Part shown: piece by piece, positions 1 through 64,000 of the stretch | How the letters are laid out: each line of letters opens with the position of its first letter | How positions within the stretch are numbered: the first letter of the stretch is position 1 | NCBI GenBank assembly: GCA_903899965.1 | Contig: CAIULB010000028.1 | Location: 1-64,000 of the forward strand | From: an uncultured Methylophilaceae bacterium | Lineage (GTDB): Bacteria > Pseudomonadota > Gammaproteobacteria > Burkholderiales > Methylophilaceae | Direction: 5' to 3' | Length of the DNA stretch: 64,000 nucleotides | Position numbers and translations under genes: made by a program | Notes under the pieces: model-generated | Database searches by the model: none | Told to the model about the DNA's origin: nothing | Seen by the model: only the letters and a program-made list of their open reading frames with translations

Positions 1-173
1 ATGAGAATGCAGATACTATTGTTAACTTATTGAGATTAGCTGAAGTAATTGGCATTGATTTGATACAAGCTGCTAATGACAAGATTGCATTGAATGACAT
101 CAAATATCCAGTGGATAAAGCAAAGGGAAGTAATGCTAAATATACGGTTTATCAGGAAATGAGTGAGAAGTAG
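1..173 (+). CDS. MazG-like nucleotide pyrophosphohydrolase, C-terminal end (partial)
   Basis: Only the last 56 codons are present, read in the frame that starts at base 3 and stops with TAG at 171-173. The visible peptide has the pattern ADTIVNLLRLAEVIGIDL followed by DKIALNDIKYPVDKAKG, which is the C-terminal half of small MazG/RS21-C6-type NTP pyrophosphatases: a helix with an Asp near its start, then a KYP-x-x-KAKG motif. Such enzymes hydrolyse non-canonical or surplus (d)NTPs to the monophosphate. The start and the metal-binding EExxE motif lie outside the window, so substrate class cannot be judged. A strong hairpin terminator follows at once. Confidence 0.7.
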   Translation, partial: ENADTIVNLLRLAEVIGIDLIQAANDKIALNDIKYPVDKAKGSNAKYTVYQEMSEK

Positions 174-193
174 ATTTGGTGAATGTTTCGAAT

Positions 194-222
194 AAAAAAA
201 GCCCGCGATTTGCGGGCTTTTT
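194..222. terminator. Bidirectional Rho-independent terminator
   Basis: Stem GCCCGC (201-206) pairs with GCGGGC (212-217) around a short loop, with an A7 run before and a T5 run after. It sits between the convergent MazG-like gene and tpx and can serve both. Confidence 0.9.
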
Positions 223-238
223 AATGTTGATTTGACGC

Positions 239-742
239 TTAAAGCACAGCTAGTGCTGCATCATAGTTAGGCTCGTTAGCGATTTCTGAAACTAATTCGC
301 TATGTAAAACCTTGTTGTCTTCATCTAACACAATCACAGCACGCGCAGTTAAGCCAGCTAAGCTACTATCTAAAATCGCCACGCCGTAGTTAGTCGCAAA
401 TTGTGCGTTGTTGCGGAAGCTCGACAATGTAACCACATTTTCAATGCCTTCAGCACCGCAGAATCGGCTTTGTGCAAAAGGTAAGTCAGCTGAAATACAA
501 AGCACCACAGTATTGTTGAGCGCTGCCGCTTTTTTATTGAACTCACGGACTGAAGTTGCACAAGTTGGCGTATCAACACTTGGGAAAATGTTCAGGATTT
601 TACGTTTCCCAGCATAATTGTCCAAAGTCACAGTTTCGCGTTTAGCATTCGCTAACTCGAAGCCGCGCGCAGTTTGGCCAGTAGTTGGTATGTTGCCGCC
701 GATTGAAATCGGATTGCCTTTTAAAGTGACTGCATTTGCCAT
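239..742 (-). CDS. tpx: Thiol peroxidase Tpx
   Basis: A 167-residue atypical 2-Cys peroxiredoxin that reduces hydrogen peroxide and alkyl peroxides using thioredoxin. The peroxidatic Cys61 lies in [15 protein letters not shown] and the resolving Cys95 in [15 protein letters not shown]; both fit the Tpx spacing and the length is normal for the family. In related Tpx proteins this enzyme is cytoplasmic or periplasmic; no signal peptide is visible here. The gene stands alone, convergent with the MazG-like gene and divergent from tig. ATG start at 742 is preceded by AAGGACC as ribosome binding site. Confidence 0.96.
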
Positions 743-847
743 TTGATGGTCCTTGTTTGTGATTGATGTATTTACCCGACTATTTTAGTACATTATTGGC
801 GATTTTGTATCTTTTGCCATCGCAAAAATCCATCTTAATAAAGCCGA

Positions 848-875
848 TTATCAAAAAAATCTCCTGTGATATAAT
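848..875 (+). promoter_or_regulatory. Candidate sigma-70 promoter for tig
   Basis: TTATCA (848-853), 16-base spacer, then TATAAT (870-875) preceded by TG at 867-868, i.e. an extended -10. The -35 matches 4 of 6. It lies 107 bases before the tig start; no better candidate was seen in the 240-base tpx-tig gap. Confidence 0.6.
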
Positions 876-982
876 CATCCGCTTTAATAATTAAGCGAAC
901 TCAATGTTTTTCGCAATTTTGCGCGATTAAACAATTTTGATTCGTATTTACTACACACTTCTTGAATTAAGGAACACAGCAC

Positions 983-2287
983 ATGTCAGCAACCGTTGAA
1001 ATCATCAGCAAACTTGAACGCCGTATGACGGTAACCGTGCCGATGAAACCAATTGAGGATGAAATCAATCAACGCATCAGCCAATTAATGCGCACTGCAA
1101 AATTGCCAGGTTTTCGCCCAGGCAAAGTGCCAGCAAAATTAGTACAACAACAATACGGTGCACAAGCTCGTGATGAAGCCTTAACTAATGCGGTTGAGCG
1201 TTCATTCTCTGAAGGTGTTGAATCAAACAAGTTGCGCGTTGCTGGTTACCCAAACATTGAGCACAAGCCTTTTGCTGAAGCTGATAAACAATTCCAATAC
1301 GTTGCAACTTTTGAAGTGTTCCCAGAAGTTGAAATCGGTGACTTGAGCAAAGTTAAAATTGAGCGTCCAGCACTTGATGTGGCTGAAGCTGATGTAAAAA
1401 GAACTTTAGATGTGCTCGTTAAACAACGTGCAACATTCGAACCAGTGAAACGCGCTGCAAAAAAAGGCGACAAGATTAAATTGGGCCTTAGCGCATCGAT
1501 TGATGGTAACGAAGTAGAAAGCACGGGCGGTCAAACGATTGATTTGGTGATCGGTGAAGGTGGTCGCGTTCCTCAGTTTGATGACAACTTAGTAGGCGCT
1601 AAAGCAGGTGGCGAAGCGACATTCGACATTACTTACCCTGCGGACCATCAACCAGAGCAATTGGCTGGTAAAACAGTTTCATACAAAGTGAACTTCGTTG
1701 AAGTGGCTCAAGTGAAATTGCCGGAAATTGACGCTGACTTTGCAAAAACATTGGGCGTGGATGATGGCGACGTAGAAAAGATGAAAGCTGAAATTAAAGA
1801 GAGCTTGTCACAAGAAGTTATTAAGCGCGTTCGTCAAAATGTGAAAGAGCAAGTATTTGACGCTTTGGTTGCTAATGCGAAATTTGATTTGCCTAACGCT
1901 TTGCTTGGTATGGAAATCGATCGCTTAATGCAAATGTCACGTCACAACTTGCAACAACGTGGTGTTGATTTGGCAAACGTTACGCTTGAGCCTTCCATGT
2001 TTGAAGAGCAAGCTAAACGCGGCGCTACATTGCGTTTGGTATTGATGCATTTGGTAAATGAGCATTCATTACAAGCGAATGCTGACCAAGTGCGTGCGAT
2101 GGTTGACCAATTCTCAGTTAGCTTTGAGCGTCCTGAAGATGTTGTGCGTTGGTACTATGACGATGTTAAACGTCTTGATGAGCCAGCAGCATTGGCAACA
2201 GAAGAAAACGTTGTGAACTGGGTGCTTGCTGCAGCTAAAGTCTCAGACAAAAAAGTTAAATTTGATGATTTAATGGGTAACGCTTAA
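983..2287 (+). CDS. tig: Trigger factor, ribosome-bound chaperone and prolyl isomerase
   Basis: 434 residues, the usual length. The N-terminal ribosome-binding domain carries the signature GFRPGKVP (about residues 42-49, bacterial GFRxGxxP motif). The middle is the FKBP-like PPIase domain (about 150-245, with [16 protein letters not shown]) and the rest is the helical substrate-cradling C-terminal domain. It binds near the ribosome exit tunnel and shields nascent chains. The stop codon overlaps the clpP start (TAATG), so tig and clpP are translationally coupled, as in many Proteobacteria. Transcription likely starts at the extended -10 promoter around 870. Confidence 0.97.
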
Positions 2288-2940
2288 TGCAAACGCCAAG
2301 TCACAGCCAGATGAAAGAGATGATGAACACCATGGATACGCAAGGTCTTGGTTATATCCCTATGGTCGTGGAACAAAGCGGCCGTGGAGAGCGTTCTTAT
2401 GACATTTATTCACGCCTTCTTAAAGAGCGTGTGATTTTCTTGGTTGGTCCTGTCAATGACATGTCTGCCAACTTGGTGGTGGCGCAGTTATTGTTCTTGG
2501 AAGCGGAAAATCCAGATAAAGATATTTCGCTTTACATCAACTCACCTGGCGGCTCAGTGACTGCAGGTATGTCGATTTACGACACCATGCAATTCATTAA
2601 GCCTGACGTGAGCACATTGTGTATCGGCCAAGCTGCAAGCATGGGTGCTTTCTTGTTGGCTGCTGGCGCTAAAGAAAAGCGTTTTAGCTTGCCTAACTCT
2701 CGTATCATGATTCATCAACCGTCTGGCGGCTTCCAAGGACAATCAACAGATATTGAGATTCATGCGAAAGAAATTCTGTATTTGCGTGGCAAGCTCAATG
2801 AAATCTTGGCGCATCACACAGGCCGCACTGCGGATGAAATTGACCGCGACACAGAGCGCGACAATTTTATGAGCGCAGAACAATCAGTGGCTTATGGCTT
2901 GATTGATAAAGTGATTGAGAATAGACCAGAGGCCGCTTAA
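2287..2940 (+). CDS. clpP: ATP-dependent Clp protease proteolytic subunit ClpP
   Basis: 217 residues. The catalytic triad is visible: Ser118 in [14 protein letters not shown], His143 in MIHQPSGG and Asp192 in DTERDNFMS. This Ser peptidase forms the double-heptamer chamber that degrades substrates unfolded by ClpX, which is encoded next. The start overlaps the tig stop by one base. The first ~20 residues ([20 protein letters not shown]) look like an N-terminal propeptide removed by self-processing; this stretch is longer than in many relatives, so a later start at Met9, Met12 or Met16 is possible. Confidence 0.97.
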
Positions 2941-3002
2941 GTCCATTGCGAGTAATGCTAAGGTATTGCTCAAATTAATATCGGAATGTTTAGGAATAAT
3001 TA

Positions 3003-4271
3003 ATGACTACAAACGCATCAGACGAAAAACTACTTTATTGTTCGTTTTGCGGTAAAAGTCAGCATGAAGTTAAAAAACTGATTGCTGGTCCATCTGTATT
3101 CATTTGTGACGAGTGCGTCGATCTTTGCAACGATATTATCCGTGAAGAAGCGCAAACGGCTGATGGTGAAAAAGTTGGTGACAAAAAGCTCCCAACGCCA
3201 AAGGAAATCTGCGCGATTCTTGACCAGTACGTGATTGGCCAACTTCAAGCTAAGAAAAGCTTGGCTGTAGCGGTTTACAACCACTACAAGCGCCTGGATC
3301 AACCAACAGCAAAAGACGACGTTGAAATCGCTAAAAGCAATATTTTAGTGATTGGTCCAACAGGCTCAGGTAAAACCTTGCTTGCTCAAACACTAGCGCG
3401 CTTATTAGACGTACCATTTGTGATGGCTGATGCTACCACATTAACTGAAGCAGGTTATGTGGGTGAGGATGTTGAAAACATCATGCAGAAGCTTCTTCAG
3501 AAATGTGATTACGATATTGAAAAAGCGCAGCGTGGTATTGTTTATATCGATGAAATTGACAAGATTACTCGTAAATCAGAAAACCCATCTATTACTCGTG
3601 ATGTGTCTGGGGAAGGTGTTCAACAAGCCTTGCTCAAGCTAATTGAAGGGACTGTAGCTTCTGTACCGCCTCAAGGCGGCCGTAAGCATCCTAATCAAGA
3701 GTTCGTTCAGCTTGATACCACCAATATCCTTTTCATTTGCGGTGGCGCATTTGACGGCTTAGATAAAGTGATTCGTCGTCGTTCTGAAAAGGGCGGTATT
3801 GGTTTTGGTGCTGAAGTGAAGAGTAAGGAAGATTCGCGGGCGATTGGTGAAGTATTGCGTGATGTTGAGCCGGAAGACTTGATAAAGTTTGGTTTGATTC
3901 CAGAGTTTGTAGGTCGTTTGCCTGCAATTGCAACGCTAGAATCGCTAGACGAAAACGCACTCATGACGATTTTAGTTGAGCCAAAAAATGCTTTAACCAA
4001 GCAATTTGCTAAGCTCTTCAAAATGGAAGGGGTTGAGTTGGAATTCCGCGAAGAAGCGCTTCGCTTGATTTCTAAGAAAGCCCTTGAACGTAAGACTGGC
4101 GCGCGTGGACTGCGTTCTATCATGGAGCACGCTTTGCTAGAGATTATGTTCGACTTGCCGTCTATGCCTAACTTAAGCAAAGTTGTGGTGGATGAGGGCA
4201 CGATTAAGGGTGATAACCCACCTATCTTGATTTATTCTGAAGAGCCACTTAAAGCGGAATCTGCTAGCTAA
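3003..4271 (+). CDS. clpX: ATP-dependent Clp protease ATP-binding subunit ClpX
   Basis: 422 residues, typical. The N-terminal zinc-binding domain has Cys13, Cys16, Cys35 and Cys38. Walker A is GPTGSGKT (118-125), the pore loop is GYVGEDVE, Walker B is IVYIDEIDK, and the sensor-2 region is [11 protein letters not shown]. ClpX unfolds tagged substrates (for example SsrA-tagged chains) and feeds them to ClpP. It is separated from clpP by 62 bases with no terminator, so it is probably in the same transcript. No canonical heat-shock promoter was seen in that gap. Confidence 0.97.
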
Positions 4272-4280
4272 GTCGACTCA

Positions 4281-4316
4281 TTTAGTATTTAATTTAGTTG
4301 TAAGCTAAATACTAAA
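4281..4316. other. AT-rich inverted repeat after clpX
   Basis: TTTAGTATTTA (4281-4291) and TAAATACTAAA (4306-4316) are a perfect 11-base inverted repeat with a 14-base loop, 9 bases after the clpX stop. It lacks a T-run on the plus strand, so it is a weak terminator or an mRNA 3'-end-protecting hairpin. Confidence 0.45.
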
Positions 4317-4334
4317 AAATAATTTGCGCTGGCA

Positions 4335-4362
4335 CTTGAAGCGCCATCGTTAATCCCCAATT
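4335..4362 (+). promoter_or_regulatory. Candidate sigma-32 (RpoH) heat-shock promoter for lon
   Basis: CTTGAA (4335-4340), a 14-base spacer, then CCCCAATT (4355-4362). This is close to the sigma-32 consensus CTTGAAA-N13/14-CCCCATNT. It lies 55 bases before the lon ATG, which suits the known heat-shock control of lon in Proteobacteria. The predicted transcript start is near 4369-4371. Confidence 0.72.
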
Positions 4363-4373
4363 AGATTGCATAG

Positions 4374-4395
4374 ACTCTCGGTAATCGCCGAGAGT
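4374..4395 (+). promoter_or_regulatory. Hairpin at predicted 5' end of lon mRNA
   Basis: ACTCTCGG (4374-4381) and CCGAGAGT (4388-4395) form a perfect 8-bp stem with loop TAATCG. It would begin within a few bases of the predicted sigma-32 transcript start and ends 22 bases before the lon ATG. It could stabilise the mRNA or gate translation by temperature; there is no T-run, so it is not a terminator. Confidence 0.5.
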
Positions 4396-4417
4396 AGCTA
4401 AAGCTAAAGGCTTTCTC

Positions 4418-6859
4418 ATGACAGAACAAACATTGCCATCTTTTACCCCAGATACAGGATTCTTGCCGCTATTGCCATTGCGCGATGTGGTGGTTTATCC
4501 ACATCTCGTGATTCCACTGTTTGTGGGGCGCGCAAAATCAGTTAAGGCGTTAGAGATTGCTTCTGAAGGTAATAAGCAAATTTTCTTGGTGGCACAAAAG
4601 TCAGCGAATAAAGATGAGCCTGAAGCTTCGGATTTGTACGATGTTGGTACGATAGCGAGTGTTTTGCAGATGCTTAAACTTCCTGATGGCACTGTCAAGG
4701 TGCTTGTTGAGGGTGTTAGTCGTGCCAAGTTAGCCGAATTTCAAGATACCGATGATTGCTTTACTGCAAAAGCAGAAGTGATTGTAGATGACCCAGAAGA
4801 TGACCATGAAATCCAAGCATTGATGCGCACGGTTTTCACGCAGTTTGACCAATACGTTAAACTCAATAAAAAAATTCCACCTGAAATTCTTACTTCGCTT
4901 GCAACCATCGAGGATGCGAGTCGTTTAGCCGACACTATTACAGCGCACTTAACATTGAAGCTGGAAGAAAAACAAAGCATTCTTGAGATGTTTAGTGTCT
5001 CACAACGCCTTGAACACTTACTTGGTTTGATGGAAGGCGAGATTGATATCTTGCAAGTAGAGAAGCGCATCCGTGGCCGTGTTAAACGTCAAATGGAGAA
5101 GAGTCAGCGTGAGTACTACTTGAATGAACAAGTAAAAGCTATTCAAAAAGAGTTGGGCGAACAAGATGAAAACGCTGATATTGATGAACTAGCTAAGAAA
5201 ATTGAAGCGGCCAAAATGCCTAAAGAGGCATTGGATAAAGCTAATTCTGAAATGAAAAAGCTCAGAATGATGTCACCTATGTCTGCTGAGGCGAGTGTGG
5301 TGCGTAACTACATTGAGACCTTGGTTAATCTGCCTTGGAAAAAGAAAACTAAAATCCATAAAGATTTGGCAGAAGCGCAACGTATTTTGGATGAAGACCA
5401 TTACGGACTTGAAAAAGTAAAAGAACGTATTGTTGAGTATCTTGCGGTTCAACAGCGAGTTGATAAATCAAAAGCGCCTATCCTTTGTTTGGTTGGGCCT
5501 CCTGGCGTGGGTAAGACTTCACTTGGCCAAAGTATTGCTAAAGCAATTAACCGTAAATTCGTGCGCGTAGCTTTGGGTGGTGTACGTGATGAATCAGAAA
5601 TTCGTGGCCATCGCCGCACCTACATAGGCTCTATGCCAGGTAAGATTTTGCAAAGCATGGCAAAAGTGTCAGTAAAAAACCCATTGTTCTTGTTGGACGA
5701 AGTCGACAAGATGGGTCAGGACATGCGCGGCGACCCGTCATCAGCATTGTTGGAAGTGCTTGACCCAGAACAAAACCATACCTTTGTTGACCATTACGTT
5801 GAAGTTGAGTACGACCTATCTGATGTGATGTTCGTTGCGACCTCTAATTCGCTGAATATTCCAGAAGCCTTAATGGATCGTATGGAAATTATTCGTCTTG
5901 CTGGATATACAGAAGATGAAAAATTAAATATTGCGATGCGATACTTAGTCCCTAAGCAATTAAAGGCGCATGGCTTAAAAGTTGCTGAAATTGAAATTAC
6001 TGAAGCCTCAGTTCAAGAAATCATTCGTTTCTATACTCGTGAAGCTGGGGTGCGAAGCTTGGACAGGGAAATTTCTAAGATTTGCCGTAAGGTCGTTAAG
6101 GACATTTTGACAACAAAATTAACTTTACCTAAAGACGGCAGGATAGAGAAGATTGTTGTGACATCAGAAGTTGTTGAGAAGTACTTGGGTGTTCAACGTT
6201 TTGATTACGGCTTAGCCGCCAAAGAAAATCAAATTGGTCAGGTGACCGGTCTGGCTTGGACGCAAGTGGGTGGTGATTTGCTCACTATTGAGTCTGTTGC
6301 GATGCCAGGTAAGGGTAAGATGATTACCACTGGTAAGCTTGGTGACGTGATGCAAGAGTCTATTCAGGCTGCGATGAGTGTGGTGCGTAGCCGTGCTAAG
6401 CGTTTAGGTATTCCTGAAGATTTTTATGAAAAGAATGATATTCATATTCACTTTCCTGAAGGCGCTACACCTAAGGATGGCCCAAGTGCTGGTATTGGTA
6501 TTACAACCGCTATGGTTTCAGTTTTGACCAACATCCCTGTTCGCGCCGATGTTGCTATGACGGGTGAGATCACCTTGCGCGGTGAAGTTTTACCAATTGG
6601 TGGTTTGAAAGAAAAGCTACTTGCGGCACATCGTGGTGGTATTAAAACAGTTTTGATTCCAGATCAAAACGTCAAAGATTTGACGGAGATTCCTGAGAAC
6701 GTTAAAAACTGCCTTGAGATTCATCCTGTTAAATGGATAGATGAAGTATTGGAGTTTGCCTTAGAAAGAATGCCAGAAGCAAAACCTGAGATCGTCGTTG
6801 CTCCAGAGGTTGTGACTGATGTTAAAGAAGTAGAAGTTTCAGCGATAACCAAACATTAA
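4418..6859 (+). CDS. lon: ATP-dependent Lon protease (LonA)
   Basis: 813 residues with the LonA layout: N-terminal substrate-binding domain (about 12-215), AAA+ module with Walker A GPPGVGKT (360-367) and Walker [10 protein letters not shown], and C-terminal peptidase domain with the Ser690 (PKDGPSAG) and Lys733 (GGLKEKL) dyad, spaced 43 residues as in E. coli. It removes misfolded and regulatory proteins in the cytoplasm. It has its own upstream region with a sigma-32 type promoter and a leader hairpin, followed by hupB, the order seen in many Proteobacteria. The last ~30 residues are an acidic, Val/Glu-rich tail beyond the peptidase fold. Confidence 0.97.
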
Positions 6860-6871
6860 TTGAATGTTTGG
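6849..6871 (+). terminator. Hairpin spanning the lon stop codon
   Basis: CCAAACATT (6849-6857) and AATGTTTGG (6863-6871) form a perfect 9-bp stem with loop AATTG. The lon TAA (6857-6859) lies inside it. The following TCTTAAAC is a poor T-tract, so termination would be weak or factor-assisted. Confidence 0.4.
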
Positions 6872-6881
6872 TCTTAAACGC

Positions 6882-6911
6882 TTGACACAGGCTTTTGACA
6901 CTTGATATAAA
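6882..6911 (+). promoter_or_regulatory. Candidate sigma-70 promoter for hupB
   Basis: Perfect -35 TTGACA (6882-6887), 18-base spacer, -10 TATAAA (6906-6911) with a TG at 6903-6904 (extended -10). A second TTGACA at 6895-6900 is too close to this -10. It is 59 bases before the hupB GTG, and it likely also drives the two tRNA genes that follow without an intervening terminator. Confidence 0.7.
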
Positions 6912-6970
6912 GCAAGACAGCAGGGCTTTTATCTAGCCTGTTCTATAAATAAAATCGAAAGGGGATACAA

Positions 6971-7243
6971 GTGAATAAATCAGAGCTCATCGACCAAATC
7001 GCAAAAGCCGCTGGCATCTCAAAAGCTGCAGCAGGTCGTGCATTAGACGCAACAACATCTGCAGTTACTGGCGCATTGAAAAAAGGTGATTTAGTAACAC
7101 TTATCGGCTTCGGTACATTTTATGTAGGCAAACGTGCTGCTCGTAACGGCCGTAACCCACGTACTGGTGCAACTATTTCTATCAAAGCTGCAAATTCTCC
7201 TAAATTTAGGGCTGGTAAAGCGCTTAAAGATGCTGTAAACTAG
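6971..7243 (+). CDS. hupB: HU family DNA-binding protein, beta-type
   Basis: 90 residues, full length for HU. The sequence holds the helical dimer core ([19 protein letters not shown]) and the DNA-embracing arm with the signature GFGTF followed by RNPRTG. HU bends DNA and organises the nucleoid. The start is GTG at 6971, supported by the AGGGG ribosome binding site (about 6959-6963). Position directly after lon is the usual place for hupB in Proteobacteria. A strong promoter lies in the lon-hupB gap, and tRNA genes follow 22 bases downstream. Confidence 0.96.
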
Positions 7244-7265
7244 CGGTCTTCGTTGGTTAACGAAT

Positions 7266-7341
7266 GGGTGATTAGCTCAGTTGGTAGAGCGTCGCCCTTA
7301 CAAGGCGAATGTCGGCGGTTCGACCCCGTCATCACCCACCA
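7266..7341 (+). tRNA. tRNA-Val (anticodon TAC)
   Basis: 76 bases with encoded CCA. Acceptor arms GGGTGAT (7266-7272) and ATCACCC (7331-7337) pair fully. The anticodon loop is CTTACAA with TAC at 7299-7301, closed by TCGCC/GGCGA; the T-loop GGTTCGA is present. A small hairpin (TTCGTT GGTT AACGAA, 7249-7264) abuts its 5' end, perhaps a processing signal after hupB. Confidence 0.97.
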
Positions 7342-7393
7342 TTCAACCAGCGAAAAAAGTCGTTATATTCTTTAGGATGTGGCGCAAAGTTTT

Positions 7394-7470
7394 GGAGTGG
7401 TAGTTCAGTTGGTTAGAATACCGGCCTGTCACGCCGGGGGTCGCGGGTTCGAGTCCCGTCCACTCCGCCA
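7394..7470 (+). tRNA. tRNA-Asp (anticodon GTC)
   Basis: 77 bases with encoded CCA. Acceptor arms GGAGTGG (7394-7400) and CCACTCC (7460-7466) pair fully with discriminator G. Anticodon GTC is at 7428-7430 within the loop closed by CCGGC/GCCGG; T-loop GGTTCGA is present. Same transcript direction as tRNA-Val, 52 bases upstream. Confidence 0.97.
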
Positions 7471-7508
7471 CGAATTACCTAGTGTTTAACTACATGTAGT
7501 GATTCATC

Positions 7509-7544
7509 AAACAGCCTCGCGTAAGCGGGGCTGTTTGTTTTTCT
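7509..7544 (+). terminator. Rho-independent terminator after the tRNA genes
   Basis: A 12-bp stem with one G-T pair: AAACAGCCTCGC (7509-7520), loop GTAA, GCGGGGCTGTTT (7525-7536), followed by GTTTTTCT. It ends the hupB/tRNA transcript. Confidence 0.92.
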
Positions 7545-7705
7545 ACTGTCGGTTAATTCAGCTCGCTCATCTATTGCTTTTAAGGCGCCTCTTGCGCCCC
7601 CCTTAAGCCTGTCAAGGCCAACTCTTGTATGGTATATTTACGTATTGTTTACAATTTAGCACTTTGTCACGCTTAAGCTTGTTTTAAATAGTTTTATTAG
7701 AACTT

Positions 7706-7720
7706 ATTGAACTGTTCAAT
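7706..7720. promoter_or_regulatory. Palindrome upstream of ppiD
   Basis: ATTGAAC-T-GTTCAAT is a perfect 15-base palindrome with one central base, 47 bases before the ppiD ATG. It looks like an operator for a dimeric regulator. The rest of the 223-base gap between the tRNA terminator and ppiD is AT-rich, and no convincing -35/-10 pair was found in it. Confidence 0.35.
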
Positions 7721-7767
7721 GACTTATAAAAGTGCATTTACTTAATTAAATCGAAGGTGTAATCGTT

Positions 7768-9669
7768 ATGTTGGAAGTTATTCGCGCACACTCTAAGGGT
7801 TGGATGGCAAAGCTTATCTTAACTTTAATCACAGTGCCATTTGCCTTGTTTGGGATCGACGCCTATTTGAAAGATGCTGGCGCTGGTGCTTCAGTTGCTA
7901 AAGTCGATGGAGCGACGATCTCCGTGCAAGAGTATCGTAATGCGATGCAAAGCTTAAGAGACCGACTTCAAAAAGAAAACCCTAAAGATGTTGGTGCTTT
8001 AGATTCTCCAGAAGTTAAGCAGTCAGTGTTAGATCGTTTGATTAATACGCGCTTATTAAATGCTGAAGTGGTTCATAGCAACTTTAAAGTAACTAATGAA
8101 CAATTGGCGCAATTCATAACCAGCCTTCCTGAGTTCCAACAAGGTGGTAAATTCTCGCAAGAAATTTACGACAAATTATTAAGTCAAAATCAAATGACGC
8201 CATCTCAGTTTGAGAACAAAATGCGTGGTGAATTGCTGCTACAGCAAGTGCGTGACGGCATACCTGGATTAGCATTTACATCATCTGCTGTTGAAAATGC
8301 TGTTCTTAATGTTGAGCATCAACAACGCGAAGTTTCTGTGGCGGAAATTAAAACAGCTGATTTTATTTCGCAAGTAAAAGTTGATCAATCAGAAGTTCAA
8401 GCTTATTACGACAAGCATAAAGATAAATTCAAAGTGCCTGAGCAAGTAAAGCTTGAGTTTGTAATGATGTCGGCCAATACGTTAATTCCTAAAATGCAGA
8501 CGACAGAAGATGAAGCTAAAAAATTCTACAATGAAAATGCTGCTAAGTTTCAGGGTAATGAACAGCGGCATGCTAGTCATATCTTAATTGGTGTTTCAGC
8601 AGCAGCATCTCCAGAAGCAAAAGCGGAGGCTAAGAAAAAAGCTGAACAAGTATTGGCTGAAGTGAAGAAGAGTCCAGCTAAGTTTGCTGAATTAGCTAAA
8701 AAGTATTCACAAGATCCAGGCTCTGCTGAAAAAGGCGGTGATTTGGGTACGTTTGCGCGCGGTTCAATGGTGAAGCCATTTGAAGAAGCTGTATTCTCAA
8801 TGAAGCCAGGTGATATTAGTGGGTTGGTACAATCTGATTTTGGCTATCACATCATTAAATTGACTGAAATTGTTGGCCAAGGCCAAGGATTTGATGCGCT
8901 GAAACCACAGATTCGCGCAGAGTTAATGTACCAAAAAGCATTGGCTAAGTTTTCTGAGCAAGCTGAGACGTTCAGCGCGATGGTTTATGAGCAGTCAACA
9001 AGTCTTCAGCCAGCAGCTGACGCTTATGGTGTTCCTGTTCAAAAAACAGAGTGGTTGAGCTATGCTGATGGTGCTAAATTCTTCAAGAGTGATAAGTTAA
9101 TGACTTTGGTATTCACAAATGAAGTATTGAAAGATAAGCGTAATACTGAAGCTGTGGAAGTCTCTAATAACACTTTAGTCTCAGCGCGTGTTGTTGATTA
9201 CAAACCATCAGCGCCACGTAGTTTTGATGAAGTTAAAGGCGGCATTGAAGATTTGCTGAAGATTGAAAAAGCAACTAAGTTGGCGATTGATAAAGGCACG
9301 TCATCTCTTGCTGAGTTGAAAGATGGTAAGGCTGCTGGTGGTCTTGATTGGATTGCGCCAGTAACGGTTGATCGAAAGAATGCTCAAGGCTTAACTGATT
9401 TGACGATGTCTAATGTATTTAAGATTGATACAACCAAGCTTCCTGCTTATGCTGGTATTGCCGATAGCAAAAAAGGCTACTTGTTGATTAAGGTGACCGC
9501 TGTTCAGAATAAACTAGCCGATGATGAGGCGAAGAAGGCGGCGTTGCTTGATTTAAGAACTGCAATAGCATCTGAATATTCATCCGCCTATATTGGTGCA
9601 TTAAAAGCGAATAAGAAGATTCTTGTGAATACACGCTTGATGATGAGTGATGGTGCGCAAGCTCAGTAA
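7768..9669 (+). CDS. ppiD: Periplasmic folding chaperone PpiD (SurA_N/PpiC domains)
   Basis: 633 residues. A short cytoplasmic N-terminus is followed by one membrane anchor (about 15-33, LILTLITVPFALFGIDAYL), a SurA-like chaperone region, and a parvulin-type PPIase domain (about 268-370, from RHASHILIG to FGYHIIKLTEI). PpiD is a membrane-anchored chaperone at the SecYEG exit that helps newly translocated proteins fold. The position after lon-hupB is conserved in Beta- and Gammaproteobacteria. A very strong terminator follows. Confidence 0.94.
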   Translation: MLEVIRAHSKGWMAKLILTLITVPFALFGIDAYLKDAGAGASVAKVDGATISVQEYRNAMQSLRDRLQKENPKDVGALDSPEVKQSVLDRLINTRLLNAEVVHSNFKVTNEQLAQFITSLPEFQQGGKFSQEIYDKLLSQNQMTPSQFENKMRGELLLQQVRDGIPGLAFTSSAVENAVLNVEHQQREVSVAEIKTADFISQVKVDQSEVQAYYDKHKDKFKVPEQVKLEFVMMSANTLIPKMQTTEDEAKKFYNENAAKFQGNEQRHASHILIGVSAAASPEAKAEAKKKAEQVLAEVKKSPAKFAELAKKYSQDPGSAEKGGDLGTFARGSMVKPFEEAVFSMKPGDISGLVQSDFGYHIIKLTEIVGQGQGFDALKPQIRAELMYQKALAKFSEQAETFSAMVYEQSTSLQPAADAYGVPVQKTEWLSYADGAKFFKSDKLMTLVFTNEVLKDKRNTEAVEVSNNTLVSARVVDYKPSAPRSFDEVKGGIEDLLKIEKATKLAIDKGTSSLAELKDGKAAGGLDWIAPVTVDRKNAQGLTDLTMSNVFKIDTTKLPAYAGIADSKKGYLLIKVTAVQNKLADDEAKKAALLDLRTAIASEYSSAYIGALKANKKILVNTRLMMSDGAQAQ

Positions 9670-9686
9670 TTAGAAGTTAATTAAAA

Positions 9687-9726
9687 CCAATAAAAAAGGC
9701 CGTCTGATGACGGCCTTTTTTATTGG
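9687..9726. terminator. Bidirectional terminator between ppiD and fabI
   Basis: A perfect 18-bp stem (9687-9704 with 9709-9726) around loop TGAT. The core GGCCGTC/GACGGCC is flanked by A6 and T6, so it can stop both the ppiD transcript and the minus-strand opp-fabI transcript. Confidence 0.95.
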
Positions 9727-9741
9727 TGATGAAACTAGCGC

Positions 9742-10527
9742 TTAGTCTACGATACCTGCAGCAGTAATATTCATACCACCATCAACGTATGTAATCTCAC
9801 CAGTCACTCCAGAAGCTAAATCGCTACAAAGGAAAGCAGATACGTTACCTACCTCTTCAATTGTTACGTTACGACGCAGTGGCGCGTGTTTTTCATTGAA
9901 GCCTTGCATCTTGTCGAAGTCAGCAATCCCTGAGGCTGCAAGCGTTTTAATTGGTCCTGCAGATACTGCGTTCACACGAATACCTTTTGGACCTAAACTT
10001 TGTGCCATATAGCGTACATTTGCTTCTAAGCTTGCTTTAGCAACACCCATAACGTTGTAGTTAGGTAGTGTGCGTTCTGCGCCTAAGTAGCTGATGGTGA
10101 GTAGGCTACCATTGCGGCCTTCCATCATCGGCATTGCTGCTTTAGCAAGCGCTGCAAAGCTGTAAGAGCTGATGTCATGCGCAATACGGAAGTATTCGCG
10201 TGTGACTTTTTCTAGGTAATCGCCATCTAGTGCATCTTTGGGTACGAAAGCCACTGAGTGCACGATCACGTCAATACCATCCCAATGTTTTGCAAGGGCA
10301 GGGAATAGCGCATCGATTTGCTCATCGCTTCCAACATCACAAGGAAGAACAATATTTGAATCAAATTCAGCCGCTAATTTTTTAACGCGGTCTTCAAATT
10401 TGTCTATTTGATAGGTAAATGCAAGCTCAGCACCTTCGCGTTTCATCGCTTCAGCAATGCCGTAGGCAATTGAACGGTTACTTAATAGACCAACGATTAA
10501 TACACGTTTTCCAGTGAGGAATCCCAT
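9742..10527 (-). CDS. fabI: Enoyl-[acyl-carrier-protein] reductase (NADH) FabI
   Basis: 261 residues, the full SDR-type FabI. The cofactor loop [13 protein letters not shown] is at 13-25. Catalytic Tyr157 and Lys164 lie in [15 protein letters not shown], with the preceding Tyr147 in SYLGAER. FabI reduces trans-2-enoyl-ACP, the last step of each fatty acid elongation round, and is the target of triclosan. It is the last gene on the minus-strand run that begins with mltD, 28 bases after oppC-like; no promoter was seen in that short gap, so cotranscription is likely. Confidence 0.96.
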
Positions 10528-10555
10528 GAGTAGCTTTCCTTAAAAGTCAAAATTT

Positions 10556-11380
10556 CTAATTGTTATTTGAAGTTCTTGGGTCTAGCGCATCGCGTAGACC
10601 TTCACCAAGCAAATTATAACCCATCACGGTAATTAATATGGCAAGGCCGGGAAAGAGAGATAACCACCAAGCGAACTCGATATATTCCTTCCCATCAGTA
10701 AGGATGTTGCCCCAAGAAGCTTGCGGTGCTTGTACGCCCAAACCTAAAAAGCTTAATCCGGACTCTACCAGTACCGCGCTAGCAATGCCAAGCACTGAGC
10801 TGACGATAATTGGGGTAAGGCTATTGGGAAGTAATTGTCTAAAAATTAAGCGACTATCTTTAGCACCTAATGTTTGAGATGCAAGCACAAACTCACGATT
10901 TCTAAGGCTTAAGAATTCAGCGCGAACCAAGCGTGTTACCCCCATCCAAGAGGTTAGGCCAATAACAATCATGATGTTCCAGATAGAAGGCGTGAGGAAT
11001 GCAATGACTGCTAGAATTAAAAAGAAGGTTGGTATGGAAAGCATGATATCAACCAAGCGCATGATGATGGTATCTATCCAGCCACGATAAAAGCCTGCAA
11101 TAGCCCCTAGAACGATTCCGATGATGGTAGCAATACCAACGGCCACGATACCAACTAAAAGCGATATGCGCGCGCCAAATAGCATGCGTGAGTACACGTC
11201 TCGACCAAGCCCATCAGTCCCCATTAAGTGGCTCGAGGAGGGAGGAAGTAGAATATTTTTGACGTTGATTGCATCTGGATCAAACGGTGCAATCAAGGGT
11301 GCAAAAATAGCCATGATAGAAATAATGCCAATGATAATCAAGCCAGTTAAGGCTAAGGGATTTTTTAGGATGGCGTTCAT
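10556..11380 (-). CDS. Peptide/oligopeptide ABC transporter permease (OppC/YejE type)
   Basis: 274 residues with an N-terminal membrane helix, the OppC-N pattern FAPLIAPFDPDAI, the sequence MGTDGLGRDVYSRMLFGARISL and the EAA-like loop ASQTLGAKDSRLIFRQLLPN that contacts the ATPase. It forms the inner-membrane channel with the upstream permease. The start ATG overlaps the stop of the upstream permease by four bases (ATGA). Short linker lengths resemble YejE more than DppC. No ATP-binding subunit gene occurs in the window; fabI follows instead. Confidence 0.92.
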   Translation of the reverse strand: MNAILKNPLALTGLIIIGIISIMAIFAPLIAPFDPDAINVKNILLPPSSSHLMGTDGLGRDVYSRMLFGARISLLVGIVAVGIATIIGIVLGAIAGFYRGWIDTIIMRLVDIMLSIPTFFLILAVIAFLTPSIWNIMIVIGLTSWMGVTRLVRAEFLSLRNREFVLASQTLGAKDSRLIFRQLLPNSLTPIIVSSVLGIASAVLVESGLSFLGLGVQAPQASWGNILTDGKEYIEFAWWLSLFPGLAILITVMGYNLLGEGLRDALDPRTSNNN

Positions 11381-12396
11381 TGCGCAACCCCTTTACGAAC
11401 CCTTGGGTCGGCCCAGGCGTAAGCTAAGTCAGCTAGTAAGTTACCTACTAACGTTAGCGCAGAGCCGATAGTGAGGATCCCCATAATGACAGGGAAGTCG
11501 CGCATCAGCACGGCATCATAAAAAAGTTTGCCCATGCCTGGGATAGCGAAAATAGATTCAGCAATCACTGAGCCGCCAATCAATCCTGGAATGGACAGAC
11601 CAAAGATGGTGATGAGTGGCAGTAATGCGTTGCGAAGTGCGTGTTTGTAGACAACAGTATTCTCGGGCAATCCCTTTGCTCTAGCGGTAGTAATGTAGTC
11701 TTGATGAAGTACGTCCAACATCCCGTTGCGCACGAAGAGTGAAATACCAGCTAGCCCTGTGAGACCAGAAATTAGGATTGGTAGCGTGAGATGTTTAAGC
11801 GTGTCTAATATTTGTGCAAGGCTCGAAAGCTTTTCAGCACCTAAGCTATGCAGTCCCGAGATAGGAAGCCAATTGTGACTCACGCCAGTCCAATACATGA
11901 GCATTAATGCCAGCCAGAAGCTGGGAATGGCAAATCCAATAAAGACGAAGATGGTAATCGATCGGTCGGGGAGCTTGTTTTGCGTGAGTGCTGAAATTAC
12001 CCCTAGCGGCAAAGCGATTGCGATAATCAGGCTCAAACTGAGCACGTTAATGAGCAGGGTAATAGGTAGCGCTTCTTGGATCATGCCCTTGGTTACATTA
12101 CCGTCTTTATCAGTTTCTTGCCAGAACACAGGACTTTGATGGCTAGCAAATGAGTGGCCGAAGTCTAGCGTTGACATGCGTTTTAGCCATAGTCCATATT
12201 GCACAATGACGGGCTTGTCGAGGTTGTAGAGTTCGCGTAACTTTTGGCGAGATTCTTCACTAGTTTTAGGATTAAAGCTTGCCTCTGTGGCGGTGATGTC
12301 ACCTGGCGCCAAATGCATAATTAAAAATGAAATAAGGCTGATTCCTACTAATAGCGGCACCATCCAAAACAAGCGGTTTAATAAGTATTTCAGCAT
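11377..12396 (-). CDS. Peptide/oligopeptide ABC transporter permease (OppB/YejB type)
   Basis: 339 residues. The N-terminus MLKYLLNRLFWMVPLLVGIS is the classic OppB-like start with the first membrane helix. The periplasmic insert (about 30-110) is long, as in YejB, and the coupling loop TTARAKGLPENTVVYKHALR is present near the C-terminus. It pairs with the OppC-type permease (4-base overlap) and receives substrate from the binding protein encoded two bases upstream. Tight packing shows a single operon. Confidence 0.92.
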   Translation of the reverse strand: MLKYLLNRLFWMVPLLVGISLISFLIMHLAPGDITATEASFNPKTSEESRQKLRELYNLDKPVIVQYGLWLKRMSTLDFGHSFASHQSPVFWQETDKDGNVTKGMIQEALPITLLINVLSLSLIIAIALPLGVISALTQNKLPDRSITIFVFIGFAIPSFWLALMLMYWTGVSHNWLPISGLHSLGAEKLSSLAQILDTLKHLTLPILISGLTGLAGISLFVRNGMLDVLHQDYITTARAKGLPENTVVYKHALRNALLPLITIFGLSIPGLIGGSVIAESIFAIPGMGKLFYDAVLMRDFPVIMGILTIGSALTLVGNLLADLAYAWADPRVRKGVAQ

Positions 12397-12398
12397 AA

Positions 12399-14066
12399 TT
12401 ACTCCGCGCTCATTTCATTGCGTCTTAATGGTGTAGGAATATACCACTCGTAAGAGTTATGTCCGATGCCTGCTGGCGGAGCAGGGTCATCAATACCTTT
12501 AACCCGTTTATGTATGGCAGGTAATCCATAGCCCGCAAACAAGTAAACAACAGGACTGTCCTCTAATAAAATTTCAGAAAACTCGTGATAAATTTTCATG
12601 CGCTTATCAGGGTTTAGCTCTAGTCGGCCAGCTTCTAACAATTTATCCACTTTAGGGTTGTTGTAGCCGATAAAATTAAATTGCCCAGGTGCTTGTTGAG
12701 AGGAATGCCAAATGTTGAACTGGTCTGGTTCAAGACCGAGTCCCCAGCCAAGAAGAACTACATTAAAGTCACCCGTTTTAATAAAGCGGCTAATGAATGT
12801 CGCCCATTCCACCACGCGAATTTTTACATCAATGCCAATTTCTTTTAAACGGCGCTGAACTAATACCGCGCTCATTTCGCGCTCTTTGTTTTGATTGGTT
12901 AAAATCTCAAAGCTTAAGGGCTGACCGTCGCGGTCTAAGATGCCATCATGGTCGTGGTCTTCAAACCCAGCTTCTTTTAGCAAAGCTATTGCCTTGTGTG
13001 GGTCGTAAGGGTAGGGCTGTAACTTAGGATTGCTCCAACGAGTGCCTGGTTTGTAGGGTGAGGCAACAGGTAGCCCCAAGCCTAATAGCACGCCATCAAT
13101 GATCTCTTGTTTATCAATCGCATAATTAATCGCTTGCCTCACTCGTACATCATCGAAAGGCCTATGTTTGAGGTTAAAGCCTAAATAGGTGTAGCTGTTA
13201 CCAAGCTCTTTATATTGCGCAATTTTCGCTGTGAGGTCTGGACGTGATGGAAAAATACGTGCGTATTGAATTGAGTTAAGACTCATTGAGTCAATGTTAT
13301 CAGCCATCAACTCTAAAAATTGCGCTGCACGGTCTGGGATGATGCGAGATACTAAATGATCGATCTTGGCTTGCCCTTGGGTGGTGTTAGGGTTGCGTTT
13401 AAGGCTCAGACTTTCCCCTTTTTTCCACTGGTCAAGTTGGTAGTAGTGGCTACCAACAGGGTTACGTGAGAATGGCGTGTTGTTAATGTCTTGATCTTTT
13501 AATAGATGTTTAGGCAAGATGTGCAAGCCAGACCATGAATCTAGGGCTGGTGCATAAGGTTGTGCGTAGGTCACTTTAAAAGTATTGCTATCAGGCGCCT
13601 CAGCACTTTTTACAAGCTTGTAATCAGCGCCATAAGGTGAGCGCGTCTTGTCATCCGTCACTGTCTTCCATGTGAACAACACGTCTTCGCTTGTAAGCGG
13701 CTGCCCGTCAGCCCATTTGAGGTTTGGTTTTAAATGGAATGTGATCGTTTTTTGGTCGGATGAAACATCCCAAGACTGGGCGAGCTCACCAGTTAACTCT
13801 AGATTTTTGTCGTACTTTAGTAGGCTGTTAAAAATATTGGATGCAATGGCTGATGCTGATGATTCACCTGCCATCATGGCAATGAGGCCGCTTGGTTCGC
13901 CAGATAGGGCATCAACCAATGTGCCGCCAGCTTCAGAAGGGTAGGTTTTATTTAAATAGCCAGCATCCTCGGTTTTTTGCTGACCGCAGCCGATAAGTAT
14001 GGTTGTCAGCAAGGTGCTAAACAATGCTGTTAGAAGGAATTTCAATGTTTTAGGCTTCTGTTGCAT
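12399..14066 (-). CDS. Peptide-binding lipoprotein of ABC transporter (SBP family 5)
   Basis: 555 residues. A lipoprotein signal ends with the lipobox LIGC (Cys about residue 27), so the protein is probably anchored in the periplasmic space. The mature part has the SBP_bac_5 pattern: LAQSWDVSSDQKTITFHLKPNLKW, FDDVRVRQAINYAID and AGFEDHDHDGILDRDGQ. The DHDGILD segment, common in this family, resembles a calcium-binding loop. It should capture oligopeptides or related compounds for the two permeases. The gene lies 35 bases after mltD, which suggests a role in recycling murein peptides, but that is inference. Confidence 0.9.
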   Translation of the reverse strand: MQQKPKTLKFLLTALFSTLLTTILIGCGQQKTEDAGYLNKTYPSEAGGTLVDALSGEPSGLIAMMAGESSASAIASNIFNSLLKYDKNLELTGELAQSWDVSSDQKTITFHLKPNLKWADGQPLTSEDVLFTWKTVTDDKTRSPYGADYKLVKSAEAPDSNTFKVTYAQPYAPALDSWSGLHILPKHLLKDQDINNTPFSRNPVGSHYYQLDQWKKGESLSLKRNPNTTQGQAKIDHLVSRIIPDRAAQFLELMADNIDSMSLNSIQYARIFPSRPDLTAKIAQYKELGNSYTYLGFNLKHRPFDDVRVRQAINYAIDKQEIIDGVLLGLGLPVASPYKPGTRWSNPKLQPYPYDPHKAIALLKEAGFEDHDHDGILDRDGQPLSFEILTNQNKEREMSAVLVQRRLKEIGIDVKIRVVEWATFISRFIKTGDFNVVLLGWGLGLEPDQFNIWHSSQQAPGQFNFIGYNNPKVDKLLEAGRLELNPDKRMKIYHEFSEILLEDSPVVYLFAGYGLPAIHKRVKGIDDPAPPAGIGHNSYEWYIPTPLRRNEMSAE

Positions 14067-14101
14067 GCGCTTTTGTTGCCTTGGAGATGGACGTTTTAAA
14101 A

Positions 14102-15520
14102 TTACTTACCAGCTTTATGTTTTCCTAATTTTTTGCTGGAAGACGATTTTTTAGCACCTTCAGATTTTTTTCCAGAAGATTTGTTCGATGTCGATTCTTT
14201 TTTCTTACCATGGTCTCTGACCGAGTTTTTATCTTTTTGTTTCGTATCTGTTGCTTTATTTTCGCTCTCTGGGGGCACAGCACTTGCATCAATTGGCGAG
14301 TTATCACTGTTGCTTTCGCTATTGGGAACAAGTATTGACTGTGAGCCACTGAGTTTTTTACCGTTAGAAATGTCGTTCACATCACGAAGTTGGCTCACGT
14401 TAATACCAAACTTCTGAGCAATTTTATCCATACGCTCACCACGTTTGGCGTGATAGGTTTGCCAGCTCACAAGTGGTTTATCGTAAGTTGTTAAATTGGT
14501 TTTGAATATGGTTGCAGCAGAGATCGGTAATAAAATCTCATGCACGTTACCTGTTTCAGTGATGACTGGTCGGTTGTATTCAGGATTGAGCGACACAAAC
14601 TCGTCATAAGAAATCTCAGCCAGGCTTGCTGCTAATTTAGCATCAATTTTTTCTGGGGCTGTGACCTTAGTGAAATAAGGGCGGTTTGGGATTGTGTCGA
14701 TGTTGAGTCCGTAGTTTTCAGGCTGTCGCATAATGTTCTTGATAGCTTGGAGCTTAGGTACGTAGTTCTTGGTTTCTTCAGGAAGCGGTAGGCTTGCGTA
14801 ATCCGTTGGTAAGCCTTTCTTGATATTACGATCGATTGCGCGTTGTACGGTTCCCTCACCTGCATTGTAGGCTGCGAGCGCCAAATCCCAGCTACCAAAC
14901 ATGCCGTGTAGTTTTTGTAGGTAGTTAAGTGCCGCATTGGTAGCAGCGGTCACGTCGCGCCGATTATCAACCCACCAGTCCTGTTTCAGGCCGAAGTCCT
15001 TGCCGGTGGCCGGCATGAACTGCCAGATACCAGACGCCTTAGTGCGGGAGTTTGCAACGGGATTAAAAGCACTTTCCACCATGGGCAGTAGCGCAATCTC
15101 GCTTGGCATGCCTCGCTTTTCAACCTCGACCACGATATGGTAGAGGTAACGCTGACTGCGTCCGATCATGCGTTTTACGTAGTCTGGTCTGGCCGCGTAC
15201 CATGCTTCGTGGTTGCCCGTGTAGGCGGAATTGACCTCGGGCATAGTGTAGCCGCTGATGATGCGCTGACGTAAGTCAGGTGCGTTCTTGTCAATTTTAG
15301 CAGGTAGGGAGTCTTTGACCTGATCTGGTAGGTAATTGAGGACAGGATCGAGTTGGGAGTTCGGGGTGATGTTGAAGGTGGGGTCAAGAGCTTCACGGTT
15401 AGGTGTGCTGTTGTCTAAAATCACAATGTAGTCACCCTCAACATTGGTTTCAGCTTGTGCGGCAATGGCCAGCAGCAAGAGTGAAAACAACATGAATTTT
15501 ACTGGGTTTTTACTAACCAT
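14102..15520 (-). CDS. mltD: Membrane-bound lytic murein transglycosylase D
   Basis: 472 residues from the ATG at 15520, which has a good AGAAGG site; an in-frame GTG at 15526 is less well placed. A signal peptide (to about QAE, residue 24) precedes the SLT catalytic domain: Glu149 in LPMVESAFNP, then SGIWQFMPATG and AAYNAGEG. One LysM peptidoglycan-binding repeat sits at about 355-400. The last ~50 residues are very rich in Lys and Ser (17 Lys in the final 51), an unusual basic tail. It cleaves glycan strands to 1,6-anhydro products. Its own promoter lies upstream; the peptide importer genes follow. Confidence 0.93.
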   Translation of the reverse strand: MVSKNPVKFMLFSLLLLAIAAQAETNVEGDYIVILDNSTPNREALDPTFNITPNSQLDPVLNYLPDQVKDSLPAKIDKNAPDLRQRIISGYTMPEVNSAYTGNHEAWYAARPDYVKRMIGRSQRYLYHIVVEVEKRGMPSEIALLPMVESAFNPVANSRTKASGIWQFMPATGKDFGLKQDWWVDNRRDVTAATNAALNYLQKLHGMFGSWDLALAAYNAGEGTVQRAIDRNIKKGLPTDYASLPLPEETKNYVPKLQAIKNIMRQPENYGLNIDTIPNRPYFTKVTAPEKIDAKLAASLAEISYDEFVSLNPEYNRPVITETGNVHEILLPISAATIFKTNLTTYDKPLVSWQTYHAKRGERMDKIAQKFGINVSQLRDVNDISNGKKLSGSQSILVPNSESNSDNSPIDASAVPPESENKATDTKQKDKNSVRDHGKKKESTSNKSSGKKSEGAKKSSSSKKLGKHKAGK

Positions 15521-15565
15521 GAACACCTTCTAAAGGGCTTGAAATATGCGCGTAAGCGGCCAGTG

Positions 15566-15594
15566 ATAGTAGCCAAATAGGGGTGGGCAGTCAA
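15566..15594 (-). promoter_or_regulatory. Candidate sigma-70 promoter for mltD
   Basis: On the minus strand: -35 TTGACT (plus-strand 15589-15594), exactly 17 bases, then -10 TACTAT (15566-15571). The promoter points at mltD, 46 bases away from its ATG. Its -35 overlaps the inverted-repeat element at 15584-15631. Confidence 0.6.
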
Positions 15595-15631
15595 GCGAAA
15601 ATCGGCTTGATCGCACGATCAAATCTGCCCA
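15584..15631. promoter_or_regulatory. Nested inverted repeats between gloB and mltD
   Basis: Outer arms TGGGCAG (15584-15590) and CTGCCCA (15625-15631) enclose two competing inner pairs: TCAAGC (15591-15596) with GCTTGA (15605-15610), and TTGATC (15607-15612) with GATCAA (15617-15622). The two inner pairs share TTGA at 15607-15610 and cannot form together. No T-run follows on either strand, so a plain terminator is unlikely. It overlaps the mltD -35. Confidence 0.5.
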
Positions 15632-15633
15632 TT

Positions 15634-16386
15634 TTAGAATTGATTGCGCATAGCTCTCAGCGCAGTAAATACTGCAATTGGGTCAGCTTGAGGGAGATTT
15701 AAATAGGCCATGATTTCTGGTGAGCGACACCTTAAAAAAGGGTTGGTCGCAAGTTCCAGCGCAATGTTGCTAGGTAGGCTAGGTTGCCCGGATGACCTAA
15801 GCGCTTTTGTCATTTGAGTGCGATCCTTCAAGGCAGCGTTATTTGCTTCCACCAGTTGCGCAAATTGCAGGTTGTGCTCTGTATATTCGTGGGCGCAATA
15901 AACCGCTGTATTCTCTGGCAACGCTGCGATTTTTTGTAAGGAGTTAAACATCTGAGCCGGGGTTCCCTCAAACAGTCTGCCGCATCCACAACCAAATAAG
16001 GTGTCGCCACAGAAAAGTAAATTTGCGCCATAATAAGCTACGTGTCCTAGCGTGTGGCCACCGACGTCGATCACCTTTAATGATAAATCTAAGTCTTGAA
16101 TGTGAATGGTTTGATTGTCATGCACTGGCGTGTGCTTAAAAGCATACTGTTCTTTTTGGGGTGCGAAGACTTGCGGTGAAAATTCAGCCATCAGCGCATC
16201 TACACCGCCAATATGGTCGGCGTGATGATGGGTGATTAAAATGGTGCTTAGTTTGAGGCCATGTTGCTTTAAGGCTGCAATGACTGGCGCAGCATCGCCT
16301 GGATCAACAACTGTGGCATGCGTGCCGTTTTCAATGAGCCAAATGTAATTATCTTGAAATGCTGGAATGGGTATGATGTTAAGCAT
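15634..16386 (-). CDS. gloB: Hydroxyacylglutathione hydrolase (glyoxalase II)
   Basis: 250 residues of the metallo-beta-lactamase fold. The metal motif THHHADH (52-58) is complete and further ligands are seen in DVGGHTLGHVAY and FCGDTLFGCGCGRLFEGT. It hydrolyses S-D-lactoylglutathione to D-lactate and glutathione in methylglyoxal detoxification. It is divergent from the methyltransferase gene at 16441, and the gloB-methyltransferase-rnhA-dnaQ order is common in Proteobacteria. 54 bases separate the two divergent starts. Confidence 0.95.
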   Translation of the reverse strand: MLNIIPIPAFQDNYIWLIENGTHATVVDPGDAAPVIAALKQHGLKLSTILITHHHADHIGGVDALMAEFSPQVFAPQKEQYAFKHTPVHDNQTIHIQDLDLSLKVIDVGGHTLGHVAYYGANLLFCGDTLFGCGCGRLFEGTPAQMFNSLQKIAALPENTAVYCAHEYTEHNLQFAQLVEANNAALKDRTQMTKALRSSGQPSLPSNIALELATNPFLRCRSPEIMAYLNLPQADPIAVFTALRAMRNQF

Positions 16387-16440
16387 AATGATTGATAGCG
16401 TAACATTTTCTGCAAGACTAATGGGTGCTGAAAACGAGTA

Positions 16441-17217
16441 ATGACTAAAGACCTAAATCATCCAGGGATTATGAGTTGGCTAGATACGCCGATAGGCGCT
16501 TATCTATTGGCGCAGGAACAGAATCTTTTTGATGATCTGGTGAGCGATATTTTTGGTTTTAACGCACTGCAGTTAGGTTTCTTGCAGGCTGATTTATTGC
16601 GTAATTCACGTATTCCGTTTGCGCTAAAGGCGAGTGAAACCCAGGGCAATTTATTGTGCGAAACGCAGCAATTACCGATTGCTAGTAATACCATGGACTT
16701 GGTGTTGTTACCCCACACTTTGGACTTTAGTGTGAGCCCCCAGCAAACGCTTCGTGAGGTAGAGCGCGTTTTAATGCCAGAAGGGTATATCGTCATTGCG
16801 GGTTTTAATCCGCTTAGCACTTGGGGTATGCGAAGGTTTGTCAGCAAAAGATGCTCATCATCTAGCGCACTTTGGCACGCACACTTTTTATCCGCCTTGC
16901 GAATTAAAGACTGGTTGAATTTACTTGGGTTTGAAGTTGTTAGCACGCGCATGGCTTGTCATAAGCTTCCTGTGCAATCGACGTCATGGATGCAAAGGTT
17001 TGAGGGTCTAGATAAGCTGGGAAGCCGTTGTTGGCCGATGCTAGGCGGTGTATATTGCATCGTCGCGAAAAAACGGGTGCTTGGGATGCGCATTATCAAA
17101 CCTAATTGGAAGCAGGGTAAATTGAAACGTGCGCTAGCGATTTCACCATCACAAAAAGACGATGCATCTAGCGCCTTAAGAAATAATTCGGTAACAAAAA
17201 CAGATAACAAGGTTTAA
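16441..17217 (+). CDS. Class I SAM-dependent methyltransferase of unknown substrate
   Basis: 258 residues. The pattern fits a Methyltransf_11-type fold: [19 protein letters not shown], then [21 protein letters not shown], the usual strand-4 to strand-5 region. The N-terminal glycine-rich SAM motif I is degenerate ([14 protein letters not shown]), as in the small family always found beside gloB and rnhA in Proteobacteria (E. coli YafS-like). The substrate is unknown. The C-terminal ~45 residues are basic and Ser-rich. It stops two bases before the rnhA start, so the two are one operon. Confidence 0.8.
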
Positions 17218-17219
17218 GT

Positions 17220-17675
17220 GTGTCAGAAAAACAATCGGAATTAGTGGTGATTTATGCAGATGGTGCATGTAAAGGCAATCCTGGGCCTGGTGGGTGGGGT
17301 GCATGGATTAGCATGGGTGGACACTCAAAAGAGTTGTGCGGTGGTGAGCCTGTAACAACCAACAATCGCATGGAGTTAATGGCTGTGATTCGCGCATTGC
17401 AAGCTTTAAAGCGAGCATGTAACGTCAAAGTTTATACCGACTCGGTTTATGTGCAAAAAGGTATGACAGAGTGGATCGAGAGTTGGAAAAAACGCGGTTG
17501 GCGTACTGCAGATAAAAAGCCTGTTAAAAACGATGATTTGTGGCAAGAGTTAGATGCGATTGCTCAGCAACATCAAATCGAATGGCTTTGGGTGAAAGGC
17601 CATGCAGGCGATGCTGGGAATGAGCGTGCGGATGCTTTGGCAAACCAAGGTGTCGCACAAGTGATGCATGGCTAG
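17220..17675 (+). CDS. rnhA: Ribonuclease HI
   Basis: 151 residues starting with GTG at 17220. Catalytic acids are Asp14 ([12 protein letters not shown]), Glu52 (NNRMELMAV), Asp74 (VYTDSVYV) and Asp138 (NERADALA); His128 lies in KGHAG. The basic protrusion ([20 protein letters not shown]) shows type 1 RNase HI. It cleaves RNA in RNA-DNA hybrids and removes R-loops and primers. It shares a transcript with the upstream methyltransferase and is followed by dnaQ, as in many relatives. Confidence 0.97.
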
Positions 17676-17714
17676 GTAAAACATAGTAGTTAAAATTTAA
17701 TTGAGAGTAAGCAG

Positions 17715-18422
17715 ATGAGACAAGTTTTTTTAGATACCGAAACCACAGGGCTGTATCCAGCGCAGGGTCATCGCATTATTGAAATCGCAGCTGTTGAGGC
17801 GATTAATCGCCGTGTGACCGACAATCATTTTCATGTTTATCTTAACCCTGACCGTGAGATTGATGCGGCAGCGCAGGAAGTGCACGGTATTACGCTAGAG
17901 TTCTTGCAGGATAAGCCACGTTTTGCGGATGTGGTGAGTGAATTTTTAGACTTTGTGGCAGATGCTGAGCTTGTGATTCATAACGCACCATTTGACGTTG
18001 GATTCTTGAATTCCGAGCTTGGGAAAATAGACCGTGAAAACTTAGAAAAAACTGCTGGCAATATCATTGATACGCTCAAAATGGCCAAGGATATGCGGCC
18101 TGGGCAGCGTAATAATTTAGACGCTTTGTGCCGCCATTACGGGATTGATAACTCTAAGCGTACTTTACACGGCGCTTTGCTCGATGCTGAGTTGCTCGCC
18201 GAGGTTTATATGGCGATGACACGAGGCCAAGATAGTCTGATGATGGATATGCTGGAAGATGAGGCGCCACAAAGTGAAGAAGGCGAAACTTCACATCCAA
18301 TTGTTCTTAAAGTATTAAGCGCTTCAGCTGAAGAGCTTGGGGAACATGAGGCTTATGTAAAAGCGCTAAATAAAGGGGATAACCTTTGGCAAAAACCTTT
18401 TGCAGAGACAACGGCAGAGTAA
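17715..18422 (+). CDS. dnaQ: DNA polymerase III epsilon subunit, 3'-5' exonuclease
   Basis: 235 residues of the DEDDh exonuclease family. Exo I is LDTETTGL (Asp7, Glu9), Exo II is VIHNAPFDVGFL and Exo III is HGALLDAELLAEVY. The exonuclease domain occupies about residues 1-180. The rest is the flexible tail that binds the alpha subunit. It proofreads during chromosomal replication. It lies 39 bases after rnhA in the same direction and ends directly against the convergent queD gene with no base between the stop codons. Confidence 0.96.
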   Translation: MRQVFLDTETTGLYPAQGHRIIEIAAVEAINRRVTDNHFHVYLNPDREIDAAAQEVHGITLEFLQDKPRFADVVSEFLDFVADAELVIHNAPFDVGFLNSELGKIDRENLEKTAGNIIDTLKMAKDMRPGQRNNLDALCRHYGIDNSKRTLHGALLDAELLAEVYMAMTRGQDSLMMDMLEDEAPQSEEGETSHPIVLKVLSASAEELGEHEAYVKALNKGDNLWQKPFAETTAE

Positions 18423-18863
18423 CTAGCTTAGCGCGTCTGCCCAGCTATTAGGGGTTTCGTAGAGTCTAACGCGCTCTAGTTTTAGGTGGTTGCCGTAAAC
18501 GTCTTGATATTGGCTGTTGAGAATGCGAAAAGCTTCCGCAGCCATATTTTCCGCCGTTGGCACGCTATTCATTACCACGGTCTTGTGGTTAGGGAGCGTG
18601 TTCAAGAAATTCAAAATTTCAGCGTCGCCTTTGTATACCAAGAAGGCATGATCCCAAACATCGACCACGGATTTCTTTGCGATCGCTTTTACATCTGAAA
18701 AGTCCATCACCATGCCATTATCAGAAGAGTTTTCTTGCTGGATGATATCGCCTGATAAGGTAATTTCCATGGCGTAGCGATGGCCATGAAGGTTTTTACA
18801 TTGGCTTTTGTGGCACGGAATACGGTGCCCAGCGTCGAATTCTAGTCGTGTGGTAATTTGCAT
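18423..18863 (-). CDS. queD: 6-carboxy-5,6,7,8-tetrahydropterin synthase QueD
   Basis: 146 residues of the PTPS/QueD family. Zinc ligands His13 (FDAGHRIP), His26 and His28 (NLHGHRY), and catalytic Cys22 (KSQCKN) are present; the C-terminal catalytic Glu lies in LERVRLYETPNSWA. It converts dihydroneopterin triphosphate to the carboxy-tetrahydropterin precursor of queuosine. No other queuosine genes are nearby. It is convergent with dnaQ and may be cotranscribed with rsgA (29 bases upstream). Confidence 0.93.
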   Translation of the reverse strand: MQITTRLEFDAGHRIPCHKSQCKNLHGHRYAMEITLSGDIIQQENSSDNGMVMDFSDVKAIAKKSVVDVWDHAFLVYKGDAEILNFLNTLPNHKTVVMNSVPTAENMAAEAFRILNSQYQDVYGNHLKLERVRLYETPNSWADALS

Positions 18864-18892
18864 AGACGAGATTATATCAGCATTCTCAATCG

Positions 18893-19780
18893 CTAAATTT
18901 TAGGCTTGCCGATTTCCTGAGTGAGCCCTTGGTAATAAGCTAATCTTACTTGTGAGATTTTACCTGTTTCCGTGGCGCCAATAATCGCGCAATCTGGCTC
19001 ATGGATGTGTTTGCAGTTATTGAAGCGACATTTGCCTAAATATGGCCTAAATTCAATAAAGGCCTGCTCAAGTTCTTCGATGCTCAAATGATTTAAACCA
19101 AATTCTTGCAAGCCTGGCGAGTCAATCAAATCGCTTGTTGCGTCTAAATGATACAAATGTGCTGCGGTGGTGGTGTGCTTGCCGCTATCTAAGACCTCGG
19201 AGACTTCTTGGGTGCGAACTGCTGATTCTGGAAGAAGGGCATTCACAATCGTGGATTTTCCCATGCCAGATTGGCCAACAAGCACACTTACTTGCCCTGA
19301 GAGCCATTGTTTAAGTGGCGTGATATCTTGTTTGGCGGATAGCGGTTGGACTTGGTAGCCTAAATCTTGGTAAACCTTAAGTAGCTTCATCGCTTCCGAG
19401 TTATCGGCCAGATCACATTTATTAAGCACGATGACCGCTTTGATGCCAGCTGCTTCAGCAGCAATTAAACAGCGATTGAGTAGTGCCTCATAAAAGCTAG
19501 GCGTGGTTGCTAGCACGATAATGACTTGTGTGACGTTAGACGCAAGGGTTTTAGTCTTATAAGCGTTACTGCGAAAAAGCAGGCTGGTGCGAGGATGAAG
19601 TTTTTCAACCACGCCCTCTAGCGTATCGGTCATTTTTACATTTACTTGGTCGCCACAAGCTAAATCATTCTTTTTACCACGAGTCACACAGCTGATTTGT
19701 TTGCCATCTTTGAGTTCAACACCATAGCGTTTGCCGTATGAGGCGACTACTTGACCTTGCTTTAGATTTTGATTTGCCAA
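18893..19780 (-). CDS. rsgA: Ribosome small subunit-dependent GTPase A
   Basis: A circularly permuted GTPase: OB-fold N-terminus, then G4 NKCD, G1 GQSGMGKS, switch II region and G3 DSPGLQEFG, and a zinc motif CRFNNCKHIHEPDC. RsgA assists late 30S maturation and has ribosome-stimulated GTPase activity. I place the start at TTG 19780 (295 residues), directly after the cytochrome c stop and preceded by GAAAAG. The frame stays open upstream to an ATG at 19849, but that would overlap the cytochrome gene by 65 bases and add residues not typical of the family. Confidence 0.92.
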   Translation of the reverse strand: MANQNLKQGQVVASYGKRYGVELKDGKQISCVTRGKKNDLACGDQVNVKMTDTLEGVVEKLHPRTSLLFRSNAYKTKTLASNVTQVIIVLATTPSFYEALLNRCLIAAEAAGIKAVIVLNKCDLADNSEAMKLLKVYQDLGYQVQPLSAKQDITPLKQWLSGQVSVLVGQSGMGKSTIVNALLPESAVRTQEVSEVLDSGKHTTTAAHLYHLDATSDLIDSPGLQEFGLNHLSIEELEQAFIEFRPYLGKCRFNNCKHIHEPDCAIIGATETGKISQVRLAYYQGLTQEIGKPKI

Positions 19781-19784
19781 AAGA

Positions 19785-20114
19785 CTACTTTTCGAAGTGA
19801 TAGTAAGTTTGATTGAGGTAGCTTGCGACATGCAGCTCTTCATCTTCAAACCACTTTAAACCTAGCATGGTGTTGCAGTTGCGGACTTGCGCTTTTAGGC
19901 CGCGAGATGTTTTTACTAAACGATTTTCACGGGTGTAAATTGCTGAGCCATCACCACCAAAACTGCTAGCATGGCACGAAATACAGTTTTTTTGTAATAA
20001 TGCTTTGCCAGCAACAGGATCGCCGCCGGCGTAAAGTGCCGAATACTGGTCAGCATAAGCAAGGCTTGCGCTCATCAGGGTAAGTGATAAGGCGACACGC
20101 AAAGTTTTAATCAT
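19785..20114 (-). CDS. Small periplasmic c-type cytochrome
   Basis: 109 residues. A signal peptide (about 1-21, ending AYA) is followed by one haem-binding motif CISCH (Cys44, Cys47, His48) and a probable Met ligand in NTMLGLKW. The single-haem, class I-like size suggests a soluble or loosely bound electron carrier. It lies between the M48 protease gene (32 bases upstream) and rsgA (5-base gap), an order also seen in other Betaproteobacteria. The electron partner is unknown. Confidence 0.88.
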   Translation of the reverse strand: MIKTLRVALSLTLMSASLAYADQYSALYAGGDPVAGKALLQKNCISCHASSFGGDGSAIYTRENRLVKTSRGLKAQVRNCNTMLGLKWFEDEELHVASYLNQTYYHFEK

Positions 20115-20146
20115 TTATTCCTTAACCCCTTGAGACTATTTGTAAG

Positions 20147-21403
20147 CTATATGTTTGTGAGCTTGGCAATACGAATGCTCGCTGGTGGATGTGAATCATA
20201 GAATGCTGAGTGTAACGGGTCTGGCGTTAAGGTTGAAGCATTATCGCGATAAAGCTTCACTAAAGCCTCCTCCAAGTGTTTAGCACTTGCATGTTTTGCT
20301 GCATAAGCATCCGCTTCAAACTCATTTTTACGTGAGTAATTGGCCATGATAGGGCGCATTACGAATAAGAAAACAGGGCTAACAAGTAAGAACAGTATAA
20401 GCGCCATGTAACTGCTCATGTCGTTTACACCCAAGCCTAAGAAAAACCAATTTTGGTCTTTCAGGAAGCCTAGTAAGGCTAAGCCTAAGAAGCTAATAGA
20501 AAACATCATGGCAATTCGTTTAATGACGTGTTTATGTTTGAAGTGACCAAGTTCATGCGCAAGCACCGCTTCGATTTCATCGGCATTTAAGCGCTCAAGC
20601 AGCGTGTCAAAAAATACCACGCGCTTGCTGTTACCGAACCCAGTGAAATAAGCATTGCCGTGACTGCTGCGAGCAGAGCCATCCATCACAAACAGCCCTT
20701 GTGATTTGAAACCACATTTCGCCAATAAAGCCTCGATGCGTGTTTTCAGTGCTTCATCTGCTAGCGGCGTAAATTTGTTGAATATTGGCGCGATAAAGGT
20801 TGGGTAAATAGCGAGTACCAATAAGTTGAACACGCTCCAAACGGCCCAAAAATAAAGCCACCAGTATTCGCCAGCACCCTCCATGAGCCATAGTGCGGCA
20901 AATAAGATAGGCGCGCCAAGTGCGATACCTAAAATGCTTTGTTTGATCATGTCGCCAATGAACATCACGCGCGTCATTTTATTAAAGCCAAAATGTGCGT
21001 CGATGACAAAGGTTTTGTAATAGTCAAAAGGGGTATCAATAATGCCGCTGATAATCAGCGCGCTCAAAATCACCAATGCGCCTCTGAGCATTTCGTGTTC
21101 AGGCATGAAATCTCGGCATACATAATCTATCCATTGCAAGCCCCCACCTAATGTAAACGTGAGCAGCAACGCCGCTTGCACTAAGCTTTCTGCAATCACT
21201 AGCTTGGTCTTTGCTGAGGTATAGTCGGCAGCCTTTTGATGCGCCTCTATGCTGATATCTTTGCTGAATGCTTTTGGTACTTCGTTACGATGTTTTTGCA
21301 CAAAGCTAATATGCCGGTTGCCCAACCAAATGCGGGTGAGGGTGGTTAATACCACCAAACTGATGAAGAGAATGCTCAATGTGTAACTTGGTGTAGATTC
21401 CAT
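20147..21403 (-). CDS. M48 family integral-membrane metallopeptidase (Ste24/CAAX prenyl protease type)
   Basis: 418 residues with about seven membrane helices. The zinc motif HELGH is at 283-287 and the downstream Glu ligand is in NEFEADAYA. The N-terminal 130 residues (including IDTPFDYYKTFVIDAHFGFN) match the Ste24/CAAX protease 1 N-terminal domain rather than HtpX. In bacteria these enzymes are thought to process or degrade membrane proteins; a true prenylated substrate is not expected. A TATAAT-like box on the minus strand (plus 21435-21440) sits upstream but its -35 is poor. Confidence 0.9.
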   Translation of the reverse strand: MESTPSYTLSILFISLVVLTTLTRIWLGNRHISFVQKHRNEVPKAFSKDISIEAHQKAADYTSAKTKLVIAESLVQAALLLTFTLGGGLQWIDYVCRDFMPEHEMLRGALVILSALIISGIIDTPFDYYKTFVIDAHFGFNKMTRVMFIGDMIKQSILGIALGAPILFAALWLMEGAGEYWWLYFWAVWSVFNLLVLAIYPTFIAPIFNKFTPLADEALKTRIEALLAKCGFKSQGLFVMDGSARSSHGNAYFTGFGNSKRVVFFDTLLERLNADEIEAVLAHELGHFKHKHVIKRIAMMFSISFLGLALLGFLKDQNWFFLGLGVNDMSSYMALILFLLVSPVFLFVMRPIMANYSRKNEFEADAYAAKHASAKHLEEALVKLYRDNASTLTPDPLHSAFYDSHPPASIRIAKLTNI

Positions 21404-21492
21404 GATTTTTAGGTTTTTCAGTTAAACTAACGACATTATAGAAGCTTCAATCCAGCGAAGGTTCACCAATTGCAATTTATTGAACAAAATTA

Positions 21493-22053
21493 ATGGAAAT
21501 CATGATGGCAAATCCGAACGACAATTTAATCTGGCTTGATATGGAAATGACAGGCTTGTTGCCAGATACTGACCGCATTATTGAATTGGCGGTTGTTGTG
21601 ACGGATGCCGATTTGAATTTGATTGCGGAGTCGCCAGTGATAGTGGTGCATCAGTCTGACGAAGTGCTAGATGGCATGGATGCATGGAATAAAGGCACGC
21701 ATGGCCGTTCTGGCTTGATTGAAAAGGTGAAAGCCTCAACCACGAATGAGGAGCAAGCGACTGCTCAAATGTTGGCGTTTTTAAAGCAACATGTCCCGGA
21801 AGCTAAGTCGCCGATGTGTGGTAACTCTATCTGCCAAGATAGACGCTTTATGGCACGCTACATGCCCGAGCTTGAAAAGTACTTTCACTACCGCAATTTA
21901 GATGTCAGCACCTTTAAAGAGTTGGCGAGACGTTGGAAGCCAACGATTTACTCTGGATTTAAAAAAGCAAGCAAGCATGAAGCTTTGGCGGACATTTACG
22001 AGTCTATAGACGAGCTCAAATACTACCGCGAGCATTTTATAAAGCTCGATTAA
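21493..22053 (+). CDS. orn: Oligoribonuclease
   Basis: 186 residues or slightly fewer. DEDDh exonuclease motifs: [22 protein letters not shown] and the C-terminal [16 protein letters not shown]. Orn degrades 2-5 nt RNAs, including pGpG made when cyclic di-GMP is turned over, and is often essential. The start is uncertain: ATG codons at 21493, 21502 and 21505 are in frame, and GGAAA at 21495-21499 would act as ribosome binding site for one of the later two. Divergent from the M48 protease gene. Confidence 0.95.
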
Positions 22054-22063
22054 AGTAATAGGC

Positions 22064-22090
22064 AAAAAAATGGGTGCGACCAGCGCACCC
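22064..22090 (-). terminator. Rho-independent terminator for glgA
   Basis: Stem GGGTGCG (22072-22078) with CGCACCC (22084-22090), loop ACCAG. On the minus strand the stem is followed by ATTTTTTT (complement of 22064-22071), so it ends the glgA transcript. Confidence 0.88.
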
Positions 22091-22101
22091 GAAGGGAGGA
22101 G

Positions 22102-22130
22102 AAAAGCAGCTTAGGAGTAAGCTCGCTTTT
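22102..22130. terminator. Imperfect hairpin between orn and glgA
   Basis: AAAAGC (22102-22107) pairs with GCTTTT (22125-22130) and GCTTA (22109-22113) with TAAGC (22118-22122), loop GGAG. It is symmetric enough to act for either strand; it probably supports termination of orn. Confidence 0.5.
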
Positions 22131-22168
22131 ACATAAGCAGTTTGCGTGCCAGCTTTCTCTTCTCTTTA

Positions 22169-23641
22169 TTATTTATTTAAAATTTCTTCATACATTGCTA
22201 TGTAGGCTTTTGCGCTCTTAGTCCAATCTAAATTTTGGCGCATACCGTTTTCTTGTATTTCTTTCCAAGTCTTTTCATCTTGATAATAGCTTAGCGCCTT
22301 GCCCACGGCGGAAACTAGCTCATTGGGATCAGCTTTTTTCATCACAAAGCCAGTCGCTGATTTGTTTTTAAGGCTAGCCTCATTGGTGTCTTTAACAGAA
22401 TCTGCGAGGCCGCCGGTGTAAGTCACAACAGGCGGAGTGCCGTATCGCAAGCCATACATTTGGTTGAGACCGCAAGGCTCAAAGCGTGATGGCATGATGA
22501 AGATATCGCATCCCGCCATGATTTGGTGCGAAAGTGCTTCGTTGTAGCCGATGGTCACGCTCACTTGGTCTGGGAAATGTTTGGCTAAATCGCGGTAACC
22601 TTGCTCAAAGCTAGTATCACCACTGCCAAGCACCGCTAACTGGCACCCGTGTTGAGTAAGTAATGATTCTGCACAGGCTAAGAGCATATCCAAGCCTTTT
22701 TGGTGGGTGAGGCGGCTCACAACACCTAATAACGGAACTTTAGGTTCTTCTTTTAAGCCTAGCTTGGTTTGAAGTGCGGTTTTAATAACCTGCTTACCAG
22801 AGACATTGTCTGCGTTGTAATGCTGAGCAAGATACGGGTCTGTCGATGGATTCCACTCATGCGTATCAAGGCCATTTAAAATGCCGTGTATCTCTTTACC
22901 ACGTGCTGTGAGCAAGCCTTGCATGCCAAAGCCATAGGCTTCAGTTTGAATTTCTTTTGCATATGTTGGGCTAACAGTCGATAAGCCATCCGCATAGAAA
23001 ATGCCGGCTTTTAAAAATGAAAGTTGACCATAATATTCCACACCATTGATTTGATAGCTTTCGGCGGGCAAGCCTAGACGCTTTACCCAATCTGCGCCGT
23101 AACAGCCTTGAAACGCCAGATTGTGAATGCTTAAGACGGATTTTGCTTGTTTCATTTTGGTGCGGTCTGCACTCATAAAATGCATAAAGGCTGGTGTTAA
23201 TCCTGATTGCCAATCGTTGCAGTGGGTAATGTCTGGCGCCCAATCCTTTAATGGGCTTTGGTCGCTACTTAAAATGGCTGCAACTAATGAAAGTGTGCCG
23301 AAGCGATAAGGGTTGTCTTCCCAATCTTTGCCTGTGGCATCGACATAAGGGCCACCATCGCGCTGATATAAGCCAACTGATTCGATGGCCATTACAGGCA
23401 CTTTTGTTTCCGGCATTTCACCTTGGATCAAATTGATGGCACCAACGTGAGGTAAGTTAGAAATCGTCGCTAGAAATTTTGGGTTGATCAATTTATCTAG
23501 TACTGCAGGATATCCAGGAATCAAAATACGAACATCTGCGTGTATCTCTTGAAGCGCGGCTGGAAGGGAGCCGCTGACATCAGCTAGGCCGCCAGTTTTA
23601 ATGAGTGGAAAGGCTTCGGAGGTGACGAATAAAATGCGCAA
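22169..23641 (-). CDS. glgA: Glycogen synthase (ADP-glucose)
   Basis: 490 residues of the GT5 family. The N-terminal KTGGLADVSG (15-24) binds ADP-glucose and the C-terminal EPCGLNQMYGLRYGTPPV is the second signature. It extends alpha-1,4-glucan chains. The start is TTG at 23641, with GAGAG upstream; it gives the family's usual N-terminus MRILFVTSEAFPL. No glgB, glgC or glgP lies in the window, so glycogen genes are scattered here. Divergent from crcB. Confidence 0.95.
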   Translation of the reverse strand: MRILFVTSEAFPLIKTGGLADVSGSLPAALQEIHADVRILIPGYPAVLDKLINPKFLATISNLPHVGAINLIQGEMPETKVPVMAIESVGLYQRDGGPYVDATGKDWEDNPYRFGTLSLVAAILSSDQSPLKDWAPDITHCNDWQSGLTPAFMHFMSADRTKMKQAKSVLSIHNLAFQGCYGADWVKRLGLPAESYQINGVEYYGQLSFLKAGIFYADGLSTVSPTYAKEIQTEAYGFGMQGLLTARGKEIHGILNGLDTHEWNPSTDPYLAQHYNADNVSGKQVIKTALQTKLGLKEEPKVPLLGVVSRLTHQKGLDMLLACAESLLTQHGCQLAVLGSGDTSFEQGYRDLAKHFPDQVSVTIGYNEALSHQIMAGCDIFIMPSRFEPCGLNQMYGLRYGTPPVVTYTGGLADSVKDTNEASLKNKSATGFVMKKADPNELVSAVGKALSYYQDEKTWKEIQENGMRQNLDWTKSAKAYIAMYEEILNK

Positions 23642-23677
23642 TTTTTACTGCTCTCGGTTGAATCAATTGATGCAGTC

Positions 23678-23698
23678 CATCATACTGACGGTATGATG
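23678..23698. promoter_or_regulatory. Inverted repeat between glgA and crcB
   Basis: CATCATAC (23678-23685) and GTATGATG (23691-23698) with loop TGACG, plus the palindrome ATCAATTGAT at 23662-23671 beside it. Both lie in the 95-base divergent gap. They may be operator or leader-hairpin elements. The fluoride riboswitch consensus was looked for and not seen. Confidence 0.4.
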
Positions 23699-23736
23699 CC
23701 AAATCAAGGCGCAATGATTACCAAGAGGAAATAAAC

Positions 23737-24120
23737 ATGGGCATGACAGCCTTTTTTGCAGTAGGAATCGGTGCCGCAATCGGCGCATGGGGACGCTGGG
23801 GTTTGAGCTTGATGCTGAATGCTCTGTTTCCATTTTTGCCGCTTGGCACTTTAGTTGCAAATTTAGTCGGCGGTTATTTAATGGGCATCAGCATGGGTTT
23901 GGTTGCTTTGGGTGGCTTGTTAAGCCCTGAATTAAGACTGCTCGTCACGACAGGCTTCTTAGGCGGGTTGACTACATTCTCAACATTCTCTGCTGAGTCG
24001 GTCACACTCTTCTCTCGCGGAGAGTATGGCTGGGCGTCATTGCATTTGCTTGGACATGTGCTTGGCTCTTTGTTGATGACAGCGCTTGGTTTGCTCACTG
24101 TGCAACTTTTGAAGCAGTAA
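23737..24120 (+). CDS. crcB: Fluoride ion channel/exporter CrcB (Fluc)
   Basis: 127 residues, four membrane helices. The family motifs GAAIGAWGRWGLS, NLVGGYLMG and TTGFLGGLTTFSTFSAE are present; the last holds the TM3 break with the central Na site and the conserved Phe-box. It exports fluoride from the cytoplasm as a dual-topology dimer. The start ATG at 23737 has an AGAGGAA site. It is only 15 bases from the histidine kinase start, so it is likely cotranscribed with the two-component genes. Confidence 0.95.
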   Translation: MGMTAFFAVGIGAAIGAWGRWGLSLMLNALFPFLPLGTLVANLVGGYLMGISMGLVALGGLLSPELRLLVTTGFLGGLTTFSTFSAESVTLFSRGEYGWASLHLLGHVLGSLLMTALGLLTVQLLKQ

Positions 24121-24135
24121 GCGTTCTGATTATTG

Positions 24136-25473
24136 ATGAGTTTACGATTACGCCTTAATTTACTAATTACCGCCTTGTCGCTTGCATTTATGTTGGCGGC
24201 AGGGTGGGCTATCGTCAATGATGCTAAGGTTTCCATCAGAGAGCGCGTGGAAGCTGCTTCTCGCGTGACGGTACAACTGCTTGATAACGTTATTGTTACC
24301 TCTGTTATGAACCCAAGCTTGGGTGACACAACGGATGTTCTCAATGTCTTTCTGCGCTCCTTAGGATATGTCCGCAGTAGCCAAATAGCTTTGTATGATT
24401 ATCGTGGCAATGTTTTATATGAATCGCCAAAGTCGACCTATCGTAGTGATGTGCACCCGCCTCAATGGTTTGTGAAGATGGTTGAGCCTCAAAAAGAAAT
24501 TGTTCAGCGTAGGGTGCGTTTTGGTACTTTGGTTGTGACATCAAGTGCAGCCGGATCCATCCGTGAGGCATGGCGTGGAGTTGAGAAGTTGATGTGGATG
24601 GGTTTTGGCTTCTTTTTGTTGCTTAATGTTATGGTGTATGGCTTGTTAAGCCATTCGTTGAGACCTGTTCGTCATATTCTTGGTGCGATTAATCGGATGG
24701 AGCAGGGGGACTTAACGGTTCGCCTTGAACCTTTTAAACTTCCTGAGTTCGATACGATTGGGCACAGCTTAAATCGTATGGCAGAGTCTTTGGAAGCAGA
24801 GCGTCAACTTGAAGAAAATCGGCAATTGACGGCCTTAATTCAAACCCATATTGAAGATGAACGCAGAAGTTTGGCGCGTGAACTACATGATGAGCTGGGG
24901 CAATATGTCACAGCGATTAAAACTTTCGCGGTGGGGATTGCCAATAAAACGACTGAAAAGATGCCGGACGTTTCCTCTAACGCGCAAACTATTGTGGCGG
25001 CGGCTAACCATATTTATGATGGCATGCACGATATTATTCGTCATCTACGTCCAGGGGCGCTTGATAATTTGGGGCTTTCTGAGACGCTCAAAGATGCCGT
25101 GAATCACCTTCAAAAACAGCATCCTAAGATTGAGTTTGAGCTCGAATTGGCAGGCGCTCTCAATGATCTAGGTGAAAATCTTAATATTAATTTTTACCGG
25201 ATTGTGCAAGAGTCGCTTAATAACGCGGTTAAGCATGCAAAAGCGAGTAAGATTGCCGTCAGCTTGAAGCAAGATAAAGTTGGGAATTTGAACCTAACAA
25301 TACAAGACAACGGGCTAGGCATGGACGTCAATAACGTTGACCAATCTCAGCATTTTGGTTTGCTTGGTATGCGTGAACGCACACAAGCATTTCATGGTCA
25401 ATTTAATATTGAATCGTCGCCCAAAAAAGGCACGATCATTTCTATCTACATCCCCAAGGAGTCAATTGCATGA
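24136..25473 (+). CDS. Sensor histidine kinase, NarX/MoxY type
   Basis: 445 residues from the ATG at 24136 (a TTG one codon earlier is possible). Two membrane helices (about 8-26 and 152-172) flank a periplasmic domain resembling the LapD/MoxY N-terminal domain. A HAMP linker (about 173-225), a HisKA_3 dimerisation domain with phospho-acceptor His251 (ARELHDELGQ) and an HATPase domain (FYRIVQESLNNAVKHAKA, DNGLGMD, GLLGMRER) follow. In methylotrophs MoxY/MxaY-type kinases with this layout control methanol oxidation genes; whether this one does is inference. It overlaps the response regulator by 4 bases. Confidence 0.9.
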   Translation: MSLRLRLNLLITALSLAFMLAAGWAIVNDAKVSIRERVEAASRVTVQLLDNVIVTSVMNPSLGDTTDVLNVFLRSLGYVRSSQIALYDYRGNVLYESPKSTYRSDVHPPQWFVKMVEPQKEIVQRRVRFGTLVVTSSAAGSIREAWRGVEKLMWMGFGFFLLLNVMVYGLLSHSLRPVRHILGAINRMEQGDLTVRLEPFKLPEFDTIGHSLNRMAESLEAERQLEENRQLTALIQTHIEDERRSLARELHDELGQYVTAIKTFAVGIANKTTEKMPDVSSNAQTIVAAANHIYDGMHDIIRHLRPGALDNLGLSETLKDAVNHLQKQHPKIEFELELAGALNDLGENLNINFYRIVQESLNNAVKHAKASKIAVSLKQDKVGNLNLTIQDNGLGMDVNNVDQSQHFGLLGMRERTQAFHGQFNIESSPKKGTIISIYIPKESIA

Positions 25474-26111
25474 GCGCCCCCATTAATGTGTTGTTAGTGG
25501 ATGACCACGCGGTCGTTCGCAAGGGCTTTAAAATGCTTTTAGAGTCTGACGCTGATATCAAAGTAGTCGCGGAAGCAGATAGCGGTGAAAATGGCGTAAA
25601 AATGTATATGGAACATAAGCCTGATGTGGTGGTGATGGATATCACTATGCCAGGTATTGGCGGACTTGAAGCGACTGACCGTATTATGGCCAAAGACAGC
25701 TCAGCACGTATTCTTGTTCTTTCAGCGCATGAAGACTCTGTACACCCTAAACGCGTCCTAAATGCAGGAGCGATGGGTTATTTGACTAAACGTAGTGCTG
25801 CTGAAGAGTTGATTAAAGCGATTCGCACTGTGGCTGGTCGCAAAATGTATTTGGAGGCGAGCATCGCTCAGCAAATGGCGATACAGCAGTTAAACGGTGA
25901 AAAGAACCCGGTAGATGTGCTTTCAGACCGCGAATTCGAAGTGTTTATGGCGCTAGCCAAAGGCGAAACTACTAATCAAATTGCTGAGACCTTGAGTTTG
26001 TCGCCACGCACTGTGGGTACTCATCTGTACAATATCAAACAAAAGCTCAACGCGGGCAACTCAGCTGAAATCGCATTAATTGCGATGCGATCAGGATTGA
26101 TTGACCCTTAA
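25470..26111 (+). CDS. Response regulator, NarL/FixJ family (MoxX-like)
   Basis: 213 residues. The receiver domain has the acidic pocket LLVDDHA, phospho-acceptor Asp57 (VVVMDITMPGIGG) and the conserved Lys in MGYLTKRS. A LuxR-type helix-turn-helix fills about 150-207 (LSDREFEVFMALAKGETTNQ, then LSPRTVGTHLYNIKQKL). It is the partner of the kinase encoded immediately upstream (ATGA overlap). Target genes are not evident from the sequence. It is convergent with the EamA transporter and their stops overlap by four bases. Confidence 0.92.
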   Translation: MSAPINVLLVDDHAVVRKGFKMLLESDADIKVVAEADSGENGVKMYMEHKPDVVVMDITMPGIGGLEATDRIMAKDSSARILVLSAHEDSVHPKRVLNAGAMGYLTKRSAAEELIKAIRTVAGRKMYLEASIAQQMAIQQLNGEKNPVDVLSDREFEVFMALAKGETTNQIAETLSLSPRTVGTHLYNIKQKLNAGNSAEIALIAMRSGLIDP

Positions 26112-26974
26112 GTATTATTTTTAGCGCTTGCATTGGCGCTAACGCTCATTACCCCGCTGCTGATAATAATTGCAATGGCCAGCCAGCGGTCCATCGAAAG
26201 CATTTCCTTCCAAAGTAATATCCCAAATAAACTCGCTAGCACCACTGTGGTGTAAGCGAGGCTTCCAACAACCAATGGATTGCCTGTTCGGTAGGCGCGG
26301 GTCATGGCAAGCTGAGCAATGGTGGCACAAGTGCCGAGACCAGCAAGTATCGGTAAATCTTTCAATTCGATAGGGTTGAAGTGATGAATCAGCATCCATG
26401 CGCCACCCCCTAATGTGCAAACAAGTGAGAAATAAAAAACTGTTCGCCAATCAGGCTCTCCAGCACGTCCTAGCTGAGCGACATGCACATAAACCAAGCC
26501 TGCCAAAAGGCCAGAAAGCAAACCTAAGCCCCCTGCAAGAAGCTCTCCGTAATGAATGCTTGGCTTTAATAAAAAGGCTACGCCAACAAAACCTGTGGTG
26601 ATGGCTACAAGTAAAATCTTTTTGGGTTTTTCCTGAAGCGCAATCGTTAAAATTGCCGCCATGGCTAGTGGTGAGGTGTAGTTAAGCGTAATGGCGGTGG
26701 CAAGGGGTAGTTCGCTAATCGCATAAAAGAACATGACCATCGAGATAAAACCAATGATGGAGCGTGACATCTGTTTTTTGAAATGCGTTGTTTTGAGTGA
26801 TAGTCCATTGACGCTGACATAGCTAGAAATAAACACTAGGCCAATTAATGAGCGGTAAAAGACAAGTTCTGCGCTTGAGAATTTATGCGAGGCGATTTTA
26901 ACGAGTACGCCCATTACAGCGAAAAAGAATGCTGCGACCAACATCCATAAACTACCCCATTTAAATTGCTTCAC
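26108..26974 (-). CDS. EamA/RhaT-family (DMT) membrane transporter
   Basis: About 288 residues with ten predicted membrane helices in two EamA repeats; the first has ATAITLNYTSPLAMAAILTI and the second AQLAMTRAYRTGNPLVVGSLAYTTVVLASL. Members export metabolites or amino acids, or take up S-adenosylmethionine or nucleotide sugars; the substrate here cannot be told. I place the start at GTG 26974, overlapping the oxygenase stop (GTGA), although the frame is open to a TTG at 27004. The four-base overlap indicates translational coupling to the Rieske oxygenase gene. Confidence 0.88.
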   Translation of the reverse strand: MKQFKWGSLWMLVAAFFFAVMGVLVKIASHKFSSAELVFYRSLIGLVFISSYVSVNGLSLKTTHFKKQMSRSIIGFISMVMFFYAISELPLATAITLNYTSPLAMAAILTIALQEKPKKILLVAITTGFVGVAFLLKPSIHYGELLAGGLGLLSGLLAGLVYVHVAQLGRAGEPDWRTVFYFSLVCTLGGGAWMLIHHFNPIELKDLPILAGLGTCATIAQLAMTRAYRTGNPLVVGSLAYTTVVLASLFGILLWKEMLSMDRWLAIAIIISSGVMSVSANASAKNNT

Positions 26975-28092
26975 AGGTGCGGTTCTAGCTGCGTGCGCAG
27001 CCAATAATGAAAATGTTCCAAGCCTGTTTCCATTGGATGTTGATATGGTCCGCGCTCGTCGATGTTTTGGGCAAAAAGTGCTCGGCGACCATCATGCATG
27101 CGTTGGCAAATTTCCTTGTCCTCAACAGCAGTCTCTTCATAAGCGGCTTGTTGAGCAGCAACGTATTCACGCTCAAACAGGGCAATATCTTCGGGGTAGT
27201 AAAATTCAACCACGTTTGTGCAAGCATCTACGCCGCGAGGAATAATGTGTGAAACCACAAGCACGTTTGGATACCATTCAATCATGAGGAATGGGTAATA
27301 TACCATCCAAATAGCGCCGTGCTTGGGCAAGCCCTTTTTGCCTTGATATTGTTTAACCTGAGACTGCCAGTTTTTGTAGATATCTGAGCCGGCTTTTTCG
27401 TAGCTAGGTTTGTAGCCAACGGTTTGCACACTGTAATCTTTGCCAAACTCCCAATGAAGCACATCACAATCTACAAAGCGGTCTAAGCCCGGATGGAATG
27501 GGCCTACGTGATAGTCTTCCAAGTAAACCTCAATGAAAGTTTTCCAATTGAAGTAGTATTCGTCTACCGTGACGCGATCTAGCATGTAGTTTGTGAAGTC
27601 GAAATCTTGCTTGCAGCCAAGTGCTGCTAAGTCTTCCGCGATATTGCGTTTGCCATTAAACAGCAAACCCTGCCAGTTGGTGAGTGGGGTGTGGTCTAAG
27701 TGTAGACAAGGGTTTTCATCAAAGTGCGGCGCACCTAAAAGCTCGCCTTTGAGGTTGTAAGTCCAGCGATGAAGCGGGCAAACGATATTTTTGGTATTGC
27801 CTTGACCGTTCAACATCAGTGCTTGGCGATGGCGGCAAACATTGCTGATTAAGCTAATGCCCTGTTGGTTGTGCACTAAGGCTTTGCCGTCTTTCATCCA
27901 GCCCAATGTGAAAAAATCACCTTGATTTGGCACCATGAGCTCGTGTCCAAAATACTGTGGCGCTTTGGAAAATAAGTGTTTTTCTTCGACCGCATAAATG
28001 GCGGGGTCAGCATACCAGGCCACAGCTAGCTGTGCTGTTGCCTGCGCTGTAGCATTGCTTTTTGTATTGTTGCTTGATGCGAGAGAAATCAT
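26971..28092 (-). CDS. Rieske non-haem iron oxygenase, alpha-subunit type
   Basis: About 373 residues from ATG 28092 (a TTG at 28143 would add 17 residues). The Rieske cluster ligands are Cys86/His88 (NVCRHRQAL) and Cys105/His108 (IVCPLHRWTYN). The catalytic iron site has His195 and His200 in EDYHVGPFHPGL, so both redox centres are intact. The sequence resembles the single-component group that includes choline/carnitine/stachydrine-type and phenylpropionate-type oxygenases; the substrate is unknown. No reductase or ferredoxin gene is adjacent. It is coupled to an EamA transporter, which may move the substrate or product. Confidence 0.87.
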   Translation of the reverse strand: MISLASSNNTKSNATAQATAQLAVAWYADPAIYAVEEKHLFSKAPQYFGHELMVPNQGDFFTLGWMKDGKALVHNQQGISLISNVCRHRQALMLNGQGNTKNIVCPLHRWTYNLKGELLGAPHFDENPCLHLDHTPLTNWQGLLFNGKRNIAEDLAALGCKQDFDFTNYMLDRVTVDEYYFNWKTFIEVYLEDYHVGPFHPGLDRFVDCDVLHWEFGKDYSVQTVGYKPSYEKAGSDIYKNWQSQVKQYQGKKGLPKHGAIWMVYYPFLMIEWYPNVLVVSHIIPRGVDACTNVVEFYYPEDIALFEREYVAAQQAAYEETAVEDKEICQRMHDGRRALFAQNIDERGPYQHPMETGLEHFHYWLRTQLEPHL

Positions 28093-28393
28093 GGTACTTA
28101 GTGCTGTTCCGCTAAATATTGTTTTGCAAAATTTAAGCGACAAAGGGCTTGTTTTAATGCGCTTAATTATTTTGAGGTGTGGGATTTTGCACTAACCCCA
28201 TTTTTTTTCAAGTTTTTTCCAGAGGGCTTGCATTTGATTTGATGTAAGTCAGATGAAATTAGAATAAGTTTCAGCCACTTAAATGAAGAATAATCAGCCT
28301 CATAAAGGCCTCGATTCTTGCCTAAAAGCCCGTTTTGAGATAATCTCGATACCTTAGATGTAAAACAATTTCTTAAGCTCAAGGAGCAGGTGA

Positions 28394-28498
28394 ATGAAAA
28401 ATCCACTAGATTCAATTTTAGGTACGATCATTTCAGGCTTGATTCTGACGTTTGTGTTGTATTCATTTGTGAAACATTTCGTATTGGCGGGGGTATAA
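28394..28498 (+). CDS. Small one-helix membrane protein (34 residues), unknown
   Basis: A short open frame from ATG 28394 to TAA 28496-28498. A strong AAGGAG site (28381-28386) stands 7 bases before the ATG. The peptide begins MKNPLDSILGTIISG and has one hydrophobic helix (about residues 8-32) and no charged core residues; Lys25-His26 and a further aromatic side lie near its end. It is three bases ahead of the PuuD-like gene, so the two are one translational unit. Size and position recall small subunits such as CydX or CcoQ, but no family was recognised. Confidence 0.72.
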   Translation: MKNPLDSILGTIISGLILTFVLYSFVKHFVLAGV

Positions 28499-28501
28499 AT
28501 C

Positions 28502-28993
28502 ATGGAATATTCAATGGGTATTTTCCGCTGGTTACACATCATGGCGGGCATCACTTGGATTGGCTTGCTTTACTATTTTAACTTGGTACAAGTGCCAGCA
28601 ATGAAAGACGCAGCTGCTGACGGTACTGCTGCGGGAATTTCTAAACACGTTGCTCCTCGTGCTTTGCTTTGGTTCCGCTGGGCGGCTGTTGCAACATGGC
28701 TGATGGGTGCGGCTTTGTTAGGCCCTAACTTTAGTGCTGCATTTGGTTTGCAAGCTGGCTACACTGGCATTGGTATTGGTGCTTGGTTAGGTAGCATTAT
28801 GTTATTCAATGTTTGGGTGCTGATTTGGCCTAATCAACAAAAGATTTTGGGCATGGTTTCTGCTACTGATGATGAAAAAGGCAAAGCACGTCGCGTGGCA
28901 TTTTTAGCATCACGTACCAACATGATGCTTTCAGTGCCTATGTTGTTCTTTATGGCAAACGGTCTGACACATAAGGCGCTTGTTGGTCTGTAA
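28502..28993 (+). CDS. PuuD-like membrane protein (urate oxidase N-terminal/DUF989 type)
   Basis: 163 residues with four to five membrane helices. The N-terminus FRWLHIMAGITWIGLLYYFNL matches the start of the urate hydroxylase PuuD membrane domain, with a His in the first helix. Further conserved features are ALLWFRWAAVATWLMG and a Trp/Asn-rich GSIMLFNVWVLIWPNQQKI. PuuD itself has a C-terminal cytochrome c domain that is missing here, so this is the membrane part alone. The function is unproven; haem or quinone binding is possible. It follows the 34-residue protein and ends at a strong terminator. Confidence 0.8.
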   Translation: MEYSMGIFRWLHIMAGITWIGLLYYFNLVQVPAMKDAAADGTAAGISKHVAPRALLWFRWAAVATWLMGAALLGPNFSAAFGLQAGYTGIGIGAWLGSIMLFNVWVLIWPNQQKILGMVSATDDEKGKARRVAFLASRTNMMLSVPMLFFMANGLTHKALVGL

Positions 28994-29015
28994 GATTTTT
29001 AGTTAAGCTGGAATT

Positions 29016-29036
29016 GGCGGCTTAAGCCGCCTTTTT
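29016..29036 (+). terminator. Rho-independent terminator
   Basis: GGCGGC (29016-29021), loop TTAA, GCCGCC (29026-29031), then T5. It separates the PuuD-like unit from argD. Confidence 0.93.
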
Positions 29037-29046
29037 CATTTTTATA

Positions 29047-29065
29047 TGGCAACAGATGGTTGCCA
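29047..29065 (+). promoter_or_regulatory. Hairpin or operator upstream of argD
   Basis: TGGCAAC (29047-29053), loop AGATG, GTTGCCA (29059-29065). It is 31 bases before the argD ATG and just after the terminator. No convincing promoter was seen between the terminator and argD, so this may be a leader hairpin or operator. Confidence 0.4.
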
Positions 29066-29096
29066 ATTTCATTTTGTAAGTATTGAGTAAAGTGAT

Positions 29097-30278
29097 ATGT
29101 CACAACATTTGATGAACACCTATGCACGTCAGCCAGTTAGCTTTGTTAAAGGTGAAGGCGTTTGGCTATTTGATGCAGAGGGTAATCGCTATTTAGATGC
29201 GCTCGCTGGTGTTGCTGTCAATGGCCTCGGCCATGGACATCCTAAGCTTGTTAAAGCGATTAGTGATCAAGCGACTAAGCTGATCCATGTTTCTAATGTT
29301 TATAACATCAACGAACAAGAGCGTCTTGCCGACAAGCTTTGTGAAGTTTCTGGTATGGACAAGGTATTCTTTTGTAACTCTGGTTGTGAGGCAAACGAGG
29401 CTTCAATCAAATTGGCTAGACTTTACGGTCACAACAAGGGTATTAAAAATCCTGAAATCATCGTCATGGAAAAAGCATTCCATGGACGTACATTGGCAAC
29501 ACTTTCAGCAACCGGTAACCGCAAAACGCAAGCTGGATTTGAGCCATTGGTGAGTGGTTTTGTTCGTGTGCCATTTGATGATGTGGAAGCTGTACGTCAA
29601 GTTGCATCGCATAATAAAAATGTCGTGGCGATTTTGGTTGAGCCAGTTCAGGGCGAGGGCGGGATTAATATTCCGCATGACGCTGCTGGCTATTTAGAAC
29701 AACTGCGTAAGATTTGTGACGACAACGGCTGGTTGTTAATGCTGGATGAAGTGCAAACAGGGATTGGCCGCACAGGCACTTGGTTTGCGTTCCAACATAC
29801 CAATATTGTGCCTGACGTGATGTCCTTGGCTAAGGGCTTGGGTTCTGGTGTGCCGATTGGCGCTTGCGTGGCTAAAGGTGTTGCCGCTGAAACATTCACC
29901 TATGGCAAACATGGCTCTACTTTTGGTGGGAATCCCTTAGCCACTGCCGCAGGTTTTGCCACACTGCAAATTATCGAAGAAGAAAACTTACGTGCTCATG
30001 CCCAAGTGATGGGTGATCTCATTTGCAACGGCTTGCGTACTGCGCTTAAAGATGTCGCTGGCGTGAATATCATTCGTAATGCTGGTTTGATGATCGGTGT
30101 AGAACTCAATCGTCCATGTGGAGACTTGGTTAAACGTGCGCTGACTGAAAAACTTCTCATAAACGTGACTGCAGATAACGTGGTGCGTTTATTGCCGCCG
30201 CTTGTGATTAATCAAAGTGAATCTGAGCAGTTGGCGGCAATCTTAGCAAAATTAATTAAGCAATTTTTGAGTGAATAA
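29097..30278 (+). CDS. argD: Acetylornithine aminotransferase
   Basis: 393 residues of class III PLP aminotransferases. The PLP lysine is in MSLAKGLGSGVPIGACV, the PLP-phosphate loop in FFCNSGCEANEASIKLARL, and the Asp that pairs with the pyridine nitrogen in LMLDEVQTGIGRTG. It makes N-acetylornithine in arginine synthesis and may also act on succinyl-diaminopimelate. It begins an arginine run with argF and argG; the gap to argF is about 46 bases with no terminator. Confidence 0.94.
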   Translation: MSQHLMNTYARQPVSFVKGEGVWLFDAEGNRYLDALAGVAVNGLGHGHPKLVKAISDQATKLIHVSNVYNINEQERLADKLCEVSGMDKVFFCNSGCEANEASIKLARLYGHNKGIKNPEIIVMEKAFHGRTLATLSATGNRKTQAGFEPLVSGFVRVPFDDVEAVRQVASHNKNVVAILVEPVQGEGGINIPHDAAGYLEQLRKICDDNGWLLMLDEVQTGIGRTGTWFAFQHTNIVPDVMSLAKGLGSGVPIGACVAKGVAAETFTYGKHGSTFGGNPLATAAGFATLQIIEEENLRAHAQVMGDLICNGLRTALKDVAGVNIIRNAGLMIGVELNRPCGDLVKRALTEKLLINVTADNVVRLLPPLVINQSESEQLAAILAKLIKQFLSE

Positions 30279-30324
30279 TATTTTTAAATTAATGGTTTAA
30301 ACGTCCAATTTTTTGGTCAACATC

Positions 30325-31242
30325 ATGACAATCAAACACTTTTTACAATTTAACGACTTAAATCTCGACGAGCTTAATCATATTTTTGAGCGGACTCGCT
30401 GGATTAAAGCCCAATTTAAAGCTTATCAACAATATTGGCCGCTGTCAGACCGTACATTGGTCATGATATTTGAGAAGGCGAGTACCCGTACTCGTTTATC
30501 TTTTGAAGCGGGCATGCAGCAATTGGGCGGCTCAGCGATTTATTTGAACACGCGTGATTCGCAATTGGGTCGCGGAGAGCCTGTGGAAGATGCAGCGCAA
30601 GTCATCTCTCGTATGAGCGACATTGTGATGATTCGTACCTTTGAACAGGACATTATTGAGCGCTTTGCGGCTAATTCACGTGTGCCAGTAATAAACGGCT
30701 TAACCAATGAGTATCACCCTTGCCAAATATTGGCGGATATTTTTACATTTATTGAACACCGAGGTCCAATCAAAGGAAAAACTGTTGCTTGGATAGGTGA
30801 TTCTAACAATGTTTGTAATACATGGTTGCAAGCGGCCGAAGTGCTCGATTTTAATGTGCACGTTTCTACGCCACCGGGCTACGAAGTTGAGCCGGAACGC
30901 GCTAATTTATATGGCGATAGCCATTACGAAGAGTTTGCCGATCCAATGGAAGCTGCACGAGGTGCGGACTTGGTGACGACAGATGTTTGGACTTCAATGG
31001 GATTTGAGGCTGAAAACGAAGAACGCATGCGTGACTTTGCTGATTGGCAGGTTGATGCAGACATGATGCGCGTGGCGAAAGAGGATGCTTTGTTCATGCA
31101 TTGCTTACCAGCGCATCGAGGTGAGGAAGTTTCTGCTGAGGTGATAGATGGCAAACACTCAGTCGTTTGGGATGAGGCTGAAAATAGATTGCATGTTCAA
31201 AAGGCGCTCATGGAGTACCTTTTGTTAGGGAAAGTTAAGTAA
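30325..31242 (+). CDS. argF: Ornithine carbamoyltransferase
   Basis: 305 residues from ATG 30325; an in-frame TTG at 30313 adds four residues and is less likely. The carbamoyl-phosphate loop STRTR is at 53-57, HPCQ at 131-134, and the ornithine/catalytic loop HCLPAHRG near residue 263. It forms citrulline from ornithine and carbamoyl phosphate. It lies between argD and argG, the next arginine steps; the short [12 protein letters not shown] start is typical of this enzyme. No strong ribosome binding site is visible before either start. Confidence 0.96.
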
Positions 31243-31265
31243 TTATTGAGATTGGGAAAGAAGTA

Positions 31266-32489
31266 ATGGGCGATATTAAAAAAGTAGTGTTGGCGTATTC
31301 AGGTGGTCTTGATACTTCAGTGATCTTGAAATGGCTTCAAGATGAATACAAATGTGAAGTGGTGACATTTACTGCCGACTTAGGTCAGGGTGAAGAGTTG
31401 GAGCCAGCACGCGCTAAAGCAAAAGCTGCCGGCGTTAAAGAGATTTACATTGATGATGTGCGTGAAGAGTTTGTGCGCGATTTTGTATTCCCAATGTTCC
31501 GTGCCAATACCGTTTATGAAGGCGAATACTTGCTTGGCACTTCAATCGCACGCCCATTGATTGCTAAGCGCCTTATTGAAATTGCGAATGAGACAGGTGC
31601 AGATGCTATCTCTCACGGCGCAACAGGCAAGGGTAATGACCAAGTGCGTTTTGAGCTCGGCGCTTACGCATTAAAACCTAATATTCACATTATTGCCCCA
31701 TGGCGTGAGTGGGATTTACTTTCACGTGAGAAGCTTTTGGCTTATGCAGAAAAGCATGGTATTCCAGTTGAGATGAAGCATAAACAAGGTGGTAGTCCAT
31801 ACAGCATGGATGCTAACTTGCTGCACATATCTTACGAGGGTCGTCATTTAGAAAATCCAGCTGCAGAAGCTGAAGAAGATATGTGGCGCTGGACAGTATC
31901 TCCAGAAAAAGCGCCCGATGCGGCTGAATACATTGATATTGAATATTTAAACGGCGACCCAGTTGCACTTGATGGCAAAAAAATGAAAGCCCATGAAATC
32001 TTGGCGTATTTGAATAAGGTTGGTGGTAAACATGGCATTGGTCGTTTGGATTTGGTAGAAAATCGTTATGTGGGCATGAAGTCTCGCGGTTGCTACGAAA
32101 CACCAGGTGGCACAATTTTGCTTAAAGCGCATCGTGCAATTGAATCCATCACATTAGACCGCGAAGTGGCGCATTTAAAAGACGACTTGATGCCACGTTA
32201 TGCCAGCATGATTTATAACGGCTATTGGTGGAGCCCAGAGCGTTTGGCGCTTCAAAGCTTAATTGACCACACACAAAAAACTGTCAATGGTTGGGTACGA
32301 TTGAAACTTTATAAAGGCAATGTGATTGTCGCTGGTCGTGACTCTAAAACGGATTCATTGTTTGATCCAAATATTGCAACCTTTGAAGATGATAAAGGCG
32401 CTTATGACCAAAAAGATGCGGCTGGTTTTATCAAGCTTAATGCGTTGAGATTGCGTATTGCGGCAAATTTAAAACAGAAAAAACACTAA
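31266..32489 (+). CDS. argG: Argininosuccinate synthase
   Basis: 407 residues. The ATP-binding PP-loop is [16 protein letters not shown] (residues 9-24). Other family blocks are [11 protein letters not shown] and [16 protein letters not shown]. It joins citrulline and aspartate using ATP. It is the third gene of the arg run, 23 bases after argF, with GGGAAAGAAG as ribosome binding site. argH is not in the window. Confidence 0.97.
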
Positions 32490-32524
32490 ACAAAAGAAAT
32501 CCCCACATTTAAAAGGAAAATATC

Positions 32525-32836
32525 ATGGCTCAGTTTGATAATGTAAGCGTTAAAAGAAAAGCAAACGTCTACTTCGATGGCAAATGCGTTAGCCATACAG
32601 TTTTGTTCCCTAACGGCACACGTAGCACAATAGGCGTGATTTTTCCAAGCTCACTGACATTCAACACAGCAGCACCAGAGTTGATGGAAATTAACTTGGG
32701 TGTTTGTAAGGTGCGCCTTGCTGGCGAAACGGAATGGAAAACATACAGTGCCGGTGAAAAATTTACTGTGCCAGGCAATTCATCATTTGATATCGAAGTG
32801 CTTGAAACACTCGATTACGTCTGTCATTTTGAATAA
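32525..32836 (+). CDS. ppnP: Pyrimidine/purine nucleoside phosphorylase PpnP (DUF1255)
   Basis: 103 residues, a cupin-like small protein. The sequence [20 protein letters not shown] and the middle [17 protein letters not shown] followed by [11 protein letters not shown] match the PpnP family, which splits several nucleosides with phosphate. The E. coli homologue (YaiE) is of the same size. It sits between argG and yajQ on the same strand with short gaps and an AAAAGGAAAAT site, so it is probably cotranscribed although unrelated in pathway. Confidence 0.9.
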
Positions 32837-32849
32837 TTAAGAGGTCGAT

Positions 32850-33344
32850 ATGCCATCTTTTGATATTACATCTGAAGTTGATATGGTCGCATTGAAAAAT
32901 GCGATTGATGTGGTTGGTCGTAGTATTACGAATCGATACGACTTTAAAGGCACAAGCGCTAATGTAGAGCTCAACGAGAAAGATAGCCTGCTGACTTTGT
33001 TTGGTGATTCTGATTTTCAATTGGATCAAATCAAAGACATTCTATTGCCAGCGATGGAAAAGAAAGAGGCTGACAGTGCAAAGCGCCTTGATCATCAAGA
33101 TGTTCAGAAGATTTCAGGTAATAAAGTGAAGCAAGTGCTGAAGATTAAAGATGGCATAGATACTGAACTCGCTAAACGCATCGTTAAGCTGATTAAAGAC
33201 AGTGGCGTTAAGGTGCAAGCCAGCATACAAGGTGATACGGTGCGCGTGGTTGGTGCTAAGCGTGATGTGTTACAAGACACCATAGCCCAGGTTAAAAAAT
33301 CAGTAACCGACTTCCCTTTGCAGTTTGGTAATTTTAGAGATTAA
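32850..33344 (+). CDS. yajQ: YajQ family protein (nucleotide/c-di-GMP-binding)
   Basis: 164 residues. The start MPSFDITSEVDMVALKNAID and the RYDFKGTSANVEL motif are typical of YajQ. The fold is two ferredoxin-like domains. Some members bind cyclic di-GMP and act with transcription factors; a general role is not settled. It is 13 bases after ppnP and 23 bases before leuC, so it likely belongs to the same long transcript. Confidence 0.93.
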   Translation: MPSFDITSEVDMVALKNAIDVVGRSITNRYDFKGTSANVELNEKDSLLTLFGDSDFQLDQIKDILLPAMEKKEADSAKRLDHQDVQKISGNKVKQVLKIKDGIDTELAKRIVKLIKDSGVKVQASIQGDTVRVVGAKRDVLQDTIAQVKKSVTDFPLQFGNFRD

Positions 33345-33367
33345 TTTTTTATATTGTTAGAAGCTGA

Positions 33368-34783
33368 ATGAGCGCGAAAACCCTTTACGATAAGTTGTTT
33401 GATTCTCATGTGGTGACCGAAGAAAACGGCACTGCTCTGATCTATATTGACCGTCATTTGGTGCATGAAGTGACCAGCCCACAAGCTTTTGAAGGTTTAC
33501 GTTTGGCGGGTCGCAAGCCTTGGCGTAAAGACTCGATTGTGGCGACTGCTGACCACAACACGCCAACGAATGGCTGGGAAAAGGGCTTGGACGGCATTGC
33601 TGATCCTATCTCACGTATTCAAATCGAAACGCTTGATAGCAATATCAAAGAGTTCGGTGCTAAAGCTTACTTCCCATTTATGGATAAAGGCCAAGGCATT
33701 GTTCACGTCATGGGACCAGAGCAGGGCGCAACTTTACCCGGAATGACAGTTGTCTGTGGTGACTCTCATACTAGTACGCACGGTGCTTTTGGTGCTTTGG
33801 CACATGGCATCGGCACATCAGAAGTCGAGCACGTCATGGCGACGCAATGTTTAGTACAGAAAAAGTCTAAATCCATGCTTGTGCGTGTGGATGGCAAGCT
33901 CGGTAAAGGTGTGACAGCTAAAGATGTTGCATTGGCGATTATCGGCAAAATTGGTACCGCAGGTGGCACTGGCTATGCGATTGAGTTTGGCGGCAGCGTT
34001 ATTCGTGCATTGACCATGGAAGGCCGTATGACGCTTTGTAATATGGCGATTGAAGCTGGCGCACGTGCTGGAATGGTGGCTGTTGATGATGCGACTATCA
34101 ATTACGTAAAAGGCCGTCCTTATGCGCCCAAAGCAGACCAATGGGCTGCTGCGGTGGCTTACTGGCGTACCTTGGTGAGCGATGATGGGGCTGAGTTTGA
34201 TGCAACGGTTGTCTTGAATGGTGATGATATTCAGCCGCAAGTGACTTGGGGTACATCACCTGAAATGGTGGTTGGGATTGATGGTATGGTGCCAGACCCT
34301 GCAAACGAATCTGATGCAACTAAAAAAGGCAGCATGGAGCGTGCTTTGCAATATATGGGCTTGCAAGCCAATACACCAATGAATGAAATTAGCATCGATA
34401 AAGTGTTTATTGGATCATGCACTAATTCTCGTATTGAAGATTTGCGCGCCGCAGCTAGTGTTGCTAAGGGCAAGAAAATTGCTGGAACTGTTAAGTTGGC
34501 CTTGGTTGTGCCAGGTTCTGGCTTGGTGAAAGCGCAGGCTGAAGCTGAAGGATTGGATAAAGTATTTAAAGAAGCTGGGTTTGAATGGCGCGAGCCAGGC
34601 TGCTCAATGTGCTTGGCGATGAATGCTGACCGATTAGAATCGGGTGAGCGCTGTGCTTCAACATCCAACCGTAATTTTGAAGGTCGCCAAGGCTTGGGTG
34701 GTAGAACGCACTTGGTAAGCCCGGAGATGGCCGCAGCCGCAGCGATTGCAGGACATTTTGTTGATGTCCGTAGCTTTAATTAA
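33368..34783 (+). CDS. leuC: 3-isopropylmalate dehydratase large subunit
   Basis: 471 residues of the aconitase family. Iron-sulphur ligands are in [13 protein letters not shown] and [15 protein letters not shown] (the CxxC pair). With LeuD it isomerises 2-isopropylmalate to 3-isopropylmalate. The gene is followed by leuD (12 bases) and leuB, an order widely kept in Betaproteobacteria. leuA is absent from the window. Confidence 0.97.
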
Positions 34784-34795
34784 GGGATTAATGAT

Positions 34796-35434
34796 ATGCA
34801 AGCATTTACCCAATTAAATGGTTTAGTGGTTCCACTCGATAGAGCGAATGTCGATACAGATGCCATTATTCCTAAACAGTTTTTAAAATCCATCAAACGT
34901 AGTGGCTTTGGCCCTAATGCCTTTGATGAATGGCGTTATCTGGAGCATGGTGAGCCTGGTATGGATAACAGTAAACGCAAAATCAACCCTGATTTTGTGT
35001 TGAATCAAGCGCGTTATCAAGGTGCTTCTGTCTTGCTGGCGCGTGAGAATTTTGGCTGTGGTTCTAGCCGTGAACACGCACCTTGGGCGCTTGAAGATTA
35101 TGGATTCCGCGTGATCATTGCACCTAGTTTTGCAGACATTTTCTTTAACAACTGCTTTAAGAATGGCATGTTGCCTATCGTGCTGTCTGCAGATGATGTC
35201 GATGCTTTATTCGAAGAAACAGAAGCGTCAGAAGGCTATAAACTCAACATCGACTTGAGCGAACAAAGTATTACTTCGCCAAGCGGCAAGTCCTATAAGT
35301 TTGATGTGGATGCTTTCCGTAAGCATTGCTTATTGAATGGCTTGGATGACATTGGTTTGACCATGCAGCATCAGGATGCGATTAAAGCCTTTGAAACAAA
35401 ACATAAGGCTGTTCAACCATGGCTTTTTAATTAG
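34796..35434 (+). CDS. leuD: 3-isopropylmalate dehydratase small subunit
   Basis: 212 residues, normal for LeuD. The swivelling domain has [13 protein letters not shown] and the active-site loop [14 protein letters not shown]. It completes the isomerase with LeuC, encoded 12 bases upstream. A 52-base AT-rich gap separates it from leuB. Confidence 0.97.
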
Positions 35435-35486
35435 CCATTATTTAATATATTTTTCAATCACATATTAGTATTTATTAGGAATTTAG

Positions 35487-36542
35487 ATGAAGATTGCAGT
35501 TCTGCCAGGTGATGGCATCGGTCCAGAAATCGTTGCTCAAGCAGTTAAGGTTTTACATGCCTTAAACATTGGTCTTGAAATGAAAGAAGCGCCAATTGGC
35601 GGTGCTGGATATGAGGCAGCTGGCGATCCACTTCCTGCGGATACATTAAAGCTGGCTAAAGAGTCTGATGCTGTTTTGCTCGGTGCTGTGGGTGACTGGA
35701 AATATGACTCATTACCGCGCGATATGCGTCCTGAGCGTGGTTTGCTCCGCATTCGAAAAGAACTTAATTTGTTCGCAAATCTTCGTCCTGCGCTGCTCTA
35801 CCCTGAACTAGCGTCAGCATCTACTTTAAAGCCAGAGGTGGTTGCTGGTTTAGATATTATGATTGTGCGTGAATTAACGGGTGATATTTACTTCGGTCAA
35901 CCACGCGGCATTTCAACCTTGCCAAATGGCGAGCGCGAAGGTGTGAACACCATGCGTTATTCCGAATCTGAAATTCGCCGTATTGGTCATGTGGCGTTCA
36001 GTATCGCAATGAAGCGCAATAAAAAAGTCTGCTCAGTAGATAAAGCAAACGTGCTTGAGACGACTGAGTTATGGCGTCAGGTGATGATTGAAATTTCTAA
36101 AGAATATCCAGAAGTTGAGCTAAGTCACATGTATGTGGATAACGCTGCAATGCAATTAATTCGCGCGCCTAAGCAATTTGACGTGATGGTGACAGGTAAT
36201 ATTTTCGGTGACATTTTATCTGATGAGGCTTCAATGTTGACTGGCTCTATTGGTATGTTGCCTTCTGCATCTTTAGATGCGAATAACAAAGGTATGTACG
36301 AGCCTAGCCATGGTTCTGCACCAGACATTGCGAACCAAGATATTGCAAATCCGCTGGCAACTATTCTTTCAGCCGCAATGATGCTTCGTTATAGCTTCAA
36401 CGATGAAAAGAACGCCACACTTATTGAAGATGCAGTGAAGAAAGCTTTGGCGCAAGGCTATCGTACCGCTGATATTTACACTGAAGGTACTAAGAAAGTG
36501 AAATGTAGCGAAATGGGCGACGCCGTCGTTGCTGCTCTATAA
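35487..36542 (+). CDS. leuB: 3-isopropylmalate dehydrogenase
   Basis: 351 residues of the beta-decarboxylating dehydrogenase family. N-terminal [11 protein letters not shown], the substrate-binding [21 protein letters not shown]-type segment (in two parts: [13 protein letters not shown] and [18 protein letters not shown]) and the NAD loop [11 protein letters not shown] are all present. It oxidises and decarboxylates 3-isopropylmalate to the leucine keto-acid. A GGAATTTAG site precedes the ATG. It is followed by asd with 19 bases between them. Confidence 0.97.
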
Positions 36543-36561
36543 GAAATTTAGGAAAAGAAAA

Positions 36562-37674
36562 ATGTTAAAAGTAGGCTTTATTGGTTGGCGCGGTATGGTG
36601 GGCTCAGTTCTCATGCAACGTATGTTGGAAGAGAACGACTTTGTGAATATTGAACCGCAGTTTTTCACCACATCACAAGTAGGTGGTGCGGGTCCAAATG
36701 TTGGTAAAGATACGCCCCCATTAAAAGACGCTAAAAATATCGCTGAACTCAAGCATATGGATGTGATTGTTTCATGCCAAGGCGGCGATTACACCAGTGA
36801 GGTTTTTCCTAAGCTACGTGGCGATGGTTGGAATGGCCATTGGATTGATGCCGCTTCAACCTTACGTATGGAAGAGGATGTTGTCATTATTCTAGATCCA
36901 GTGAACATTCACGTCATCAAGGATGCGATGCAAAAGGGCGGTAAAAACTGGGTGGGTGGTAACTGTACAGTGTCGCTAATGTTGATGGCTTTAAATGGCT
37001 TGTTCAAAGAAAACTTGGTGGAATGGGCAACTTCCATGACCTATCAAGCGGCTTCTGGCGCTGGCGCACAAAATATGCGTGAATTGCTCAAGCAAATGGG
37101 CGCGGCAAACCAAGCTGTTTCTAGCTTACTCGCTGATCCTGCATCTGCAATTTTAGATATCGACCATGCTGTAGCAGCAACTTTGCGTGACGATGCTTTC
37201 CCAACAGCACACTTCGGGGTGCCGTTGGCTGGTAGCTTGATTCCTTGGATCGATAAGGATCTAGGTAATGGTCAAAGCAAAGAAGAGTGGAAAGGTGGTG
37301 CTGAGACCAATAAAATTCTTGGTCTAGAAGCGAACCCTATCGTGATTGATGGTTTGTGTGTGCGTATTGGCGCCATGCGTTGTCACTCACAAGCACTTAC
37401 AATTAAGCTTACAAAAAATGTGCCTTTAGATGAAATCAACGATATGTTGGCGAAAGCTAATCGATGGGCAAAAGTGATCCCTAATGAGCGTGACGAAAGT
37501 ATGAAGCTACTAACGCCTGCCGCCGTGACTGGCACCCTCACAACGCCTGTTGGCCGTTTACGTAAAATGGGCATGGGCGGTGAATACTTATCAGCATTTA
37601 CAGTAGGTGACCAATTATTGTGGGGAGCTGCAGAGCCGCTACGTCGTATGTTAGATATTTTGGTCAAGTCTTAA
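36562..37674 (+). CDS. asd: Aspartate-semialdehyde dehydrogenase
   Basis: 370 residues from ATG 36562, preceded by AGGAAAAG; the frame is open further upstream into leuB but the family N-terminus [16 protein letters not shown] fixes this start. The NADP loop is GWRGMVGS. The catalytic Cys is in [14 protein letters not shown], and the substrate His lies further on (MRCHSQALT). It makes aspartate semialdehyde, precursor of lysine, threonine, methionine and diaminopimelate. The leuB-asd-fimV-truA order is conserved in Betaproteobacteria. Confidence 0.97.
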
Positions 37675-37699
37675 TGTTGAGTCTATTAGGCTGAATCGT

Positions 37700-39400
37700 A
37701 TGAGAAAAATCACAAATCAACTAATCTTAATTCTTTATTTTGCGCTACTGCCACAGGTTGCGTCAGCAATGCAGTTGGGTAAGCTCAGTATTTATTCGGC
37801 GTTGGGTGAACCGCTTAATGTTGAAATTGAGTTGTTGGCTACAAACTCTGAAGATTTGGTTAACTTATCAGCAAGTCTTGCATCGGAAGATGAATATAAA
37901 GCGCTAGGCATCAATAAAACACCTATTCAGCACAATATCAAAGCAAATGTGGTTCAAAAACCAAATGGTGTTGCTGTTGTTCAATTAACTTCAACTGAAG
38001 TCTTAGTAGATCCGTTCCTCGATCTGATGGTTCAGGTGCTTGGAATTGATGGTCAATTATCACGTGAATATACTTTATTGCTTGATCCATTGGTCAATGC
38101 TGAGACAATCTCTCAGCCTCCCGTTGTTGAATCACCTAAAGTGGTCGGAGCGCAATCGTCAGATGAGCAAGCTGTTAAGACAGTCATGGGGGATTCATTA
38201 AGTTCGGTTGCTAAGCGTCTTAAAATTCACGATGTAAATTTAGATCAACTACTGCTTGGCCTATACAAGGCCAACCCATCAGCATTTATTGACGGCAATA
38301 TGAATCGCCTCAAAGTTGGGGAGATTATTCGAGTGCCCAGCCAAGAATCTTTCCATGCGATAAGTAAGGATGAAGCAAAGGCTGAGGTACGTGCACAAGT
38401 TGAAAGTTGGCAGGTCTACTCAGCAAAGCTTGCGGATGTTGTTTCATATTCGGAGTCTTCTGATAATCATTCTAAAAACCAGAATGCTGGCAAAATTGTT
38501 ACTGAAGCTAGCGAAAAGGCTGTGTCTAGTAAGGAGGCGTCAGCTGACGTTGTTAGGCTTGCAAAAGCTGAAGATGGACTAAAGGACAATGGCGCTAATC
38601 AGATCGCTAATCTAGAAGATGATTTGGCTGCGAAGAAGATTGCGATTAAAGAAACTGATGAAAAATCAGCTTTGTTAGAAAAGCAGATTTCTGACATGAA
38701 GCAACTTTTAGTAATTAAAAACAATCCCCTAGCTGGCGCTCAAGAAAGCGCTAAACGAAATAATGCGCGTTTCCCTTATAAATTTACTCCAATTATTTTA
38801 TCGGTATTTGGTGTTCTCAGCGTTCTTTTCGTTGCGATGTTGTTTCGTCGAAGAAGAGATAAAAAGTTGCTTATGACTCAGAGGTTTATGGGTGACTCAC
38901 AGAACACTAAAGTGACAGATGTTTTGGTTAGTAAAGTAACAACGCGTCCTGCTATTACTACTCAAGAGCTAGAGGAAAAACTTGATGTGCCTGAGTTTTT
39001 GGCAGTTGAGCCAGCAACTGAATCCGAGGTTAAGCCACGCGAGGTGGATTTTTCTGGTATTGATTTAACCTTTGAAGTCGCGCCTGGCTTGAACAAACCT
39101 GATGTGATTGCTGCACCTATCCCTGATGCGTTTAACGGTGACTTTTCAAACCTGTTAAAGGTTGATGTTAAACCCCATCAGAGCAAAACTGTTAGAAAGC
39201 CTAAATCATCATCTGCTAAGTCTAGCGCTCAAGTGATTTCAATGGAGTCTGCGGAGGTTGCGACTAAGCTCGAGCTTGCTATTGCTTACATTGATATTTC
39301 CGATAAAAAAGGTGCTCGCAAATTGCTGGCAGAGGCGCTTGAAGAGGGTGGCCCACAACAGCGTGAGCGTGCTCAAGCGCTTATTGATAGCTTGGCCTAA
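37700..39400 (+). CDS. fimV: FimV-like inner-membrane pilus/polar hub protein (short form)
   Basis: 566 residues. A signal peptide (1-23) precedes the FimV N-terminal domain (LGKLSIYSALGEPLNVEIEL). A LysM-like segment follows (about 165-215, GDSLSSVAKRLKIHDVNLDQ and LKVGEIIRVPS), then a coiled coil near 300-340, one membrane helix (about 360-378) with RRRRDKK after it, and a FimV C-terminal TPR-like domain (about 515-566, VATKLELAIAYIDISDKKGA). FimV promotes type IV pilus and twitching functions and polar localisation. It is much shorter than the ~900-residue Pseudomonas protein, mainly in the cytoplasmic acidic middle. Confidence 0.9.
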   Translation: MRKITNQLILILYFALLPQVASAMQLGKLSIYSALGEPLNVEIELLATNSEDLVNLSASLASEDEYKALGINKTPIQHNIKANVVQKPNGVAVVQLTSTEVLVDPFLDLMVQVLGIDGQLSREYTLLLDPLVNAETISQPPVVESPKVVGAQSSDEQAVKTVMGDSLSSVAKRLKIHDVNLDQLLLGLYKANPSAFIDGNMNRLKVGEIIRVPSQESFHAISKDEAKAEVRAQVESWQVYSAKLADVVSYSESSDNHSKNQNAGKIVTEASEKAVSSKEASADVVRLAKAEDGLKDNGANQIANLEDDLAAKKIAIKETDEKSALLEKQISDMKQLLVIKNNPLAGAQESAKRNNARFPYKFTPIILSVFGVLSVLFVAMLFRRRRDKKLLMTQRFMGDSQNTKVTDVLVSKVTTRPAITTQELEEKLDVPEFLAVEPATESEVKPREVDFSGIDLTFEVAPGLNKPDVIAAPIPDAFNGDFSNLLKVDVKPHQSKTVRKPKSSSAKSSAQVISMESAEVATKLELAIAYIDISDKKGARKLLAEALEEGGPQQRERAQALIDSLA

Positions 39401-40089
39401 TGAAATTTAATCTCAAGTCAGCCGGGCGTTTTAGTCCGGCTTTTTTATTCAGTCAAGACGGCTTGCATCCAGCCATCAAGATACTCTTGTTTATACTCAT
39501 GGCTGTGCTGATTCCACATTTAAAATTACTCACGTTGTTTGGTTTGGCTTTTGCACTCTCTCTAGCATTAATTTTTTTTCGTGTGCGAAGTTTTATCTCC
39601 ATGATGCGTCGTATGCGTTGGCTATTTCTTTCTATGTTGGTTGTTTATGCCTACACAACGCCCGGAGAGTACTTAAGTAATTGGCCATTGGACTTGGCGC
39701 CTAGCTATGAAGGCTTGCGTGATGGGATTCATCAAGTATTTAGCGTGAGTCTAGTACTTGCTGGCATTTCTATCTTGCTGGCAACCTCCACGAGAGAAAA
39801 TTTAATGGTGGGTATTTATACTTTGATAAAGCCTCTGAATATTTTAAGCGTATCGCCAGAAAGATTTACAGCAAGGCTTTGTCTGACGTTGCAATATATC
39901 GAGCATGCTAAAAAACAAAGCGTTAAGCAAGATAGGGCTTTAGATTGGCGTGATAACTTTTATGCTGTTTTGGGTGGTACCCAAGACACAGCCCCATCTG
40001 AAATAATTAGTTTGTTTGAACCCTCTTTGCATATTCTTGATTACTTATGTGTTGCAGCATTTTTAATGCTGATGGGCATTTACCTATGA
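39400..40089 (+). CDS. EcfT/CbiQ-like membrane protein of unknown role
   Basis: 229 residues with about five membrane helices. The layout (LHPAIKILLFILMAVLIPHL, a string of helices, then the amphipathic PLNILSVSPERFTARLCLTL and an N-terminal-like Ala/Arg helix) resembles the transmembrane T component of energy-coupling-factor transporters. No ATPase or S component is encoded nearby, so a transport role is uncertain. The start overlaps the fimV stop by one base (TAATG) and its stop overlaps truA by four, so all three are coupled. The same position is kept in other Betaproteobacteria. Confidence 0.72.
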   Translation: MKFNLKSAGRFSPAFLFSQDGLHPAIKILLFILMAVLIPHLKLLTLFGLAFALSLALIFFRVRSFISMMRRMRWLFLSMLVVYAYTTPGEYLSNWPLDLAPSYEGLRDGIHQVFSVSLVLAGISILLATSTRENLMVGIYTLIKPLNILSVSPERFTARLCLTLQYIEHAKKQSVKQDRALDWRDNFYAVLGGTQDTAPSEIISLFEPSLHILDYLCVAAFLMLMGIYL

Positions 40090-40877
40090 GAATCGCTTTA
40101 GGATTGGAGTACGACGGTAACCACTTTTGTGGTTGGCAGACGCAGCCCGAAGGTTGTGGTGTTCAAGATCGATTAGAGCAGGCTTTGTCAGATATGGCGG
40201 GACATCAGATTGGCGTGGTTGCTGCTGGAAGAACCGATACAGGTGTTCATGCTTTGTGTCAGGTGGTGCATTTTGATACGGAAACAGAACGCCCATTAAG
40301 TGCTTGGGTGCGCGGCATTAATGCGAATTTGCCCCCTAATGTGCGTGTACTTTGGGCTCATGTTGTACCAGAGGATTTTCATGCGCGTTTTTCAGCGCGG
40401 CGGCGTGATTATCAGTTTGTGCTATACAACGCACCAGTTGCCTCGGCTGTGATGGCAAGTAAAGCAAGTTGGTTTCATTTGCCTCTGGATGTGGGAAAAA
40501 TGGCCGAAGGCGCTAAGTTTCTGGAGGGGGAGCATGATTTTAGTGCGTTTCGTGCTTCGGAGTGCCAAGCGAAATCTCCTATACGAACACTTTACGAAGC
40601 TGAGGTAAGCAAGCATGGTGATTGCATCGTGTTTAATTTCTCAGGAAATGCCTTTTTGCATCACCAAGTGAGAAATATGGTAGGTGCTTTGATCTATGTA
40701 GGGAAGGGTAGCTTTGAGCCCCTGCATATTAAAACCTTATTGCAAGCGCGTGACCGCACCAAATCGCCGCCCACTTTTTCCCCAGATGGGTTGTATCTAA
40801 CAGGCGTTGGCTATGAGGTCCATTGGGGCTTGCCGCTTACACGTCGGTATATTCAATTTTTTACCTCAAACAGCTAA
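40086..40877 (+). CDS. truA: tRNA pseudouridine(38-40) synthase TruA
   Basis: 263 residues from ATG 40086 (an upstream in-frame start at 40047 lies inside the previous gene and is unlikely). The catalytic Asp is in AAGRTDTGVHALCQ and the RNA-binding blocks RIALGLEYDGNHFCGWQ and FLHHQVRNMVGALI are present. It makes pseudouridine in the anticodon arm of many tRNAs. It is translationally coupled to the EcfT-like gene (ATGA) and followed by trpF after 63 bases, an order typical of Betaproteobacteria. Confidence 0.96.
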   Translation: MRIALGLEYDGNHFCGWQTQPEGCGVQDRLEQALSDMAGHQIGVVAAGRTDTGVHALCQVVHFDTETERPLSAWVRGINANLPPNVRVLWAHVVPEDFHARFSARRRDYQFVLYNAPVASAVMASKASWFHLPLDVGKMAEGAKFLEGEHDFSAFRASECQAKSPIRTLYEAEVSKHGDCIVFNFSGNAFLHHQVRNMVGALIYVGKGSFEPLHIKTLLQARDRTKSPPTFSPDGLYLTGVGYEVHWGLPLTRRYIQFFTSNS

Positions 40878-40940
40878 CTAAGCTGTGACAGTTTTGCGCC
40901 TTTCGGTTACGCTATCATCTTTGACTAAATTGCCTTATTT

Positions 40941-41564
40941 GTGCGAACTCGTGTAAAAATTTGTGGAATTACCCGCGCCCAAGATGCGCTTGAAGCGGTT
41001 AAGCAGGGCGCCGATGCGATTGGTTTGGTTTTTTATCCAAAAAGTCCGCGCAATGTAAGTGCTGCCCAAGCCGCTGAAATTGTTTCCCAAATCCCTGCAT
41101 TTGTCACCGTGGTTGGCCTGTTTGTGGATGCTGAGCCTGCTTTTATTCAAGAAGTAATTTCGTCTGTAAAACTAGATTTACTGCAATTTCATGGGGATGA
41201 AACGCCTTCTGCATGTCGTCAATATTCACGGCCTTATATGAAGGCAATTCGCGTTAAAAACGGTACAAATTTGGTACAATATGCAGCTGATTACGCTGAT
41301 GCAAGAGCGTTATTGTTAGATGCGTTTGCTGAAGGTGTGCCAGGCGGTACTGGTCTGGTGTTCGATTGGTCATTAATTCCACAGAATTTGCCTTTGCCGA
41401 TTGTATTGGCGGGTGGCTTAAATGCTGAAAATGTTGGTGTGGCAATTGAACAAGTGCGACCATATGCGGTCGATGTAAGCGGGGGCGTTGAAGCCAGTAA
41501 AGGGATTAAGGATGCAGCGAAAATCGCTGCATTCATGCGAGGAGTTAGTAATGCAACTATATGA
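40941..41564 (+). CDS. trpF: Phosphoribosylanthranilate isomerase
   Basis: 207 residues with GTG start at 40941. The (beta/alpha)8 enzyme has the catalytic Cys in [12 protein letters not shown] and the Asp in LLLDAF, and the phosphate loops [11 protein letters not shown] and [12 protein letters not shown]. It makes CdRP in tryptophan synthesis. It runs on into trpB with a 14-base overlap and trpA, so the three form a compact unit; trpE, G, D and C are elsewhere. Confidence 0.96.
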
Positions 41565-42753
41565 TATGCCAGATGAGCGTGGTCACTTTGGTCCTTACGG
41601 TGGCATTTTTGTCGCTGAAACTTTAGTCGAGGCGCTTGAAGAGCTCCGCGTCATGTATGAAAAATATCGTCATGATCCAGAGTTCTTGGCCGAGTTTGCC
41701 AATGATTTAAAACATTTTGTTGGACGCCCAAGCCCTATTTATCACGCAAAACGTTGGTCTGACAAAGTGGGCGGTGCTCAAATTTATTTGAAGCGTGAAG
41801 ATCTAAATCATACGGGCGCACATAAAGTTAACAATACAGTTGGTCAAGCATTGTTAGCAAAACGCATGGGTAAGCCACGCGTGATTGCTGAAACTGGCGC
41901 AGGTCAGCATGGCGTTGCAACAGCAACCATTGCAGCGCGTTTAGGTCTTGAGTGTGTTGTTTATATGGGTTCTGAAGACGTGAAGCGTCAAGCACCTAAC
42001 GTCTATCGTATGAAGCTCTTGGGCGCAACTGTTGTGCCAGTTGAAAGTGGCTCAAAAACACTCAAAGATGCGCTGAATGAAGCGATGCGTGATTGGGTGA
42101 CTAACATTGAAAATACTTTTTACATTATTGGTACTGTGGCGGGCCCACATCCTTATCCGATGATGGTACGTGACTTCCAAGCGGTGATTGGCGTTGAAGC
42201 AAAAATTCAAATGGATGAAATCGTTGGTCGTCAGCCAGATGCGGTAATTGCATGCGTAGGTGGTGGCTCAAATGCGATGGGTATTTTCTATCCGTACATC
42301 AATGAAGAAGGTGTGAAGCTAGTTGGTGTTGAGGCTGCAGGCCATGGCCTTGAGACAGGTAAACATGCTGCACCATTAACCGCTAATAGTGCCGTAGGTG
42401 TGTTGCATGGTAACCGTACGTACTTAATGCAAGATGAAGATGGTCAAATTATCGAAACGCATTCAATCTCAGCGGGATTAGATTACCCAGGTGTTGGCCC
42501 AGAGCATGCATGGTTGAAAGATATTAAGCGTGCTGAATATGTTGCAATTACTGATGATGAAGCGATGGCTGCTTTCCACAGTCTTTGTCGCACTGAAGGT
42601 ATTATCCCAGCACTAGAGTCAAGTCATGCGCTTGCTTATGCTGAAAAGCTAGCTAAGACAATGTCACCAGACCAAATTATCTTGGTTAACCTTTCTGGTC
42701 GTGGTGATAAAGACATGAACACTGTTGCTCAACTTTCTGGAATTACCCTTTAA
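41551..42753 (+). CDS. trpB: Tryptophan synthase beta chain
   Basis: 400 residues. The start ATG 41551 lies inside the end of trpF (14-base overlap) with an AGGAG site at 41539-41543; the open frame upstream is trpF sequence. The PLP lysine is in [14 protein letters not shown] and the phosphate loop is [12 protein letters not shown]. It joins indole and serine to tryptophan. Followed by trpA after four bases. Confidence 0.97.
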
Positions 42754-42757
42754 TCTT

Positions 42758-43555
42758 ATGTCACGTATTCAAACTACTTTTGCAACACTTAAGCAATCTG
42801 GCAAAAAAGCCTTAATTCCATTCATTACTGCGGGTGACCCACATCCAGATCAAACCGTTGCTATGTTGCATGGCTTGGTTAAAGCGGGTGCTAATTTAAT
42901 TGAATTGGGCGTGCCTTTTTCAGACCCAATGGCAGATGGCCCTGTAATTCAGCGCGCAAGTGAGCGTGCTTTGGTCCATAAGGTGGGTTTGCGTAAAGTA
43001 TTGGCTTTGGTTAAAGAGTTTCGCGAACAAGACAACAAAACTCCTATCGTGTTGATGGGTTATGCAAATCCTATTGAAGCCATGGGCGTTGAGAAGTTTG
43101 CAGATGCTGCTAAAGAAGCTGGTATTGATGGTGTGTTGACAGTAGATTATCCACCTGAGGAATCAACCGAGTTTAATGCCATGCTTAAAGCGCGTGATAT
43201 TGATCCTGTTTTCTTGTTATCACCAACGACAGATAGTGCTCGTGTTGATGTTATCGTAAATCAAGCAAGTGGTTTTATTTATTACGTTTCACTTAAAGGC
43301 GTGACTGGTTCTAAAAACCTCGATGTCGTTGAAGTGGCTGATCGTGTTGCAGCTATTCGATCACAAACCAATTTGCCTATCGGGGTAGGCTTTGGTGTGC
43401 GCGACGCCGAAACGGCTAAAGCAGTTGCAGGTATTGCAGATGCGGTGGTGGTGGGGAGCCGTATGGTGCAAGAGGTTGAAAAATCGACAGCAACTAGTGT
43501 CGTTACAAATTTAATGGCGCTCACAGCCGAGCTACGCGCCGCAATTGACGCATAA
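42758..43555 (+). CDS. trpA: Tryptophan synthase alpha chain
   Basis: 265 residues from ATG 42758. The first catalytic acid lies in [20 protein letters not shown] and the second in [12 protein letters not shown]; the phosphate site is [12 protein letters not shown]. It cleaves indole-3-glycerol phosphate and passes indole to TrpB through the internal tunnel. It ends 40 bases before accD, as in many Proteobacteria. Confidence 0.97.
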
Positions 43556-43567
43556 TTGATATCAATA

Positions 43568-43581
43568 CTCGTTTTAACGAG
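43568..43581. promoter_or_regulatory. Palindrome just before accD
   Basis: CTCGTT-TT-AACGAG is a perfect inverted repeat, ending 4-5 bases before the AAAAGG ribosome site of accD. The two-base spacer makes an RNA hairpin poor, so a protein-binding site is more likely, if functional at all. Confidence 0.3.
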
Positions 43582-43595
43582 AAAAGGAATAAGCG

Positions 43596-44462
43596 ATGAG
43601 TTGGTTACAGAAAATATTGCCACCAAAAATCAATCGAGTGATTGGCCGAAACAGAAAGAATGTACCTGAAGGCCTTTGGAGTAAATGTCCTAAGTGTGAT
43701 TCAGTGTTGTATCGTACGGATTTGGAGGCTAACGCTGAAGTTTGTCCGCAGTGTGATTATCACAATCGTATCTCAGCTAGAGATCGCTTGAATCTGTTGC
43801 TTGATCAAGAAGGTCGCATTGAGATTGGCGCTGATGTTCAACCAATCGATCCATTAAAATTCAAAGACACAAAACGCTACGCTGACCGTATCAAAGCGTC
43901 ACAAAGCGAAGTAGGCGAGACGGATGCATTGTTGGTGATGCAAGGTACTGTTAAGCAAGTCCCAGTGGTTGCTGCCTCTTTTGAATTCAAATTCATGGGC
44001 GGATCCATGGGTTCTGTTGTTGGTGAGCGTTTTGTTCGTGGCGTTCAAGCTGCTATCGACAGTAAATCAGCATTTATCTGTGTCTCAGCGAGTGGTGGTG
44101 CACGTATGCAAGAGGGTTTGTTCTCTTTGATGCAAATGGCAAAAACCAGTGCTGCATTAACTAGACTTAGCCAAGCTGGATTGCCTTATATCTCAGTATT
44201 AACTGACCCAACCATGGGTGGTGTTTCAGCAAGCTTTGCAATGCTGGGTGACATTATTGTGGCTGAGCCCCAGGCTTTAATTGGCTTTGCGGGCCCTCGC
44301 GTGATTGAGCAAACAGTTCGTGAAACATTGCCAGACGGCTTCCAGCGCGCAGAGTTTTTAGTTGACCACGGTGCTGTTGATATCATTATCGACCGCCGTC
44401 AAATGCGCGATAAGTTGTCGGTATTGATTGCTAATCTAATGAAATTGCCAGTCGCAGCCTAA
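43596..44462 (+). CDS. accD: Acetyl-CoA carboxylase carboxyltransferase subunit beta
   Basis: 288 residues. A four-cysteine zinc ribbon (Cys31, Cys34, Cys50, Cys53) leads the carboxyltransferase domain, with [16 protein letters not shown] and [13 protein letters not shown] as signature loops. With AccA it transfers the carboxyl group to acetyl-CoA in the first step of fatty acid synthesis. The trpA-accD-folC-dedD-cvpA-purF order is ancient in Beta- and Gammaproteobacteria. Confidence 0.97.
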
Positions 44463-44508
44463 ATATAAAATAGTTCCTTCTTGACGATTCACGGATACAC
44501 ACAATAAA

Positions 44509-45843
44509 TTGCCTGAACATCCTGATTTGTCTTCAAAAAAAAATGCTGATTTTGACTTAAATGATTGGCTCGCCTACATAGAGGCACTGCATCCCAAAGA
44601 TATAGAGATGGGATTGGGGCGAGTAAATCAAGTCAAGCAGCGTTTAAATCTCAAAACAGATTTCCCTGTTATCACAGTCGCTGGTACCAACGGCAAAGGT
44701 TCAACATGTGCCATGTTGGAGCATATCTACCATGCAGCTGGGTATCGTGTAGCGAGTTATTCCTCCCCCCATCTCTTACGCTACAGTGAGCGTATTCGCG
44801 TTGGTTCATTAGAGATTAGTGATGCTGAGTTAATCATCGCATTTCAAGCCATAGAAGATGCGCGACAAGAGATTCAGCTGACGTATTTTGAATATGGCAC
44901 GTTAGCGGCAATGTGGCATTTCTGTGCGACCAAGGTGGATGTTGCCATTCTTGAAGTTGGCTTGGGTGGTAGGTTGGATGCCGTGAATGTATTTGAACCA
45001 AGTTGTGCGATTGTGACAAGCGTGGACTTGGATCACATGGATTTTTTGGGTGATACACGTGAGCTTATTGGTGCAGAAAAAGCGGGTATTTTTAGAAAAA
45101 ATGTGCCTGCTATTTGTGGTGAGTTAAATCCACCGCAATCATTGATTGATTACGCGCAAAAAACTGGTGCGTCGTTAAAGTGTGTTCAGCGTCATTTTAG
45201 TTTTGAATCAGAACAAAACCATTGGCGTTATTTGGCTGATGATGTTGTTTTAGATCGCCTGCCAATGCCTGCATTGATTGGGGACTTTCAGTTATATAAC
45301 GCATCTTGTGTTATCACCGCTATTCAGTCGTTACAAAATATCTTGCCTGTAAGCCAGGCTGAAATTGAAGCAGGATTATTGACGGTACGCCTGCATGGCC
45401 GTTATCAATACTTATCAACTAAGCCTGATGTTATTTTGGATGTCGCACATAATCCACATGCAGCAAAATCGCTTGCTTCTAACCTTAAAAAAACGAGTAC
45501 ATCAGGTAAAACGATTGCTGTATTTGCGATGCTCGCAGATAAAGATATTGCTGGTGTGGTGAATGCAATTGCTAATGAGATAGATGATTGGTATGTTTCC
45601 GGTGTTTCTCATGTTAGAGGAGCGGATGGCGCTAAGGTAAAAGATTTAATTCTTTCTGAGTTGCCGAATGCTTCAATTAGTCTATTCGGCGAGGTTGCTG
45701 AGGCATATGCTCAAGCCTGTATTGATGCTAATGAAAATGATAGAATTATCATATTGGGGTCATTTTTCACGGTAGCTGAAGTGATGCGTGTTTTACAAAC
45801 AGCAGCATTAAAAAATGGGATAAATAAAAATGGCGCAAGATAA
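44509..45843 (+). CDS. folC: Bifunctional folylpolyglutamate/dihydrofolate synthase
   Basis: 444 residues from a TTG at 44509. The family N-terminus (NDWLAYIEALHPKDIEMGL) needs a start before residue 17, and the first in-frame ATG is residue 34, so a non-ATG start is required. The Mur-ligase P-loop is VAGTNGKGSTCAMLE, the Mur-type DLDHMDFLGDT block follows, and DVAHNPHAAKSL is in the C-terminal domain. It adds glutamate to dihydropteroate and folates. The stop overlaps the start of the SPOR gene by 14 bases. Confidence 0.95.
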   Translation: MPEHPDLSSKKNADFDLNDWLAYIEALHPKDIEMGLGRVNQVKQRLNLKTDFPVITVAGTNGKGSTCAMLEHIYHAAGYRVASYSSPHLLRYSERIRVGSLEISDAELIIAFQAIEDARQEIQLTYFEYGTLAAMWHFCATKVDVAILEVGLGGRLDAVNVFEPSCAIVTSVDLDHMDFLGDTRELIGAEKAGIFRKNVPAICGELNPPQSLIDYAQKTGASLKCVQRHFSFESEQNHWRYLADDVVLDRLPMPALIGDFQLYNASCVITAIQSLQNILPVSQAEIEAGLLTVRLHGRYQYLSTKPDVILDVAHNPHAAKSLASNLKKTSTSGKTIAVFAMLADKDIAGVVNAIANEIDDWYVSGVSHVRGADGAKVKDLILSELPNASISLFGEVAEAYAQACIDANENDRIIILGSFFTVAEVMRVLQTAALKNGINKNGAR

Positions 45844-46498
45844 TATGGAATCTCAAAGCGAACAAGAGATTCAGTTTAAAAAGCGCGCAAGAAGGCGCTT
45901 AGTTGGTGCGATTGCACTTGTTTTGTTGATGATTGTTTTGCTGCCCATGCTGCTTGAAGACAGGGTTGCTCAAACGCCTAAGGAAGAAGTTGTCATTTCC
46001 ATTCCTAGTCAAGATGTTCAGTTAGATACTTCACCAGATAAAGTAGTAGAGGCTTCTCAGCAAGTTGAACCTCAATCACCACCAGTCATTTCACCACAAT
46101 CTGCAGCAACTGCACAAACGACTGAAGTGAAGGCTGCTGAAGTTAAACCTATAGAGCCGCCTGCGCCAGTTGCACAGAACGATAAACCAGTTGAAGCGGC
46201 TCCCACTCAAGAAGTAAAAACTGCCCCAAAAGAACAAGATAAGCCAAAAGCAGAAAAGCCTTTACCTAAAGGTAAGTTTTATGTGCAGGTTGGCGTATTC
46301 TCAAATCCAGACAAGATTAAGCAATTGCAAGCTAAGTTAAGTGAGAGTGCCCTGAAGTCTTCTACCGAATTAATTGATACGCCTAAGGGTACAAAAACGC
46401 GTTTGAGGGTTGGTACATTTACATCCAAAAGTGATGCTGAGGCTGCGCTAGTGAAAGTGAAAGCGCTTGGTTTAACTGACGCTGTGGTGGGTAACTAA
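45830..46498 (+). CDS. dedD: SPOR-domain membrane protein, DedD-like
   Basis: 222 residues. A basic N-terminus (KKRARRR) and one membrane helix (about 24-42) place the rest in the periplasm. A Pro/Glu/Lys-rich linker (about 45-145) leads to a SPOR domain (about 148-222, GKFYVQVGVFSNPDKIKQL to RVGTFTSKSDAEAAL). SPOR domains bind denuded glycan at the division septum. Position between folC and cvpA is diagnostic of DedD. Its stop overlaps the cvpA start (TAATG). Confidence 0.9.
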   Translation: MAQDNMESQSEQEIQFKKRARRRLVGAIALVLLMIVLLPMLLEDRVAQTPKEEVVISIPSQDVQLDTSPDKVVEASQQVEPQSPPVISPQSAATAQTTEVKAAEVKPIEPPAPVAQNDKPVEAAPTQEVKTAPKEQDKPKAEKPLPKGKFYVQVGVFSNPDKIKQLQAKLSESALKSSTELIDTPKGTKTRLRVGTFTSKSDAEAALVKVKALGLTDAVVGN

Positions 46499-46989
46499 TG
46501 ACCATTTTTGATTACGTTGTTCTCGCTATCATCGGTTTATCCATTTTCTTTAGTATTATGCGTGGCTTGGTACGAGAGGTTCTGGCATTGGTAGGTTGGA
46601 TTGCAGCATTTTTTGTGGCTAAGAGCTACACTTTAGAGCTCTCGCCTTTATTGCCCAAAGCTATCCCTACGGAGACTTTGCAATATCTTGCAGCTTTTAT
46701 CATTTTATTTTTAGCCACATTGCTTGTGAGTAGTTTACTTGCTATCGCATTGTCGCAAATATTCGAAAAAGTGGGTTTGAGTTTTATAGACCGTGGCTTA
46801 GGGGCGGTATTTGGTTCCATCCGTGGCTTAATCATTGTTGGCGTGCTTGTCTTTTTAGGGGGGTTAACAGACTTCCCTAAAGAGAGTGCTTGGCGTAATG
46901 CCATGTTTAGCGCACCCCTAGAAGCGATGGTTTTTAGTGCGATGCCATGGGTGCCAAAGGCTATTTCGGATCGCGTAAAGTACGAATAG
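46498..46989 (+). CDS. cvpA: CvpA family inner-membrane protein
   Basis: 163 residues with four membrane helices. Family features are DYVVLAIIGLSIFFSIMRGLVREVLAL at the start and FIDRGLGAVFGSIRGLIIVG in the middle. CvpA affects colicin V release and envelope and bile tolerance; the molecular task is unsettled. It always precedes purF in Proteobacteria, as here (107-base gap). The gap holds an AT-rich palindrome (CTAAAAAT-AG-ATTTTTAG, 47059-47076) that could be a regulator site for purF. Confidence 0.9.
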   Translation: MTIFDYVVLAIIGLSIFFSIMRGLVREVLALVGWIAAFFVAKSYTLELSPLLPKAIPTETLQYLAAFIILFLATLLVSSLLAIALSQIFEKVGLSFIDRGLGAVFGSIRGLIIVGVLVFLGGLTDFPKESAWRNAMFSAPLEAMVFSAMPWVPKAISDRVKYE

Positions 46990-47096
46990 TAAATATAGTC
47001 CTTAACCTCAGCGTTCCTCATTGTAGAATAAGCGTTGAGAACAGATTTTAGTCATATCCTAAAAATAGATTTTTAGTTACAAAGGCAAAGTAAATA

Positions 47097-48638
47097 ATGT
47101 GCGGAATTATCGGTATTGTCGGTAAAAATCCAGTTAACCAGTTGCTTTATGATGGTTTGTTGGTCTTACAGCATCGAGGTCAAGATGCGGCAGGGATTGT
47201 GACCTGTGATGGCAATACCTTCTATATGCACAAAAATAACGGTCTTGTACAAGATGTGTTTCAAACGCGTCATATGCGTAGTCTTCAAGGGAATGCTGGC
47301 ATCGCTCACGTGCGCTACCCAACTGCAGGTTCGTCATCGGCTGCAGAAGCGCAGCCTTTTTATGTCAACTCACCATTCGGTATCGTACTTGGTCATAATG
47401 GTAATTTGACTAATTCTCCGCAATTAAAACAAGAGATGTTCCGCCAGGATTTACGCCATATCAACACCAATTCAGATTCTGAAGTGTTGTTAAATGTATT
47501 GGCACACGAAATTGAACAAACAGCGCATAGCGCAGTACTCAATTCCGACATGATTTTTGATGCAGTTACTGGCGTTCATAAACGTGTAAAAGGTGCTTAT
47601 GCGGTTGTTGCGATGGTGGCGAACTTTGGCTTGCTTGCGTTCCGTGATCCTAATGGGATTCGTCCATTAGTGATTGGTAAGTCTGAAACTGAAAAGGGTA
47701 TTGAATACATCGTTGCTTCAGAAAGCGTGGCGCTAGATGTACTTGGCTTTAAGCTAGTTCGCGATGTTGAGCCAGGTGAAGCAGTATTCATTGATATGGA
47801 CGGTAACTTCTACTCACGTCAATGTGCTGAAAATGCAGCATTAACCCCATGTATTTTTGAATATGTATATCTTGCACGACCTGACTCATTGATTGATGGT
47901 GTATCTGTTTATCAAACACGTTTACATATGGGTGAAAGCCTTGCCGAAAAGATTAAGCGTGAATGGAAAGATTTGCAGATTGATGTAGTAATTCCGATTC
48001 CAGACACGAGTCGCCCAAGCGCCTTGCAATTGGCTAATGCACTCAATGTCACTTACCGTGAAGGCTTTATTAAAAATCGCTACATTGGCCGTACATTTAT
48101 TATGCCTGGCCAAGCATTACGTAAAAAATCAGTTCGCCAAAAACTCAATCCAATTGGGATGGAGTTTAAAGGCAAAAATGTATTACTTGTGGATGACTCC
48201 ATCGTGCGTGGCACCACTTCACAACAAATCGTGCAGATGGCACGTGATGCAGGGGCTAGCAAGGTTTATTTTGCCTCGGCAGCGCCTCCTGTACGCTTCC
48301 CCAATGTGTATGGTATTGATATGCCAACACGTAATGAATTGCTTGCTACGGGACGTACTGATGAACAAATCTGTAAAGAAATTGGCGCTGATGCATTGAT
48401 TTATCAGGATTTGGACGCATTGGTGTCTGCTGTCCAGCTCAGTAATCCAAAAATCAAAGTTTTTGATTGCTCATGCTTTGATGGTAAATATGTCACTGGC
48501 GATATTAACGAAGCCTATTTGACGGCAATTGAGAATGCGCGTGGCGATGGTGAAAAGATTAAAAAGCCAGCGAATTCAATTACGCAAATGGATCTGAATC
48601 TAGTCAATGCCAAAGAGCACGAGGAAGAAGCTACTTAA
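47097..48638 (+). CDS. purF: Amidophosphoribosyltransferase
   Basis: 513 residues. Cys2 (MCGIIGIVG) is the glutaminase nucleophile with no propeptide; RYPTAGSS and HNGNLTN complete the class II glutaminase domain. The PRPP loop is [18 protein letters not shown]. It makes phosphoribosylamine, the first committed step of purine synthesis. No PurR-like ACGCAAACGTTTGCGT site was seen upstream. A terminator follows 136 bases downstream. Confidence 0.97.
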
Positions 48639-48774
48639 TGGATATTTATCCAGCTGGCTTGACGATTTTAAGCCTGAGGGATAGTATGGAAATGCGCTGA
48701 TTTGAGTTGCTTAAAAGCATTGCTCAGCTTGCGGGCGCTAAATAAATTCAGCTAAAGCGAGTGCTAGTATAAGC

Positions 48775-48811
48775 AAACCCGTTTTAGCCTAACCGCAGAA
48801 CGGGTTTTTTT
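48775..48811 (+). terminator. Rho-independent terminator between purF and metZ
   Basis: AAACCCGTT (48775-48783) pairs with AACGGGTTT (48799-48807), loop of 15 bases, followed by a T-run to 48811. It probably ends purF; since it is only 33 bases before metZ it could also act as an attenuator. The upstream 136 bases show no clear structure matching a known SAM or SAH riboswitch. Confidence 0.82.
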
Positions 48812-48812
48812 A

Positions 48813-48828
48813 TGCCTCAAGTGAGGCA
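48813..48828. promoter_or_regulatory. Palindrome before metZ
   Basis: TGCCTCA-AG-TGAGGCA is a perfect inverted repeat between the terminator and the metZ ATG (48844), overlapping the approach to the AAAGG ribosome site. It may be an operator or translational control site. Confidence 0.4.
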
Positions 48829-48843
48829 AGTAAAGGTAATCAC

Positions 48844-50055
48844 ATGGCAACAAATATTGATTTAAATGACTTTGATGAAAGCGGATGGCATCCTGAGACT
48901 TTGGGTGTGCGCGCGGGCAATCAAATGACAGAGTTTGGCGAAAACTCAGAAGCCTTGTTTCTGAATTCAAGCTTTCGGTTCAAGAATGCGGCACAAGCTG
49001 CAGCGCGATTTGGGGGCACAGAGCCTGGGAATATCTATTCTCGCTTCACCAATCCAACTGTGACGATGTTTCAAGATAAGCTCGCGGCTTTAGAGGGTGC
49101 GGAGCAGTGCGTTGCGACATCGAGCGGCATGTCTGCTATTTTAGCTTGCGTGATGGGCTTGTGTAGTGCTGGCGACCATATTGTCGCTTCACGCAGTATC
49201 TTTGGTACTAGCGTTCAGCTTTTTAGCAATATTCTTAAGCGCTGGGGCTTGGAGGTGACTTTTGTGTCACTGACTGATCTTAAAGAATGGCAAGGGGCGA
49301 TTACACCGAAGACTAAACTGTTCTTCGTGGAGACGCCCTCTAATCCTTTGACGGATGTGGCTGATATTCCAGCTTTAGCAAAAATCGCCCATGGTGCGAA
49401 TGCCTTATTGGTCGTCGATAATTGCTTTTGTACGCCAGCGATACAGCGTCCATTAAAATTGGGTGCCGATATTATCATTCACTCTGCCACTAAGTACATT
49501 GACGGGCAGGGCAGATGCTTAGGTGGTGCTGTGCTGGGTTCTAAAGTGCACATGGAGCCAGTGTATGGCTTTTTACGTACTGCGGGCGTCACCATGAGCG
49601 CATTCAATGCGTGGGTGTTTTTAAAAGGACTTGAGACCTTATTTGTTCGCATGGAAGCGCACGCCAAAAATGCTTTAGCGTTGGCCACTTGGTTAGAAAC
49701 ACAGCCACAAGTAGCGCGTGTTTTCTATCCCGGGCTTAAATCGCATCCGCAATATGCGTTAGCCATGAAACAACAATCGAGTGGTGGTGGTATCGTCAGC
49801 TTTGAAGTCAAGCCTAAGGCAGGTCAAACCGCACAAGAGGCGGCTTGGGCTCTGATTGATGCTACTAAGCTCATTTCAATTACCGCTAACTTGGGTGATG
49901 CAAAAAGCACCATTACCCATCCAGCGACAACGACGCATAGCCGTGTCACTGCAGAGGCAAGAGCGGCTGCTGGCATTACAGATAGCTTGGTAAGGATTGC
50001 TGTTGGATTAGAGCATGTGGACGACTTGAAAGCAGATTTAGCTTCATTAACTTAA
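48844..50055 (+). CDS. metZ: O-succinylhomoserine sulfhydrylase
   Basis: 403 residues of the Cys/Met metabolism PLP family. The PLP lysine lies in IHSATKYIDGQGR, and TSSGMSAILACVM and PLTDVADIP are also family blocks. It makes homocysteine directly from O-succinyl (or O-acetyl) homoserine and sulphide. Position after purF is the usual one in Beta- and Gammaproteobacteria (Pseudomonas metZ). Its transcript ends at the palindromic terminator downstream. Confidence 0.95.
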   Translation: MATNIDLNDFDESGWHPETLGVRAGNQMTEFGENSEALFLNSSFRFKNAAQAAARFGGTEPGNIYSRFTNPTVTMFQDKLAALEGAEQCVATSSGMSAILACVMGLCSAGDHIVASRSIFGTSVQLFSNILKRWGLEVTFVSLTDLKEWQGAITPKTKLFFVETPSNPLTDVADIPALAKIAHGANALLVVDNCFCTPAIQRPLKLGADIIIHSATKYIDGQGRCLGGAVLGSKVHMEPVYGFLRTAGVTMSAFNAWVFLKGLETLFVRMEAHAKNALALATWLETQPQVARVFYPGLKSHPQYALAMKQQSSGGGIVSFEVKPKAGQTAQEAAWALIDATKLISITANLGDAKSTITHPATTTHSRVTAEARAAAGITDSLVRIAVGLEHVDDLKADLASLT

Positions 50056-50070
50056 TGAATCAAAAATTTG

Positions 50071-50108
50071 AGCAATAAAAAAGGCGCCTAGGCGCCTTTT
50101 TTATTGCT
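50071..50108. terminator. Bidirectional terminator, perfect 38-base palindrome
   Basis: The whole stretch is its own reverse complement (19 + 19 bases) with a GGCGCC core flanked by A6 and T6. It lies between the convergent metZ and dienelactone hydrolase genes and can end both transcripts. Confidence 0.95.
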
Positions 50109-50123
50109 TACTGATTTACTTCA

Positions 50124-50861
50124 TTAGCGCAATGTTCTGCCAAACATTTGCAATGCTAATTGGTAGCCAGTTGCAGCTAATTGCGGATCATAGCGGTCGC
50201 CTTCATCACGCATAAAGGCATGTTGGCCGTTAAATTCGTGCCATGTGAATTTGAGGTCTGTTGCGTTAAGGTCGCTATATACTTGTGCACGACCTGCCGC
50301 TGGGATATGAGGGTCTTGTTTACCCCAAATCATAAGTAGCTCACCTTTGATTTTGTCCAAGTTTTCCATGCTGTGTTGACCAGGCTTGTTTGGGATCACT
50401 TGCGTGTGCAAATCTGTCGCATAGAAGCAAGCGGTTGATTTTACTTCTGCTTGTAAGGCGGCACGGAAAGCTAAGTGCCCACCAATACAGAAGCCCATGG
50501 CGCCAATGTCGCCAGTGCACCAAGCTTGTTTTTTAACAAACTCAATCATGGCTTGGTTGTCAGTATCGTAGCCTTGAACGTCCTTTGCGGCTTTGTCGGC
50601 ATTGCCTTTGTCGCGACCTGCATCGTCATAACCAAGCACGGTGCCAATCGGGTTGAGTTCGTGGAATACTTCAGGCACAAGGACAGCATAACCATGACCG
50701 GCCATAAAACGAGCGGCACGTTCAATGGGGCCTGTTTGTTGGAAAATTTCCGAATAAAATAAAATTGCAGGGTAAGCGCCTTCGCCGGCTGGGCGGTGCA
50801 CGTAGGTGCGCATAACGCCTGTTGGAGTTGGTAAATCAACGATGTGGCTTTGAATCTTCAC
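50124..50861 (-). CDS. Dienelactone hydrolase family protein
   Basis: 245 residues of the alpha/beta hydrolase fold, GTG start at 50861. The nucleophile is Cys125 in GFCIGGHLAF (GxCxGG as in carboxymethylenebutenolidase); the Asp is in WGKQDPHIP and the His in FNGQHAFMRDEG. True DLH opens dienelactone in chlorocatechol breakdown, but many homologues act elsewhere and no catabolic genes are nearby, so the substrate is unknown. It is the only minus-strand gene between 29 and 55.7 kb. Confidence 0.9.
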   Translation of the reverse strand: MKIQSHIVDLPTPTGVMRTYVHRPAGEGAYPAILFYSEIFQQTGPIERAARFMAGHGYAVLVPEVFHELNPIGTVLGYDDAGRDKGNADKAAKDVQGYDTDNQAMIEFVKKQAWCTGDIGAMGFCIGGHLAFRAALQAEVKSTACFYATDLHTQVIPNKPGQHSMENLDKIKGELLMIWGKQDPHIPAAGRAQVYSDLNATDLKFTWHEFNGQHAFMRDEGDRYDPQLAATGYQLALQMFGRTLR

Positions 50862-50978
50862 GAAGGTATCCTCAAAAATATTTTATTAGTAGTGCATCTT
50901 ATAGATGAGATTTTACAATATTTCAGCACGTATTGATGCATCAAGTGAGACAAGATTGCTTGGGGTATAATTGCGCTT

Positions 50979-52322
50979 ATGCTAGAAACTTTAACACTCA
51001 TCATTTCCATTCTTGCACTGCTATTGTTAGTTGTGTTGTTGCGGCAGTCTGCAAACAAACCAAATGCGGAAGGTGCTTTACTTCTTCAGCTCGAAGAAAA
51101 GCACAGGGCGATGTTGCTTGACTTGAATGATGGTCTAAATAAATTAGGCGATAGGCTCAATGCTTCGTCTCAAGAATCCAGCGAGCGTCTTAGGGCTGCC
51201 GTTGCTCAGGAGTTGGCCCAAACCCGCGAAGCGATGCAGGCTTTGCAAGCAGCGCAAACGACTAGCCTTGCGCAAACCCGTGAAAACGTCATCGAAAAAC
51301 TTCATACCACATTAGCTGAACAGGGTAAGGCTGAGCAAGAACTCATTCAGGCCACAATGCGTCACGCTACTTTGCAACTGACGGCGAGTATTGAAAGCTT
51401 GAGTAAGGTGGTCGATACGCGGTTAGAAGAAATTAGCGGTAAAGTGACCGAGCGCTTGGATGAGGGCTTTAAGAAAACCAATGATACTTTTGTGCGTGTG
51501 ATGGAGCGTTTGGCGACGATTGATAAAGCACAAGAAAAGATTGATGGCTTAACGACTAACGTTGTTAGCTTGCAGGCCCTGCTGGGTGACAAGCGCTCGC
51601 GTGGTGCTTTTGGTGAGGTGCAGCTTGAGGGCTTGGTGCGTAACGTGATGCCGAATGGCACTTATGAGATGCAGTACTCCCTACCTAATGGTACCCGAGT
51701 CGATTGTGCCTTGTTCTTACCTGAGCCTACTGGCATGGTGGCAGTTGACTCAAAATTCCCGCTTGAGAATTATCATCGTATGTACGAAAGCGGCGTGACG
51801 GATGCGGAAAAAATCACTGCGCAGCGCCAGTTCAAGGCTGACGTTAAAAAGCATGTGGATGATATTGCGAGTAAGTACATTATTGCGGATGTCACTTCAG
51901 ATGGTGCGGTGATGTTTATCCCTGCAGAGGCGGTGTTTGCTGAGATTCACGCGAACCATCGTGACATTGTGGATTACGCGATGGCGAAAAATGTGTGGGT
52001 GGTGTCTCCAACGACTTTGATGGCCGTATTAAATACGGCACGAGCGGTGCTTAAAGATGTGGAAACACGTAAGCAGGTTCACATCATTAAAGAGGAGTTG
52101 GGTAAGTTAGGTAAAGAGTTTGGCCGCTTTGATACACGGATGAAGAAGCTTGCGGACCACATTCGTTTGGTACACGAAGACGCGCAGGACGTACAAACTA
52201 CGAGCCAAAAGATATCACGTCGCTTTTCACAGATTGAGCGCGTAGAGCTTGCTGGTGATGCAGCTTCTTTAGCGTTGCCTATTGATGAGATTGTAGATCT
52301 CGATGTGTCTGGGGCTGATTAA
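50979..52322 (+). CDS. rmuC: DNA recombination protein RmuC
   Basis: 447 residues. One N-terminal membrane helix (about 4-23), a long coiled coil (about 35-190) and the RmuC nuclease-like domain (GAFGEVQLEGLVRNV, PNGTRVDCALF, VAVDSKFPLENY). The DSKFP and GE motifs fit the PD-(D/E)XK-related core. RmuC limits recombination at inverted repeats in E. coli. It stops directly against the moaD start (no gap). Confidence 0.94.
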   Translation: MLETLTLIISILALLLLVVLLRQSANKPNAEGALLLQLEEKHRAMLLDLNDGLNKLGDRLNASSQESSERLRAAVAQELAQTREAMQALQAAQTTSLAQTRENVIEKLHTTLAEQGKAEQELIQATMRHATLQLTASIESLSKVVDTRLEEISGKVTERLDEGFKKTNDTFVRVMERLATIDKAQEKIDGLTTNVVSLQALLGDKRSRGAFGEVQLEGLVRNVMPNGTYEMQYSLPNGTRVDCALFLPEPTGMVAVDSKFPLENYHRMYESGVTDAEKITAQRQFKADVKKHVDDIASKYIIADVTSDGAVMFIPAEAVFAEIHANHRDIVDYAMAKNVWVVSPTTLMAVLNTARAVLKDVETRKQVHIIKEELGKLGKEFGRFDTRMKKLADHIRLVHEDAQDVQTTSQKISRRFSQIERVELAGDAASLALPIDEIVDLDVSGAD

Positions 52323-52577
52323 TTGATTACCGTGCTGTATTTTGCAAGATTAAAAGAATCGCTTAACTACTCGACTGAAGAGATGGAATTACCCGAGGGC
52401 GTTAAAACAGTCGCGCAATTAAAAACGCACTTGGCTGAGCGCGGTGAGGCTTGGGCTAATTTATTTAACGGCAAGCAAACGATACGTGCAGCCATTAACC
52501 ACGGGCTTGTTGATAATGAGGCCGCTGTCAAAGATGGCGATGAAGTGGCCTTCTTTCCACCGGTGACAGGCGGTTAA
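52323..52577 (+). CDS. moaD: Molybdopterin synthase sulphur carrier subunit MoaD
   Basis: 84 residues, TTG start at 52323 immediately after the rmuC stop. The ubiquitin-like fold ends with the conserved FFPPVTGG; the last Gly is adenylated and thiocarboxylated. It gives sulphur to precursor Z with MoaE, encoded 9 bases downstream. The TTG is forced by the position of the upstream stop and by family length. Confidence 0.95.
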   Translation: MITVLYFARLKESLNYSTEEMELPEGVKTVAQLKTHLAERGEAWANLFNGKQTIRAAINHGLVDNEAAVKDGDEVAFFPPVTGG

Positions 52578-52586
52578 TTTAATACG

Positions 52587-53039
52587 ATGGCGGTGCGTAT
52601 CCAAACTGAGGATTTTGATGTCGGCGCGGAAGTTAACGCCATGCGGCTTAGCAATCCTAATATAGGCGCGCTTGTTTCCTTTGTTGGGCAAGTGAGAGAT
52701 TTGAATGATGGCGACAATGTCGCATCCATGGTCTTGGAGCACTACCCTGGCATGACTGAGAAGTCTTTAGAAAGCATCGTGGAGCAGGCGATGAACAGGT
52801 GGAACATTGAAGATGCTCTAGTCGTTCACCGCGTGGGTGAATTAAAGCCGTTAGATCAAATTGTGTTGGTCTTGGTGGCATCAGCACACCGCAAAGACGC
52901 TTTTACTGCCTGTGAATTTATGATGGACTACCTAAAAACTGAAGCGCCGTTTTGGAAAAAAGAACAAACACCATCTGGTGAGCGCTGGGTAGAGGCCAAG
53001 GACTCAGATGATCAAGCTAAAAGCCGTTGGCAGCAATAA
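52587..53039 (+). CDS. moaE: Molybdopterin synthase catalytic subunit MoaE
   Basis: 150 residues. The catalytic Lys lies in the C-terminal block EAPFWKKEQTPSGERWVEA, and SFVGQVRDLN plus VASAHRKDAFTACE are also family marks. MoaE and MoaD make molybdopterin from precursor Z. moaA, moaC and moeA are not in the window. It is followed by the Lon-like protease gene (27 bases). Confidence 0.96.
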   Translation: MAVRIQTEDFDVGAEVNAMRLSNPNIGALVSFVGQVRDLNDGDNVASMVLEHYPGMTEKSLESIVEQAMNRWNIEDALVVHRVGELKPLDQIVLVLVASAHRKDAFTACEFMMDYLKTEAPFWKKEQTPSGERWVEAKDSDDQAKSRWQQ

Positions 53040-53066
53040 ACAAGATTAACAATTAGAAAATACCTC

Positions 53067-55307
53067 ATGTCACATTCCTTAAAAGCAGCGCAACTCAATA
53101 TCCCACTGCAGGCTAGCGAGCTTGGCTTTGCGAATACATCATCATTGAGTTTAGATGATTTCCCATTATGGGTAGGGCAGAAAGATGCTGAGCAGGCGGC
53201 TAATTTTGGGCTCAATATCTTTGAGCCAGGCTTCAATATGCTCGTGCTCGGTGAGTCGGGAAGCGGTCGAAAATCTCTGACTTTACAGGCTATTCAGGCA
53301 GCCTCGGCTAAGCGCGCTAAACCAAATGATTTGGTCTTGCTCTATCATTTCGAGACACCAGAGAAGCCACTTCCACTTTATCTGAATGCAGGGCACGGCG
53401 TGCGTCTTCGTATTGAGATGGATGCCTTTATTCGCCAGATGATTAAAGTGATTCCCGCGCTCATTACACAGACTGCGGCTAAAGATGAAGTGAAGTCTGA
53501 AAAAGCATCTAAAAAAGAGGATGCTAGTCAAGTTGACTCAAATGATCAAAGTGTTGAAATAAAACTCGCGCAAGAATTAAAGCACTCACTAGAAAAATTC
53601 TTCACTGAACAGTTCGCTCGTTTGATCATGGTTGTGAAGGGCGATGCGAGTCCTTTTGCGATGAATCAGCTTCTTAAGTTTGATCTCTATCTTGCCGCCT
53701 TGATGCGCGATGTTTGTGAAAACATCGAAATCTTTAACCAGGGCTCGGGTACTGACAATGAGGGCTTGCTTGAGGGTTTCCTAGGCCGCTTCCGTGTCAA
53801 TGTGATGGTGGATAATGCCGCTTATCTTGATGATGAGAACTTAGGATCACCAGTCATCTTTGATGAGGACCCAACGTTTAGTTCGCTGTTTGGTGGATTA
53901 GAAAGCGCTGATAGCACCAGTAATACTGCTGACTTTATGCGTCTTCGTGCGGGTAACTTGCTCAAGGCCCATGGCGGCACCTTAATGTTCTATTTGCGCG
54001 ATATTAATGCGGATCAGCAAGCAGGTGTTCAGATTTTAGAGAAGCTACATCGTTTCTTACGCAACGGTTCGATTCAGATTGAAGAGGCAAGTGGCACACC
54101 AGGTCAGAACGCGGGCATTCATTTTGCGCCTGAGGCTTTAGCGGCTAACGTGAAGCTGGTGTTAATTGCGACGCGTGAAGAGTATTACGCCTTGCAAGAT
54201 GAGTTACCTGAGTTTGCGCGTTACTTCCAAATTAAAGTCGATTTTGTTGAGAGCATGCCGGCCAATAAGGCTTCATATACAGCGCTTGCTGGTTTGATTG
54301 CTAAGTTTTGTCATCAGCATGCATTAAAGCCCTTTGACGCGAATGCAGTGGTGAAATTAATTCGATTTATGCAGCGCACCATTGATGATCAAACGCGGAT
54401 AGGTACACGTTTTTCATTGTTAGAGCGATTGGTGCTTGAAAGTGCTGTGATGGCCAATATTGCCGCCTCTGAGTTTGTCAGAGCCGATGATGTGCAAGCC
54501 GCATTAGATGCCCGTAGGAAGCGACACAACAGTCCAGAACGTCAATTGCGTGAATCAATGATTGATGGCGAGGTGATGATCAATGTCACGGGCGAGCAGG
54601 TTGGTCAGATCAATGGACTAACCCATATCGACCTGGGTGACATGAGCTTTGGCTCTCCTGTGCGCATTTCGGCAAGATGTTATGCCGGCGCTGAAGGTGT
54701 CATTAATATCGATCGTGAGGTAGCGATGACGGGCCCTAATCACGATAAGGGCTTGATGATCTTGCGTAGCTGGCTGTCAGCGAGCTTTAGTAGTCTGACG
54801 CCATTGTCACTCACGGCGTCTTTGGTGTTTGAGCAGGAGTATTACGGCGTAGAAGGCGATTCTGCTTCATGCGCTGAGCTTTATGCATTACTTTCTGCGC
54901 TGTCTGGCGTGCCGATCAAACAAGGCTTGGCTGTAACGGGTGCGATGAACCAGCACGGTGAAGTGATGGCGATTGGTGGCCTCAATGAAAAAATTGAAGG
55001 CTACTTCCGTATTTGTAAGGCCATCGGCTTGGATGGCAAGCAGGGCGTCTTAATCCCTAGCCGTAATCTTGCGCACCTGCTGCTCGACGATGAGGTGATC
55101 GAGGCGGTGAACTCAGGCCAATTCCACATCTATCCTGTCAGCAACGTGCTCGAGGCGATTGAGCTCTTGACCGACGTACCGGCGGGCGAATTGTCTGGTG
55201 AGCGCTATGCCGAAAACACCCTACTTGGTCGTGCGCAGCATCATTTAGAAACTTTCCGTATGGCCCTGCAGCACAATCGCGCCATTCAGCTCAACCATCC
55301 GCGTTAA
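53067..55307 (+). CDS. Lon-like ATP-dependent protease (AAA_32/LonB-YcbZ type)
   Basis: 746 residues. The P-loop is GESGSGRKS (62-70), the AAA_32 type seen in E. coli YcbZ. The Walker B place reads HGGTLMFYLRDI, lacking the usual DE pair. A charged, low-complexity insert (about 140-160, SEKASKKEDASQVDSND) falls in the middle region. The C-terminal Lon peptidase domain has the dyad Ser599 (GDSAS) and Lys642 (GGLNEKIEG), spaced 43 residues as in Lon. The role is unknown; homologues have been linked to ribosome and stress. It sits between moaE and the Hsp15-like gene and is probably cotranscribed. Confidence 0.9.
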   Translation: MSHSLKAAQLNIPLQASELGFANTSSLSLDDFPLWVGQKDAEQAANFGLNIFEPGFNMLVLGESGSGRKSLTLQAIQAASAKRAKPNDLVLLYHFETPEKPLPLYLNAGHGVRLRIEMDAFIRQMIKVIPALITQTAAKDEVKSEKASKKEDASQVDSNDQSVEIKLAQELKHSLEKFFTEQFARLIMVVKGDASPFAMNQLLKFDLYLAALMRDVCENIEIFNQGSGTDNEGLLEGFLGRFRVNVMVDNAAYLDDENLGSPVIFDEDPTFSSLFGGLESADSTSNTADFMRLRAGNLLKAHGGTLMFYLRDINADQQAGVQILEKLHRFLRNGSIQIEEASGTPGQNAGIHFAPEALAANVKLVLIATREEYYALQDELPEFARYFQIKVDFVESMPANKASYTALAGLIAKFCHQHALKPFDANAVVKLIRFMQRTIDDQTRIGTRFSLLERLVLESAVMANIAASEFVRADDVQAALDARRKRHNSPERQLRESMIDGEVMINVTGEQVGQINGLTHIDLGDMSFGSPVRISARCYAGAEGVINIDREVAMTGPNHDKGLMILRSWLSASFSSLTPLSLTASLVFEQEYYGVEGDSASCAELYALLSALSGVPIKQGLAVTGAMNQHGEVMAIGGLNEKIEGYFRICKAIGLDGKQGVLIPSRNLAHLLLDDEVIEAVNSGQFHIYPVSNVLEAIELLTDVPAGELSGERYAENTLLGRAQHHLETFRMALQHNRAIQLNHPR

Positions 55308-55315
55308 TTGAATTA

Positions 55316-55723
55316 ATGGCTGTTGATCATCTATCTGATGGTAAATGCCGCTTAGACAAGTGGCTTTGGGCAGCGCGCTTTTATAAAACGCGTAGCTTGG
55401 CGACTGATGCGATTGATGGCGGCAAGATCCATGTGGATGGCGACCGCGTCAAGCCAGCAAAAGAAGTCCGTGTGGGGCAGGTGATTCAAATTCGCCGCAA
55501 AGAGCTCGATATGGAGGTGGTGGTAAAAGCATTGTCAGTGACGCGAAGGGGTGCCCCAGAAGCGGCCTTACTTTATGACGAGACATCAGAGAGCGCCGCC
55601 AAACGAGATAATGCGGCCGTGACGAGGGAGGCGGACCACGCCAAGCGCGAGAGGGGTGCCGGGCGTCCGACCAAGCGGCAGCTCAGGGATATTAAGAAGT
55701 TTACGGGGATTAGTAATTACTAA
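55316..55723 (+). CDS. hslR: RNA-binding S4-domain protein, Hsp15-like
   Basis: 135 residues. The S4 domain occupies about residues 10-75 (CRLDKWLWAARFYKTRS and GGKIHVDGDRVKPAK). A basic C-terminal tail (GRPTKRQLRDIKKF) completes the Hsp15 pattern. Hsp15 binds free 50S subunits carrying stalled peptide after heat shock. It starts 8 bases after the Lon-like protease. Codon use shifts inside the gene: the 3' third (from about 55550) has several AGG arginines and is richer in G+C. Confidence 0.88.
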   Translation: MAVDHLSDGKCRLDKWLWAARFYKTRSLATDAIDGGKIHVDGDRVKPAKEVRVGQVIQIRRKELDMEVVVKALSVTRRGAPEAALLYDETSESAAKRDNAAVTREADHAKRERGAGRPTKRQLRDIKKFTGISNY

Positions 55724-55750
55724 AAAAGGCGACCAATTAGTCGCCTTTTT
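55722..55750. terminator. Bidirectional terminator after hslR
   Basis: GGCGAC (55728-55733), loop CAATTA, GTCGCC (55740-55745) with A6 before and T5 after. It stops the rmuC-to-hslR transcript and the minus-strand psiE transcript. Confidence 0.93.
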
Positions 55751-55765
55751 CTTTGTGTTAGTTTG

Positions 55766-56167
55766 TTAGTCCGAGTGGTCGGTGTAGGGGAACTTCACGT
55801 GACCGTAACGCACAATCAAGATGGCCAGGGCAATTAAGAGAATAGAACCCGATAGCGCCCACATGCGGAACGCATCCAGCTCTTTGATTTCAAGCACTAA
55901 GAAACGCGCTAGGGCGATGATGCCGATGTAAAGCGGATAACGAACAGGTAGATTGCCTGAGCCTAGGTAGTGACCCAGCATGGACATCACCTCCAGGTAG
56001 AGGAACATCAGCAGCAAATCGCCAACGGTCAGCGCTTTATCTTCCCAGATGTGGGTGATCTCCTGGAACACCGCAAATATCGTCGCGATGGCGATGATGA
56101 TGAGCACGATCTGGCCGACCATGCTAAGGCCGCGCTGCGTGAGTTTGGTGAAGTGATTGGGGGTCAT
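55766..56167 (-). CDS. psiE: PsiE family membrane protein (phosphate-starvation-inducible)
   Basis: 133 residues with four membrane helices. The segments VFQEITHIWEDKALTVGDLL and YIGIIALARFLVLEIKELD match the PsiE family. The function is not established; the E. coli gene is induced by phosphate starvation. No PHO box was recognised in the 69 bases upstream. The gene is the first of the window's altered-composition segment on the minus strand. Confidence 0.85.
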   Translation of the reverse strand: MTPNHFTKLTQRGLSMVGQIVLIIIAIATIFAVFQEITHIWEDKALTVGDLLLMFLYLEVMSMLGHYLGSGNLPVRYPLYIGIIALARFLVLEIKELDAFRMWALSGSILLIALAILIVRYGHVKFPYTDHSD

Positions 56168-56236
56168 ATTGGTAGTCTAACTAAAATAGTAATATTGAAT
56201 TATATCGTTCTTGTGATGAAATAAGGACGTCCTTGT

Positions 56237-56617
56237 TTACTCTTTATTCAGTGATCTTAACCAAGCCGCTAACTCTACTTCAGTTTTTTGATCGGTGGCT
56301 ACTTGAATAATCCAATCCCCAAGTGATAGATCAGAAAACTTCATTTTAATATTATTGAGAGATAGGGCTAGAAACAGAACGGTTGCCGCAGTTCGCTTGT
56401 TTGCATCATTGAAGCAGTGGCCTTTTGCGATAAATGTTGCGTAGCAGGCAGCTAAATCATAAGCGTCAGCGATAAATCCGTACTGTAAGCGATTGTGTAC
56501 CGGCTCTAGGACGGCTTCTAAAGACTTATCTTTAGCGAGCCCTTGCAGTTCATTGGGTCCAATAATCCGATCATGCAACTTGATAACGTGTGTAGTTTCT
56601 ATAATCACGTACTGCAT
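56237..56617 (-). CDS. doc: Doc-type toxin (Fic/Doc family)
   Basis: 126 residues. The Fic/Doc motif is HCFNDANKRTA (67-77), with the catalytic His67 and the ANKRT loop; it has Cys68 where Doc proteins often have Pro or Ile. Doc phosphorylates elongation factor EF-Tu and stops translation. The N-terminal pattern TTHVIKLHDRIIG is also family-like. It lies two bases after the antitoxin gene, the classic phd-doc order. Confidence 0.92.
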   Translation of the reverse strand: MQYVIIETTHVIKLHDRIIGPNELQGLAKDKSLEAVLEPVHNRLQYGFIADAYDLAACYATFIAKGHCFNDANKRTAATVLFLALSLNNIKMKFSDLSLGDWIIQVATDQKTEVELAAWLRSLNKE

Positions 56618-56619
56618 GA

Positions 56620-56868
56620 CTATTTATCTTTCAGATATTCAAGGACGTGATCTATTTGACCCAATTCATTCTTGATGAAGTCATCTATTTGAGTGTTTGA
56701 CGCATTGATGATCTCAATTTCGGAGACGGCGCTCTTAGGCACGAAGTAACCAATCGCCTCGTTGCGATTAAGGATGGCGACCGGTTGGTTGCCTGCTTTA
56801 GCGATTACTTTGTTGGGCTCACGAAGTTCGGTGAGGGATGCGGTGAGCGAACTTAATAACACTTCCAT
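56620..56868 (-). CDS. phd: Phd/YefM-family antitoxin
   Basis: 82 residues. The N-terminal DNA-binding half (LLSSLTASLTELREPNKVIA to PVAILNRNEAIGYFVP) fits Phd; the C-terminal helix (IDDFIKNELGQ) should wrap and block Doc. The ATG at 56868 has a GGGG site. The promoter region (56869-56965) holds repeats described separately that may be the autoregulatory operators. Confidence 0.9.
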   Translation of the reverse strand: MEVLLSSLTASLTELREPNKVIAKAGNQPVAILNRNEAIGYFVPKSAVSEIEIINASNTQIDDFIKNELGQIDHVLEYLKDK

Positions 56869-56887
56869 TTTTTTCCCCTTATTTAGA

Positions 56888-56937
56888 TATACATTTAAAT
56901 ATACACTAAAATTAAGTGTGTGAATAGCATCACACTT
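56888..56937. promoter_or_regulatory. Repeats upstream of phd (putative operators)
   Basis: ATATAC occurs twice (56888-56893 and 56900-56905) in an AT-rich direct repeat, and AAGTGTG (56914-56920) with CACACTT (56931-56937) is a perfect inverted repeat with a 10-base spacer. Both lie between phd and the O-antigen ligase gene, where Phd autoregulation would act. The hairpin could also be a weak terminator of the ligase gene. Confidence 0.45.
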
Positions 56938-56965
56938 GGAGTCTGATAAATGGTATTAGCGTGCG

Positions 56966-58186
56966 TTAAGCCGTTTCTTGTGACCTGGTGTAGCTGAGGT
57001 AGAGACCTAGTAACAGACAGGCTAGGATGCCGTGCTCGTGGTGGAAGGTGGTGTTCACGAAGCCGATCCCGAAGGTGGCCACCCAGGCGCTGAGCGATCC
57101 CGCCCAGAGGTAGGTCGCCTGGGGGCTGAGTCTGGTGAGCCTGAAGGTTTTGACGAGGTGCCTAAGCCACGCGAGCATCAGGATGAGTGTCATGCCAAGT
57201 CCCACCAGGCCACGTTCAACCAGTGCGGTGAGGTAGAGGTTGTGGGAGTGGCCAACGGAGAGTAGATACTTGTCGGGGTTAAAGACCTCGTGACGCCTCT
57301 CAACCGACGCCTTCAGGTCCTCCAATTTAATCGACCCCCAGTTGCTCATACCGATACCGAGCAAGGGTGAAAAGTGGGCTGCTTCGAACGAGACGTTCCA
57401 AACTAAGTCTCGGGATGCGAGCACGTTGTTATTTTTTTCGTTGGCGATTTGTTTTTGTACCACACCCGTTTGCAGGATTAATGTGAGGGCTGCGACAAGA
57501 AGGAGCGTGCTAAGGGTGAGTGACTTTACGAGCCGGCCTCGGCTGATAGCGAGAATAATCATTAGTGCGAGGATAAACCCGATACCAACCGCCCCTCTTG
57601 ACTGCCCGATGATGAGGCTTGTAAGGAAGCCGATGCTAAGCGCCGCCAATGCGAGACGTTTTAAGTTGTTGCTGGTCCTGTCGTATGATAGAAGCCAGCC
57701 CAGCGTCGCCCCGAAGATCATCACGAGGTAGATCGCCGAGTGGTTGACGTGGCCGACGGAGTGCAGCTGCAGGTCGGTCTTGGCGTGCGTAACAAATAGT
57801 TGCCAGAGCCCAAAGCCTAGAGGTGGGATGGCGCCGAGAACGATCGCTTTAAAGAAGATAGACAATTCCTCCTTGCCGTATTGCCCCCTAGATACCATCC
57901 ATCCTGTGCCTATCATGGTGACCAGCACGTTAAAGCCCTTCCATTCCCCATGGTGCGGCATGCCGGCAAACAGGGTGCTTAATAGCGCCGTTCCCAACGT
58001 TAGGGCGAAGATGCTATCCCAGATGTCCCAGTTAAGCCTCTGTGGGTTGCCAAGCTGCCTTGCTATCGCCACCAACACAAAGAAGACCAGGAAGATGTTC
58101 TTGGGCGCCTCCAGGCTGGGGAGGCTTAGGATCATCAGGCTTAGGAGGAAGATCTCGATGTTCTTAAGAAACTTTTGTGATGGCAT
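56966..58186 (-). CDS. O-antigen ligase/polymerase family membrane protein
   Basis: 406 residues with about eleven membrane helices and one large periplasmic loop containing GIGMSNWGSIKLEDLK and VGHSHNLYLTALVERG. This is the Wzy_C/O-antigen ligase (WaaL, PilO/TfpO-like) pattern; the loop His (SHNLYLT) is the characteristic residue. It could attach O-antigen to lipid A core, polymerise repeat units or glycosylate pilins; sequence alone does not decide. It is divergent from rfbB, which suits a surface polysaccharide locus. The gene is G+C rich compared with the first 50 kb. Confidence 0.87.
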   Translation of the reverse strand: MPSQKFLKNIEIFLLSLMILSLPSLEAPKNIFLVFFVLVAIARQLGNPQRLNWDIWDSIFALTLGTALLSTLFAGMPHHGEWKGFNVLVTMIGTGWMVSRGQYGKEELSIFFKAIVLGAIPPLGFGLWQLFVTHAKTDLQLHSVGHVNHSAIYLVMIFGATLGWLLSYDRTSNNLKRLALAALSIGFLTSLIIGQSRGAVGIGFILALMIILAISRGRLVKSLTLSTLLLVAALTLILQTGVVQKQIANEKNNNVLASRDLVWNVSFEAAHFSPLLGIGMSNWGSIKLEDLKASVERRHEVFNPDKYLLSVGHSHNLYLTALVERGLVGLGMTLILMLAWLRHLVKTFRLTRLSPQATYLWAGSLSAWVATFGIGFVNTTFHHEHGILACLLLGLYLSYTRSQETA

Positions 58187-58226
58187 GGGGTGCCCTATAA
58201 ATTTGGTGAGGTGAGTGCAATCTGCA

Positions 58227-58235
58227 TGCTAGAAT
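58227..58235 (+). promoter_or_regulatory. Candidate extended -10 promoter for rfbB
   Basis: TGCTAGAAT has TG one base before TAGAAT (58230-58235). No well-spaced -35 was found (the nearest, TTGGTG, is 21 bases away), so only the extended -10 supports it. It is 28 bases before the rfbB ATG. Confidence 0.35.
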
Positions 58236-58262
58236 TGTAGCGTTATTTGACGGGGGTAGTCC

Positions 58263-59318
58263 ATGATTTTGGTGACGGGTGGTGCAGGTTTTATTGGGTC
58301 AAACTTTGTGCTGGATTGGCTCGCTGTGGGTGATGAGCCCATAGTCAACCTTGACCTACTGACCTACGCTGGCAACCTGGAGAACCTCTCCTCAATAGAC
58401 GATGATCCAAGGCACACTTTCGTGCGGGGGGATATTGGCGACAGTAAGCTCGTCGCAGAACTCCTCCATAAATACACGCCACGTGCGGTCATTAACTTTG
58501 CGGCAGAGAGCCATGTCGATCGTTCGATCCATAGCCCCGAGGACTTTATCCAGACCAACGTGGTGGGTACGTTTCATTTCCTCGAATCTGTTCGGGCTTA
58601 TTGGTCTGCACTTGATGATCAATCTAAGTCAGGCTTCCGCTTTTTGCATGTGTCGACCGATGAGGTGTATGGCACCCTGGGTGACAAGGATCCTGCTTTC
58701 ACTGAGACGACCCCGTACGCGCCCAACAGTCCGTACTCGGCATCCAAGGCGGCGTCTGATCATCTAGTCCGCGCCTATCACCACACCTATGGCCTGCCAG
58801 TCTTGACGACGAATTGTTCTAACAACTACGGCCCATACCACTTTCCAGAGAAGTTAATCCCCCTCTGCCTGTTAAATGCCATGGCCGGTAAGCCGCTCCC
58901 AATCTACGGTGACGGGCAGCAGGTGAGGGACTGGCTCTTTGTGAAGGACCACTGCAGCGCCATCCGTTCTGTATTATCTGATGGTCGTGTTGGGGAGACC
59001 TACAACGTAGGTGGTTGGAACGAGAAGGCTAACCTGGACGTAGTGAACACACTCTGCGAGATCTTGGATAAATTGAAACCGCGAGCAGATGGTGTAAGCT
59101 ATAAGGCGCAGATCACCTTCGTCAAGGACAGGCCCGGGCACGACAGGCGCTACGCGATCGATGCGACAAAGATCGAGCGTGAGCTCGGCTGGAAGCCTCA
59201 GGAGACCTTCGAGACGGGGATCGCCAAGACGGTGGCGTGGTACCTGGAGAACCAGCCATGGGTCTCTAATGTGGTGAGCGGCGAGTATCGTCAGTGGCTT
59301 AATAAACAGTACAGCTAA
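58263..59318 (+). CDS. rfbB: dTDP-glucose 4,6-dehydratase
   Basis: 351 residues of the extended SDR family. The NAD loop is [10 protein letters not shown] (7-16), the active-site STDEVYG is near residue 135, and the Tyr/Lys pair is in [16 protein letters not shown]. It converts dTDP-glucose to the 4-keto-6-deoxy sugar, second step to dTDP-L-rhamnose. It starts the co-directional rhamnose run. Codon use is unlike the window's first half (AGG arginines such as in VRDWLF and RPGHDRR). Confidence 0.96.
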
Positions 59319-59327
59319 GGTTTTTTT

Positions 59328-60230
59328 ATGAAGATTCTTGTGACGGGAAAGAACGGCCAGGTTGGCCATGAACTCATGCGCAGCCTGGCCCACTTGGGTC
59401 AGTTGGTTGGTGTGGACGTGAAGGAGTGCGACCTCGCGCAGTCTGCGGCGATTGATGCACTTTTGGAGCGCGTGAAGCCTGACATTATTGTGAATCCTGC
59501 GGCCTATACGGAGGTCGACAAGGCAGAGTCGCAGCCGACCATCGCGCACGCGGTTAACGCCCAGGCACCCAAGCTCCTAGCCCGCTACGCGGCGAGGCAT
59601 AACATCCCGATCATCCACTTCTCGACGGACTACGTCTTCGATGGCAAGAAGGAGGGTCCCTACGTCGAGGATGACGAGGCTAACCCGAAGTCTGTTTACG
59701 GTAAGACCAAGTGGCTCGGTGAGGAGTCTGTAAGAAAGTTGGCGGCCAAACATATTATTATTAGGACCAGCTGGGTCTTCGGTAGCCACGGCGTGAACTT
59801 CCTGAAGACCATGCTTAAGTTAGCCTCCGAGCGAGATAAGCTGAGCGTGGTGTCAGACCAGTTTGGGGCACCCACCTCGGCACGACTGCTCGCGGACGCC
59901 GTTGCCCAGATCGTGACCGAGCTCGGTGAGCCTGGATCCTACCGTAAGTATGGGACGTATAATGTTGCCGCACGCGGTGAGACCAGTTGGCACGGCTACG
60001 CGCAGGTGGTTGTGGAGAAGGCGATTAAGCATGGTATGGCTGTCAAGATTAATCCCAAGGAAATCAAACCAATCTCGAGTAAGGAGTACCCAATGCTGAC
60101 ACCGCGGCCTGCTAATTCGAGGCTCGACACCACCAAGGTGAGTACGGTGTTCTCCGTGAGCCTCCACAAGTGGCAGGACGAGGTGGAGAAGGTTATTCAG
60201 GAGATTGCGAAGGAAAAGGTAGCCACTTAA
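59328..60230 (+). CDS. rfbD: dTDP-4-dehydrorhamnose reductase
   Basis: 300 residues. The NAD(P) loop GKNGQVGHEL is at 7-16, the Tyr-Lys pair is in YGKTKWLGE and VNPAAYTEVDKAE is the second signature. It makes dTDP-L-rhamnose, the last step. A GTTTTTTT stretch precedes the ATG and no strong site is visible. The following 92-base gap contains the mazEF-like operators, so the rhamnose run is interrupted here. Confidence 0.96.
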   Translation: MKILVTGKNGQVGHELMRSLAHLGQLVGVDVKECDLAQSAAIDALLERVKPDIIVNPAAYTEVDKAESQPTIAHAVNAQAPKLLARYAARHNIPIIHFSTDYVFDGKKEGPYVEDDEANPKSVYGKTKWLGEESVRKLAAKHIIIRTSWVFGSHGVNFLKTMLKLASERDKLSVVSDQFGAPTSARLLADAVAQIVTELGEPGSYRKYGTYNVAARGETSWHGYAQVVVEKAIKHGMAVKINPKEIKPISSKEYPMLTPRPANSRLDTTKVSTVFSVSLHKWQDEVEKVIQEIAKEKVAT

Positions 60231-60261
60231 AATTCTTAAGTATCGCCCGCTGAAATATGTT

Positions 60262-60305
60262 GCATGTAACAGGCCGGTTCATGTTAACATGTTTCATGTA
60301 ACATG
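60262..60305 (+). promoter_or_regulatory. Triple CATGT(T)AACA repeats: putative mazEF-like operator
   Basis: Three copies: CATGTAACA (60263-60271), CATGTTAACATG (60280-60291, perfect palindrome) and CATGTAACATG (60295-60305, perfect palindrome about a central A). Copies start 17 and 15 bases apart and are just upstream of the antitoxin ATG (60323), the typical place for toxin-antitoxin autoregulation. Confidence 0.7.
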
Positions 60306-60322
60306 TTTTATGGAAAAACATC

Positions 60323-60532
60323 ATGAGAGAAAATACAACAGTTCGCGTGCAGAAGCACAGGACCACATTGCGTTCGATGGGGATGCGGCCGATACAGATC
60401 TGGGTGCCCGATACGCGTTTGCCGTCGTTTGCAGCCGAGAGTAAGCGCCAGTCCCTGTTAGCTGCCGCCGCTGACGTTAAGGATCAGTCGCTGATGGGTT
60501 TCTTGGATGACGCATTGGCGGACATCCTCTAG
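60323..60532 (+). CDS. Antitoxin, MazE-like (DUF3018 type)
   Basis: 69 residues. The central RSMGMRPIQIWVPDTRLPSF motif is the hallmark of DUF3018 antitoxins that accompany MazF-type toxins. The C-terminal half (LMGFLDDALADIL) should hold the toxin-binding helix. The stop overlaps the toxin's GTG start by one base. The CATGTAACA repeats upstream are the likely binding site of the antitoxin or the complex. Confidence 0.87.
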   Translation: MRENTTVRVQKHRTTLRSMGMRPIQIWVPDTRLPSFAAESKRQSLLAAAADVKDQSLMGFLDDALADIL

Positions 60533-60861
60533 TGCTCAAGCGGGGCAATATCGTATCGATTGTGGTTCAGGGGGGCTTTGGTAAGCCAAGGCCCGCACTG
60601 TTAATACAATCGGATATGTTTAATGAGGCCCACGCAACGCTTTCTGTGCTGTTGATCTCAAGTGAGTTGATCGACGCACCATTATTCAGGTTGAGTATCG
60701 AGCCGAATCAAGTTAACGGCTTGACGCAGCCAAGTCAGATCCAGGTGGACAAGGTGATGACGGTTCGTAGGGACAGGGTGGGCCAATTAATTGGCAGCGT
60801 CGACGATGCGATGATGGTGAGAGTGAATCGTGCCTTGGCGCTCTGGACGGGATTGGCCTAA
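60532..60861 (+). CDS. MazF-family toxin (type II PemK-like endoribonuclease)
   Basis: 109 residues with GTG start at 60532, overlapping the antitoxin stop. The N-terminus [27 protein letters not shown] is the PemK/MazF opening and [18 protein letters not shown] the C-terminal signature. Members cut mRNA at specific short sites. The specificity is unknown here. The module lies inside the rhamnose gene run between rfbD and rfbA; its stop is 13 bases before rfbA. Confidence 0.9.
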
Positions 60862-60874
60862 CAAGGCCTTTAAT

Positions 60875-61774
60875 ATGGCGATGAACATGAAAAAAAATCG
60901 TAAGGGGATCATCCTCGCCGGGGGCTCTGGTACCAGGCTCTATCCTGCAACGCTAGCGGTCTCCAAGCAGCTGCTCCCTGTCTTTGATAAGCCGATGATC
61001 TACTACCCGCTGTCGACCCTTATGCTTGCAGGCATTCGCGACATCCTGGTGATCTCGACGCCGCAGGATACGCCGCGCTTTGCGCAGCTATTGGGTGACG
61101 GCAGTCAGTGGGGTCTTAATATTTCCTACGAGGTCCAGGCAAGCCCAGATGGTTTGGCGCAGGCCTTTATCATCGGTGAAAAATTCATCGGTAACAACCT
61201 CTCTGCACTGGTGCTTGGTGACAATATTTTCTACGGTCACGATTTCCACCACCTGCTCGCAAACGCGAAGGCTAAGGAGGAGGGCGCCTCGGTCTTTGCT
61301 TATCACGTGCAGGACCCAGAGCGATATGGCGTGGTTGAGTTTGATCAAGATAACAAGGCGGTTAGCCTTGAAGAAAAACCCACCCAACCCAAGTCAAATT
61401 ATGCTGTTACCGGGCTCTACTTCTATGACTCGGATGTTGTCGAGATCACCAAGGGGCTCAAGCCGTCTAAGCGTGGTGAGCTGGAGATCACGGACCTGAA
61501 TCGCGTTTACTTAGAACAGGGAAGGCTTGATGTTGAGATCATGGGGCGCGGCTACGCATGGCTCGATACCGGGACGCACGAGTCCCTGCTCGAGGCGGGT
61601 CAGTTCATTGCGACCATCGAGAATCGTCAGGGGCTCAAGGTCGCCTGCCCGGAGGAGATCGCCTACCGCCAGGCATGGATCAACGCCGAGCAGTTGCAAA
61701 AGTTAGCCGAGCCGCTCGCCAAGAACGGCTACGGCCAGTACCTACAGAACATCCTAAAAGAAAAGATCTTCTAA
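60875..61774 (+). CDS. rfbA: Glucose-1-phosphate thymidylyltransferase
   Basis: 299 residues from ATG 60875 (ATG at 60881 and 60887 are alternatives). The nucleotidyltransferase signature [13 protein letters not shown] is followed by [21 protein letters not shown] and [12 protein letters not shown]. It activates glucose-1-phosphate to dTDP-glucose, first step to rhamnose. It directly follows the toxin gene and is joined to rfbC by a TAATG overlap. Confidence 0.96.
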
Positions 61775-62316
61775 TGAAGGCAACCCCGCTCGCAATTAAT
61801 GACGTCTTCTTAATCGAGCCCCAGGTCTTTGGGGACGATAGGGGCTTCTTCTTCGAGAGCTTTAACCACGCCAGGTTTGAGGCGGCGGTTGGTTGTCAGG
61901 TGAAGTTTGTGCAGGACAACCACTCCAAGTCCGCCAGGGGTGTGCTGCGCGGCCTGCACTTCCAGGACCCAAATCCCCAGGGCAAGCTGGTTCGGGTGAC
62001 GCAGGGCGAGGTCTTTGATGTTGCGGTAGATATTCGTAAAGACTCCCCAACCTTTGGTCGCTGGGTAGGCGAGACACTCTCGGCCGAGAACAAGAGGCAG
62101 CTGTGGATCCCGGAGGGCTTGGCGCATGGATTCTTGGTGCTCTCTGACACGGCCGAGTTCCTGTACAAGACAACGGACTACTATGCGCCAGAATTTGAGC
62201 ATTGTATTCGCTGGGATGACCCAACGCTTGCGATCAAGTGGCCGCTTGATGGAGCGCCCACACTGTCATCAAAGGATCAAGATGGGATGCTATTTTCTGA
62301 GATGTTTAACGTTTAA
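61774..62316 (+). CDS. rfbC: dTDP-4-dehydrorhamnose 3,5-epimerase
   Basis: 180 residues, normal length. The cupin fold has FVQDNHSKSARGVLRGLHFQ (catalytic His) and WIPEGLAHGFLVLSD. It epimerises the 4-keto sugar before reduction by RfbD. The start overlaps the rfbA stop. AGG arginines are common (for example in DRGFF, SARGV and NKRQL). The end of the rhamnose run is followed 12 bases on by the SYLF gene. Confidence 0.97.
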   Translation: MKATPLAINDVFLIEPQVFGDDRGFFFESFNHARFEAAVGCQVKFVQDNHSKSARGVLRGLHFQDPNPQGKLVRVTQGEVFDVAVDIRKDSPTFGRWVGETLSAENKRQLWIPEGLAHGFLVLSDTAEFLYKTTDYYAPEFEHCIRWDDPTLAIKWPLDGAPTLSSKDQDGMLFSEMFNV

Positions 62317-62328
62317 GGATGTTGAGAG

Positions 62329-62871
62329 ATGAAGTTAAGTAAAATTTTTAGTGTTATGTTTTTATTCGTTTTATTGACATCAAATGCTGTCCAAGCTGCC
62401 TCCAAGGCCGAGATAGATACCGACGTCCAGTTCGCATTGACGGCATTTTATAATTTAAGTCCTGGCAACAAGGAGCTCGCCGCCAAGGCGGCCGGCATCC
62501 TCGTGTTCCCCAGCATCATGAAGGCGGGCTTCTTGGTGGGCGGCGACTACGGCGAGGGTGTGCTCCAGGTAGACGGAAAGACGGTCGACTACTACTCAAC
62601 CGCCGCGATCTCTTTTGGTTTGCAGATCGGGGCGCAGTCGCGCAGTGAGGTGATTTTGTTTATGGACAAGGACGCACTCGAGAACTTCCGCCTGCACGAC
62701 GGCTGGGCGGCCGGGATCGATGGCAGTGTGGCCGTCATCGATAGCGGCGCCGGTAAGGGGGTCGACACCGAGACCTTCAAGGACCCCGTCATCGCCGTCA
62801 TCTTCTCGAACAAGGGCCTGATGGGGAACCTCTCGCTCGAGGGTTCAAAGTTCTCCAAGATCTATCGTTAG
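62329..62871 (+). CDS. SYLF (YSC84)-domain secreted protein
   Basis: 180 residues. A signal peptide (about 1-24, ending QAA) precedes the SYLF domain (AAKAAGILVFPSIMKAGFLVGG, YYSTAAISFGLQIGAQSR and the C-terminal GNLSLEGSKFSKI). SYLF domains bind lipids or phosphoinositides in eukaryotes; the bacterial role is unknown. The first ~75 bases are AT-rich, the rest is very G+C rich, which suggests a mosaic gene. It lies right after rfbC on the same strand and is followed by a long palindrome. Confidence 0.82.
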   Translation: MKLSKIFSVMFLFVLLTSNAVQAASKAEIDTDVQFALTAFYNLSPGNKELAAKAAGILVFPSIMKAGFLVGGDYGEGVLQVDGKTVDYYSTAAISFGLQIGAQSRSEVILFMDKDALENFRLHDGWAAGIDGSVAVIDSGAGKGVDTETFKDPVIAVIFSNKGLMGNLSLEGSKFSKIYR

Positions 62872-62893
62872 GCTAGCTGGCGTCTCCCTTATG

Positions 62894-62921
62894 GCGATGG
62901 TTATATCGATATAACCATCGC
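62894..62921. terminator. Perfect 28-base palindrome after the SYLF gene
   Basis: The stretch equals its own reverse complement, with GCGATGG/CCATCGC arms and an AT-rich centre TATATCGATATA. It begins 23 bases after the SYLF stop and is followed by TTATTTATG, a poor T-tract. Terminator or protein site both fit. Confidence 0.55.
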
Positions 62922-62966
62922 TTATTTATGTAATATATTTCTGCGTGCTATCCTTATACTGATTAA

Positions 62967-62994
62967 GAGCTAGAGCTAGAGCTAGAGCTAGAGC
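62967..62994 (+). repeat. GAGCTA hexanucleotide tandem repeat
   Basis: Four perfect copies of GAGCTA plus a partial GAGC, 28 bases in all. It is non-coding, between the SYLF gene and manC. Hexamer runs of this kind can change length by slippage. Confidence 0.9.
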
Positions 62995-63001
62995 GCGACT
63001 G

Positions 63002-63073
63002 CTTTTGACCATCATAACCAGGAATTTCTCCTTACCATAGGGATGGTTTTTATAATATAATGGTTATCAAAAG
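63002..63073. other. Nested inverted repeats in the SYLF-manC gap
   Basis: CTTTTG (63002-63007) pairs with CAAAAG (63068-63073); ATAACCA (63014-63020) pairs with TGGTTAT (63061-63067); ACCAT (63034-63038) pairs with ATGGT (63043-63047), the last followed by TTTTTATAAT. The rest of the 330-base gap (62872-63201) holds the palindrome, the hexamer repeat, a small CGCTA/TAGCG hairpin (63096-63113) and no convincing gene; a 62-codon frame at 63164 overlaps manC out of frame and is not supported. Confidence 0.45.
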
Positions 63074-63201
63074 TAAGATCTATTTTAATTTGGTTCGCTA
63101 GGAGGTGTTAGCGGGCCTGGTTTAACGAAATTATTATAAAAAACTGGGCGTACAGAGCCCTTTATGACAAGTGCTTACTGGTCTGAACACTATATAAATT
63201 T

Positions 63202-64000
63202 ATGCCAAATCGATACGCAATTATTCTCTGCGGGGGATCTGGAACAAGGCTGTGGCCGCTATCACGCTCGCTTAAGCCTAAACAGCTCCTGCCGCTCAAC
63301 GGTGACGAGACCCTGCTCCAGCAGACCGCTAACCGAATCGGACAGAAGGTAGAGTCCTCGCGCCTCTTTACCGTCACCCACGAGAGCCACAAGTTTGAGG
63401 TCAAGGGGCAGCTTGCCGAGCGTTATCCTGAGGCGATCCCTAACGTGATCGGCGAGCCGGTCGCCAAGAATACCCTGCCGGCCATCGCGGTAGCGGTCAA
63501 ACGCATTCATGCGCAGGAGCCTCGGGCGATGGTCGGGGTGTTTGCCTCTGACCACGCCATCGACGATGAAGCAGCCTTCTTTGCCGCCTGGGACGCGGCG
63601 ATGCGTGTGGCCGACGACGGCTACCTGGTCCTTCTCGGGATCAAGCCCGACGCGCCCGTGACCGGCTATGGCTATATCAGGCCGGGGGATGTGGTTGATG
63701 CAGCTGATGCTGCCTACCCAGTTCAAAATGTTGAGGCCTTTGTAGAGAAACCCAATAGCACGCTCGCGCAGCAGTGCCTATCCCAAGGCTACCTCTGGAA
63801 TAGCGGCATGTTTGTGCTACGCGCCGATGTCTTCATGCAGCTCCTTGAGAAATGTCAGCCAGGGATGTACGCACAAGTTCAGGCGATGGGCGACCAACCA
63901 AGCCTGGCCGAATATGAGGCGCTGGAAAGTATTTCCATGGACTACGGTATCGCGGAGAAGGCGGCCAAGGTCGCGGTGGTGCCGGTTGACATGAAGTGGA
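63202..64000 (+). CDS. manC: Mannose-1-phosphate guanylyltransferase (partial, runs off the window)
   Basis: 266 codons are visible from ATG 63202 with no stop. The start reads MPNRYAIILCGGSGTRLWPL and SLKPKQLLPL, the nucleotidyltransferase signature and SKQ-like motif; NVIGEPVAKNTLPAIA and VEKPNSTLAQQCL are further marks, and YLWNSGMF is the family's WN-SGM block. It makes GDP-mannose for polysaccharide sugars. Whether a C-terminal isomerase half (type II ManC/AlgA) follows cannot be seen. Same high G+C and codon style as the rhamnose genes. Confidence 0.9.
   Translation, partial: MPNRYAIILCGGSGTRLWPLSRSLKPKQLLPLNGDETLLQQTANRIGQKVESSRLFTVTHESHKFEVKGQLAERYPEAIPNVIGEPVAKNTLPAIAVAVKRIHAQEPRAMVGVFASDHAIDDEAAFFAAWDAAMRVADDGYLVLLGIKPDAPVTGYGYIRPGDVVDAADAAYPVQNVEAFVEKPNSTLAQQCLSQGYLWNSGMFVLRADVFMQLLEKCQPGMYAQVQAMGDQPSLAEYEALESISMDYGIAEKAAKVAVVPVDMKW

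Follow-up and report, generated by a model that had tools for sequence, protein, structure and literature searches.

A one-helix protein encoded beside a short DUF989 membrane protein in Methylophilaceae, and its separate and fused forms among relatives

Genes and signals at the locus

The window (the whole stretch of DNA analyzed, 64,000 nucleotides of contig CAIULB010000028.1 in GenBank assembly GCA_903899965.1, from an uncultured Methylophilaceae bacterium) contains two short adjacent reading frames. An earlier note on this DNA had described an AAGGAG site, a 34-codon frame with a single hydrophobic helix, three bases and a 163-residue ORF, and all of these were confirmed in the sequence. 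It missed argD, argF and argG downstream, as well as a paralogous pair linked to pqqD and pqqE in other genomes. The features are as follows.

26971 to 28143, minus strand: alpha subunit of a Rieske oxygenase, divergent, the upstream neighbor in many Methylophilaceae
28381 to 28386, plus strand: Shine-Dalgarno-like AAGGAG of the small ORF, 7 nt before the ATG at 28394 (from the sequence; the same AAGGAGCA occurs in 7 congeners)
28394 to 28498, plus strand: small ORF of 34 codons, MKNPLDSILGTIISGLILTFVLYSFVKHFVLAGV, including the stop codon TAA at 28496 to 28498; a one-helix protein, read as a detached N-terminal helix (from the ORF reading, homologues and coding constraint)
28486 to 28493, plus strand: GGCGGGGG, candidate ribosome-binding site of the larger ORF, within the last codons of the small ORF (proposed from the sequence)
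28502 to 28993, plus strand: 163-residue short DUF989 (Urate_ox_N) membrane protein (PF06181, 67.9 bits against a cut-off of 26.9; homologues)
29016 to 29031, plus strand: intrinsic-terminator-like hairpin (6 bp, all GC) with a T run, between the pair and argD (from the sequence; kept in relatives)
29097 to 30278, plus strand: argD-like aminotransferase class III, the conserved next gene (ORF list, Pfam on homologues, relatives' loci)
30313 to 31242, plus strand: argF, ornithine carbamoyltransferase; TTG is the earliest start listed, and a later ATG is probably the true one
31266 to 32489, plus strand: argG, argininosuccinate synthase

In the window the spacer between the stop codon of the small ORF and the larger ORF is 3 nt. 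The Rieske alpha subunit falls far short of the cut-offs that define the named NCBIfam families, and its gene stays beside argD in several genomes that are without the pair. Positions 24133 to 26111 encode a sensor kinase whose N-terminal domain is of the LapD/MoxY type, next to a response-regulator-like ORF, and we take the two to resemble the regulator pair of methanol oxidation; a LuxR-type response regulator was seen near 13 of the 81 compared loci. An Rfam search of 28100 to 29300 returned no RNA element at E up to 1.

The larger protein and its relationship to PuuD

PF06181 (Urate_ox_N, formerly DUF989) matched the 163-residue protein in three stretches of a partial profile. The earlier note had claimed a match between the first helix and the membrane domain of the urate hydroxylase PuuD (COG3748; PF06181 plus cytochrome c). 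A match was indeed found, but it is not confined to the first helix, since all four helices match PuuD by Pfam and by hhalign. An hhalign comparison of 46 family members with two long homologues gave an E value of 1.4e-15 over helices I, II, V and VI. The similarity includes the RWxHxxxGxxWIG motif, a His where helix I begins and another where helix VI ends, aligned to within one residue.

The claim that the protein is truncated relative to PuuD also held. It has four core helices rather than eight, lacking helices III, IV, VII and VIII, and contains neither a cytochrome c domain nor a CXXCH motif; the HGGGFY loop seen in two long homologues is absent from the short form. Short DUF989 proteins without the cytochrome, with four helices corresponding to PuuD I, II, V and VI and a gene context unlike that of puuD, were already noted in 2015 (Doniselli et al., PMC4562309). 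By these profile matches the larger protein belongs with the short DUF989 proteins already known, and what appears to be new is the separately encoded helix; the Discussion of that paper counts four transmembrane helices, and a fifth, separately encoded one is not mentioned there.

Residues found invariant in two comparisons of the family include H12, W19, N27, Q30, R59, N103, W105, W109, P110, R138 and N140 (window numbering). Conserved His ligands, which the earlier note had proposed to look for, would have to be H12 and a second His in the C-terminal tail, which is present in 101 of 107 sequences (99 of 105 with a search motif, plus L069 and L102 by eye). It is missing in L026, L027, L029, L030, L085 and L101, which weakens the case for a universal bis-His heme. 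In an antiparallel bundle the tail His would be found at the same side as H12, and because PuuD carries a His at or next to both places, a site for one heme or a quinone is possible.

No solved relative was found by sequence at E up to 1, and Foldseek returned nothing with E below 1 (best E 1.3, NarI). The best VIA-align rows were designed bundles, cytochrome b6 (Z 11.9), NOX5 and a designed di-heme protein, with Z values of 10 to 12.5; these lie within the helical-bundle background and thus indicate only a generic four-helix-bundle likeness, and that other folds are missing from the list carries no weight. L089 was left out of the structure alignment because of a masked base that gave an X.

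The protoporphyrinogen oxidase HemJ (UPF0093) was considered as an identity for the larger protein and rejected: there is a weak likeness in the first helix (Pfam E 0.016), no NCBIfam hit was obtained, the UPF0093 score of 16 bits falls below the cut-off of 34.2, and the hhalign probability is 0.4%. A role as a HemJ substitute was also rejected: among 61 relatives of the window searched as whole genomes, 58 have a HemJ match, and HemY gave no match over its cut-off in any of the 61. The same reasoning disposed of a PyrD substitute, a candidate prompted by the carbamoyl-phosphate neighbors, as pyrD was matched in 59 of the 61. Oxidation of protoporphyrinogen or dihydroorotate is accordingly disfavored, as is oxidation of urate on the grounds given below.

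The one-helix protein and its tie to the larger gene

The pattern of synonymous and nonsynonymous variation, which the earlier note had named as a check, supports the small ORF. Across 7 congeners pN/pS was 0.154 in frame, whereas the shifted frames gave 0.83 and 4.17; variation was seen at 16 of 30 third codon positions and at only 1 of 30 second positions. The same contrast was obtained over 62 sequences (0.30 in frame versus 0.86 and 2.47). Judged by this substitution pattern, the small ORF is a genuine protein under coding constraint. The peptide consensus MKNPLDSxxGTxxSGxxLT stands ahead of the larger gene in 27 of 30 fetched loci, the remaining three having an in-frame fusion of the helix instead; the NPLxS, GT and G residues are kept over great distance. 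The 34-mer has no Pfam match and no NCBIfam model over its cut-off, and 23 homologous peptides gave Pfam and NCBIfam matches at chance level only. The type I toxin Fst was rejected as its identity, because NF033608 scored 15.6 bits against a cut-off of 26 over a 14-residue hydrophobic match.

A scan of a genome collection yielded 80 named loci from at least 584 relatives; some loci of the set L031 to L110 duplicate relatives within L001 to L030. With a helix profile built from 11 peptides, none of the initial 110 loci proved to be without the helix, which is a separate ORF before the larger gene in 84 and fused in frame to its N terminus in 26. Methylophilus methylotrophus (L042) carries the pair in its split form. 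Separate-ORF helices scored 29.7 to 69.6 bits, and the best off-target score among 39,079 six-frame segments was 9.7 bits. Three fused cases (L029, L030 and L081, at 8.9, 7.7 and 2.6 bits) do not exceed that maximum and were counted as fused by position and hydrophobicity.

Whole genomes gave the same picture. The larger gene was present in 33 of the 61 relatives (E up to 0.001), one of which, G048, has the long PuuD-type protein only, and was without a match in the remaining 28; it is therefore dispensable. The separate helix was found at 29 places in 27 genomes, every one directly before a PuuD-like gene (in two cases a paralogue). A search with the peptide alignment found it in none of the 28 genomes without the larger gene, and the separate peptide was absent from the five fused-gene genomes (G037, G038, G046, G051 and G054). 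Upstream of argD in 19 genomes without the larger gene there was no helix (best score 3.1 bits) while the Rieske gene often remains, so that both parts are missing together. The small ORF is thus upheld as a one-helix protein that is conserved and goes with the PuuD-like gene.

How the two reading frames relate to each other was compared over 81 unique split loci. The larger ORF lies in the frame of the peptide in 30 of them, the window being one; the alternative frames account for 21 and 30 loci. The gap between the ORFs ranges from -4 to 165 nt with a median of 10; start codons of the larger gene were picked mechanically, and those of L015, L027, L033 and L057 lie too far downstream, so that the gap is overstated for all of these but L033. 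A random frame relation of this kind implies that two chains are made and that neither readthrough nor a fixed frameshift is the rule.

These data bear on two simpler accounts of the small ORF. In one, it would be a leader that couples translation to the larger gene, its peptide being irrelevant. Gaps of 10 nt or less in 44 of the 81 split loci would suit this, as would a purine-rich stretch within the last codons of the small ORF; pS in the small ORF is also about half that of the larger gene (0.295 versus 0.581), hinting at an additional RNA-level constraint on 28394 to 28498. The amino acid constraint, the distant conservation of NPLxS, GT and G, and the fused versions speak against it, and coupling is hard to envisage where gaps reach 50 to 165 nt, so that we consider this account very unlikely. 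Still more improbable is that the split is only apparent and a single polypeptide arises by stop codon readthrough or frameshifting: the window and 29 other unique split loci do share one frame, but 51 of the 81 do not, and gaps and stops vary.

The fused relatives, together with a helix that never stands alone in 61 genomes, strongly suggest a two-chain membrane complex. That much of the earlier note's two-subunit heme or quinone complex stands, on fusions and co-occurrence; its heme or quinone part stays a proposal. We consider it highly probable, from these comparisons, that the 34-mer and the 163-residue chain are one protein in two pieces, assembled as a complex. The 34-mer would be the first transmembrane helix (helix 0) of a membrane protein with five helices, encoded here by a split gene, and this small chain would assemble with the four helices of the 163-residue chain, which form the PuuD core I, II, V and VI; in other Proteobacteria the same helix is joined to the same protein through a short loop. 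Contact is likely to be made through the conserved GTxxSG face of helix 0, a small-xxx-small pattern. Helix 0 would run with its N terminus inside and its C terminus outside, where the fused relatives carry the linker, and the core would have both termini outside, as proposed for PuuD. An AlphaFold2 model of the fused homologue L047 (203 residues, 46 sequences; pLDDT 88.6, pTM 0.81) predicts a helix at 8 to 26, a weaker linker and then a core of four long helices.

A maximum likelihood tree was built from 107 core sequences, leaving out the helix and the identical rows L032, L033 and L046. It requires 7 changes between split and fused states, compared with a mean of 23.4 after shuffling. At least 3 changes are forced by well-supported branches, and the count gives no direction. 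The fused Methylophilaceae L047 and L048 nest inside split ones. This tree suggests that the first helix has switched repeatedly, about 7 times, between a separate and a joined state.

CydX and CcoQ are one-helix subunits of heme membrane enzymes, roughly 30 to 40 residues long and encoded beside the large subunit. The small ORF resembles them in always lying beside its large partner at the 29 places in the 61 genomes. It differs in that the helix can be swapped, in other genomes, for a fused N-terminal helix, and in that no family model matches it beyond chance. Compared with PuuD, the larger protein comes with an extra N-terminal helix, separate or fused, and has arginine or PQQ genes as neighbors in place of purine genes.

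Gene neighborhoods and a tentative role

Among 101 unique loci with at least 1 kb of downstream sequence, argD is the next gene in 68 (59 of 77 split and 9 of 24 fused). In a further 3 loci argF is next, and in 4 argG lies divergently within 700 nt upstream. These counts are from tblastn; a general survey of neighbors by longest ORF includes antisense ORFs. Loci without arginine linkage include L025 to L030 and L052 to L056. A hydantoinase-B-like gene is divergent upstream of the pair in 9 loci (L072, L086, L088, L091, L093, L103, L105, L109 and L110), and an asparagine-synthase-like gene (family assigned by eye) is upstream in 10, some of them shared with the hydantoinase-B-like set.

A class-wide draw of 229 evenly drawn genomes, queried with the paralogue described below, gave 84 matches at E up to 0.001, the weakest being long PuuD-like proteins. 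The 30 loci kept were the best matches, with L155 (the window itself) left out and species overlap with the named set probable, since identical peptides recur. Among the 26 that are not linked to pqq genes, 18 are split and 7 are fused, while L145 lacks a helix match. In 21 of the 26 argD follows directly; it is divergently adjacent in L154, and was not found within the flank in L140, L145, L148 and L153.

The earlier note had also claimed a strong terminator behind the pair. A hairpin with a T run is present, but a generic terminator scan found 5 sites against 3.5 expected, so the window hairpin alone means little. The relatives support it better. Of 63 arg-adjacent loci, 53 have a hairpin and T run in the 220 nt downstream of the gene, versus 0.9% of shuffles (a hand-made list covering part of the arg-adjacent loci, and a fixed distance, which in some loci reaches into argD). 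The hairpin is GC rich (GGCGGC...GCCGCC), and its position is kept across Methylophilaceae and Thiobacillus; some gammaproteobacteria have a different hairpin nearer argD, which might be an argD leader. From this conservation the pair is probably its own transcription unit. A conserved terminator before argD weakens the argument for an operon, and the arginine linkage may be positional only, although the genes remain neighbors across relatives.

In G020 (L128) and G027 (L127) we found a paralogue of the larger protein, 39 to 41% identical, with its own separate one-helix ORF. In L127 it is preceded by genes that pass the cut-offs for PqqD (89.5 bits against 46) and PqqE (494 bits against 381), and serC-like and pyrD-like genes lie behind the paralogous pair; L128 has the same order by sequence. 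Its closest class-wide relatives, L131, L132 and L133 (57 to 62% identity), again have PqqD and PqqE directly upstream, so that the paralogous pair stands behind pqqD-pqqE at all 5 of 5 loci.

Three other roles for the pair were weighed. The first, which is compatible with a protein in two pieces, is a function in arginine biosynthesis as a membrane partner, sensor or oxidase for ArgD or ArgF. The linkage to arginine genes in both locus sets, which spans split and fused forms and altered gene orders, argues for it. A terminator intervenes in most of the arg-adjacent loci, however, many loci are unlinked, and argD persists in 19 genomes without the pair. We know of no arginine step that requires such a protein, and we regard this function as unlikely. 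The second is transport or export in place of redox chemistry, the paralogue perhaps moving PQQ. PQQ is used in the periplasm, and a small hydrophobic bundle encoded behind pqqD-pqqE would fit such an activity. The invariant His, Arg, Asn and Trp look more like a binding or catalytic site, and the relative of known role, PuuD, is a redox enzyme (PMC4562309); we consider transport quite improbable. The last, urate hydroxylation or another step of purine breakdown, draws on the homology to PuuD helices I, II, V and VI and is extremely improbable for a protein that has neither the cytochrome c, the remaining four helices nor the HGGGFY loop, in genomes of which G000 and 24 of 27 with the separate helix have no UraH (TIGR02962). 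The absence of purine genes nearby, as claimed in the earlier note, fits with the lack of UraH from the whole genome of the window (G000).

We favor, tentatively, a small PuuD-related redox protein in which His12 and the C-terminal His hold a heme b or a quinone between them, at the outer face of the membrane; such a redox role is possible rather than probable. The protein would oxidize a metabolite in the cytoplasm or signal about it. One subfamily would be tied to arginine biosynthesis, its paralogous counterpart to PQQ biosynthesis, though we regard each specific pathway or substrate as unlikely at best. The fuller picture would be a new class of two-chain membrane oxidoreductase, with one branch serving an unrecognized step or control in arginine biosynthesis, another serving PQQ biosynthesis or export, and a helix repeatedly split and fused; we think this doubtful as a whole.

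The separate helix, the switching between split and fused forms, the argD linkage with its terminator and the pqq branch were not found in the literature searched, a scope that excludes Supplementary Fig. S13 (gene context) of PMC4562309. The openings of the urate hydroxylase abstracts listed contained nothing on the short form, and the titles and abstract openings that name PuuD together with argD refer to an unrelated putrescine gene of that name.

These observations add a broadly conserved small protein family that is without a Pfam or NCBIfam model, and whose partner is argued from sequence only. They describe a membrane protein that has repeatedly been split or joined at the first helix, and the argD and pqqE neighborhoods offer two genetic handles on a family of at least 584 relatives. 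If the proposal is correct, short DUF989 complexes would be widespread in Gammaproteobacteria in the broad sense, and a helix that moves between a protein of roughly 31 residues and an N-terminal domain would be a natural experiment in membrane-protein splitting.
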